In this document: piece after piece, positions 1 through 41,164 of the stretch
How the letters are laid out: each line of letters begins with the position of its first letter
Position numbering within the stretch: the first letter of the stretch is position 1
Assembly (NCBI GenBank): GCA_001770815.1
Contig: MESD01000006.1
Location: forward strand, 10,162 to 51,325
Direction: 5' to 3'
Length of the DNA stretch: 41,164 nucleotides
Origin: Burkholderiales bacterium RIFCSPHIGHO2_12_FULL_69_20
GTDB lineage: Bacteria; Pseudomonadota; Gammaproteobacteria; Burkholderiales; Burkholderiaceae_C
Position numbers and translations under genes: made by a program
Notes under the pieces: model-generated
Databases searched by the model: none
What the model was told of the DNA's origin: nothing
What the model saw: the letters and a program-made list of their open reading frames with translations, nothing else

Positions 1-156
1 CACCGCCACCGCCACGTTGACCCAGAACAGCCAGACGAAGTGCCGCTCGGCCAGCCAGCCGCTGGTCGACAGCGACAGCACGAAGGCCAGCACCAGCGCG
101 GCACCCACCACCGCCACGACCGAGACCAGCAGGGCCCAGCGCGTGCTCTTGGTCAT
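1..156 (-). CDS. Membrane sensor histidine kinase, NtrY-like (N-terminal fragment)
   Basis: Only the first 52 codons are in the window; the gene runs off the left edge. The ATG overlaps the stop of the DUF4390 gene (ATGA), so the two are probably translationally coupled. The visible protein starts MTKSTRWALL and has a hydrophobic first membrane segment (about residues 7-28), a short loop, and the beginning of a second hydrophobic stretch (about residue 40 on). In Burkholderiales, rsmB–DUF4390 is commonly followed by an NtrY-type nitrogen-regulation kinase and its NtrX-type regulator. The family call therefore rests on gene order plus the two-TM N-terminus. No catalytic domain is visible. Confidence 0.6.
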   Translation of the reverse strand, partial: MTKSTRWALLVSVVAVVGAALVLAFVLSLSTSGWLAERHFVWLFWVNVAVAV

Positions 157-737
157 TCCACGCGCAGGCTGCGCTCGACGCTCAGCTTCCAGTCGCCGCC
201 CAGGTCGATCTGCATCGGCTGGGGCAACTGGCTGTTGTCGAGCTTGAAGCTGAATTCGACGTAATAGCGCTCGCCGGGCTCGATCTTGTCGAGCGCCAGC
301 AGGTGCCAGCCGCTGACCCGCGTGAGCGGCGCCAGCGCCTCCGACAGGCTGTCGTAGCCCTGCGACAGCCCGCCCAGGCTGAGCCGCCAGCTGGCCGTCA
401 GCGGCTGGTAGGCCAGGCGCCAGGTGCGGATGGCGCGGCCCATGCGCTCATCGCGCCAGTACCAGCGGTTGCGGTAGACGGCGGCCTGGGCGTTGAAGTA
501 CAGCGGCACACCGCGGTGCAGCGCGTCCTCGATGGCGGCACCCAGGCTCAGCCGGGTGCTGAAGTCGAGCACCAGCTCGCCGTCGCGCCGTTCGAGCTTG
601 AGCTGCTTGAGCTCGACCGCCTGGGCCCATGCCGGCGTGGCCAGCACGCTCAGCCCCCACAGCAGCGCCAGCAGGCACCAGCGGCCGGTGCGGAGGGCGA
701 TGCGCGGCAGCAGCAGGTGCATCAACTCGCGGCGCAT
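153..737 (-). CDS. DUF4390 family secreted protein
   Basis: A protein of about 194 residues with an N-terminal signal sequence (basic start, hydrophobic core LLALLWGLSVLA, cleavage near AWA-QA). The mature part has the DUF4390 pattern: an early 'LELDFSTRLSLG'-type segment, a central W/Y/R-rich part (RNRWYWRDER) and a beta-rich C-terminus. Its molecular function is unknown. It lies directly downstream of rsmB and overlaps the next kinase gene by 4 nt, an arrangement that suggests a role linked to that envelope sensor. The start is uncertain: the ATG at 737 was chosen, but an in-frame GTG at 746 (closer to a GAG motif) and an ATG at 722 are possible. Confidence 0.8.
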   Translation of the reverse strand: MRRELMHLLLPRIALRTGRWCLLALLWGLSVLATPAWAQAVELKQLKLERRDGELVLDFSTRLSLGAAIEDALHRGVPLYFNAQAAVYRNRWYWRDERMGRAIRTWRLAYQPLTASWRLSLGGLSQGYDSLSEALAPLTRVSGWHLLALDKIEPGERYYVEFSFKLDNSQLPQPMQIDLGGDWKLSVERSLRVE

Positions 738-750
738 CGGCGGCACAGGC

Positions 751-2121
751 TCAAGGTTTGTGGATCAGTGCGTAGTAGAAGCCGTCGCCGGTGAAGGCTT
801 CGACGGGAGAGGACGGATTGTCCGGCACACCCAGCAGATGGCCGGGTGATGCCGCCGACAGCCGGGGTTGCTGGGCGGCATGGCGTTGCAAAAAAGCGTC
901 GATCTGCTGCTGGCCCTCGGCCTTGAAGATCGAGCAGGTGGCATACAGCAGCCGCCCGCCCGGGGCCAGCAGCGGCCACAGCGCGTCGAGCAATTCGCGC
1001 TGCACGGCGGCCAGCGCGGCCACGTCGTCGGCGCGGCGCAGCCAGCGCACGTCGGGGTGGCGGCGCACGATGCCCGAGGCGGTGCAGGGCGCGTCGAGCA
1101 GGATGGCGTCGAACGGCCGGCCGTCCCACCACGACGCCACCTGGCGGGCGTCGGCGGCCAACAGACGCACCGTGCCGCCGCCGGGCGTGGCCGGCAGCTG
1201 CAGGCGGTTGAGCGTCTCCTGCACCCGCGCCAGGCGGCGCGCATCGCTGTCCAGCGCCAGCAGGTCGAGGTCGGCACGCTCCAGCAGGTGGGCGGTCTTG
1301 CCGCCCGGCGCGGCGCAGGCGTCGAGCATCCGGGCGCCTGCCGCCAGCGCAGGCAGTGCGCCGGGCTGGTCGCCGCCCAGCAGCAGCGGCGCGGCACGCT
1401 GGGCCGACAGGTCCTGCACCGACACGTCGCCCTCGGCAAAGCCGGGCAGCTGGTGCACCGCGCAGGGTTGATCGAGCACCAGCGCCTGGCCGCCCAGCGC
1501 CGGGTCGTCCACCCGGGTGGCGCCGCGGCCCACGGCCAGCAGCCGCTGCTGGTAATCGGCCGCCGTGCCGCGCCGGGCGTTGACCCGCAGCACCATCGGC
1601 GCATGGTGATTGGCCGCGGCCATCAGCGCGTCGGCCTGGGCCGGCCAATCCTGGCGCAGCCGCTCGATCCACCACAGCGGGTGGTTGTGCGCGGCCACCG
1701 GCTGGCGCTGCACTTCGGCCACCAGCGCCGCACGCTCGCGCAGGAAGCGCCGCAACACCGCGTTGACGAACTTGGCCGCCGCCGGCGTGCGCGCACGTGC
1801 CGCGGTGACCGCCTGGTCGACCAGCGTGTGCTCGGCATACGGTGGTGGCGATTCACCCGGCCACAGCAGCGCCAGCGCGGTGACCAGCAGCGCATCCACC
1901 GCCGGTGGCGGCGCCTTGGGCGCCATCAGCGCACGCGCCGCCATCGCGCCCCCCAGCAAGCGCAGCACGGTGAAGCTGAGCGCCTGCGTGCCGCCGCGCA
2001 ACTCGGCCGGGCAGGCGACCAGCACCTCGGTGAGCGAGCGGCCGGCACGCACCGCAGCCACCGCATCGGCCGTCTGGCCGAGCAGGCGGTGCAGCGGGGG
2101 CGAGGCGGCTTGTATCGGCAT
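751..2121 (-). CDS. rsmB: 16S rRNA (cytosine967-C5)-methyltransferase RsmB
   Basis: 456 residues, the usual length for RsmB/Sun. The N-terminal NusB-like RNA-binding domain covers about residues 1-140. The C-terminal Rossmann methyltransferase domain carries the SAM motif DACAAPGGKT (267-276), the catalytic DAPC motif (Cys346) and the second cysteine motif YATCS (Cys396). The enzyme methylates C967 of 16S rRNA using SAM. It is the first gene of a leftward operon with the DUF4390 protein and the NtrY-like kinase, and is divergent from folE across 83 nt. The pair of cysteines and the NusB-like N-terminus separate it from RsmF and other Nop2/Sun-family proteins. Confidence 0.95.
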   Translation of the reverse strand: MPIQAASPPLHRLLGQTADAVAAVRAGRSLTEVLVACPAELRGGTQALSFTVLRLLGGAMAARALMAPKAPPPAVDALLVTALALLWPGESPPPYAEHTLVDQAVTAARARTPAAAKFVNAVLRRFLRERAALVAEVQRQPVAAHNHPLWWIERLRQDWPAQADALMAAANHHAPMVLRVNARRGTAADYQQRLLAVGRGATRVDDPALGGQALVLDQPCAVHQLPGFAEGDVSVQDLSAQRAAPLLLGGDQPGALPALAAGARMLDACAAPGGKTAHLLERADLDLLALDSDARRLARVQETLNRLQLPATPGGGTVRLLAADARQVASWWDGRPFDAILLDAPCTASGIVRRHPDVRWLRRADDVAALAAVQRELLDALWPLLAPGGRLLYATCSIFKAEGQQQIDAFLQRHAAQQPRLSAASPGHLLGVPDNPSSPVEAFTGDGFYYALIHKP

Positions 2122-2204
2122 CGAGTCAGTCTATCCCCTGCCCTGCACGGCCTCGGGGGTTGCCAGCACAATGCAGGCCTCCAGCCGCTTGCCACCACCC
2201 GCCC

Positions 2205-2933
2205 ATGCCGGAACAGACTCCCCTCTCCCTGAGCGAAGACGACCTCGCCCGTCTCAGTGCCAGTGAACGCATCCGCTACCGGCTGGTGGGGGCGAACTGC
2301 CGCTACCACGCCAACGACAACATCGCCGAGCACATCCGCCCGGGCGAGATCGACGAGCTGAAGGCCGAGGTGCAGCAGCACCTGCAGCAGGTGCTGCAGT
2401 CGCTGGTGATCGACACCGACAGCGACCACAACACCCACGAGACCGCCAAGCGGGTGGCCAAGATGTTCATCGAGGAGGTGTTCCGCGGCCGCTACGTGGC
2501 GATGCCCGCGGTGACCGAATTCCCGAACTTCTCGCGCCTGAACGAGCTGATGATCGTCGGCCCGATCACCGTGCGCAGCGCCTGCTCGCACCACCTGTGC
2601 CCGATCCTGGGCCGCATCTGGATCGGCATCCTGCCCAACGAGCACTCCAACCTGATCGGCCTGAGCAAGTACGCGCGGGTGTGCGACTGGGTGATGAGCC
2701 GCCCGCAGATCCAGGAAGAAGCGGTGGTGATGCTGGCCGACGCACTGCAAGACCGCGTCAAGCCCGACGGCCTGGCGCTGGTGATGGAGGCCGACCACTT
2801 CTGCATGCACTGGCGCGGCGTGAAGGACGACGACACCGCGATGACCAACAGCGTGATGCGCGGCGCCTTCCTGAAAGACCCCAACCTGCGGCGCGAATTT
2901 CTCTCGCTGCTGTCGAAGAAGAACGCGGCCTGA
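2205..2933 (+). CDS. folE: GTP cyclohydrolase I
   Basis: 242 residues. It converts GTP to 7,8-dihydroneopterin triphosphate, the first step of tetrahydrofolate and pterin synthesis, in the cytosol. Zinc ligands of the FolE type are visible: Cys127 and His130 in SACSHHLCP, and Cys200 in ADHFCM. The conserved NEHSNLIGLSKYARV segment follows the first motif. The ATG at 2205 was chosen because the conserved region begins soon after it; the open frame extends upstream to 2160 with unconvincing sequence. A BLUF photoreceptor gene follows after 29 nt on the same strand, so the two may be co-transcribed. Confidence 0.95.
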   Translation: MPEQTPLSLSEDDLARLSASERIRYRLVGANCRYHANDNIAEHIRPGEIDELKAEVQQHLQQVLQSLVIDTDSDHNTHETAKRVAKMFIEEVFRGRYVAMPAVTEFPNFSRLNELMIVGPITVRSACSHHLCPILGRIWIGILPNEHSNLIGLSKYARVCDWVMSRPQIQEEAVVMLADALQDRVKPDGLALVMEADHFCMHWRGVKDDDTAMTNSVMRGAFLKDPNLRREFLSLLSKKNAA

Positions 2934-2962
2934 GCGGCCAGACCCGAAGCGGAGTGAAGAAC

Positions 2963-3397
2963 ATGCTGGTACGACTGATGTACGCGAGCCGCGTGGCGCC
3001 CGGGGTGGACCATGACGCGCTGCACACCATCCTGCGCCAATGCAAGGACAACAACCCGGCACAGGGCATCACCGGCCTGCTGTGCTACTGCAGCACCAGC
3101 GGCATCTTCATGCAGGCGCTGGAAGGCGGGCGCAGCGCAGTGAACCAGCTCTACAACAAGATCGCCGCCGACCAGCGCCACAGCGCGGTCGAACTGCTCA
3201 GCTACGAGGAGATCGGCGAGCGCCACTTCGCCAGCTGGGCGATGGGCCAGGTGAACATGTCGCGGCTGAACCCGGCGCTGCTGCTGAAGTACTCGGCCAT
3301 GCCCGCGCTCGACCCTTACTCGGTGTCGGGCAAGGTCTCGATGGCGATGTTCGACGAGCTGGTGGCCACCGCGTCGGTGATGGGCGAACGCGGCTGA
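2963..3397 (+). CDS. Short BLUF-domain blue-light (FAD) sensor
   Basis: 144 residues, essentially one BLUF domain plus a C-terminal helical tail. Residues matching the flavin-site set of AppA-type domains are present: Tyr7 (LMYASR), Asn31 (DNNPAQGITGLL), Gln51 (FMQALEG), Trp92 and Met94 (FASWAMG). The LEGG, DQRH and W-M-G landmarks are also intact. Spacing between Asn and Gln is two residues longer than in AppA (a CSTSG turn). No output domain is fused, so signalling would be by protein partner. It sits 29 nt behind folE. Blue-light sensing is a family inference; the target is unknown. Confidence 0.92.
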   Translation: MLVRLMYASRVAPGVDHDALHTILRQCKDNNPAQGITGLLCYCSTSGIFMQALEGGRSAVNQLYNKIAADQRHSAVELLSYEEIGERHFASWAMGQVNMSRLNPALLLKYSAMPALDPYSVSGKVSMAMFDELVATASVMGERG

Positions 3398-3407
3398 AAG
3401 CCGCCCG

Positions 3408-3953
3408 TCAGAGCCGCCCCGCCTGGCCGAAGCGCAACAACGCACCGAGCAGGCGCGTGGGGAACTGCGCCGTGGCGGCGTTGTAGGCGCTGCCCGCGTC
3501 GTTGAACAGCTGGCGCGCGAAGGCCATTTGCGGCGGCGCGTTGCGCAGGCCCTGCAGCGCGGCGGCCACGGCCTCGTCACCCAGCAGCGCCGGGCGCTGT
3601 TCGGCCAGCGCCACCAGCCGCACCAGCACCGCGGACAGCACCGCATCGGCCTTGCCCAGATCGGCCACCGCATCGGTGGCCAACGGCGCACGGCGCACCG
3701 CATCGGCCGCCGCCTGCACCTGCGCCAGCGCGCCGGCCACCGCCTCGACGGCGGCCGCTTCGCTGGCCAGCGGCTCGGCCACCCTGGGCAGCAGTGCGCC
3801 CAGCGCCTGGGCGCGGGTCTGCAGCGCCGCGTCCACCTGCGTCCACGCGGCCAGCACGGCGGCCTTCAGCGCCGTCACCCGGTTGTGCGCGCCCAGCATC
3901 CACAGGCCCAGCACCAGCAGCGCCACCAACCAGCCGAGGTTGGCGCTGTTCAT
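3408..3953 (-). CDS. LemA family membrane-anchored protein
   Basis: 181 residues with one N-terminal membrane segment (about 6-22) followed by a long alpha-helical domain. The family signature is visible: an N-x-V-x(9)-AW-x-QVD-x-ALQ-x-R run starting at [14 protein letters not shown], and the C-terminal [16 protein letters not shown] segment. LemA proteins are helical-bundle proteins on the membrane with no firmly established function. The start codon overlaps the queC stop by 4 nt, so it is the last gene of a proA–queC–lemA-like operon. The C-terminus is shorter and more Ala-rich than in typical LemA proteins. Confidence 0.85.
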
Positions 3954-4666
3954 GTCCCGTTGGGCCGCCCGGCCTGCCAGGCCTGATGGCCCGTGCGCCG
4001 CAGCGCACAGGCCGGGCAGTGGCCACAGCCATGGCCCCAGGCGTGAAGCGCACCGCGCTCACCCAGGTAGCAGGTGTGGGTGTGTTCGACGATCAGTTGA
4101 TTGAGCGTTTCGCCGCCCAGTTGCTGGGTCAGCGCCCAGGTCTGCGCCTTGCTCAGCCACATCAGCGGCGTCTCCACCACCATCGGCGCATCCAGCCCCA
4201 GCGACAAGGCCACCTGCATCGCCTTCAGGGTGTTGTCGCGGCAGTCGGGGTAGCCCGAGTAATCGGTCTCGCACATGCCGCCCACCAGCACGCTGGCGCC
4301 GCGCCGGTAGGCCAGCGCCGCGGCGAAGCTGAAGAACAGCAGGTTGCGGCCCGGCACGAAGGTGTTGGGCAGGCCATTGGCCTCGAAGGCGATGGCACGC
4401 TCGCGGGTCAGCGCGGTGTCGCTGATCTGGCCCAGCAGCTGCAGGTCGAGCAGGTGGTCGTCGCCCAGTCGATCGGCCCAATGCGGAAACGCAGCGGCCA
4501 GTTCACGCCGCACCACGGGCCGGCAATCCAGCTCGATGCGGTGGCGCTGGCCGTAGTCGAAGCCCACGGTCTCGACCCGGGCGTAGCGCGCCAGCGCCCA
4601 GGCCAGGCAGGCGGTGGAATCCTGCCCGCCGGAGAAGAGGACGATCGCCGTGCGCGGATCGCTCAC
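3950..4666 (-). CDS. queC: 7-cyano-7-deazaguanine (preQ0) synthase
   Basis: 238 residues from a GTG start that overlaps the proA stop (GTGA). It uses ATP and ammonia to turn 7-carboxy-7-deazaguanine into preQ0, in queuosine biosynthesis. The PP-loop ATP-binding motif FSGGQDST is at residues 11-18. The [15 protein letters not shown] segment is typical. The C-terminal zinc site is intact: one Cys in HTCYLGER and three in GCGHCPAC. The open frame continues far upstream but that part lies within proA and is low-complexity shadow sequence. Coupling with proA and a LemA-like gene is by 4-nt overlaps; no other que gene is in the window. Confidence 0.95.
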
Positions 4667-5943
4667 CCCCTGACCTCGCCTTGGCCCAGGACCACCCATT
4701 TCAGTGAAGTCAGCCCCTCCAGCCCCACCGGCCCGCGGGCGTGGAACTTGTCGGTGGAGATGCCGATCTCGGCGCCCAGCCCGTACTCGAAGCCATCGGC
4801 AAAGCGGGTGCTGGCATTGACCATCACGCTGGCCGAATCCACCTCGCGCAGAAAGCGCATCGCGTTCGGATGATTCGTGGTGAGGATCGCGTCGGTGTGG
4901 TGCGAGCCGTGGCGGTTGATGTGCGCCATCGCCTCGTCCAGGCTGGCCACGGTCTTGACGCTGATGATGGGCGCCAGGTATTCCTCGGCCCAATCGGCCT
5001 CGGTGGCATCGGCCAGCCGGGCATCGGGCACCTCGGCCAGGATCGCGCGGGAGGCCGGGCAGCAGCGCATCTCGACCCCCTTGGCGGCGAAGATCGCGCC
5101 GATGCGCGGCAGGAAGGCCTGCGCCTGCCGCTCATGCACCAGCAGCGACTCGGCCGCGTTGCAGGGGCTGTACTTCTGCGTCTTGGCGTTGTCGGTGACC
5201 ACCAGCGCCTGATCCAGGTCGACCTCGGCATCGATATAGACATGGCAGTTGCCGTCCAGGTGCTTGATCACCGGCACCTTGGCTTCGGCGCTGATGCGCT
5301 CGATCAGGCCCTTGCCGCCGCGCGGGATGATCACGTCCACGTACTCGGGCATGGTGATCAGCCGGCCCACGGCAGCGCGGTCGGTGGTCTCCACCAGTTG
5401 CACGGCCTCGGCCGGCAGGCCGGCCTCGACCAGCGCGGCCTGCACCAGCCGCCAGAGCGCCAGGTTGCTGTGCAGCGCCTCGCTGCCGCCGCGCAGGATG
5501 GCCGCGTTGCCGCTCTTGATGGCCAGGCTGGCGGCCTCGATGGTCACGTTGGGCCGGCTCTCGTAGATCATGCCGAACACGCCCAGCGGCACCCGCATCT
5601 GGCCCACACTGATGCCCGAGGGCCGGCGCTTGACGCCGCTGATCTCACCCACCGGATCGGGCATGCCGGCCAGTTGCTCACAGCCCTCGGCCACGGTGGC
5701 GATGACCGCCGGCGTGAGCTTGAGGCGATCGACCAGCGGCGCGGCCAGGCCGGCCGAGCGGGCGGCGGCCAGGTCCAGCTCGTTGGCCTGCGCCAGCGCG
5801 TGCGGGGCCTCGCGCAACTGCCGGGCCAGCGCACGCAGCGCCTGGTTCTTGGCCGCCGTGCTGGCGGCCGCCATGGTGGTGGCCGCGGCGCGCGCGGCCG
5901 CGCCCACCTGGGCCATGTACGCGGGGATGTCGATCGGGTTCAT
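4663..5943 (-). CDS. proA: Gamma-glutamyl phosphate reductase
   Basis: 426 residues. It is an NADPH-dependent reductase of L-glutamyl-5-phosphate to glutamate-5-semialdehyde in proline synthesis. It shows the aldehyde-dehydrogenase fold with [10 protein letters not shown], the [10 protein letters not shown] segment, the catalytic cysteine in [14 protein letters not shown] and the C-terminal [20 protein letters not shown] motif. The ATG at 5943 gives the usual length; the longer open frame upstream lacks family sequence. It is the first gene of the leftward proA–queC–lemA-like operon and is divergent from a lipoprotein gene across 91 nt. Confidence 0.95.
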
Positions 5944-6034
5944 GCGGCGATTTTCCCAGAACGGGTGGCTCTGCGTCGGGGCCACCGGTGGCGGGGTACA
6001 AAATGGGCGTCGACGCACCCCCTGGAAGGCACCC

Positions 6035-6532
6035 ATGTCCCTGCGACCCCTGTTGATTGCGCTGCTGGCCGCGGTCGGTTGGCTGACCGGCTGCGACGAG
6101 CAGCGCGCCCAGAAGCTGGAGGAAGGCGTGTCCACCGAGGCCGACGTGCGCAAGCAGTTCGGCGAGCCGGTGCAGATCATCGAGCGCGCCGACGGCAGCA
6201 AGCTGCTGGCCTACCCGCGCCAGCCCGAGGGCTGGACGAATGTCGAAATCGTGATCGGTGCCGACGGCAAGATGGCCTCGCTGCGCCAGTTGCTGACCCC
6301 CGCCAACTTCGCCAAGGTGCAGCCCGGTCAATCGCAGGACGAGGTGCGCCAGCTGCTGGGGCGGCACGCCCGTGTGCTGAGTTATGCCACCCAGCCGGGC
6401 GAAGAGGTGTGGCGCTGGCAGTTCATGAGCGGGCAGGACAAGAAGGTCTTCGACGTCAGGTTCGACCGCGCGGGCCGGGTGCTGTCCTCGGGCATCGCCG
6501 ACGATGAGCGGCAGACGATGCCGGGCGGCTGA
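6035..6532 (+). CDS. Outer-membrane lipoprotein with two BamE/SmpA-like repeats
   Basis: 165 residues. The signal peptide ends in a lipobox, LTGC, with Cys at about residue 20, so it is predicted to be a lipoprotein. Two successive BamE/SmpA-like units are visible: [17 protein letters not shown] and, about 65 residues later, [16 protein letters not shown]. Each is followed by a beta hairpin ending in a W/Y-rich strand. True BamE has a single such unit and a different length, so this is a BamE-like paralogue rather than the BAM subunit. It is divergent from proA and convergent with the AEC transporter; a 12-nt perfect palindrome at 6539-6550 lies between the two genes. Confidence 0.8.
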
Positions 6533-6551
6533 GCACGCGCCCCCGGGGGCA

Positions 6552-7562
6552 TCAATCCAGCAGCGCCAGCACCGCCAGCCACAGCGGCGCGGTGAGCACG
6601 AAGCCCATCGTCGAGACCACGATCGCGGTGGTGGTCTCGGCCTCGTGCGAGCGGTAGCGCTGGGCAAAGATCAGCGCGTTGCTGCCGGTGGGCAGCGCGG
6701 CCATCATCACCGCCACCTGCAGCGGCAGGCCGCTCAAGCCCAGCCCCCAGCGCGCCGCCACCAGCACCAGCGCCGGCAGCGCCAGCAGCTTGAGCACGCT
6801 GATCAGCAGTGCCGGGCGCACGGCGCCCGCCACCCGGGTGTAGGCCAGCGAGATGCCGATCAGCACCAGGCACAGCGGCGCCACCGCGGTGCCCAGCAGC
6901 TGCAGGGACTCGTCGACCGGGCCGGGCAGCGGCAGGCCGCCGGCGTTCCAGGCCAGGCCCATCAGCACCGGCAGCACCACCGGGTGGATGATGGTGTTGC
7001 GCACGGTGCTGCGCAGCGTGCGCAGCAGGCTGGCGGTGGCGTCGTGCACCGCGCGTTCACGCGCCAGGTCCAGCTCGACCAGCGCGGTCAGCACCGACAG
7101 CAGGATCAGCGCGTGCAGGCTGACCAGCGCGATGTGGATGCCCAGCCCGGCCTCGCCGAACAGCGCCGCCGACAGCGGAATGCCGATCTGCACCGTGTTG
7201 CCGAAGACCACCGCGATCGCGCGCGACGCCGGCTGCGCCGCGGCCACCTCGCCGGCCGCCAGATCCGCCGCGCGCTGACCGCGCCGCGCCAGGCGCGCGC
7301 CGCCGTAGACCATCAGCAGCATCACCACCACCGGCACGAAGTAGGCGATCACCGTCGCCCAGGGCATGCGTGACAGGTCGAGCCGCGCGGTGGTGCGAAA
7401 CAGCAGCGCCGGCACGAAGATGAAGAAGGCCGCGTTGCCCAGCAGCCGCGCCGGATCGCTGCCGCCGTGGGCCTCGCCCAACCAGCGCCGCTTGCCGGCG
7501 AACCAGCCCACCGCCACCGCGATGAAGATGGCCAGCAGCTTGTGGAAGACGATCAGCGACAT
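6552..7562 (-). CDS. AEC (auxin efflux carrier) family permease
   Basis: 336 residues with about ten predicted membrane helices in two halves. The N-terminal half has GWFAGKRRWLG and FFIFVPALLFRTTA. The second half has the NTIIHPVVLPVLMGL segment and ends with helices containing AALPTGSNALIFAQRY, which is typical of the AEC family. Family members export or import small organic acids such as malate or malonate, but the substrate cannot be read from sequence. It is transcribed leftwards 37 nt after the DUF167 gene and may be the last gene of a topB–DUF167–AEC unit. Confidence 0.9.
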   Translation of the reverse strand: MSLIVFHKLLAIFIAVAVGWFAGKRRWLGEAHGGSDPARLLGNAAFFIFVPALLFRTTARLDLSRMPWATVIAYFVPVVVMLLMVYGGARLARRGQRAADLAAGEVAAAQPASRAIAVVFGNTVQIGIPLSAALFGEAGLGIHIALVSLHALILLSVLTALVELDLARERAVHDATASLLRTLRSTVRNTIIHPVVLPVLMGLAWNAGGLPLPGPVDESLQLLGTAVAPLCLVLIGISLAYTRVAGAVRPALLISVLKLLALPALVLVAARWGLGLSGLPLQVAVMMAALPTGSNALIFAQRYRSHEAETTTAIVVSTMGFVLTAPLWLAVLALLD

Positions 7563-7599
7563 GGGGGACTGCCCCGGCCCGATGCCCGGGCCGCGGGGC

Positions 7600-7908
7600 T
7601 CAGGGGCACAGCACCCGGTCCAGCCAGGTGGCCACCGCGCGCTCGGGCAGCGCCACCTGCACCTGCTTGCGGCGCGAGGCCTCGCCGCGCAGCAGCGTCA
7701 GGTCGCGCTTGGGGCAGCGCAGCTCGTCGGCCAACCAGGTCAGCAGCGCCGCATTGGCCTTGCCGTCGACCGGCGGCGCGGCCAGGCGCACGCGCAGCGC
7801 GCCGTCGTGCAGGCCGTCGATGCCGGTGCGCTTGGCGCCGGGCTGCACGCTCAGGTCGAGCACGCAGTGCTCGCCCGCGGCGCGCAGGCAAGGCCAGCCG
7901 GGCGTCAT
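7600..7908 (-). CDS. DUF167 / YggU family small protein
   Basis: 102 residues. The family core is clear: VQPGAKRTGI near residue 22, LRVRLAAPPVDGKANAAL, and the later LLRGEASRRKQVQV. It is a small alpha/beta protein of unknown function, widely conserved and often next to YggT- or ProC-type genes; here it follows topB. Its ATG overlaps the topB stop by 4 nt, implying translational coupling. A longer out-of-frame reading at 7553-7891 is a shadow. Confidence 0.9.
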   Translation of the reverse strand: MTPGWPCLRAAGEHCVLDLSVQPGAKRTGIDGLHDGALRVRLAAPPVDGKANAALLTWLADELRCPKRDLTLLRGEASRRKQVQVALPERAVATWLDRVLCP

Positions 7909-10706
7909 GCCGCCTTCTTGCGCGCCGCCGCCTTCTTGGCGGGCGCGGCCTTCTTGGCCGGCGCCGCAGCCGCGGTCTTGGCGGCGGCGGTCTTGCGCGC
8001 CGGGATCACCTTGCCATCACCGCGCGGGGCGAACTCGAAGCCCACCTTGCCCTCCTTCTCGTCCCACACCAGCATGGCCTTGAACTTGCGCTTGGTGCGG
8101 TTGCTGACGAAGCCGTCGAGCAGGTCGGTCTTGCCGGTGGCCAGCAGCTTGGTCACCTGCTCGTGGCTGACCGGCTGGGTCAGGATGATCTTGCCGGTCT
8201 TGAAGTCGCAGGTGACGGGCGCGCTCACCGCATGCTCGCAGGCGTAGTTGCTGCCATGCTCGTAGACATGGCCCTTGCACTTGGGGCAGGCGCCGAACGA
8301 GGGCTGGCCGCTGAAGTCGATCGCCACCGCCTCGCCGTCGGCGCCCTTGGCATCGTCGCCGAAGTCGAACTCCAGCTTCCAGTTGTGGATCTCGTCGTCG
8401 CGCACCAGTTTCAGCTCGGCGCTGAAGGGCCAGCCGGCCTTGGAGCGGAAGCCTTCGAGCGGGCCCACCTTGTGCTCACGCAGGAAGGTCTCCACCTCGT
8501 GCAGCTCGAAGCTGCGGCCGGCCGGGATCTTGGTCATGCTGAAGCCGCAGCCTTCAGGAACGGAACCCCCAGGCGCCGCTGTCGCGGCACCGCCCCCCGA
8601 GGGCGGCCGACCGGCTTGGGACGGCCCGGCGCCGGCCGCACCGGCGGCACCCATGCAAGTGAAGCGGCGGTAGTTCTCCTTGACCACGCCGCCGCAGTTG
8701 GGGCAGGGCGCCGCCAGCGTGGCGTAGTCGCCGGGGATGGTGTCGCGGTCGTATTCCTTGGCCTTGCGCACGATGCGCTCGGCCATCGCCGCGATGTCCT
8801 TCATGAAGGCCTCGCGGCTGAGCCGGCCATGTTCCATCTCGGCCAGCTGGTGCTCCCAGTTGCCGGTCAGCTCGGGCTTGGTCAGGTCTTCGATGGCCAG
8901 GCCGCGCAGCAGCGTCATCAGCTGGAAGGCCTTGGCCGTGGGGCACAGCTCGCGGCCTTCGCGCAGGATGTACTTCTCGGCGATCAGGCCTTCGATCACC
9001 TGCGCGCGCGTGGCCGGCGTGCCCAGGCCCTTCTCGGCCATGGCCTCGCGCAACTCGTCGTCGTCGATCAGCTTGCCCGCGCCTTCCATCGCGCTGAGCA
9101 AGGTGGCTTCGGTGTAGCGCGCCGGCGGCTTGGTCTTGAGCGCATTCACGCTGATGTGCTCGTTGGCCACTTGCTCGCCGGCCTTCACCGGCACCAGGTT
9201 GGCGTCTTCGTCCTGCGCTTCCTTGCCGTAGACGGCCAGCCAGCCCGGGTTGACCAGCACCTTGCCGTTGGTCTGGAAGTGGTGGCTTTCGACGATGGTG
9301 ATGCGGGTGGTGACCATGAACTCGGCCGCCGGGTAGAACACCGCGATGAAGCGCTTGACCACCAGGTCGTAAAGCTTGGCCTCGATCTCGCTGAGGCTCT
9401 TGGGAGCCAGCAGCGTGGGGATGATGGCGAAGTGGTCCGACACCTTGCTGTTGTCGAACACCCGCTTGGTGGGCTTGATGTAACCCTCGGCCAGGCCCTT
9501 GCGCGCATGCGGGGCCAGGCTTTTAAGCGGGCCGGGCAGGTCTTCGCTGGCGATCATGCCGAAGGTGTCGCGCACGGTGGCCAGGTAATCCTCGGGCAGG
9601 TGGCGTGAGTCGGTCCGCGGGTAGGTCAATACCTTGTGCTTCTCGTACAGCGCCTGGGCGATGCTCAAGGTGGTCTTGGCCGAGAAGCCGAAGCGGCTGT
9701 TGGCCTCGCGCTGCAGCGTGGTCAGGTCGTACAGCCCCGGGCAGGTGCTGTTGCTGGGCTTGGCCTCCTCGGTGACGGTGCCGGTCTTGCCCAGCACCGC
9801 GTCGGCGATGGCCTGGGCATCGCGCTCATTCCACAGCCGGTCGGCGCGGCGATCCGGGTCTTCGTCCTTCTTGAACTTGGGGTCGAACCACTTGCCTTCG
9901 TAGGCGCCGGCCGCAGCGGCGTCGGGGTCGCCGGGCCGCCCCAAGGCCCCGACACCCCCTTGGGGGGCGGACCGGGCATCACCCGGTCCTGGGGGCACCA
10001 GGAACCCGGCCTTGATCTCCCAGTAGTCGCGCGAGACATGCTTGCGGATCTTTTCTTCGCGCTCGACCATGATCGACAGCGTGGGCGTCTGCACGCGGCC
10101 CACGGTGGTCAGGAAGAAACCGCCGTCACGCGAATTGAAGGCCGTCATCGCCCGCGTGCCGTTGATGCCCACCAGCCAGTCGGCCTCGCTGCGGCTGCGC
10201 GCGGCATCGGCCAGGCCCAGCATCTGCTTGTCCGATCGCAGGTGGTCGAAGCCGTCGCGGATCGCCTGCGGCGTCATGCTCTGCAGCCACAGCCGCTGGA
10301 TGGGTTTGGCCAGCGGCGTCTTCAGGTTGTCGGCATATTGAACGATCAGCCGGAAGATCAGCTCGCCCTCGCGGCCCGCGTCGCAGGCGTTGATTAGCGC
10401 GGTGACGTCCTTGCGCTTGACCAGCTTGACCACGGCGTTGAGCCGGCTCTTGGCCTTGTCGATGGGCGCCAGGTCGAAGTGCGGCGGCACCACCGGCAGG
10501 TGGGCAAAGCTCCACTTGCCGCGCTTGACGTCGTATTCGTCCGGCGCCTTGATCTCCACCAGATGGCCCACCGCCGAGCTGACGACGTAACGCTCGTTCT
10601 CGAAGTGGTCGTCATGCTTGTCGAACTTGCCCGCCACCGGGGTGAGCGCGCGCACGATGTCCTGCGCCACGCTGGGCTTCTCGGCAATGATGAGGGTCTT
10701 GCTCAT
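7905..10706 (-). CDS. topB: DNA topoisomerase III
   Basis: 933 residues; a type IA topoisomerase that passes single strands and decatenates DNA. The Toprim domain starts at IIAEKPSVAQD and contains DAGREGE (109-115). The active-site tyrosine is Tyr362 in LTYPRTDSRHLPEDY. C-terminal zinc knuckles follow (Cys668, Cys671, Cys684, Cys720, then ACPKCKG). The last 26 or so residues are an H1-like Ala/Lys/Pro tail. Two insertions are odd: about residues 237-266, and 685-718 where the insert separates the last Cys pair of a knuckle. Both coincide with palindromic repeat DNA. The ATG at 10706 gives the canonical MSKTLIIAEKPS start. It is divergent from the SET gene. Confidence 0.95.
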   Translation of the reverse strand: MSKTLIIAEKPSVAQDIVRALTPVAGKFDKHDDHFENERYVVSSAVGHLVEIKAPDEYDVKRGKWSFAHLPVVPPHFDLAPIDKAKSRLNAVVKLVKRKDVTALINACDAGREGELIFRLIVQYADNLKTPLAKPIQRLWLQSMTPQAIRDGFDHLRSDKQMLGLADAARSRSEADWLVGINGTRAMTAFNSRDGGFFLTTVGRVQTPTLSIMVEREEKIRKHVSRDYWEIKAGFLVPPGPGDARSAPQGGVGALGRPGDPDAAAAGAYEGKWFDPKFKKDEDPDRRADRLWNERDAQAIADAVLGKTGTVTEEAKPSNSTCPGLYDLTTLQREANSRFGFSAKTTLSIAQALYEKHKVLTYPRTDSRHLPEDYLATVRDTFGMIASEDLPGPLKSLAPHARKGLAEGYIKPTKRVFDNSKVSDHFAIIPTLLAPKSLSEIEAKLYDLVVKRFIAVFYPAAEFMVTTRITIVESHHFQTNGKVLVNPGWLAVYGKEAQDEDANLVPVKAGEQVANEHISVNALKTKPPARYTEATLLSAMEGAGKLIDDDELREAMAEKGLGTPATRAQVIEGLIAEKYILREGRELCPTAKAFQLMTLLRGLAIEDLTKPELTGNWEHQLAEMEHGRLSREAFMKDIAAMAERIVRKAKEYDRDTIPGDYATLAAPCPNCGGVVKENYRRFTCMGAAGAAGAGPSQAGRPPSGGGAATAAPGGSVPEGCGFSMTKIPAGRSFELHEVETFLREHKVGPLEGFRSKAGWPFSAELKLVRDDEIHNWKLEFDFGDDAKGADGEAVAIDFSGQPSFGACPKCKGHVYEHGSNYACEHAVSAPVTCDFKTGKIILTQPVSHEQVTKLLATGKTDLLDGFVSNRTKRKFKAMLVWDEKEGKVGFEFAPRGDGKVIPARKTAAAKTAAAAPAKKAAPAKKAAARKKAA
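8563..8629 (-). repeat. Palindromic C/G-tract repeat inside topB (copy 1)
   Basis: About 67 bp. Read on the minus strand it runs CCGGGCCGTCCCAAG, then CCCTCGGGGGGCGG, then CCTGGGGG. It shares these landmarks with the copy at 9931-9998 read on the plus strand. It stays in frame with topB and encodes a Gly/Ala/Pro-rich peptide without family counterpart, inserted between two cysteines of a zinc knuckle. It looks like a dispersed intergenic-type element that has entered a coding sequence. Confidence 0.7.
9931..9998 (+). repeat. Palindromic C/G-tract repeat inside topB (copy 2)
   Basis: About 68 bp, related to copy 1 but in the opposite orientation. The shared landmarks are CCGGGCCG-CCCAAG, CCC(T/C)TGGGGGGCGG-like and CCTGGGGG. 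Inside it are short self-complementary arms (ACCGGGCATCACCCGGT). It is in frame with topB and adds a Pro/Gly/Asp-rich peptide just before the conserved GKWFDPKFKKDED segment. Confidence 0.7.
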
Positions 10707-10811
10707 GTGTCTGGTCGTATCCCTTGGACAGGCCCCGCAAGGCCACCATGGCCCGTGCCTACAATCCGCTGCGTTTCGCGCGCGCCTGCACATGTGTACA
10801 CGCGCGCGCCC

Positions 10812-11432
10812 ATGAATTCACTTTACCCAATGAAAGCCGCCGTGCAAGCCACCGTGAAGAAGGCAGCCCGCCGCCCATCCGCCGATCCGGCTGCGAAGTC
10901 GGCCGCGAAGAAGGCCGCGCAGGGGGTGCATCCGGCAGCGCGCCAGGCCGCACGCCACGCGCCGGCCAAGGCCGCGCCCGGCGTCTACCAGGGCCGGTTG
11001 GCCGTGCGCGAAAGCGGCGTGCACGGCAAGGGCATGTTCGCACTGGTGCCCATCCGCAAGGACGAGCTGGTGATGGAGTACACCGGCGAGGTGATCCCCT
11101 GGTCGGAGGCGGTGCGCCGCCATCCGCACGACCCCAGCCAGCCCGACCACACCTTCTACTTCCACCTCAGCGACGAGCTGGTGATCGACGGCAACGTCAA
11201 CGGCAACGAGGCGCGCTGGATCAACCACTCGTGCGCGCCCAATGTCGAGGCCGACGACGATTCGGGCCAGGTCTACCTGCTGGCGCTGCGCAACATCAAG
11301 CCGGGCGAAGAGTTGTTCTTCGACTACGGCCTGGTGATCGACGAGCGCTACACCCCGGCACTGAAGAAGCGTTTCGAATGCCGCTGCGGCGCCCCCAAGT
11401 GCCGCGGCACCATGCTGGCCCGAAAAAAATGA
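10812..11432 (+). CDS. SET-domain protein lysine methyltransferase with H1-like basic tail
   Basis: 206 residues. Residues 1-57 are a Lys/Ala/Arg-rich, disordered, histone-H1-like tail (KKAARRPSADPAAKSAAKKAA). The SET domain spans about 61-188, with EYTGEV (89-94), NHSC (138-141) and GEELFFDYG including Tyr172. A post-SET cysteine cluster follows (Cys190, Cys192, Cys197). These are the hallmarks of an active SAM-dependent protein-lysine methyltransferase; the substrate is unknown. The start may be the ATG at 10812 or at 10830. A TACAAT at 10760-10765 could be a -10 element. It is divergent from topB across 105 nt. Confidence 0.92.
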   Translation: MNSLYPMKAAVQATVKKAARRPSADPAAKSAAKKAAQGVHPAARQAARHAPAKAAPGVYQGRLAVRESGVHGKGMFALVPIRKDELVMEYTGEVIPWSEAVRRHPHDPSQPDHTFYFHLSDELVIDGNVNGNEARWINHSCAPNVEADDDSGQVYLLALRNIKPGEELFFDYGLVIDERYTPALKKRFECRCGAPKCRGTMLARKK

Positions 11433-11527
11433 CCCCCCCCCGAAGCGCCTTCGGCGCTCCCCCCCGGGGGGGCGGCCCCAGCGGCCCGGCAGAGCCGGCT
11501 CCGCGGCGCCCGCTGGGTCGCGCCTGG
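11431..11527 (+). repeat. Intergenic palindromic repeat (C-tract/hairpin type)
   Basis: This begins at the SET stop codon with a run of eight or more C. Next come a hairpin AGCGCC-TTC-GGCGCT (11444-11458), a C5G7 palindrome, and a longer imperfect stem closed by CCCAGCGG and CCGCTGGG. This layout matches the style of dispersed repeats that are common in Burkholderiales intergenic regions. It could act as a terminator for the SET gene, although no T-tract follows. Confidence 0.65.
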
Positions 11528-11570
11528 CTCATGCGTTGTGGGTGGCGCTTGAACGCCGTCGATATCTAAG

Positions 11571-12533
11571 ATGCCCACCAGCCACCACCTGCATTGGGGC
11601 GCCGAGGCGCTGTGGCTCGAACTGCAGCCGCTGCTGCCCGGCCTGAGCGTGGAGGTGGTGGCGCGTTTGGGATCGACCAATACCGAGCTGCTGGAGCGCG
11701 CCCGGCGCAGCAACACCTTGCGCGGCGCACCACGCACGCCCGAAGGCACCGAGGCCGCGCACCACCCCGGCCGCCGCCAGGCCGACACCCAGCCCTGCCT
11801 GCTGGTGGCCGAGCAGCAGACCCACGGCCGCGGCCGCCAGGGCAAGGCCTGGCAGTCGGAGGTCGGCGCGTCGCTCACCTTCTCGCTGTCGCTGCCGTTG
11901 GCGCCCGCCGATTGGTCGGGGCTGTCGCTGGCCGTGGGGCTGGCACTGGCCGAGGCGCTCGATCCACCGCAACCGGGGCAGGCGCCGCGGCTGGGCATCA
12001 AGTGGCCCAACGACCTGCTGCTGCTCGACGACGGCGGCCACGCGCCGCACATCGGCCGCAAGCTGGGCGGCATCCTGATCGAGACGGTGCAGGTGGGCGA
12101 TCACCGGCTGGCCGTCATCGGCATCGGCCTGAACCTGCTGCCGCTGCCGCCTGCAGCCGATGCGGTTGATGCCCCTGAAACGCCGGCGATGCCCGCGTTG
12201 AACTGGGGTTATGCCTGCCTGCAAGAGCTGCATTACGGCCTGACCGCGCCGGCCGCGCTGGCCCGAGTGGCGGCCCCGCTGGTGCGTGCGCTGCTGGCCT
12301 TCGAGCGCGAGGGCTTTGCGCCGCTGCTGGCCCGCTTCGCCCAGCGCGACGTGCTGGGCGGCCGCGAAGTCACCACCACGCTGGCCACGCTGCCGCAAGG
12401 CCGTGCCGACGGCGTGGACGCCAGCGGCACCCTGTGGCTGCGCGTGGGCGACCAGCGGGTGTCGGTCAGCAGCGGTGAGGTGAGCCTGCGGCCCGTGCCT
12501 GGCACCGCCAGTGCGGCGGGTGCGTCATGTTGA
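11571..12533 (+). CDS. birA: Biotin–[acetyl-CoA-carboxylase] ligase (no HTH domain)
   Basis: 320 residues. It activates biotin with ATP and attaches it to the biotin carrier domain of acetyl-CoA carboxylase. Visible motifs are STNTELL near residue 36, the biotinyl-AMP loop THGRGRQGKAW, KWPNDLLL, and GRKLGGILIE. The C-terminal SH3-like domain ends near SSGEVSLRPV. The N-terminal DNA-binding domain of the E. coli protein is absent, so this is a ligase without repressor function. An insertion of about 25 residues (ARRSNTLRG to RRQAD) separates the first motif from the loop. Its end overlaps the next gene by 7 nt. Confidence 0.93.
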   Translation: MPTSHHLHWGAEALWLELQPLLPGLSVEVVARLGSTNTELLERARRSNTLRGAPRTPEGTEAAHHPGRRQADTQPCLLVAEQQTHGRGRQGKAWQSEVGASLTFSLSLPLAPADWSGLSLAVGLALAEALDPPQPGQAPRLGIKWPNDLLLLDDGGHAPHIGRKLGGILIETVQVGDHRLAVIGIGLNLLPLPPAADAVDAPETPAMPALNWGYACLQELHYGLTAPAALARVAAPLVRALLAFEREGFAPLLARFAQRDVLGGREVTTTLATLPQGRADGVDASGTLWLRVGDQRVSVSSGEVSLRPVPGTASAAGASC

Positions 12534-13408
12534 GGCTGTTGGCGCTGGTGCTGGTGCTGGCCAATGCGCTGCTGCTGGCGGCGCAGCTGGGGGTGTTCGA
12601 GCCGTTGACCGCTGCCAGCAATGCGCCCCCGCAGCGTGAACCCGAGCGGCTGCAGCGCCAGGTGCACCCCGAGTGGGTGCAGATCCTGTCCGCCGACGCG
12701 GCCAGCGCCGCGCTGCGTGCAGCGGCCGCATCGGCCAGCCAGGCCGCCCAGCCCGGCGCCTGCCTCGAAGCCGGCCCGTTTGCCGACACCGAGGCCGAAG
12801 CCGCCCAGCGCACGCTGCGCGACGCCGGCATCACCGCGGCCGCCTGGCAGGCGATCCGCACCGAGGACGGCGGCGCCTACATGATCTACATGGGCCGCTA
12901 CCCCGACCGCGAGTTGCTGCAACGCAAGCAAGCGCAGCTCAAACGGCTGAAGCTGCCGACCGAAGAACTGCGTGACAACGCCGCGCTGCAGCCCGGGCTG
13001 AGCCTGGGCCGCTTCAACAGCAAACCCGCCGCCGACGCGGCGCTGGCGCGCATGGTGCAGCGCGGCCTGCGCACGGCCCGGGTGGTGACGCTGCGCCCGG
13101 CCCAGGGCCAGACCGTGCTGCGCTTGCCCGCGGCCGACGCCACGCTGCGCGCCCGGCTGGCCGGCCTGAAGATGCCCAGCGGACCGGGTTTCGGTGATTG
13201 CGCGGCCGAGGCTTCGGCAGCCGCGGCCAGCCAGCCCGGCGCATCGGCCGCGGCACCGGCGGCGGCGTCGGCAGCTGCGTCCGGCGCGGCACCGGCGGTG
13301 GTGCCCGCACCGGTGGCCGCATCAGCGACAGCAGCGGTGGCGGCATCGGCCGCTTCGGCTGCCGACATCCGTCCGCCGGCTGCGCGGTCAGCCACCGCGT
13401 CGCGCTGA
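12527..13408 (+). CDS. SPOR-domain, membrane-anchored envelope protein
   Basis: 293 residues. An N-terminal membrane anchor (about 2-20) is followed by a periplasmic region with a SPOR-type fold (roughly 75-180: CLEAGPFADTEAEAAQRTL, then MIYMGRYPDRELLQRKQAQL and LSLGRFNSKPAADAAL). SPOR domains bind denuded peptidoglycan glycans at division sites. The last 90 residues or so are an Ala/Pro/Ser low-complexity tail. The start codon lies within the end of birA. In several betaproteobacteria coaX lies between birA and the SPOR gene; here it is missing from this position. Confidence 0.8.
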   Translation: MLRLLALVLVLANALLLAAQLGVFEPLTAASNAPPQREPERLQRQVHPEWVQILSADAASAALRAAAASASQAAQPGACLEAGPFADTEAEAAQRTLRDAGITAAAWQAIRTEDGGAYMIYMGRYPDRELLQRKQAQLKRLKLPTEELRDNAALQPGLSLGRFNSKPAADAALARMVQRGLRTARVVTLRPAQGQTVLRLPAADATLRARLAGLKMPSGPGFGDCAAEASAAAASQPGASAAAPAAASAAASGAAPAVVPAPVAASATAAVAASAASAADIRPPAARSATASR

Positions 13409-13500
13409 ATCCACCTGGGTTTCAGGGGCTCGCGCTTGAATGAGCGCTGATGGCTTGACGGCGGAATTCGGAGTCGGTTGGGTGTTCAAGCGGGTGCGCG

Positions 13501-13625
13501 GCAAAGGCGCGTCCGGGCAGGCCGTGGCGCTTCACTGCAGCGGTCGCCGCTGCGCGCGAGACCGCAAGCCCTGTGCTCCTCGGCGCCGCAGAGGCGCGCC
13601 ACGGCCTGCCCGGACGCGCCTTTGC
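13501..13625. repeat. Perfect 30-bp inverted repeat in the 13409-13767 gap
   Basis: The left arm is 13501-13530 (begins GCAAAGGCGCGTCC) and the right arm is 13596-13625, its exact reverse complement over 30 bp. They flank a 65-nt spacer. The spacer contains a small hairpin, GCAGCG/CGCTGC. The 359-nt interval between the SPOR gene and the convergent protease holds no convincing gene; short frames on both strands here lack family features. The element could form a long cruciform or RNA hairpin, act as a strong bidirectional terminator, or be a MITE-like remnant. Confidence 0.8.
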
Positions 13626-13767
13626 AGTGGCTGTGGTGGTGTTTTCGGCAAACAGCCAGGTCGGTGGCGAGCGGCAGGCGCCGGACGATGTCAATGACCT
13701 GACCGGTTCCGCCCGGCCCTTCAGCAACGCGCGCGGACCTCCGCGCCACCGCTCAGCGGCCTGCTGT

Positions 13768-16700
13768 TCAGCCCACCCGGCGAGCCGGCCACCGGGCCAG
13801 CCCCGCAATCGCCAACGTCAGGCCCAGCAGCCAGCCCCCGCCCATCGCGCCGCCACCACCGCTGGCCGTTATGACCACTGGAGCGGGGCTGACGGCAATC
13901 GTCTTTGTCACGATGCTTGCAGCGCCCGCTGTGTCGATCACCGTGAGAGTGACCACCACGTCGCCCACACCGGTCAAGGCCAAGGTCGCGGCTCCCTGGT
14001 CCGATGCCCCCGTTAGATTGGCCAGTGTGCCGCCACTGGCCACACCCCATTGGTAAGTTTGGATGGACCGACCCGTTGTGGCGGTGGAACCGGTTCCGTC
14101 CAAGACCAAGCTCTTGCCGACTGTTGCATCAGCGTTACCCACCAACGCAATTCGCGCCTCCGGCGGAGGAATGCTGGAGACCTTCAAGACAGTGGTTGCC
14201 GACTGGGTCGAGCCTGCGCTGTCGGTCACTGTGAGTTGAATCGCCGCAGAGCCCAAACCCATCGACGCGACCGATACCGTAGTGCCGTCGGCCGCGCTCG
14301 CGAGTCGGACAAATTCGTCCCCGCTGAGGACGACCCAGCGGTAGGCTGTGAGCGTCCGTCCATTTCCCGCGGTTGAGTTCCGACCGTCAAGGGTGATGGT
14401 GGTCCCCAGAAGCGGGGCCGAAGTCGGGGCGAAGATCATGGCCTGGGGCGCGGCCACCACCGATAGTGAGGTTGTGGCCACCGACGTTGCCCCTGCACTG
14501 TCGGTCACGGTAAGTCTGAGCGTCACGTTGCCTGCACCGGCAGCAGCAATGCTCACGGCGGCCTGATCGGCAGGTCCTTCGATTCGCGCCGCTGTCGCCC
14601 CCGCGATGATTTCCCACGCGTAGCTGGCGATGGTCCGCCCCTCACCAGAACTCGAGTCGCCGGATGTCACCAGGATCGAGGTACCAACGGTGGGGGACAG
14701 GGTTGGCGCAGAAACACGCGCGATCGGTGCCGCAATGATCTTCAGGTCGACGCTCGACAAGGCGATCACGCCCGCACTGTCGGTGACTGTCAATTGCACG
14801 GTCACCGTGCCTGGGGAAAGCGTTGCAAGCCTGGCGGTGGACAGGCCCGCCGCCCCCGCGATCGCGGCGCGACCAGTCCCCGGCTGCACGGACCACCGGT
14901 AGCTTGAGATCGAACGCCCGCTGCCGACAGTCGAACCCGTCGAATCCAGCACGACGTCGTTGCCAAGCGTGGGCATCGTTGTGCTGGCTGCCACCGACGC
15001 GACCGGTGCGGCTACGGCCACCAATGTCTGTACTGAACTGCCGATGCTTCCGGCACTGTCAGTTACCGTCAAACGCACGATCGCCGACCCTGCCGAGCGG
15101 AATACAAGCGTGGCGGAGCTGCCATCGCTGGCTCCCGTGAATTCGGCCAGATTGGCGCCTGAGGTCAATTCCCATCGATAGGCAACGATGCTGCGGCCAC
15201 TGGCCACCGACGAGCCAGCAGCATTCAGAAGAATATTTGCGCCAACCGTCGCGCTGTTCGGTGATGCGACAAAGACTGCACTGGGCGGCGGCACAGCGCT
15301 CAACACCTTCGCCACCGCCGCACCCGCATCCAGCAAACCCGCGCCGCAGGTGCTGGTGGTGCAGTAACACTCGATCTGGTCGACGCTGCCGGGCGCCGCG
15401 CAAGCCACCGTGCCGGGCTCTTGTGCACCGGTGCTGGGAAACACCCGCGCCGTGGCCTGCAGCGTGGTCTTGATCTGCGCCGGCGTCAGCCGCGGGTCGA
15501 CCGACAGCATCAGCGCCACCGTGCCCGCCACCAGGGGCGAGGCGAAGCTGGTGCCTAGCGTGGCATCGCGGCCGTCGCTGTAGGTGTTGATGCCCGGTGC
15601 GGTGCGGCCGGCGTTGACCGTGGTCAGCAGCGGGTAGACGCAGGCGCCGGCGGTCAGCGTCACGCAGTTGCCGGCCGGTGCGGCCAGCGCCACCTCGGGC
15701 CCCAGGTTGGAGTAACCCACCTTGCTGCCGGCATGGCGCACGCCCGACACCGCAATCGCGCCCGGGCAGTTGGCCGGCTCGTTGACAGCGCGGCCGGCAT
15801 CGTTGCCGGCGGCCACCACCACAGCCACGCCGGCCGCCGTGAGCTCGGCCACCGCGTCGCGGTAGCTGGTGCTGCAGGCGCCGCTGGAGCCCAGGCTCAG
15901 GTTGATCACCCGCGCCGGGTTCGGGTTGGGCACCGGGTCGCTGCTCAGGCCGGCGGCCCAGCGCATGCCGGCGATGATGTCGTCGTCGAAGCCGCCGCAC
16001 TTGCCCAGCACCCGCACCGGCAGCACCATCACGTTGCGACCCACGCTGGCCATGCCGATGCCGTTGTCGCTGGCCGCGCCGATCAGCCCGGCCACCTGGG
16101 TGCCGTGCCAGCTGCTGGGCTCGGCGCCGCAGCTGTCGGTGCTGACGCTCCAGTCGCCGGGGTCGCTGGCATCGGCATCGCGCCCGCCGCCGTCGTTCGA
16201 CGCGGTGCTGCGGCTGACGAAGTCGTAGCCCAGCCACAATTTGCTGCTGCCGCCGGACTTGACGAAATCGGGGTGGTCGAAACGCACACCGGTGTCGAGC
16301 ACCGCCACGGTGATGCTGGCCGCGCCCTCGGTGATGCCCCAGGCACCCACCGCGTTGATGGCCGAGACCAGCGTGGCATCGGGCGCCCGCAGGTACCACT
16401 GGCCGGCCGCCGGCGTGATGCTGGTCTGGCCGTCGGCGAAGTACGGGTCGTTGGGGGTCACCGCGCTGATGGTCTTGCGGCGCACCGGCACCGCCCATTC
16501 CACCTCGGGGTTGGCGGCCAGGCGGGCCGCCAGCGCGCTCGACGACAGGCCGCGGGCACGCAGGCTTTGCGTGCGCCGGCCCAGCACATGGCCGTCTTCC
16601 AGCGCCAGCGTCATCTGCCGGCCCAGCCGGGCGGCGTGGCGCGGCGCGCCGGCGGCATCTCGCGCCAGCACACTGCCGTTGCGGTACTTGACGATCACCC

Positions 16701-16866
16701 GGGCGTTGTCGGGATCTTCGGCGGCTGCGGCCACCGCCAGACGTCGCAGGCCGCGGGCCTCGGCCGCCGTGGCGTCACCGGGGCTCAGCCCGGGCACCGC
16801 CAGCGCCAGCAGCCAAGCCACCGCCAAGGCGCTGCGGCCCAGCCCTTGCATCCATCGTGCAGCCAT
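13768..16866 (-). CDS. Secreted S8 (subtilisin) protease with five PKD-like repeats and GlyGly-CTERM-like tail
   Basis: 1032 residues. The signal peptide is within residues 1-36, followed by a propeptide-like region. The peptidase S8 domain has Asp191 (AVLDTGV), His254 (SWHGTQVAG), oxyanion Asn355 (AAGND) and Ser440 (LGTSFASP). An extra Cys-rich segment (CACAAP/CYCTTSTCGAG-like) closes the catalytic domain. Five repeats of about 94 residues follow, each with GR-x-I-x-x-YRW and LTVTDSAG. The tail GGGGAMGGGW, hydrophobic helix and RWPARR resembles GlyGly-CTERM sorting signals cut by rhombosortase. The ATG at 16866 was chosen for its GGTGGGG ribosome-binding site; a GTG at 16884 is possible. Confidence 0.92.
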   Translation of the reverse strand: MAARWMQGLGRSALAVAWLLALAVPGLSPGDATAAEARGLRRLAVAAAAEDPDNARVIVKYRNGSVLARDAAGAPRHAARLGRQMTLALEDGHVLGRRTQSLRARGLSSSALAARLAANPEVEWAVPVRRKTISAVTPNDPYFADGQTSITPAAGQWYLRAPDATLVSAINAVGAWGITEGAASITVAVLDTGVRFDHPDFVKSGGSSKLWLGYDFVSRSTASNDGGGRDADASDPGDWSVSTDSCGAEPSSWHGTQVAGLIGAASDNGIGMASVGRNVMVLPVRVLGKCGGFDDDIIAGMRWAAGLSSDPVPNPNPARVINLSLGSSGACSTSYRDAVAELTAAGVAVVVAAGNDAGRAVNEPANCPGAIAVSGVRHAGSKVGYSNLGPEVALAAPAGNCVTLTAGACVYPLLTTVNAGRTAPGINTYSDGRDATLGTSFASPLVAGTVALMLSVDPRLTPAQIKTTLQATARVFPSTGAQEPGTVACAAPGSVDQIECYCTTSTCGAGLLDAGAAVAKVLSAVPPPSAVFVASPNSATVGANILLNAAGSSVASGRSIVAYRWELTSGANLAEFTGASDGSSATLVFRSAGSAIVRLTVTDSAGSIGSSVQTLVAVAAPVASVAASTTMPTLGNDVVLDSTGSTVGSGRSISSYRWSVQPGTGRAAIAGAAGLSTARLATLSPGTVTVQLTVTDSAGVIALSSVDLKIIAAPIARVSAPTLSPTVGTSILVTSGDSSSGEGRTIASYAWEIIAGATAARIEGPADQAAVSIAAAGAGNVTLRLTVTDSAGATSVATTSLSVVAAPQAMIFAPTSAPLLGTTITLDGRNSTAGNGRTLTAYRWVVLSGDEFVRLASAADGTTVSVASMGLGSAAIQLTVTDSAGSTQSATTVLKVSSIPPPEARIALVGNADATVGKSLVLDGTGSTATTGRSIQTYQWGVASGGTLANLTGASDQGAATLALTGVGDVVVTLTVIDTAGAASIVTKTIAVSPAPVVITASGGGGAMGGGWLLGLTLAIAGLARWPARRVG
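13882..15291 (-). repeat. Five tandem PKD-like domain repeats within the protease gene
   Basis: Five diverged units of about 280 bp each. Each begins with a P-x-A-x-V-type strand and a TVG-type turn, and ends after LTVTDSAG plus a short strand. Similarity is obvious at the protein level but weak at the DNA level. The region is visibly lower in G+C and uses more A/T-ending codons than the catalytic part of the same gene. Confidence 0.8.
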
Positions 16867-16881
16867 CACGTCCCCACCAAG

Positions 16882-16912
16882 CACAAGGCCGGGATGCTAT
16901 CCCGGCCTTGTG
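16882..16912. terminator. Perfect 13-bp hairpin between gap and the protease gene
   Basis: The stem is CACAAGGCCGGGA (16882-16894), the loop TGCTA, and the reverse complement 16900-16912. It lies after the gap stop codon on the minus strand and ends 16 nt before the protease start codon. There is no clear U-tract. It may attenuate read-through from tkt–gap, or act as a leader hairpin of the protease mRNA. Confidence 0.6.
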
Positions 16913-16930
16913 AAGGAGGATGAAGCGAGA

Positions 16931-20042
<3,112 letters not shown>

Positions 20043-20226
20043 GCGCTGCGCCCTGGCGGGCGTTGAAGGTGGAGGAGGGGCGGGAAACCACGGATTTTAG
20101 CCGCCCGCCGCCGCCGCCGCGGGGTGTTGACAGAGCTGTCGCACCGGCACGGGCCTTGATCTTTCGCAAGGTGCAAGTCAGGGCGCGGGATCAATCTCGT
20201 GGCATCCCGAACCAACGAGCATCACC

Positions 20227-20802
20227 ATGCGCCACCTTGCCATCGACACCATCCACGACGAACACCAGGCCCTGGCCGCGATGCTGCGATCGATGAGCCT
20301 GATGGTGTCGCAAGCCCAGCGCGATGGCCATGCGCCCGACTTCGACGTGCTGCGCTCGATGCTGTTCTACGTCGATGAATTCCCCGAGCGGCTGCACCAC
20401 CCGAAGGAGAGTGAGTTGCTGTTTCCGCGCGTGCGCGAGCGCTGCCCCGAGCTGGCCGCCACGCTGGACCGGCTGGATGCCGACCACGCCCGCGGCGAGG
20501 CCGCGATCCGCGAGCTTGAGCATGCGCTGCTGGCCTACGAGGTGCTGGGCTACACGCGCCAGCAGGCCTTCATCGACGCGCTGGATCGTTATATCGATGG
20601 CTACCTGCACCACATGGCGGCCGAAGAAACCGAGGTGCTGCCGGCGGCGATCAAGCACCTGACACCGGCCGACTGGGCGGTGCTGGACGCCGCCTTCGCC
20701 GCCAACCGCGACCCGCTGACCGGCTTCGACGCCGACGACGTGTTCAAGCCGCTGTTCCAGAAGATCGTGATGACAGCGCCGGCGCCGATCGGGCTGGGGT
20801 AA
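20227..20802 (+). CDS. Hemerythrin-like (HHE) domain protein
   Basis: 191 residues, helical. Metal-ligand motifs of a four-helix hemerythrin are present: H-x-x-H at 10-13 (IHDEHQ), HHPKESELLFP, DADHARGE and HHMAAEETEVLP. These provide the His and the HxxxE carboxylates for a di-iron site. Family members bind O2 or NO or sense iron and redox state. The C-terminal third (after ADWAVLDAAF) is a short extension seen in cytosolic betaproteobacterial members. It has no signal peptide. It is a single gene divergent from tkt, ending 41 nt before the nucleotidyltransferase. Confidence 0.88.
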   Translation: MRHLAIDTIHDEHQALAAMLRSMSLMVSQAQRDGHAPDFDVLRSMLFYVDEFPERLHHPKESELLFPRVRERCPELAATLDRLDADHARGEAAIRELEHALLAYEVLGYTRQQAFIDALDRYIDGYLHHMAAEETEVLPAAIKHLTPADWAVLDAAFAANRDPLTGFDADDVFKPLFQKIVMTAPAPIGLG

Positions 20803-20843
20803 GGCCGGGCCAGACCGGGCGCGGGCCCTAAACTCCCGCCCCG

Positions 20844-21590
20844 ATGAGCACCGCCCCTCTCCCTGCCTTGATCCTGGCCGCCGGACGCGGTGAACGGATG
20901 CGCCCGCTGACCGATGCCACGCCCAAGCCGCTGCTGCCGGTGGCCGGCCGGCCGATGATCGAATGGCACCTGCTGGCGCTGGCCACTGCGGGCGTGCGGC
21001 AGGTGGTGATCAACACCGCCTGGCTGGAAGACCGGTATCCCGCCGCGCTGGGCGACGGCAGCCGCTTCGGGCTGGTGATCCATTACTCGATGGAAGGGCG
21101 CGACCACGGCGGCGCGCTCGAGACCGCCGGCGGCATCAGCAAGGCCTTGCCGCTGCTGGGCGACTGCTTCTGGCTGGTGTCGGGCGACATCGTGGCGCCA
21201 GGCTTCCCTTTCGATGCCACCACCGCGCAGCACTTTGCCGCGGGCACCGACGACGCCCACCTGTGGCTGGTGCCCAACCCCGACTTTCACGCCGCCGGCG
21301 ACTTTGCCTTGTCGGGCGACCGCGTGCAGCACCCGCCCACCGGCCAGCCGCGGCCGCTGACCTATGCCAACCTGGCGCTGGTGCGGCGCACGCTGGTGGC
21401 CGGCATCACACCCGGGCAGCGCGCGGCGCTGGGCCCCTGCCTGTTTGCCAGCGCCGACGCCGGCCGGCTGGGCGGCGAGCGGCTGGCCGGCGCCTGGCAC
21501 AACCTGGGCACGCCGGCACAGCTGGCGGCGGTGAATGCGCAGCTGGGCGCGGCCGACTTTGCGCCCGTGCCGCGACACGCCGCGCGCTGA
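20844..21590 (+). CDS. murU: MurU-like sugar-1-phosphate nucleotidyltransferase
   Basis: 248 residues. The N-terminal signature AAGRGERMRPLTDATPKPLL and the GRPMIEWHL segment are those of the N-acetylmuramate-1-phosphate uridylyltransferase / mannose-1-phosphate guanylyltransferase group. The acidic metal motif SGDIVAP is near residue 115 and WHNLGTPAQL lies at the end. MurU makes UDP-MurNAc in a peptidoglycan recycling route that bypasses MurA. The usual partner amgK is not adjacent, so the substrate is an inference. The stop overlaps the next start (TGATG). Confidence 0.8.
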   Translation: MSTAPLPALILAAGRGERMRPLTDATPKPLLPVAGRPMIEWHLLALATAGVRQVVINTAWLEDRYPAALGDGSRFGLVIHYSMEGRDHGGALETAGGISKALPLLGDCFWLVSGDIVAPGFPFDATTAQHFAAGTDDAHLWLVPNPDFHAAGDFALSGDRVQHPPTGQPRPLTYANLALVRRTLVAGITPGQRAALGPCLFASADAGRLGGERLAGAWHNLGTPAQLAAVNAQLGAADFAPVPRHAAR

Positions 21591-22249
21591 TGGCCGCACC
21601 GGATGCGCTATCGTCGCCGCCCATCGCATCCCCTGGCGGCAGCGCAGTGAACGGCACCCCCTCCCTTCCCCCTGATCGCACCGGGCCTCGCCGGCGCGCC
21701 GGCACCGCGCTGGCCGGCGTGTTGGCGGCGTGGCTGGCACTCCCGGCGATGGCGGCAGGCGCCGCGCCGGTGTCCGAACGCTTCGGTTTCTACGGCCTCA
21801 GCCCGGTGGCGGCCGGCCAGCCGCTGGCGCGGGCCGAAGCGGCGCTGGGCCAGCCACTGCAACCCGAGCCCCGCGCCGTCAAGGCCACGGCGCCAGCACC
21901 GGCGCCGGCGGCAGTGGCAGCGCGCTGTCATTACCGCAGCACCGCGCATCAACCCGGCGTGCGCTATGCGGTTGATGGCGAGGTGATCACCCGCATCGAG
22001 ACGCGTGATCCGCGCTATGCCACCGTCAGCGGCGTGCATGTGGGCGACACCGCCGCGCGCGCGCTGCAGGTCTACGGCAAGCGGCTGAGCAGCACGCCGC
22101 ACCCCTACTTCGACCGCGGCCGGGTGCTGACGGTCTATTCACCCGACCGCCGGTTTGCACTGGTGATGGAGGCCAACGACCAGGGCCGCATCATCACGCT
22201 GCGCGGCGGCCGGCTGCCCGAGGTCGGCTGGCTGGAAGGCTGCTCATGA
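21590..22249 (+). CDS. Secreted protein of unknown function, two BamE-like halves
   Basis: 219 residues. A long N-terminus with an Arg-rich patch (GPRRRAG) precedes a hydrophobic signal segment (AGTALAGVLAAWLALPAMAAGA). The mature part has FYGLSPVAAGQPLARAEAALGQPL, then a CHYR strand with a VDGEVITRIETRD hairpin, then VSGVHVGDTAARALQVYG. It ends in an ITLRGGRLPEVGWLEGCS segment; the two cysteines (CHYR and the final GCS) could form a disulfide. This resembles periplasmic proteins with an 'early turn–Cys–EGC end' layout, but I do not recognise a named family. It overlaps both murU and ubiH, so it is part of that operon. Confidence 0.65.
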   Translation: MAAPDALSSPPIASPGGSAVNGTPSLPPDRTGPRRRAGTALAGVLAAWLALPAMAAGAAPVSERFGFYGLSPVAAGQPLARAEAALGQPLQPEPRAVKATAPAPAPAAVAARCHYRSTAHQPGVRYAVDGEVITRIETRDPRYATVSGVHVGDTAARALQVYGKRLSSTPHPYFDRGRVLTVYSPDRRFALVMEANDQGRIITLRGGRLPEVGWLEGCS

Positions 22250-23496
22250 ACCCCGACACCCGTGCCATCGCCCCAACCCCCAACCTCCCCTGGCGCATCG
22301 CCGTGATCGGCGCCGGCCCGGCCGGGCTGGCGCTGGCACTGCAGGCCGCGCAACGGCTGCCCGGCGCCGAGATCACGCTGTTCGATGCCCGGCCGGCCGA
22401 CAAGGACGTGTCGGGTGATCCGCGCACGCTGGCGCTGGCGCTGGGCAGCGTGCAGCAGCTGCGCCGGCTGGGCGCCTGGCCCGAGGCCGCGGCGCAAGCC
22501 ATCCGCGAAGTGCTGGTGTCGCAGGCGCCGCCCACCATCGACCTGCCCTGGGCCAGCGGCGAGGTGCGGCTGCGTGCCGCCGACGAAGGCGTCGAGATGC
22601 TGGGCGCGGTGCTGAGCTACGGCGCGCTGGTCAGCTGCCTGCAGCAGGCCTGGCAGGCCGCCGAGGCGCGTGAGCCCCGGCGCCTGCACAGCCGCTTCGG
22701 CCAGCCGGTGGTCGACGTGCGCAACCTCGCGGATGTGGCTGGGGCCGACGGGCTGGGCGGCGTGCAGGTGGATGCCGGCATTGCCGAATGCTTCGACCTG
22801 GCAGTGGTGGCCGAGGGCGGCGTGTTTGCCGACCAGGCCCGCAAGGCCTTGGCGCACAACTATGGCCAGACGGCCTGGGTGGGCACGGCCACGCTGGCCG
22901 GCGCCACGCCCGGCCTGGCGGTCGAGCGCTTCACCCGCGAGGGCCCGCTGGCGCTGCTGCCGCTGGCGCCTGCGGCCGACGGCAGCGCCCGCGCCGCGAT
23001 GGTGTGGTGCGTCACCAGCGACGACGACGCCGTGGCGCCGCTCACCGACGCGCAGCGCATCGCCGTGCTCAACACGCTGCTGCCCGAGGCGGCCGGGCGG
23101 GTGGTGGGCCTGTCGCCGCTGAAGCACTTTGCGCTGGGGCTCAACGCCGAGCGCACGCTGGTCGACGGCGCCATCGTGCGCATCGGCAATGCCGCGCAGA
23201 CGCTGCACCCGGTGGCCGGCCAGGGCCTGAACCTGGGGCTGCGTGATGCCGCCGAGCTGGTGCACGCACTGCGGCAGGCCACGCCGATCGACCTGCCCGC
23301 GCTGCTGCGCCGGCTGGAATGGGCGCGTGGGCCCGACCGCTGGAGCATGATCGCCGCCACCGATTTTCTGGCCCGCAGCTTCACCTGGCGCTGGCCGGGC
23401 CTGCCCGCGGCGCGCGGCCTGGGGCTGTCGCTGCTGCAGGCGCTGCCGCCGCTGAAATCGGCGCTGGCGCGGCAGATGATGTTCGGCCGGCGCTGA
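22246..23496 (+). CDS. ubiH: UbiH/VisC/COQ6 family FAD-dependent monooxygenase
   Basis: 416 residues. It is a flavin hydroxylase of ubiquinone biosynthesis, probably acting on the ring of the polyprenylated precursor at the inner membrane. The FAD dinucleotide motif GAGPAG is at 22-27. DPRTLALALGSVQQLRRLG is the family's substrate-side segment. The second FAD motif is RIGNAAQTLHPVAGQGLNLGLRDA. It starts within the end of the preceding gene (ATGA). Choosing UbiH over UbiF/UbiI paralogues is not certain from sequence alone. Confidence 0.85.
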   Translation: MNPDTRAIAPTPNLPWRIAVIGAGPAGLALALQAAQRLPGAEITLFDARPADKDVSGDPRTLALALGSVQQLRRLGAWPEAAAQAIREVLVSQAPPTIDLPWASGEVRLRAADEGVEMLGAVLSYGALVSCLQQAWQAAEAREPRRLHSRFGQPVVDVRNLADVAGADGLGGVQVDAGIAECFDLAVVAEGGVFADQARKALAHNYGQTAWVGTATLAGATPGLAVERFTREGPLALLPLAPAADGSARAAMVWCVTSDDDAVAPLTDAQRIAVLNTLLPEAAGRVVGLSPLKHFALGLNAERTLVDGAIVRIGNAAQTLHPVAGQGLNLGLRDAAELVHALRQATPIDLPALLRRLEWARGPDRWSMIAATDFLARSFTWRWPGLPAARGLGLSLLQALPPLKSALARQMMFGRR

Positions 23497-23559
23497 AACG
23501 CCAGCCGCTGCATCGCTCGGCACCCACCCCCGGAAGGCGAGTTCAGCCGCCTTGGGGCG

Positions 23560-23586
23560 GCCGGGCGTCGGCTGAAGACGCCCGGC
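23560..23586. terminator. Bidirectional terminator between ubiH and aroQ
   Basis: A perfect 10-bp stem, GCCGGGCGTC / GACGCCCGGC, with a 7-nt loop, sits in the short space between two convergent genes. No T-tract is seen, as is usual in very G+C-rich genomes. The neighbouring CCTTGGGGCGG resembles part of the palindromic repeats found in topB. Confidence 0.65.
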
Positions 23587-23593
23587 CCGTGCC

Positions 23594-24061
23594 TCAGGCC
23601 TGGGCCGCCCGTGCCTTGCGCAGCAGCCCGTCGATGGCCAGCACATAACCGTCCACCCCGAAGCCCACCACGATGCCCGCCGCGGCCGGCGAGATGTGGG
23701 AGTGGTGGCGGAAGGCCTCGCGTGCATGCACGTTGCTGATGTGGGTCTCGATCACCGGCACGCCCGAGCCCTTGATGGCGTCGTGCAGCGCCACGCTGGT
23801 GTGGGTGTAGGCACCGGGGTTGAAGACGACGCCGGCCAGCTCACCGGCGCGGTACGCGGCACCCGCGGCCTGCACCCAGTCGATCAACACGCCCTCGTGG
23901 TTGCTCTGGCGGCACTCGACCTCGGCGCCGCGCTCGGCCGCGGCGGCCTGGCACAGCGCCTCCACGTCGGCCAGCGTGGTGTGGCCGTAGACGGCCGGCT
24001 CGCGTTGGCCCAGCAGGTTGAGGTTGGGGCCGTTGAGGACGAGGATCTTCAAGGGGGTCAT
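23594..24061 (-). CDS. aroQ: 3-dehydroquinate dehydratase, type II
   Basis: 155 residues, the usual length. It dehydrates 3-dehydroquinate in the shikimate pathway. Motifs are [17 protein letters not shown] with Arg20 and catalytic Tyr25, [20 protein letters not shown], and [17 protein letters not shown] with the catalytic His. It is convergent with ubiH and divergent from the cytochrome cluster, across a 153-nt region that holds the proposed regulator box. Confidence 0.96.
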
Positions 24062-24163
24062 GTCGGGGCCTGGGCTTTCAATCGCATGCGGTTGGGCAAT
24101 GGTACCGAGCGGCGCAGCACCTCTTCAACCAGCGGCCTGGATCACGCAGCCGATCGACGGCGG

Positions 24164-24180
24164 GTTAAGCCAGCCCTAAG
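24164..24180 (+). promoter_or_regulatory. PmrA/QseB-like direct-repeat box upstream of the cytochrome cluster
   Basis: GTTAAG-CCAGC-CCTAAG: two six-base half-sites separated by 5 nt, 34 nt before the first cytochrome gene. PmrA/QseB-type OmpR regulators recognise CTTAAG-like hexamers with this spacing; here each half differs from that by one base. A regulator of this type is encoded at the end of the same cluster. Function is inferred. Confidence 0.45.
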
Positions 24181-24214
24181 ACCGGGTGACGAACATGCTG
24201 ATCAAGGAGCTGCC

Positions 24215-24664
24215 ATGAACCCCCTCACCCGAACGACCACGCGCACCACCGCCCGCAATGCCGCCCACATCACCCGCGCCAGCGCCTTGCTGGCCGGTCT
24301 GGCCCTGCTGTCGGCCGGGCCCGCGGCCCACGCCGCCACGCCCGCCGAGCTGCTGGCCGGCTACACCGCCCAGGCCGGCGCACCGGCCCAGGCCGCGCGC
24401 GGCCAGCAGTTCTTCACCACCCGGCACGGTCGTGAATGGAGCTGCGCCAGCTGCCACGGCGCCACGCCCACGGCGGGCGGCAAGCATGCGTCGACCGGCA
24501 AGCCCATCGGCGCACTGGCGCCGGCGTTCAACCCCGAGCGCTTCACCAACCCGGCGAAGACCGAGAAGTGGTTCCGCCGCAACTGCAACGACGTGGCCGG
24601 CCGCGAATGCAGCAGCGCCGAGAAGGCCGACCTGCTGGCCTGGCTGATGACGCTCAAGCCCTGA
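24215..24664 (+). CDS. SHP-type oxygen-binding cytochrome c (DUF1924)
   Basis: 149 residues. A signal peptide ends near AHAA (about 41). A single haem c site, CASCH, is at 77-81. The C-terminal part RRNCNDVAGREC supplies an Asn (N123 or N125) in the region where sphaeroides haem protein (SHP) uses an Asn as displaceable sixth ligand, flanked by two cysteines (124, 132) that could form a disulfide. SHP proteins bind O2 and NO transiently and exchange electrons with a diheme cytochrome and a b-type cytochrome, both encoded next. A strong AAGGAG ribosome-binding site precedes the ATG. Confidence 0.85.
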   Translation: MNPLTRTTTRTTARNAAHITRASALLAGLALLSAGPAAHAATPAELLAGYTAQAGAPAQAARGQQFFTTRHGREWSCASCHGATPTAGGKHASTGKPIGALAPAFNPERFTNPAKTEKWFRRNCNDVAGRECSSAEKADLLAWLMTLKP

Positions 24665-24684
24665 CCCCCTGCCCAGGACACCCC

Positions 24685-25170
24685 ATGACCAACCCCCTGA
24701 CGATCCACCGCGGCGCCCTGCTGCTGGCGCTGTTGACCGGCGCGGCGCTGACCGCCCCGGCCCGTGCCGACAACCTGGCCGTGCCGCAGCTGCCGGCCTA
24801 TCAGCAGGAATGCGCGGCCTGCCACCTGGCCTATCCGCCGGGCCTGCTGCCCGCGGCATCGTGGCAGCGGCTGATGGCCAACCTGCCCAAACACTTCGGC
24901 ACCGATGCCTCGCTCGATGCCCCCACGCTGAAGACGCTGTCGGCCTTCCTGGCCGCCAACGCCGGCACTTACAAGAAGGTGGCGCGCGACCCCTCGCCGC
25001 CGCCCGACGACCGCATCAGCCAGTCGGCCTGGTTCGTGCGCGAGCACCGCGAGATCGACCGCGCCACCTGGCAGCGCAAATCGATAGCCAGCCCGGCCAA
25101 CTGCGCCGCCTGCCACACCGGCGCGGCGCAGGGCCGGTTCAGCGAGCGCGACCTGCGCATTCCGAAGTGA
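24685..25170 (+). CDS. Diheme cytochrome c (DHC type), partner of SHP
   Basis: 161 residues. The signal peptide is cleaved near ARA-DN (about 28). There are two haem c sites: CAACH at 43-47 and CAACH at 140-144, far apart as in the DHC family. The segment PAASWQRLMANLPKHFG is characteristic. It is a periplasmic electron carrier expected to reduce the SHP cytochrome and to receive electrons from the membrane cytochrome b that follows. Spacing to both neighbours is 20 nt or less, so it is operonic. Confidence 0.88.
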   Translation: MTNPLTIHRGALLLALLTGAALTAPARADNLAVPQLPAYQQECAACHLAYPPGLLPAASWQRLMANLPKHFGTDASLDAPTLKTLSAFLAANAGTYKKVARDPSPPPDDRISQSAWFVREHREIDRATWQRKSIASPANCAACHTGAAQGRFSERDLRIPK

Positions 25171-25189
25171 TGGTCTGCGCGAGAACAGC

Positions 25190-25918
25190 ATGACCCCGAA
25201 ACCCCTGCGACTGAAACCGAACATCCTGGTCTGGGACCTGCCCGTGCGGCTGTTCCACTGGCTGCTGGCGCTGAGTTTTGCCGGCGCCTGGATCACCGCC
25301 GAGAGCGAGCGCTGGCGCCTGCTGCACGTCACGCTGGGCTACACCCTGGGCGGGCTGCTGGCCTTCCGCGTGCTGTGGGGCCTGGTGGGCACGCGCCATG
25401 CACGCTTCAGCGATTTTGTGCGCGGCCCGCGTGCGGCGCTGCGCTACCTGGGTGGCCTGTTGCGCGGCCGGCCCGAGCCGCATGTGGGCCACAACCCGGC
25501 GGGCGCGCTGGCCATCGTGGCGCTGATGGCGCTGGGCGGCCTGATCGTGGCCAGCGGCTGGGCCAATTACAACGCGCTGGGCGGCGACCTGATGGAAGAG
25601 CTGCACGAAGCCCTGGCCAGCACCATGCTGACCGTGGTGGGCGTGCATGTGCTGGCGGTGATGATCAGCAGCCGCCTGCACCACGAGAACCTGGTCGGCG
25701 CCATGATCACCGGCCGCAAGCACGGCGCCCCCGGCGACGGCATCACCCAGGCCTGGCGCAGCGTGGCCGCGCTGATGCTGGTGGCGGTGATCGGCTTCTG
25801 GACCTGGCAGTGGCAGGGCGCGCCCCAGGCCGACATGGCCAGTGCCGAGGCCGGCGGCCCCGCCGTGCTGGCCCAGCAGCACGGCCGCCGGCACGGCGAT
25901 GACGACGACGACGACTGA
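25190..25918 (+). CDS. Cytochrome b561-type di-haem membrane protein
   Basis: 242 residues with about four membrane helices. Histidines placed as haem b ligands are in VRLFHWLLA (His23), LLHVTLGY, EELHEAL and VVGVHVLAV. The family segment GHNPAGALAI precedes the third helix. It probably passes quinol electrons to the periplasmic diheme cytochrome. The C-terminus is unusual: a soluble, His/Arg/Asp-rich tail that ends in six consecutive Asp residues. It is third in the SHP–DHC–cyt b order. Confidence 0.9.
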   Translation: MTPKPLRLKPNILVWDLPVRLFHWLLALSFAGAWITAESERWRLLHVTLGYTLGGLLAFRVLWGLVGTRHARFSDFVRGPRAALRYLGGLLRGRPEPHVGHNPAGALAIVALMALGGLIVASGWANYNALGGDLMEELHEALASTMLTVVGVHVLAVMISSRLHHENLVGAMITGRKHGAPGDGITQAWRSVAALMLVAVIGFWTWQWQGAPQADMASAEAGGPAVLAQQHGRRHGDDDDDD

Positions 25919-25984
25919 TCGGCACGCCCGCGCCGCCATCACGCCTCGTGCCTGGCACCCAACCCTTCTGCTTCCGAGTACCTC

Positions 25985-26299
25985 ATGACCCTTCATCCTT
26001 GCCTTGCACGCCTGGCCACGGCCGCCGTGCTGACCACTGCGGCGGCCTGTGCCGGCGCCCAGACCACCACGCCGCCCGCCGGCCGCCTGCTGGCGTCCAA
26101 CTGCTTCCAGTGCCACGGCACCAACGGCAAGGGCCCGGGCTTCGACACGCTGGCCGGCAAGTCGGCCACCAAGCTCTATGGCGAGCTGATCGAGTTCCGC
26201 AACGGCCAGGAGGGCAACGGCATCATGGCCAAACACGCGCTCGGCTACACCGATGCCCAGTTGCGCCAGCTGGCGCAATACCTGTCCACCGTGCGCTGA
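25985..26299 (+). CDS. fccA: Monohaem class I cytochrome c, FccA-like
   Basis: 104 residues. The signal peptide is within 1-26. The haem site CFQCH is at 40-44 with a likely axial Met81 (GNGIMAKHA). The pattern GTNGKGPGF-LAGKS-LYGELIEFRNG is that of the small cytochrome subunit of flavocytochrome c sulfide dehydrogenase. It has one haem, like the short green-sulfur-bacterial type, rather than two as in Allochromatium. It lies 13 nt before the flavoprotein subunit. No good Shine-Dalgarno is seen before the ATG. Confidence 0.85.
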   Translation: MTLHPCLARLATAAVLTTAAACAGAQTTTPPAGRLLASNCFQCHGTNGKGPGFDTLAGKSATKLYGELIEFRNGQEGNGIMAKHALGYTDAQLRQLAQYLSTVR

Positions 26300-26312
26300 G
26301 CAGGAGCCGACC

Positions 26313-27659
26313 ATGATCGATCGTCGATTCTTCCTGCGCCGCGCGGCGGCACTGGCCAGCCTGGGCAGCCTGGGTCTGGTCGCCTGCGGTGGTGGCGGCG
26401 GTGGGGGTGCGGACGACGGCAACGCCGCCGACCTGCCGACCGGCACCAGCACCTTGCCCGACAGCACCACGCTGGCCACGGCCCCCGCCAACCCCAAGGC
26501 CCGCGTGATCGTCATCGGCGGCGGCATGGCCGGCGCCACGGTGGCCAAGTACCTGCGGCTGTGGGGCGACGCGGTCGACGTGACCCTGGTCGAACGCCTG
26601 CCGGTCTACACCTCCTGCATCATGAGCAGCCTGGTGCTCACCGGCCAACGCAGCCTGGCCAGCCTGGACTACAACCACGACCAGCTGCGCAGCCGCTACG
26701 GCCTGAAGACCGTGTTCGACGAGGTCGTCGCCATCGACCCGGTGGCCCCCAGCGTGACGCTGGCCTCGGGCACCGTGCTGCGGGCCGACCGCATCGTGAT
26801 GGCGCCCGGCATCGACTTCGACGCGGTGCCCGGCCTGGGCGATCCGCTGCTGATGCCGCATGCCTGGAAGGCGGGCGCGCAGACCAGCCAGCTGGCCAGT
26901 CAACTGGCCGCGATGCCCGCCGGCGGCACCGCCGTGCTGACGATCCCGAAGGCGCCGTACCGCTGCCCACCCGGGCCCTATGAACGCGCCTGCCTGCTGG
27001 CCGACTGGCTGCGGGTGAACAAGCCGGGCAGCAAGCTGATCGTGCTGGATGCCAACCCGGGCATCGTCACCGAGGTCGACAACTTCAGCCGCGCCTTCTT
27101 CGATCTGCACGGCGGGGTGATCGAGTACCGCAGCAACGTGGTCATCGACCACGTCGACACCGCCACCCGCACGCTGCACACCGACACCGGCGCGCTGCGT
27201 GCGGACGTGGTCAACCTGATTCCGCCACAGCGCGCCGCCGCGCTGGCGGCCAGCAGCGGGCTGGTCAACGATGCCACCGGCCGGTTCGCCAAGGTGGACG
27301 TGCTCAGCTACGCCAGCACCGCCGCCCCCAAGGTGCATGTGATCGGCGATGCCAGCGCCACCACCCAGCCCAAGGCCGGGCACATCGCCAACCAGGAGGC
27401 CAAGGTGTGCGCCGATGCGCTGGTGCGCCTGTTCGGCGGCGGCAGCCCCGACGCGGCGCCGGTCACCACCTCGGCGTGTTATTCCACCATCACCATGAGC
27501 GAAGCCTCGTGGCTGCATTCGCTGTTCCAATACGACGCGGCCAGCGCCAGCATGCTGCCGGTGGCGTCGGCCACGGGCGCCTCGGCGGGCTGGGACCGCC
27601 GCTCGTTCCGCGAGATGGACGAGTGGTTCACCGCCTTGATGGCCGACACCTTTGCCTGA
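26313..27659 (+). CDS. fccB: Flavocytochrome c sulfide dehydrogenase, flavoprotein subunit
   Basis: 448 residues. It oxidises sulfide and passes electrons through FAD to FccA. Rossmann motif IGGGMAG is at 68-74. Cys102 in YTSCIMSS matches the cysteine that carries the covalent FAD. A second cysteine in APYRCPPGPYERA and a third in SACYST match the redox disulfide partners. NLIPPQRAA and HVIGDA are intact. The N-terminus has a twin-arginine motif (DRRFFLRR) and ends with a lipobox-like LVAC followed by seven glycines, so it may be a Tat-exported lipoprotein, which is unusual for this family. Confidence 0.9.
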   Translation: MIDRRFFLRRAAALASLGSLGLVACGGGGGGGADDGNAADLPTGTSTLPDSTTLATAPANPKARVIVIGGGMAGATVAKYLRLWGDAVDVTLVERLPVYTSCIMSSLVLTGQRSLASLDYNHDQLRSRYGLKTVFDEVVAIDPVAPSVTLASGTVLRADRIVMAPGIDFDAVPGLGDPLLMPHAWKAGAQTSQLASQLAAMPAGGTAVLTIPKAPYRCPPGPYERACLLADWLRVNKPGSKLIVLDANPGIVTEVDNFSRAFFDLHGGVIEYRSNVVIDHVDTATRTLHTDTGALRADVVNLIPPQRAAALAASSGLVNDATGRFAKVDVLSYASTAAPKVHVIGDASATTQPKAGHIANQEAKVCADALVRLFGGGSPDAAPVTTSACYSTITMSEASWLHSLFQYDAASASMLPVASATGASAGWDRRSFREMDEWFTALMADTFA

Positions 27660-27695
27660 CTGGCTTCATCGCACACCCGCACCCCGCCCACCCCC

Positions 27696-28367
27696 ATGCG
27701 CATCCTGCTGGCTGAAGACGACACCCTGCTCGGCGACGGCCTGCGCGCCGGGCTGCGGCAGGCCGGCTTCCAGGTCGACTGGGTGCGCGACGGCGCCGCC
27801 GCCGAGCGTGAACTGCGCGCCCAGCCCTATGCCGCCGCGGTGCTCGACCTGGGCCTGCCGCTGATGGACGGGCTGGACGTGCTGGCGTCGGTGCGCCGTG
27901 CCGGCACCACCGTGCCGGTGCTGGTGCTGACCGCCCGCGACGCCGTGCCCGACCGGGTGCGCGGGCTCGACCTCGGCGCCGACGATTACGTGGTCAAGCC
28001 GGTCGACCTGGACGAGCTGGCCGCGCGCCTGCGGGCGCTGGTGCGCCGCGCCCATGGCCAGCCGCAGGAGCAGCTGCAGGTGCAGGGCGTGCAGCTCGAT
28101 CCGGCCGCACGCACGGTGGCACGTGATGGCCAGGCCGTGGCGCTGTCCACGCGCGAGTTCGACCTGCTGCATGCGCTGATGCTCAACGCCGGGCGCGTGC
28201 TCTCGCGTGAGCAGCTGGAGCAGCACCTCTACAGCTGGGGCCGCGAGGTCGAGAGCAATGCGGTGGAGGTGCACATCCACCACCTGCGCAAGAAGCTGGG
28301 CGCCGAGCTGATCCAGACCGTGCGCGGCGTGGGCTACCTGTGCCCCAAGAGCGGCAGCGTGGCCTGA
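27696..28367 (+). CDS. OmpR-family response regulator, QseB/PmrA-like
   Basis: 223 residues. Receiver domain about 1-115 with acidic pocket EDD (7-9), phospho-acceptor Asp51 and Lys101. A winged-helix DNA-binding domain follows (about 125-220), with STREFDLLHALM and VEVHIHHLRKKLG. Length and style fit the QseB/PmrA/TctD group. It is 36 nt after fccB and overlaps the kinase gene (TGATG). It probably controls this cluster through the direct repeat at 24164-24180. Confidence 0.93.
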   Translation: MRILLAEDDTLLGDGLRAGLRQAGFQVDWVRDGAAAERELRAQPYAAAVLDLGLPLMDGLDVLASVRRAGTTVPVLVLTARDAVPDRVRGLDLGADDYVVKPVDLDELAARLRALVRRAHGQPQEQLQVQGVQLDPAARTVARDGQAVALSTREFDLLHALMLNAGRVLSREQLEQHLYSWGREVESNAVEVHIHHLRKKLGAELIQTVRGVGYLCPKSGSVA

Positions 28368-29845
28368 TGCGGGCGCTGCCATCGTCGCTGCAGGGCCGGC
28401 TGCTGGCCGGCGTGCTGGGGGCGGTGGTGCTGGTGTGGGGCGCCACCGCGGCCTTCACTTGGGTCGACGTGCAGCACGAGCTGGACGAACTGCTCGACGG
28501 CCACCTGGCCCAGGCCGCGGCCCTGCTGGTGGTGCAGCAGGCCAGCGCCGGTGACGACGACCGCCGCCTCGACGCACCGCAGCTGCACCGCTATGCCCCG
28601 CGCGTGGCCTTCCAGGTGTGGCACGAGGGCGTGCTGACGGTGCGGTCGGCCAATGCGCCCGGCACGCCGATGGTGGCGATCGATCCGAAGACCGCCCGCA
28701 GCGGCAAGGCCACGCGGGAGCAGGACGACGATGACGACGAACACGACCCCGCGCACCGCAGCCCGGCGGCCCCCGCCGCCTTCGGCCTGGGCTTTTACGA
28801 CGCGCAGATCGCCGGCACGGCGTGGCGCGTGTTCGTGGCCCAGGGGGCCGAGCGCGACGTGCAGGTGTTCGTGGGCGAGCAGGCGGTGTCGCGCCACGAC
28901 ATCCTGTGGGCCGTGCTGCGCGGCACGCTGTGGCCGCTGGCGCTGGCCTTGCCGCTGCTGGCGCTGCTGATCTGGTGGGCGGTGCGCCAGGGCACCGCGC
29001 CGCTGCGGGCGCTGGGCCAGGCCCTGGCCGCGCGCGATGCCCAGGCGCTGGGCCCGGTGACGCTGCCCGACGTGCCGGCCGAGATGGCGCCGATGCTGGA
29101 CGCGCTGAACCAGCTGTTCGGCCGCATCACCACGATGGTGGCCGCCGAGCGGCGCTTCACCGCCGACGCGGCGCACGAACTGCGCACGCCGATCGCCGCC
29201 ATCCGCGCCCAGGCCCAGGTGGCCCTGGCCGAGCGCGACGAGGCCGAGCGCAGCCATGCCCTGCGCGCCACGCTGGCCGGCTGCGACCGCGCCACGCACC
29301 TGGTCGAACAACTGCTGATGTTGTCGCGGCTGGAGGCCGGTGACACGGCCGCCAACGGCGCCTCGAATGCGCCCCCCACCAGCCCGGTCGACCTGGGCGC
29401 GCTGGCGCAGCGCGTGGCCGCCGAACTGGCCCCACGCGCCGTCGAGCGCCGGCAGACGCTGGGTCTGGACGCCGCCCCCGGCTGCACGGTGGCGGGCCAC
29501 CCGGCGCTGCTGGCCGTGCTGCTGCGCAACCTGATCGACAACGCGCTGCGCTACAGCCCCGATGGCGCCGAGGTGCGGCTGGCGGTGGCCATCACCGGCG
29601 GCCAGGTGCGCCTGCAGGTCGACGACAGCGGCCCCGGCCTGGCCGACGCCGATCGGCAGCGCCTGGGCGAACGCTTCTTCCGCGTGCTGGGCAGCGGGCA
29701 GGAGGGCAGCGGCCTGGGCTGGTCGATCGTGCGGCGCATCGCCGCCGCGCAGGGCGCGGTGGTCGAGGTGGCCCGATCGGCCGCGCTGGGCGGGCTGGCG
29801 GTGGTGGTGCGCTGGCCGCTGGCCGCCGCCGATCCCGTGCGCTAA
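28367..29845 (+). CDS. Sensor histidine kinase, QseC-like
   Basis: 492 residues. TM1 is about 11-31, the periplasmic sensor about 35-180, and TM2 about 183-205. The H-box RFTADAAHELRTPIAAIRAQ has His270, followed by N-box NLIDNALRYSP, G1 DDSGPGL and G2 GSGLGWSIV. No clear HAMP domain is seen beyond a short PLRAL linker. The periplasmic loop has a run of five Asp at 120-124 followed by EHD-x-x-H, which could bind a metal or a cationic signal. Its partner is the overlapping upstream response regulator. Confidence 0.93.
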   Translation: MRALPSSLQGRLLAGVLGAVVLVWGATAAFTWVDVQHELDELLDGHLAQAAALLVVQQASAGDDDRRLDAPQLHRYAPRVAFQVWHEGVLTVRSANAPGTPMVAIDPKTARSGKATREQDDDDDEHDPAHRSPAAPAAFGLGFYDAQIAGTAWRVFVAQGAERDVQVFVGEQAVSRHDILWAVLRGTLWPLALALPLLALLIWWAVRQGTAPLRALGQALAARDAQALGPVTLPDVPAEMAPMLDALNQLFGRITTMVAAERRFTADAAHELRTPIAAIRAQAQVALAERDEAERSHALRATLAGCDRATHLVEQLLMLSRLEAGDTAANGASNAPPTSPVDLGALAQRVAAELAPRAVERRQTLGLDAAPGCTVAGHPALLAVLLRNLIDNALRYSPDGAEVRLAVAITGGQVRLQVDDSGPGLADADRQRLGERFFRVLGSGQEGSGLGWSIVRRIAAAQGAVVEVARSAALGGLAVVVRWPLAAADPVR

Positions 29846-29911
29846 GCGCGGGGCGCCGGGCGCCGGGCCGATGGCGCCACGCGCCGGCATGGCATCACAA
29901 CGCCGGCATCA

Positions 29912-29937
29912 CATCGTTCCACCATAATGAAACGATG
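29912..29937. promoter_or_regulatory. Candidate ArsR operator and -10 element overlapping the arsR start
   Basis: The arms CATCGTT (29912-29918) and AACGATG (29931-29937) form a 7-bp inverted repeat whose right arm contains the arsR start codon. Between them lies CATAAT (29923-29928), a good -10 hexamer. Transcription from it would begin about at the ATG, and there is no Shine-Dalgarno, so the mRNA may be leaderless. The -35 is weak. Confidence 0.5.
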
Positions 29938-30270
29938 GAAGAAAAAGCCGCTGTCGCCGCGCTGGCCGCCCTGGCCCAGGGCATGCGCCTGCGCATCTTC
30001 CGGGCGCTGGTGGGTGCCGGGCCGCAGGGCCTGACGCCAGGGGCGCTGACCACCACGCTGGACGTGCCGGCCTCCACGCTGTCGTTTCACCTGAAGGAGC
30101 TGGTGACCTCGGGCCTGGTGTCGCAGGAGCGTGACGGCCGCCACCTGATCTACCGCCCCGCGCTGGGCCAGATGAACGCGCTGCTCGACTACCTCAGCGC
30201 CCACTGCTGCCAGGGCGCCCCCTGCGAGGTGCCGCCACCCGGGCGCTGCGCCGACGGCCGGGTCTGCTGA
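29935..30270 (+). CDS. arsR: ArsR-family arsenic-responsive repressor
   Basis: 111 residues, one winged-helix domain. The recognition helix region is [20 protein letters not shown], with the wing [11 protein letters not shown]. The classic ELCVCDL metal motif in the recognition helix is absent. Instead, cysteines are clustered at the C-terminus: Cys91, Cys92 and Cys97 (HCCQGAPC), plus Cys104 and Cys111. This resembles ArsR variants that bind As(III) through a C-terminal three-Cys site. It overlaps the exporter gene by one base (TGATG). Confidence 0.92.
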
Positions 30271-31289
30271 TGGGCTTGTTCGAACGCTGGCTCACCGTCT
30301 GGGTGGGGCTGGGCATCCTGGCCGGTGTGGTGCTGGGGCTGGTGGTGCCGGGGCTGTTCCAGGCGATCGCGGCGGTGGAGTTTGCCCACGTCAACCTGAT
30401 CGTCGCGCTGTTCATCTGGGTGATGATCTACCCGATGATGATCCAGATCGACTTCGCCTCGATCAAGGACGTCGGCCGGCGGCCCAAGGGCCTGGTGCTC
30501 ACGCTGGTGATCAACTGGCTGGTCAAGCCCTTCACGATGGCGGCGCTGGCGGTGCTGTTCTTCCAGCACCTGTTCGCGCCCTGGGTCGACCCGCAATCGG
30601 CCAGCGAATACATCGCCGGCATGATCCTGCTGGGCGTGGCGCCCTGCACCGCGATGGTCTTCGTCTGGAGCCAGCTGACCCGCGGCGATCCGGCCTACAC
30701 GCTGGTGCAGGTGTCGGTGAACGACCTGATCATGGTGTTTGCCTTTGCGCCGATCGCCGCCTTCCTGCTGGGCGTCACCGATGTCAGCGTGCCCTGGCAG
30801 ACGCTGGTGCTGGCCACCGTGCTCTACGTGGTGCTGCCGCTGGCGGCGGGGGTGCTCACCCGCCGGCGCTGGCTGCGTGCCGGCGGCGCGCAAAGGGTGG
30901 CGCGCGGTGTGGCCGCGCTCAAGCCGTGGTCGGTGGTCGGGCTGATCGCCACCGTGGTGCTGCTGTTCGGCTTCCAGGCTGAAACCCTGGTGGCCCAGCC
31001 GCTGGTGATCGTGCTGATCGCCGTGCCGCTGGTGCTGCAGAGCTACGGCATCTTCGCCATCACCTTCGTCGCCGCGCTGCGGCTGAAGTTGCCGCACAAC
31101 ATCGCCGCACCGGCCTGCCTGATCGGCACCTCCAACTTCTTCGAGCTGGCGGTGGCCGTGGCCATCTCGCTGTTCGGCCTGCACTCGGGCGCGGCCTTGG
31201 CCACGGTGGTGGGCGTGCTGGTCGAGGTGCCGGTGATGCTGTCGCTGGTGGCCATTGCCAACCGCACACGGCACTGGTTTGCCGCATGA
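30270..31289 (+). CDS. acr3: ACR3-family arsenite efflux permease
   Basis: 339 residues with ten predicted membrane helices. The key thiol Cys126 is in [16 protein letters not shown], and the conserved acidic residue is in [18 protein letters not shown]. It exports As(OH)3 driven by the proton motive force. It overlaps arsR upstream and the MFS gene downstream (ATGA). Some annotations call this protein ArsB, but it is unrelated in sequence to the E. coli ArsB. Confidence 0.95.
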
Positions 31290-32551
31290 CCATCACCGCC
31301 CAACCCGCCCTGCCCGCCGGTGCGCCAACGCGGCAGGTGATCACGCTGGGGCTGGCGCAGACGCTGTCGTGGGCCTCGTCGTTCTACCTGCCCGCGGTGC
31401 TGGCCACGGTGATGGCGCGGGATCTGGGCCTGGCCATGCCCACGGTGTACCTGGCGTTCTCGCTGGCGCTGGTGGTCTCGGCCGCGGTGGGGCCGGCGGC
31501 GGGCCGGGCCATCGACCGGCGCGGCGGCCGCCCGGTGCTGATGGCCTCGAATGTCGTGTTTGCGCTGGGCCTGGTGCTGCTGGCCATGGCCCAGGGACCG
31601 GTCACGCTGTTTGCCGCCTGGGCGGTGCTGGGCGTGGCCATGGGCGGCGGGCTGTACGAGGCGGCGTTTGCCACGCTGGTGCGGCAACACGGCCCGGGCG
31701 CCCGCAATGCCATCACCGGCATCACCTTGATCGCCGGCTTTGCCAGCACCGTGGGCTGGCCATTGACGGCCTGGCTGGAGACGCAGATCGGCTGGCGCGG
31801 CGCCTGCCTGGTCTGGGCCGGGCTGCACGCCGTGCTGGGCCTGCCGCTGAACGCGCTGCTGCCGCGCTGGGCTGCGGGCGAGCCTGCCGGGACCACGCAG
31901 CTGCCGGCCGGGCCGACGTCGGCCGGGGCGTCCACACCGCCACCCGACAGGTCATCCGGCACGTCATCCAAAACGTCGCCCGCACCGGCGCATCCGGCGA
32001 GGCTGGCGGTGCTGATGAGCGTCTTCTTCGCCGTCAGCATGTTCGTCGGCACGGCGATGGCCACCCACCTGCCGCAGTTGCTGCAGGCCAGCGGCGCCAC
32101 GCTGGCGGTGGCCATCGGCGTGGGTGCGCTGGTGGGGCCGTCGCAGGTGGCCGGGCGGCTGCTGGAGTTCGGCCTGCTGCGGCGCGTGCACCCGCTGCTG
32201 TCGGCGCGGCTGTCGGCACTGGCGCATCCGGCAGGCATCGCGGCGCTGCTGGTGCTGGGCGCGCCGGCCGCGGCGTTGTTTGCGGTGCTGCACGGCGCGG
32301 GCAATGGCATCCTCACCATCGCCAAGGGCACGTTGCCGTTGGTGTTGTTCGGTGCACGTGGCTACGGCGCACGGCAGGGCTGGCTGATGATGCCGGCACG
32401 CGTGGCGCAGGCCAGCGCGCCGTTTGCCTTCGGGCTGGCGCTGGACGCCTGGGGCGCGCGCGCGCTGTGGCTGTCGGGCGCGCTGGGGCTGCTGGCTTTC
32501 GCGGCGCTGATGGCCATGCCGCAGGTCTCGCGCCAGGCGCCACCGGCCTGA
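31286..32551 (+). CDS. MFS transporter in the ars operon
   Basis: 421 residues with twelve predicted membrane helices. The MFS loop 2-3 motif is [14 protein letters not shown]. The central loop between the halves is a Pro/Ser/Thr-rich linker of about 40 residues ([13 protein letters not shown] to [10 protein letters not shown]). The start overlaps the acr3 stop. Related transporters occur in betaproteobacterial ars operons, but it does not look like ArsJ (no ArsJ N-terminal pattern and no adjacent GAPDH gene). The substrate is unknown. Confidence 0.85.
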
Positions 32552-32580
32552 TCGATCGATCGTCAACGGAGACACAAAGC

Positions 32581-33126
32581 ATGTTGCGACGCACCTGGCT
32601 GGGACAAAGCATAGTCTGGGCCGCCGGCCTGGGAGGGTCGGGCGCGCAGGCGCAAGGGGCCACGCCCGCGGCCGGCAGTGCGCCGCCCGTGACCGACAAA
32701 GGCGGGCCGCTGCCTGCCTTGGGCACCCGGCTGGCACTGCCCGAAGTGGCGCTGTTCGACGGCAGCCGCTTCCTGCCGGCCCAGGCCGATGGCCAGGTGC
32801 TGGTGGTCTACTGGTGGGCCAGCTGGTGCCCGTTCTGCGCGGTGCAGAGCCCGCTGATCGAGCAGCTGTGGCGCGTGCACCGCGCGCGCGGGCTGCAGGT
32901 GCTGGCGCTGTCGGTCGACCGCCAAGCCGGCGACGCCACCGCCTACCTGGCCAAGCGCGGCTACACCTTTCCTGCCGGCCTGCAGACGCCCGAGGTGGCG
33001 CGCGTGCTGCCCAAGCCCAAGGGCCTGCCGGTCACGCTGGTGCGCGGCCGCGACGGCCGGGTGTTGATGGCCGAGGCCGGCCAGCTGTTCCCTGAAGACA
33101 TCGAGCAGATCGCCCGGTGGTTGTAG
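32581..33126 (+). CDS. TlpA/ResA-like periplasmic thioredoxin
   Basis: 181 residues. The signal sequence is about 1-24 (IVWAAGLGGSGAQAQ). The thioredoxin fold has active site WCPFC (Cys83, Cys86) and the cis-Pro region GLPVTLV. It probably reduces or exchanges disulfides in the periplasm. It is 29 nt after the MFS gene with a GGAGA ribosome-binding site, and 25 nt before the MBL-fold gene. Confidence 0.88.
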   Translation: MLRRTWLGQSIVWAAGLGGSGAQAQGATPAAGSAPPVTDKGGPLPALGTRLALPEVALFDGSRFLPAQADGQVLVVYWWASWCPFCAVQSPLIEQLWRVHRARGLQVLALSVDRQAGDATAYLAKRGYTFPAGLQTPEVARVLPKPKGLPVTLVRGRDGRVLMAEAGQLFPEDIEQIARWL

Positions 33127-33151
33127 TGCCCGCCTTTGAACTGGAGACCCG

Positions 33152-34075
33152 ATGACCGCGTGGACGAAGACCCTGACCTGGCTGCTGTGGTTGCTGCCGC
33201 TGGCCGCCCCTGCGGTGGAAGTGACGTTCCGGCCCGTGGCCGACGGCGTGTACGCCTTCGTCGGCGAGACCGGCGCGCGCAGCCCGCGCAACGAAGGCCT
33301 CAACGCCAACCTCGGGCTGGTGGTGACGCCTGCCGGCGCGGTGCTGATCGACAGCGGCGCCACCTTCCAGGGCGCGCGGCAGATCCACGAGGCGGTGCGG
33401 CGGATCACCCCGCAGCCGGTGAGGTGGGTCATCAACACCGGCGGGCAAGACCACCGCTGGCTGGGCAACGGCTACTTCCAGGCGCAAGGTGCCGAGCTGA
33501 TCGCCCATGCCGCCGGGCAGGCCGACATGGCCAATCGCGGCAACGACCACCTGCTGGCGCTGCGTGCCGCGCTCGGGCCGCTGGCCGATGGCACCGTGCC
33601 CACCTTGCCCACCCGCTGGCTGGCCGGGCCCGACGAGCCGCTGATGCTGGGCGGCGTGGTGTTTCAGTTCAAGCACCGCGGCGGCGCCCACACGCCGGGC
33701 GATCTGCTGGTGTGGCTGCCGCAGCAGCGGGTGCTGTTTGCCGGTGACACGGTCTACGTCGACCGGATGCTGGGCGTGCTGCCGGTCAGCCACACCGGGC
33801 GGTGGCTGAAGACCTTCGAGGTCATCGAGCAGCTCGACCCACAGGTGCTGGTGCCCGGCCACGGCGCGGTGACCAACCTGGCCACTGCACGCGCCGACAC
33901 CCTGGCCTACCTGCAGGCTCTGCGTGCCCACATGAAGCAGGCGGTGGACAACGGCACCGACATCAGCGCGGCCGTCAAGTCCTTCAACACCGCGCCCTTC
34001 CTGCGGCTGCTCAATGCCGCCGAGCTGATGCCCGGCAATGCCAGCCGCACCTACCTCGAACTCGAACGCGAGTAG
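33152..34075 (+). CDS. Exported metallo-beta-lactamase-fold protein with altered metal motif
   Basis: 307 residues with a signal peptide (about 1-21). The MBL fold is clear: VLIDSGAT (65-71), then NTGGQDHRWLGN (95-106) where the family normally has NT-HxHxDH-xxGN, then HRGGAHTPGD (His180), LFAGDTVY (Asp199) and VPGHGAV (His237). Thus the site-1 histidines are replaced by Gly and Gln, although a shifted Asp100-His101 remains. The order resembles quinoprotein-relay and sulfur-linked MBL proteins. The substrate is unknown. It is cotranscribed with the TlpA-like gene. Confidence 0.82.
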   Translation: MTAWTKTLTWLLWLLPLAAPAVEVTFRPVADGVYAFVGETGARSPRNEGLNANLGLVVTPAGAVLIDSGATFQGARQIHEAVRRITPQPVRWVINTGGQDHRWLGNGYFQAQGAELIAHAAGQADMANRGNDHLLALRAALGPLADGTVPTLPTRWLAGPDEPLMLGGVVFQFKHRGGAHTPGDLLVWLPQQRVLFAGDTVYVDRMLGVLPVSHTGRWLKTFEVIEQLDPQVLVPGHGAVTNLATARADTLAYLQALRAHMKQAVDNGTDISAAVKSFNTAPFLRLLNAAELMPGNASRTYLELERE

Positions 34076-34110
34076 GTGCGGCCCCAGACCCCGTGAGCGG
34101 AGCAACCCCC

Positions 34111-35115
34111 TTGAGCGCAGGACACGAGCACGGCCGACACGACCACGGCCAAAGCGATCACCACGGCCACCACCATCACCACCCCGCCCCGGCCGACTTC
34201 AACGCGGCCTTCGCCATCGGCATCGCACTGAACCTGGGCTTCGTCGCGGTGGAGGCCTGGTACGGCTGGCGCATCAATTCACTGGCGCTGCTGGCCGATG
34301 CGGGCCACAACCTCAGCGACGTGGCCGGCCTGGTCCTGGCCTGGGGCGGCGCGCTGGCCGGCCGGCTGCGGCCCGACGCGCGCCACACCTATGGCTGGAA
34401 GCGAGCGTCCATCCTGGCGGCCTTTGCCAATGCGCTGCTGCTGCTGGTGGCGATGGGCTCGCTGGGCTGGGAGGCCGTGCAGCGGCTGCAGGCGCCGGTG
34501 GCCACCGAGGGCTGGACCATCATCGCGGTGGCCGGCGTGGGCATCGTGGTCAACACCGCCACCGCGCTGCTGTTCATGCGCGGCCGCGAATCCGACCTGA
34601 ACCTGCGTGGCGCCTTCCTGCACATGGCCGCCGACGCGCTGGTCTCGCTGGGCGTGGTGCTGGGCGGCGCGCTGGTGCTGTGGCAGGGCTGGGCCTGGAT
34701 CGACCCGGTGATGAGCCTGCTGATCGCCGTGGTGATCGTGGTGGGCACCTGGAGCCTGTTCCGGCAATCGCTGCACCTGCTGTTCGACGGCGTGCCCGAA
34801 GGCATCGACCTGGCTGCCGTGCGCCAGCTGCTGACCGGCCTGCCCGGCGTGGCCGAGGTGCACGACTTGCACATCTGGGCCATGGGCACCTCGCAGAACG
34901 CGCTGACCGCCCACCTGGTGCTGGCCGACGCATCGGTCGACACCGGCACGGTGCTGCAGGCGGCCGAGCAGGCGCTGCAGACGCTGGGCCGCATCGGCCA
35001 TGTCACGCTGCAGCTGGAGCCGCCCGGCTACGCGCGGCACTGCGCGCTGCGCGGCGACGGCAGCGAGACGGCCAGCGCCGCGTGCGGGCTGGTGTCGCTC
35101 CAGCGCCGAGGCTGA
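34111..35115 (+). CDS. Cation diffusion facilitator (CDF) metal exporter
   Basis: 334 residues from TTG 34111, chosen for the GGAG eight bases upstream; an in-frame GTG at 34093 would add six residues. The N-terminus is His-rich with alternating H/D/G (GHEHGRHDHGQSDHHGHHHHH), a likely Zn/Co/Ni buffer. Six membrane helices follow. The metal-site motifs are ADAGHNLSDV in TM2 and HMAADALVSLGV in TM5, both HxxxD, typical of Zn2+/Cd2+/Co2+ exporters such as CzcD/ZitB. The C-terminal cytoplasmic ferredoxin-like domain has VHDLHIWAMG. Confidence 0.93.
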   Translation: MSAGHEHGRHDHGQSDHHGHHHHHPAPADFNAAFAIGIALNLGFVAVEAWYGWRINSLALLADAGHNLSDVAGLVLAWGGALAGRLRPDARHTYGWKRASILAAFANALLLLVAMGSLGWEAVQRLQAPVATEGWTIIAVAGVGIVVNTATALLFMRGRESDLNLRGAFLHMAADALVSLGVVLGGALVLWQGWAWIDPVMSLLIAVVIVVGTWSLFRQSLHLLFDGVPEGIDLAAVRQLLTGLPGVAEVHDLHIWAMGTSQNALTAHLVLADASVDTGTVLQAAEQALQTLGRIGHVTLQLEPPGYARHCALRGDGSETASAACGLVSLQRRG

Positions 35116-35122
35116 TCGCGCG

Positions 35123-35140
35123 GGCCGCCATCGAGCGGCC
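35123..35140. terminator. Short hairpin between convergent CDF and sensor kinase genes
   Basis: GGCCGC-(6 nt)-GCGGCC in the 37-nt gap between two convergent stops. There is no T-tract, so it is a weak terminator candidate. Confidence 0.35.
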
Positions 35141-35152
35141 AACCACCCGCAC

Positions 35153-36727
35153 TCAAGCGCGACGACCTGCGCCGGGGTGGGTGCCGTCGCCGCCCGGCCG
35201 CGGCAGGCTGAGCACTGCCTCCAGCCCGCCGGTCGGCCGGTTGCGCAGCACCAGGTCACCGCCGTGGCTGCGTGCGATGTTGCGCGCGATGCCCAGCCCC
35301 AGGCCGGTGCCGCCGGTGGCGCGGTTGCGTGAGGCCTCGAGCCGGAAGAACGGTTCGAACACCTGCTCCAACTGCGCCTCGGGGATGCCGGAGCCCTCGT
35401 CCTGCACCCGCAGCACCAGTTGCCGGGGGTCGTCGTCGATCCGCACCGTGGCGCTGATGCCGTAGGCGAAGGCGTTGTCGATCAGGTTGGCCAGCGCGCG
35501 CTTGAGCAGCGAGGCCACGCCGACGTAGGGCGCCGCCGCGCTGCCGTCAATGCGCAGCGAGCGCCCCATCGCCGCGTTGTCGGCCCGAAGTGCATCCAGC
35601 AGCATGCCGACGTCAACCGGTGCGCGCGGCTCGTGGCCGTCGAGGCCGCGCATGAATTCGAGCGTCTGCACCACCATCGCCTCCATCTCCTTCAGGTCGG
35701 CCTCGAAGCGCTGGCGCTGCTCGTCGTCGTCCATCAGCTCGGCGCGCAGGCGCAGGCGCGTCAGCGGGGTCTTCAGGTCGTGCGACAGCGCCGTCAGCAC
35801 ACGGATGCGCTCGTTGACGAAGCCGGCCAGCCGCCGCTGCATGGTGTTGAAGGCGCGCGCGGCCTGGCGCACCTCGCGCGGGCCGTCTTCGGGCAGCGGC
35901 GCGCGGTCGAGATCGGTGCCCAGCGCGTCGGCGGCATCGGCCAGCACACGCAGCGGGCGCACCACCCAGCGCACCGCCACGTACGACAGCGCCAGCATGC
36001 TCAGCAGCAGCACCGCCAGCGTCAGCACCAGCCGCCACGGCAGCGCCTGCGGCGCGGCGGGCAACTCGGTGTCGAAGCGGGCCCAGCGGCCGTCGCGCAG
36101 CTGCACCTCGGTGCGCAGCACCGGCAAGCCCGAGGCCGCCCGCATGCCGGAACGCATCTCGGGGCGCATCTCGGGGCGCATGCCGGGTTGCATGCCGGGG
36201 TGCATGCCGGACCGCACGCCGTCCCCGGGTCCGCGCTCCATCATCCCCGGCCCGCCGCCGCGTTGACCCGGCCGATGCGCGCCGCTGCCCGCCATCGCCG
36301 GCAGCGGGCCGAAGCCTTCGCGCGCCTGCGTCCGCACGGCGCGGTCGTCGCCCAGCGCCGCGCGCAGGCGGGCCGAGAACATCGCGCCGCGCCAGCCCGC
36401 GGCGTCGGCCTCGGGCAGCAGCGGCGCGGCCTGCAGCGACAGCACCAGCGGCGGCACGCGCAACACCGCCACCACCTGCGCGCGCTCGGCGTCGGCCAGC
36501 GCGTCGAGCAGCTTGACCACGTCGGCGATGCGCTGCGCCGGCTGCAGGCCGAAGCCGCCGGCCACCAGCCGGTCGCGCTCGGCCACGTTGATCAGCGCAC
36601 TGAGGCCCTGCGCCAGCAGCAGGCCGATGGCCAGCACGCCCATCAGCCGGCCGAACAGCGAGCCGGGCAGCCAGCGCACCAGGGCCGCCTTCAAGGCCAC
36701 CTTCAAGGCCACCTTCAAGGCCGCCAT
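35153..36727 (-). CDS. Sensor histidine kinase with a Met-rich periplasmic loop
   Basis: 524 residues. N-terminal basic repeat ALKVALKVALKAAL, TM1 about 24-46, periplasmic loop about 47-229, TM2 about 231-253, then HAMP. The H-box LTALSHDLKTPLTRLRLRAE has His316; N-box NLIDNAFAYG and G-boxes DEGSGIP and GTGLGLGIAR follow. The loop carries HRPGQRGGGPGMM and then six Met exactly four residues apart (175, 179, 183, 187, 191, 195), with a His and Arg between them. Such Met arrays are typical of periplasmic Cu(I)/Ag(I) binders. The ATG overlaps the regulator stop by one base. Confidence 0.92.
   Translation of the reverse strand: MAALKVALKVALKAALVRWLPGSLFGRLMGVLAIGLLLAQGLSALINVAERDRLVAGGFGLQPAQRIADVVKLLDALADAERAQVVAVLRVPPLVLSLQAAPLLPEADAAGWRGAMFSARLRAALGDDRAVRTQAREGFGPLPAMAGSGAHRPGQRGGGPGMMERGPGDGVRSGMHPGMQPGMRPEMRPEMRSGMRAASGLPVLRTEVQLRDGRWARFDTELPAAPQALPWRLVLTLAVLLLSMLALSYVAVRWVVRPLRVLADAADALGTDLDRAPLPEDGPREVRQAARAFNTMQRRLAGFVNERIRVLTALSHDLKTPLTRLRLRAELMDDDEQRQRFEADLKEMEAMVVQTLEFMRGLDGHEPRAPVDVGMLLDALRADNAAMGRSLRIDGSAAAPYVGVASLLKRALANLIDNAFAYGISATVRIDDDPRQLVLRVQDEGSGIPEAQLEQVFEPFFRLEASRNRATGGTGLGLGIARNIARSHGGDLVLRNRPTGGLEAVLSLPRPGGDGTHPGAGRRA
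36141..36224 (-). repeat. 12-bp tandem repeat encoding the MxxxM array
   Basis: Seven imperfect 12-bp units on the plus strand of the form CGCATGCCGGGN / CGCATCTCGGGG, two of them identical. Read on the minus strand they give a four-residue repeat with Met at a fixed place. Copy number could vary by slippage and would change the number of methionines in the sensor. Confidence 0.8.
36684..36719 (-). repeat. 12-bp tandem repeat (3 copies) at the sensor N-terminus
   Basis: Three units GCCGCCTTCAAG / GCCACCTTCAAG x2 encode the LKVA-LKVA-LKAA segment just before TM1. It gives an amphipathic Lys-bearing lead-in to the membrane. Confidence 0.75.
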
Positions 36728-37473
36728 CACGGCAGCCCTGATGGCCCGTGATCCACCGGCACCGACAGCACGTAGCCCTCGCCGCGCACCGTCTTGATCA
36801 GCGCCGGCGCGCGTGGGTCGTCGCCCAGGCGCTGGCGCAGGCGGCTGACCTGCACGTCGATGCTGCGGTCCAGCGGGTCGGCCTCGCGGCCCTGGCTGAG
36901 ATCGAGCAGCTGGTCGCGGCTGAGCACGCGGTTGGGGCGGTCGAGAAACACCCGCAGCAGCTTGTACTCGGCGCCGCCGATGGGCAGCGCTTCGCCGGCG
37001 GGCGACCGCAGCTCGCGGCGCGCGGTGTCCAGCGTCCAACCGGCAAAGCGCAGCAGCGTCTGATCCTGCGGCTGCAGGTTGGGCGGCAGGCTGCGGGTGC
37101 GGCGCAGGATGACCTTGATGCGCGCCAGCAGCTCACGCGCGGAGAACGGCTTGGGCAGGTAGTCGTCGGCGCCCATCTCCAGGCCGACGATGCGGTCGGT
37201 CTCGTCGCCACGCGCGGTGAGCATGATCACCGGGATGTCGCCCTTGCTGCGCAGCATGCGGCACAGCGTCAGGCCGTCGTCGCCGGGCAGCATCAGGTCG
37301 AGCACGATCAGGTCGAAGGCGCCGTCGTCCAGCGCGCGCCACATCGCCCGGCCGTCGCCCACCGCGGTGGCGCGCAGGCCGTTCTTCTCGAGGTAGCGCG
37401 TCAGCAGGCTGCGGATCTCGCCGTCGTCGTCGACGATCAGGATGTGGTCGCTTCGTTCCATCGTCGGGTCCAT
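36727..37473 (-). CDS. OmpR-family response regulator (partner of the Met-rich sensor)
   Basis: 248 residues. The receiver domain has the acidic pocket DDD at 15-17, phospho-acceptor Asp59 and Lys108 in YLPKPF. The winged helix has GAEYKLLRVFLDRPNRVLS and IDVQVSRLRQRLG. It ends one base into the kinase gene. The start is uncertain among ATGs at 37461, 37473 and 37482; 37473 was chosen. It is divergent from a Spy-like gene, its most likely target, across 238 nt. Confidence 0.92.
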   Translation of the reverse strand: MDPTMERSDHILIVDDDGEIRSLLTRYLEKNGLRATAVGDGRAMWRALDDGAFDLIVLDLMLPGDDGLTLCRMLRSKGDIPVIMLTARGDETDRIVGLEMGADDYLPKPFSARELLARIKVILRRTRSLPPNLQPQDQTLLRFAGWTLDTARRELRSPAGEALPIGGAEYKLLRVFLDRPNRVLSRDQLLDLSQGREADPLDRSIDVQVSRLRQRLGDDPRAPALIKTVRGEGYVLSVPVDHGPSGLP

Positions 37474-37530
37474 GGCCACCATTGCACCGCGCCAGCCCGC
37501 GGCCTGCACGCCAGCGGCGCCGGAGAAAAG

Positions 37531-37606
37531 TAACACAGCATGTCACGCCGGCGGGCCGACGCACGGCGCGACAAAACAGCCTGCAGATGACACATCGGTC
37601 TTACAC
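37531..37606. promoter_or_regulatory. Repeated TNACAC motifs in the divergent regulator/Spy promoter region
   Basis: TAACAC (37531-37536), TGACAC (37588-37593) and TTACAC (37601-37606) occur in the same orientation; the last two are 13 nt apart, about 110 nt before the Spy-like start. They could be half-sites for the OmpR-type regulator encoded next door. This is a pattern observation only. Confidence 0.25.
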
Positions 37607-37625
37607 GACGGCGCTTCAATGGATT

Positions 37626-37652
37626 CCGTTGCGAAGGGATCTTCTGCAACGG
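37626..37652 (+). promoter_or_regulatory. Hairpin in the leader of the Spy-like gene
   Basis: CCGTTGCGAAG - GGAT - CTTC-T-GCAACGG: an 11-bp stem with a single bulged T, ending 59 nt before the ATG. It could be an operator inverted repeat or a 5' mRNA hairpin. No terminator T-run follows. Confidence 0.45.
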
Positions 37653-37711
37653 AGCGGCTGGCAGACACATCGCCCACCGCTTCTTCAACGACCCTTTGAA
37701 GGACACGCATC

Positions 37712-38251
37712 ATGAAGACCACCACCAAGATCATCGCCCTCACGATGGCCATCGCCTCGTTGACGGCCGTCCCTGTCGTCTTCGCCCACCAGGGCATGGG
37801 CATGGGCCAGGGCATGCAGCAAGGCCAGGGCATGGGCCCCGGCATGATGGGCCATGGCCCGGCGATGGGCCCCGGCATGGGCATGGGCCGCATGGCCGGC
37901 GGTGACCCCGCCCAGCATGCCACCCGGATGGCCGAGTTCAAGACCGCGCTGAAGATCACCGCCGAGCAGGAGCCCGCCTGGACGAAGTTCGAGGCCACCA
38001 TGCGCCAGCAGGCCGAGGCCCGCCAGGCCCTGCGCACCACGATGCAGGCGCAGATGAAGGACGGCAAGATGCCGGCCGACATGAGCGCCCAGCGCGAGGC
38101 GATGCAGAAGCTGCGCGCCGAGCGTGACGCGGCCCGCACCGAGCTGTTTGCGATGCTGACGCCCGAGCAGAAGGCGCTGGCCGATCGCCAGGGGCAAGGC
38201 CGTCACGGTCGTCATGGTCATCGCATGGCGATGCAGGCACCGGCGAAGTGA
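37712..38251 (+). CDS. Spy/CpxP-like periplasmic protein, Met/His-rich
   Basis: 179 residues. The signal peptide is about 1-25 (cleavage VFA-HQ). Residues 26-64 are a disordered Met/Gly-rich stretch with ten Met (29, 31, 35, 41, 45, 46, 52, 56, 58, 61). A helical Spy/CpxP-type domain follows, with ITAEQEPAW (82-90) and the LTxxQ motif LTPEQKALAD (149-158). The end is His/Arg-rich (GQGRHGRHGHRM). Spy-type proteins are periplasmic chaperones or stress sensors; the Met/His-rich ends suggest Cu(I)/Ag(I) or other soft-metal binding. An AAGGA motif precedes the ATG. Confidence 0.85.
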   Translation: MKTTTKIIALTMAIASLTAVPVVFAHQGMGMGQGMQQGQGMGPGMMGHGPAMGPGMGMGRMAGGDPAQHATRMAEFKTALKITAEQEPAWTKFEATMRQQAEARQALRTTMQAQMKDGKMPADMSAQREAMQKLRAERDAARTELFAMLTPEQKALADRQGQGRHGRHGHRMAMQAPAK

Positions 38252-38277
38252 ACGCGGTGCACTGACGGCGGCCACAC

Positions 38278-38314
38278 GGGCCGGCGGATCGCGGTTGACG
38301 CGGGCCGCCGGCCC
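38278..38314 (+). terminator. Terminator hairpin after the Spy-like gene
   Basis: A perfect 10-bp stem GGGCCGGCGG / CCGCCGGCCC with a 17-nt loop, followed by TCTGCCTG. It lies in the 180-nt space before the next gene; the rest of that space shows nothing I can name. Confidence 0.55.
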
Positions 38315-38431
38315 TCTGCCTGTGCGGCAGCAGGCCCCAGTCGCAACCGATACAGTCTCGGCTGCCGGGCCGCGAGCCACGTTGCGTGACCGGCATCGCC
38401 TGCCACGCCCTGCACCGCAACCTGCATACCC

Positions 38432-38842
38432 ATGACCCACCTCTTTCGTCGATCTGCCGCCGGCCTGCTGACTGCTGCGGTGCTGATGGTGCCCGCGTGG
38501 GCCGCCCCGCCGTTCGTGGAAATCTTCGCCTACGCCCACCCGCCGGTGGTCAGCGCGCTCAAGCCGGTGCGCGAGATGCTGGGCCGGCAAGGTGCCGCCG
38601 TGAAGGTGGTCGAGATCGACCTGGACAAGCCCGAGGCCGAGAAGCGGCTGGCGAGCCTGGGCCTGCAGGGCCACGTGGCGGCGGCGGTCCTGGTCGATGG
38701 CCGGCGCACCTTCACCCGTGCCGATGGCAAGGTGGTCGAGTTCGTCAACTTCCCCGCCGGCAGCGACGGCCCGGTGGCGATGCGCGGCGCCTGGACCCCG
38801 GCCGACCTGGAAGCCGCGCTGAAACAGCGCAAGGCACCGTGA
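38432..38842 (+). CDS. Exported thioredoxin-fold-like protein lacking CxxC
   Basis: 136 residues with a signal peptide (about 1-24, AWA-AP). The mature part reads like a small thioredoxin fold: strand VEIFAYAHPPV, helix LKPVREMLGRQG, strand VVEIDLDKPEAEKRLASLGL, then AAAVLVDGRRTF. Where an active-site CxxC would be, the sequence is AHPP, and there is no cysteine at all in the mature protein. So a classic redox role is unlikely; it may be a binding or adaptor protein. It ends 7 nt before the DUF4395 gene. Confidence 0.6.
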   Translation: MTHLFRRSAAGLLTAAVLMVPAWAAPPFVEIFAYAHPPVVSALKPVREMLGRQGAAVKVVEIDLDKPEAEKRLASLGLQGHVAAAVLVDGRRTFTRADGKVVEFVNFPAGSDGPVAMRGAWTPADLEAALKQRKAP

Positions 38843-38849
38843 GCCCCGC

Positions 38850-39596
38850 ATGAGCGCGCTGTTCCGCTTTGGCGACACCCTCGAAGGTTATGCCGTGCCG
38901 GTGCTCAACGAGCGCGCCGTGCGCGCCGGTGCCGGCATCCTGTTCTTCTTTGCGCTGGTGGCGTTCATGAACGCCTGGCTGACCGGCAACTTCCAGCCCA
39001 CCCGGGTGTTCGTGGTGGCCTTCCTGATCGACTTCACGATCCGGCTGTTGATCAACCCGCGCTACGCGCCCAGCCTGGTGATCGGCCAGTGGATGGTGCG
39101 CCGGCAGCAGCCCGAATACACCGGCGCGCCGCAGAAGCGCTTTGCCTGGGCCATCGGCTTGGCGCTGGCGCTGACGATGTTCTGGCTGGTGGTGATCAAG
39201 CAGGTGGTCGGCCCGGCCAACGTGCTGGTGTGCGCCGCCTGCCTGGTGCTGATGTTCTTCGAGACGGCCTTCGGCATCTGCATCGGCTGCTGGCTCTACA
39301 ACCGGCTGCACCGGCAGCAGGCCCAGTTGTGTCCGGGCGGCGCCTGCGAGTTGCCACCCGAGCCGCGCCTGCGCACCGGCGCGGGCCAATGGGCCGTGCT
39401 GGCCGGCTTTGCCTTGGCGATGATGGTGCTGGCACCGCGCGTGGCCGGCGAGCGGCCCGAACTGGTCGCAACACACGGTGCGGCCCCGACCACGGCCGCC
39501 ATCGATGCGGCCGAGGCCGAGCGTTGCAAGGTGCCCGACTTCGCCAAGGCCATCGGCCACGAGGCAAAGTGGAAGCTGCACAACAACTGCCAGTGA
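38850..39596 (+). CDS. DUF4395 membrane protein
   Basis: 248 residues. About four to five membrane helices (roughly 28-48, 52-70, 97-115, 122-142, 182-200). The DUF4395 core includes NPRYAPSLVIGQWMVRRQQPEYTGAPQKRFAWAIG and the FGICIGCWLYNRL segment with a CxxC. Two more cysteines (LCPGGAC) lie just after it, and the last three residues are NCQ. The family is linked by context to thiol or sulfur chemistry, but no function is proven. It is paired with the CxxC-less thioredoxin-like gene. Confidence 0.85.
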   Translation: MSALFRFGDTLEGYAVPVLNERAVRAGAGILFFFALVAFMNAWLTGNFQPTRVFVVAFLIDFTIRLLINPRYAPSLVIGQWMVRRQQPEYTGAPQKRFAWAIGLALALTMFWLVVIKQVVGPANVLVCAACLVLMFFETAFGICIGCWLYNRLHRQQAQLCPGGACELPPEPRLRTGAGQWAVLAGFALAMMVLAPRVAGERPELVATHGAAPTTAAIDAAEAERCKVPDFAKAIGHEAKWKLHNNCQ

Positions 39597-39611
39597 CCGG
39601 CCGCTGACCGG

Positions 39612-39632
39612 GGGCCGCCATGCAGGCGGCCC
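39612..39632. terminator. Bidirectional hairpin between DUF4395 and pcaF
   Basis: GGGCCGCC-ATGCA-GGCGGCCC, a perfect 8-bp stem in the 43-nt gap between convergent genes. Confidence 0.55.
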
Positions 39633-39639
39633 ACCCGGG

Positions 39640-40845
<1,206 letters not shown>

Positions 40846-41013
40846 GAGGTCTCCTGGGTGCGGGGGTCGATGCGCAGGAATCGGATGCTAAACCTGCAGG
40901 GTTGGCGAGGCGGTCACTTGGGGGTCAGGGTCCAGGGCGGGCCGGCGGCGGTTGGCGGCTCGTTGCTGAATTGGGTTGTTTGCCGGAAAGCCGGCACTCC
41001 GGCGTTGGAGCGA

Positions 41014-41122
41014 GCGCATCGGGCCGGGCTGGTGTGTTTTGCTCCGTGTCCCCCGCCGCCAGCCTGACGGCTGCCGGCTCCTCCTTTACCTGCGCAAAAC
41101 ACGCCAGCCCACCCCGACGCGC
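41014..41122. repeat. 109-bp intergenic inverted repeat at the right edge
   Basis: Arms of 29 nt (41014-41042 and 41094-41122) match in 25 positions as inverted repeats, including a stretch of 17 with one mismatch (GGGCTGGTGTGTTTTGC). The spacer contains a second near-perfect hairpin (GCCGCCAGCC / GGCTGCCGGC). The 319-nt region 40846-41164 has no convincing gene. A 72-codon minus-strand frame (40925-41143) runs through the element; I think it is the translated face of a dispersed repeat rather than a protein gene. Confidence 0.65.
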
Positions 41123-41164
41123 CATCAACGTGGTGGCGCCCACGTATGCCCACCTGCTTCGATG

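Follow-up and report, generated by a model that had tools for sequence, protein, structure and literature searches.

Introduction

SHP (Sphaeroides heme protein) has been described as the one c-type heme protein known to bind oxygen, with an unsettled role (PMC2909971). The genes for SHP, the diheme cytochrome c DHC and a cytochrome b occur with one of three sensor types, of which SK2 is QseC-like, and 12 SK2 examples are given by Meyer et al. 2010 (PMC2909971); what is said here of this and the other cited papers refers to parts of their text. In the parts of the SHP paper covered, no regulator box is described, and the words sulfide and flavocytochrome are absent from the main text.

Both the SHP-SK2 operon and FCSD, the sulfide dehydrogenase encoded by fccAB, are known kinds of system. 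FCSD structures are available for three organisms, which we take to be A. vinosum (PDB 1fcd), T. tepidum (3vrd) and T. paradoxus (5n1t). The roles of the A. vinosum FCSD cysteines, including the redox pair, have been described (PMC3504083, PMC12010331), and a Thioalkalivibrio survey reports that, across the sulfur oxidisers it compares, the genes next to fccAB are not conserved (PMC6382920). In A. vinosum, FccAB (Alvin_1092-1093) and a DUF1924 protein, a diheme cytochrome c and a cytochrome b561 (Alvin_0020-0025) are co-induced on pyrite (PMC11267869).

Here, we analysed a stretch of 41,164 nucleotides from Burkholderiales bacterium RIFCSPHIGHO2_12_FULL_69_20 (hereafter the window), in which an SHP operon and fccAB are joined in one run. 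Unlike in the window, the two A. vinosum sets are unlinked, judging from their locus numbers (PMC11267869), and the A. vinosum SHP has the SK1 sensor type according to Meyer 2010 (PMC2909971), whereas the window has a QseC-like sensor. The SHP-fccAB fusion, its recurrence, the shared box and the FccB clade described below (N clade) were not found in the open-access literature, nor was any paper there joining SHP with a flavocytochrome or flavocytochrome c with QseC; SHP papers under subscription lie outside this scope.

Results

Seven genes of an SHP operon with fccAB

Based on the open reading frames and profile matches in the window, seven genes, all on the forward strand, span 24215-29845, with gaps in order of 20, 19, 66, 13, 36 and -1 bp. 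The order is SHP, DHC, cytochrome b561, FccA-like, FccB, QseB-like regulator and QseC-like kinase. An earlier sequence-only reading of this DNA had described a closely spaced run on one strand, and all of the genes that it named are present as such; it counted both six and seven genes, and seven is the number found. The features are as follows.

24165..24180, + strand: TTAAG-N6-CTAAG direct repeat, predicted regulator box, 34 bp 5' of the SHP start codon
24215..24664, + strand: SHP (DUF1924), monoheme cytochrome c; PF09086, 125 bits; PDB 1dw0, E 9e-31
24685..25170, + strand: DHC, diheme cytochrome c; PF09626, 133 bits; two CXXCH motifs
25190..25918, + strand: cytochrome b561-type membrane protein; PF01292, 94 bits
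25985..26299, + strand: fccA-like monoheme cytochrome c, first gene of the insert; PF00034; one CXXCH motif
26313..27659, + strand: fccB, FCSD flavoprotein subunit; PF21706 and PF09242; PDB 5n1t/3vrd/1fcd
27696..28367, + strand: OmpR-type response regulator, QseB/PmrA-like; PF00072 and PF00486; QseB is the best NCBIfam model, score below cut-off
28367..29845, + strand: QseC-like sensor histidine kinase; PF00512 and PF02518; QseC is the best NCBIfam model, score below cut-off

The first gene product has the DUF1924 domain (cut-off of PF09086, 22.5 bits) and the one heme c motif of SHP. Its segment RNCNDVAGREC aligns with RNCNSVIGRDC of 1dw0, and in the alignment to R. sphaeroides SHP the positions of Asn88, which we take to be the sixth heme ligand, and of Cys89 and Cys97 are kept. 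The latter two form a disulfide in SHP (PMC2909971).

The window FccB has both FCSD domains (PF21706, FCSD_central, 114 bits; PF09242, 32 bits; both above cut-off) and matches the three FCSD structures with E values from 3e-76 to 1e-69. Cys218 and Cys389 align with the redox pair Cys161 and Cys337 of A. vinosum, and Cys102 aligns with Cys42, the covalent-FAD cysteine, while the clade of the window FccB mostly has Asn or Ser at this position, unlike the structures. The FccA-like protein also differs from them in being monoheme, since it has one CXXCH motif. As judged by eye, FccB has a Tat-like signal and a lipobox-like LVAC.

The OmpR-type regulator and the kinase find their closest NCBIfam models in QseB/QseC and PmrA/PmrB of E. 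coli. The regulator reaches 267 of the 345 bits of the QseB equivalog cut-off and the kinase 272 of the 475 bits for QseC, and the pair is therefore classed as QseBC-like and not as QseBC proper. The target genes also differ from those of the E. coli pairs. With SHP, DHC, cytochrome b and a QseC-like sensor pair in one cluster, the five genes without fccAB are the published SK2 operon type. Scanning the run for promoters and terminators gave no sites, a result that carries no weight either way.

Recent insertion of fccAB in the window

SHP (PF09086) is present in 107 of the 399 genomes of the order sample. We compared 25 Burkholderiales SHP loci, up to ~9 kb on each side, picked among genomes with SHP in the family and order samples. 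Fifteen of the 25 have SHP-DHC-cytochrome b-regulator-kinase with the regulator type of the window, and fccB was found in none of the 25 over these flanks. The sequence-only reading had proposed to look for conservation of the seven-gene order in Burkholderiales; this does not hold, as fccAB is inside the operon in 0/25 of these loci and in 0/8 loci of the same genus (one locus, L125, belongs to both sets).

In the window, fccAB separates cytochrome b from the regulator. In the closest relative in the genus (L336), these two genes adjoin with no gene between; its DNA is 90% identical to the window from SHP through cytochrome b, and 92% identical across the regulator and the portion of the kinase that precedes its contig end. 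The empty site is found in all eight genus loci (L336 and seven more; 20 other genus genomes were searched). Therefore, the insertion of fccAB is recent.

Both inserted genes are open, with GC3 of 0.89 (fccA) and 0.92 (fccB) compared to 0.92-0.95 in the neighbours, and the three FccB cysteines are kept. In three genus members, fccAB is found at another site, and the FccB protein there shares 64-69% identity with that of the window. Besides a canonical fccAB pair, the genome of the window contains another pair from the clade of the inserted one, which seems to be divided between two contig ends (FccB pieces 63% and 71%, FccA 75% identical to the window pair). On plasmids, no relative of FccB among the matches listed exceeds 41% identity. 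As a separate observation, SHP places were found on 13 plasmids.

SHP and fccAB are linked in distant lineages

Among the matches listed for the family and order samples, the pair lay within 10 kb only in the genome of the window, and chance adjacency was the early view; a wider scan overturned it. This search of GTDB genomes, made with an FccB alignment, yielded at least 79 loci, four of which have SHP near fccAB. In a Ca. Thiosymbion MAG (L153), SHP-DHC-cytochrome b-fccA-fccB-regulator-kinase follow one another in the order of the window; six of the seven genes were confirmed by Pfam and the kinase by tblastn, and cytochrome b and fccA are further apart than in the window, at some hundreds of bases. 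The other three loci (L142, L145 and L146) are from Thiothrix and have fccAB before, after, or on both sides of the five genes. SHP was within reach in 4/25 of the first scan loci compared to 0/54 of the others (Fisher, 0.008, with the cut at 25 set post hoc). Partial links were also observed, namely regulator-kinase-fccAB in L135, cytochrome b with fccAB in L140 and L151, and a distant cytochrome b in L147.

In the Thiothrix family, we examined 20 of 22 further strong SHP places, and fccB lies within ~9 kb in 9/20, with six of the 20 stretches ending at contig ends. Two of the nine have fccAB directly before SHP (L227, L230), and L235 has one fccAB pair directly after cytochrome b and another 1.7 kb before SHP. 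In five (L226, L232, L234, L236, L239), fccB is at 1.2 to 2.5 kb, and in L243 it is at 4.5 kb on the opposite strand. Together with L142, L145 and L146, fccAB is beside or near SHP in 12/23 SHP loci of this family. From the order to which the Ca. Thiosymbion genome belongs, 60 loci (about half of the SHP places listed) gave one canonical fccB, 8 kb away.

In the FccB tree (FastTree, 107 sequences, with two short ones dropped), the window FccB falls in the N clade (local support 0.97). Members of this clade carry Asn or Ser at the covalent-FAD position, apart from the window and L133, which have Cys. SHP-linked FccB is found at three separate places in the N clade (the window, L153 and the Thiothrix downstream copies), and the Thiothrix upstream copies, with Pro or Cys at this position, make up a fourth group. 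The number of independent linkage events is uncertain, since several inner branches are weakly supported. Because the same order is found in the Ca. Thiosymbion MAG and 12/23 Thiothrix-family loci are linked, with the FccB copies spread over separate lineages, chance is unlikely.

A direct repeat upstream of SHP operons and of some fccAB copies

The predicted regulator box of the window is TTAAGCCAGCCCTAAG. The start given by the sequence-only reading, 24164, lies one base before it, and the box itself was not mentioned there. YTAAG-N6-YTAAG is present before SHP in 19/29 loci with a QseB-like regulator downstream compared to 0/82 others (Fisher, 2e-14; the related genomes among them are non-independent, and the pattern was defined post hoc with the window in view). 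For this count, the box had to be at most 400 bp upstream of the SHP match and the regulator downstream at least 58% identical. The short loci L210-L224 were left out; L224 has the box, and no regulator is visible in its short stretch. Among the six genus loci with enough upstream DNA, the exact box is before SHP in two (L336, L345) and not in L125, L341, L342 and L343.

A score matrix from 22 SHP boxes was applied to 102 fccA upstream regions with a threshold of at least 15. Box-like sites precede 7/29 N-clade fccA copies outside SHP operons compared to 0/55 other copies (Fisher, 3e-4), and these seven (L116, L115, L120, L114, L131, L132 and L133, of which L114-L116 are one genus) have the seven top scores. 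The other 22 of the 29 are below the threshold, including the paralog in the window's own genome, and a Cys-type copy (L162) scores just below it. The 18 regions outside the test (the window, L135, L153 and 15 near-SHP copies in Thiothrix relatives) are all below the threshold as well, and fccA genes located within or next to SHP runs lack a separate box.

Genome-wide, the exact box is rare. It occurs three times in each of G479 and G451: before SHP, before fccAB, and reversed just before a further cytochrome c gene (Pfam). G358 has it before fccAB, SHP, a SCO1-like gene (named by eye) and at one other place, and G504 has it before fccAB and a DegP-like gene (named by eye) and not before SHP. 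R. gelatinosus (G546) has the exact box at SHP only, with the fccA site one change off, and in G297 three of the four exact sites are in the SHP promoter. In the genome of the window, it precedes the SHP run and a further QseB/PmrA-like pair, and in G114 it precedes a QseB/PmrA-like regulator. Genomes have no more boxes than matches to a reversed-pattern control (1-5 compared to 2-26 per genome); the placement of the boxes, not their number, carries the signal. TTAAG repeats with 11-bp spacing resemble what we take to be the PmrA box. The two-component pair encoded in the run is a plausible controller of the operon. The view of the sequence-only reading that FccAB and the SHP module belong together gains from both lines of evidence, as the pairing recurs in distant lineages and the box is common to SHP operons and some unlinked fccAB copies.

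Co-occurrence and published expression

In the order sample, SHP is present in 10/12 genomes with N-clade FccB (typed among the 30 best FccB matches) compared to 97/387 others. In the named set, SHP was found in 13/21 N-clade genomes compared to 23/41 genomes with other FccB in the same scan, which is not significant (Fisher, 0.79). Since the order-sample signal vanished against this control, genome-level co-occurrence was dropped as support.

Log2 changes in A. vinosum on pyrite compared to sulfide are +7.45 for FccA, +7.10 for DUF1924 (Alvin_0022), +6.18 for FccB, +5.54 for the diheme c and +5.13 for cytochrome b561, and these are five of the eight strongest listed genes on pyrite (PMC11267869). 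The table in that paper gives DUF1924 and not the name SHP; Alvin_0022 is probably SHP because it is DUF1924 and an SHP cluster was described in A. vinosum by Meyer (PMC2909971). On elemental sulfur, the SHP genes are down and FccA is slightly up, and metal efflux genes rise together with the SHP and FccAB genes on pyrite (PMC11267869). These independent published data agree in part with the findings above.

Discussion

We read SHP and FccAB as one regulon and, probably, as one periplasmic redox pathway. For the window, our account is an SHP operon under a QseB/QseC-like pair that recently captured an fccAB pair from the same regulon, and we consider its chances to be about even. The QseB-like regulator would read an envelope signal and switch on SHP and FccAB together, binding the TTAAG-N6-YTAAG box at 24165-24180 and turning on the whole run. 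Judging from its family and conserved cysteines, FccAB would oxidise periplasmic sulfide or a related persulfide or thiol and reduce its own heme c, and its electrons may then join, by way of FccA, the c-type cytochrome pool of DHC. In published proposals, quinol would feed DHC via cytochrome b561, and DHC would reduce SHP. Reduced SHP, in line with the proposals made for it, would bind O2 or NO and either remove it or act as an oxygenase. In the widest form of this scheme, SHP, DHC, cytochrome b561 and N-clade FccAB would make up a single periplasmic pathway across beta- and gammaproteobacteria, in which electrons from sulfide or persulfide power a c-type heme protein that consumes O2 or NO and the QseB-like regulator and TTAAG box tie the parts together whether or not the genes are neighbours; we put this forward tentatively and regard it as rather unlikely to hold in full.

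The regulation could be common and the electrons separate, with FccAB clearing sulfide to the ordinary cytochrome c pool, SHP acting on O2 or NO with electrons from quinol, and both answering to the same envelope sensor. The shared box ties regulation alone, the SHP and fccAB units are unlinked in most genomes examined, and the further box sites near cytochrome c, SCO1-like and DegP-like genes look like a mixed envelope set. However, fccAB is repeatedly placed inside or beside the cytochrome genes, and SHP-DHC-cytochrome b is already viewed as an electron chain (PMC2909971). Separate electrons under common control are a distinct possibility, short of an even chance, and we hold them to be only somewhat less likely than shared electrons.

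We also considered a metal or oxyanion stress unit, in which the sensor answers metals and SHP and FccAB guard the periplasm from metal-sulfur or redox damage instead of handling O2 or NO. An arsR-acr3-ArsK-like run directly after the seven genes, acidic stretches in the kinase and in the cytochrome b tail, and the rise on pyrite of the A. vinosum metal efflux genes beside SHP (PMC11267869) speak for this. However, the arsR and acr3 genes of the window are without a match in the 25 Burkholderiales SHP loci, and the sensor region seems nearly absent in some SHP-operon kinases (with start codons set by rule), and we consider such a unit improbable.

Least probable by our estimate, and very unlikely, is a chance insertion in the window's species alone in which fccAB is simply carried along, which would fit a recent event with the empty site in 8/8 genus loci, a second same-clade pair in the same genome and a draft assembly of 219 contigs, but not the same order in Ca. 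Thiosymbion, the linked copies in Thiothrix relatives, the box common to unlinked fccAB loci, or two open genes with three cysteines kept and GC3 close to that of their neighbours.

The linkage to SHP bears on the open matter of the gene neighbourhood of fccAB (PMC6382920). For SHP itself, the repeated physical link to a sulfide dehydrogenase and the upstream box common to both point to sulfur chemistry as a concrete lead on its role, and the recurrence of the partnership in distant bacteria suggests that this role includes the chemistry of sulfide.

FccB variants

Asn or Ser replaces the covalent-FAD cysteine of flavocytochrome c across the whole FccB N clade, apart from the window protein and L133 (Cys), and the FccB of Bacteroidota MAGs L143, L148 and L149 likewise has Asn or Ser at this position. 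N-clade examples with Asn or Ser were found at these loci:

L111-L118; L120-L123; L132; L134; L135; L137; L153 (Ca. Thiosymbion MAG)

Both redox cysteines are kept in these proteins wherever the sequence covers those positions. The second N-clade fccB of the window genome appears to be split between two contig ends, with pieces at L118 (G000:C161) and L347 (G000:C2).

Inspection by eye showed a Tat-like signal with a terminal lipobox-like motif, followed by a Gly-rich sequence, in the window FccB and its nearest relatives:

Window, 26313-27659, plus strand
L131-L134; L154

These N-termini suggest that the proteins are membrane-anchored lipoproteins. By eye, the lipobox-like motif is also present in several canonical FccB, such as that of L119.

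Associated genes and regulation

Directly 3′ of the window kinase lie same-strand arsenic genes; a metallohydrolase-like gene lies at higher coordinates:

29935-32551, plus strand: arsR, ACR3 arsenite efflux and ArsK-like transporter (the last a match below cut-off)
33152-34075: protein similar to SoxH-related quinoprotein relay zinc metallohydrolases (score below the curated cut-off)

Poly-Asp and His-rich stretches, possibly metal-binding, occur at the C-terminus of the window cytochrome b (25190-25918) and in the sensor region of the window kinase (28367-29845).

The TTAAG box, the predicted site of the QseB-like regulator, lies in reverse orientation just 5′ of an additional cytochrome c gene in genomes G451 and G479 (L311, L322), which makes this gene a possible third target.

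The QseC-like kinase encoded in some SHP operons (L142, L145, L227, L092 and L093) appears to lack nearly all of its periplasmic sensor region, and the signal that it detects may therefore differ.
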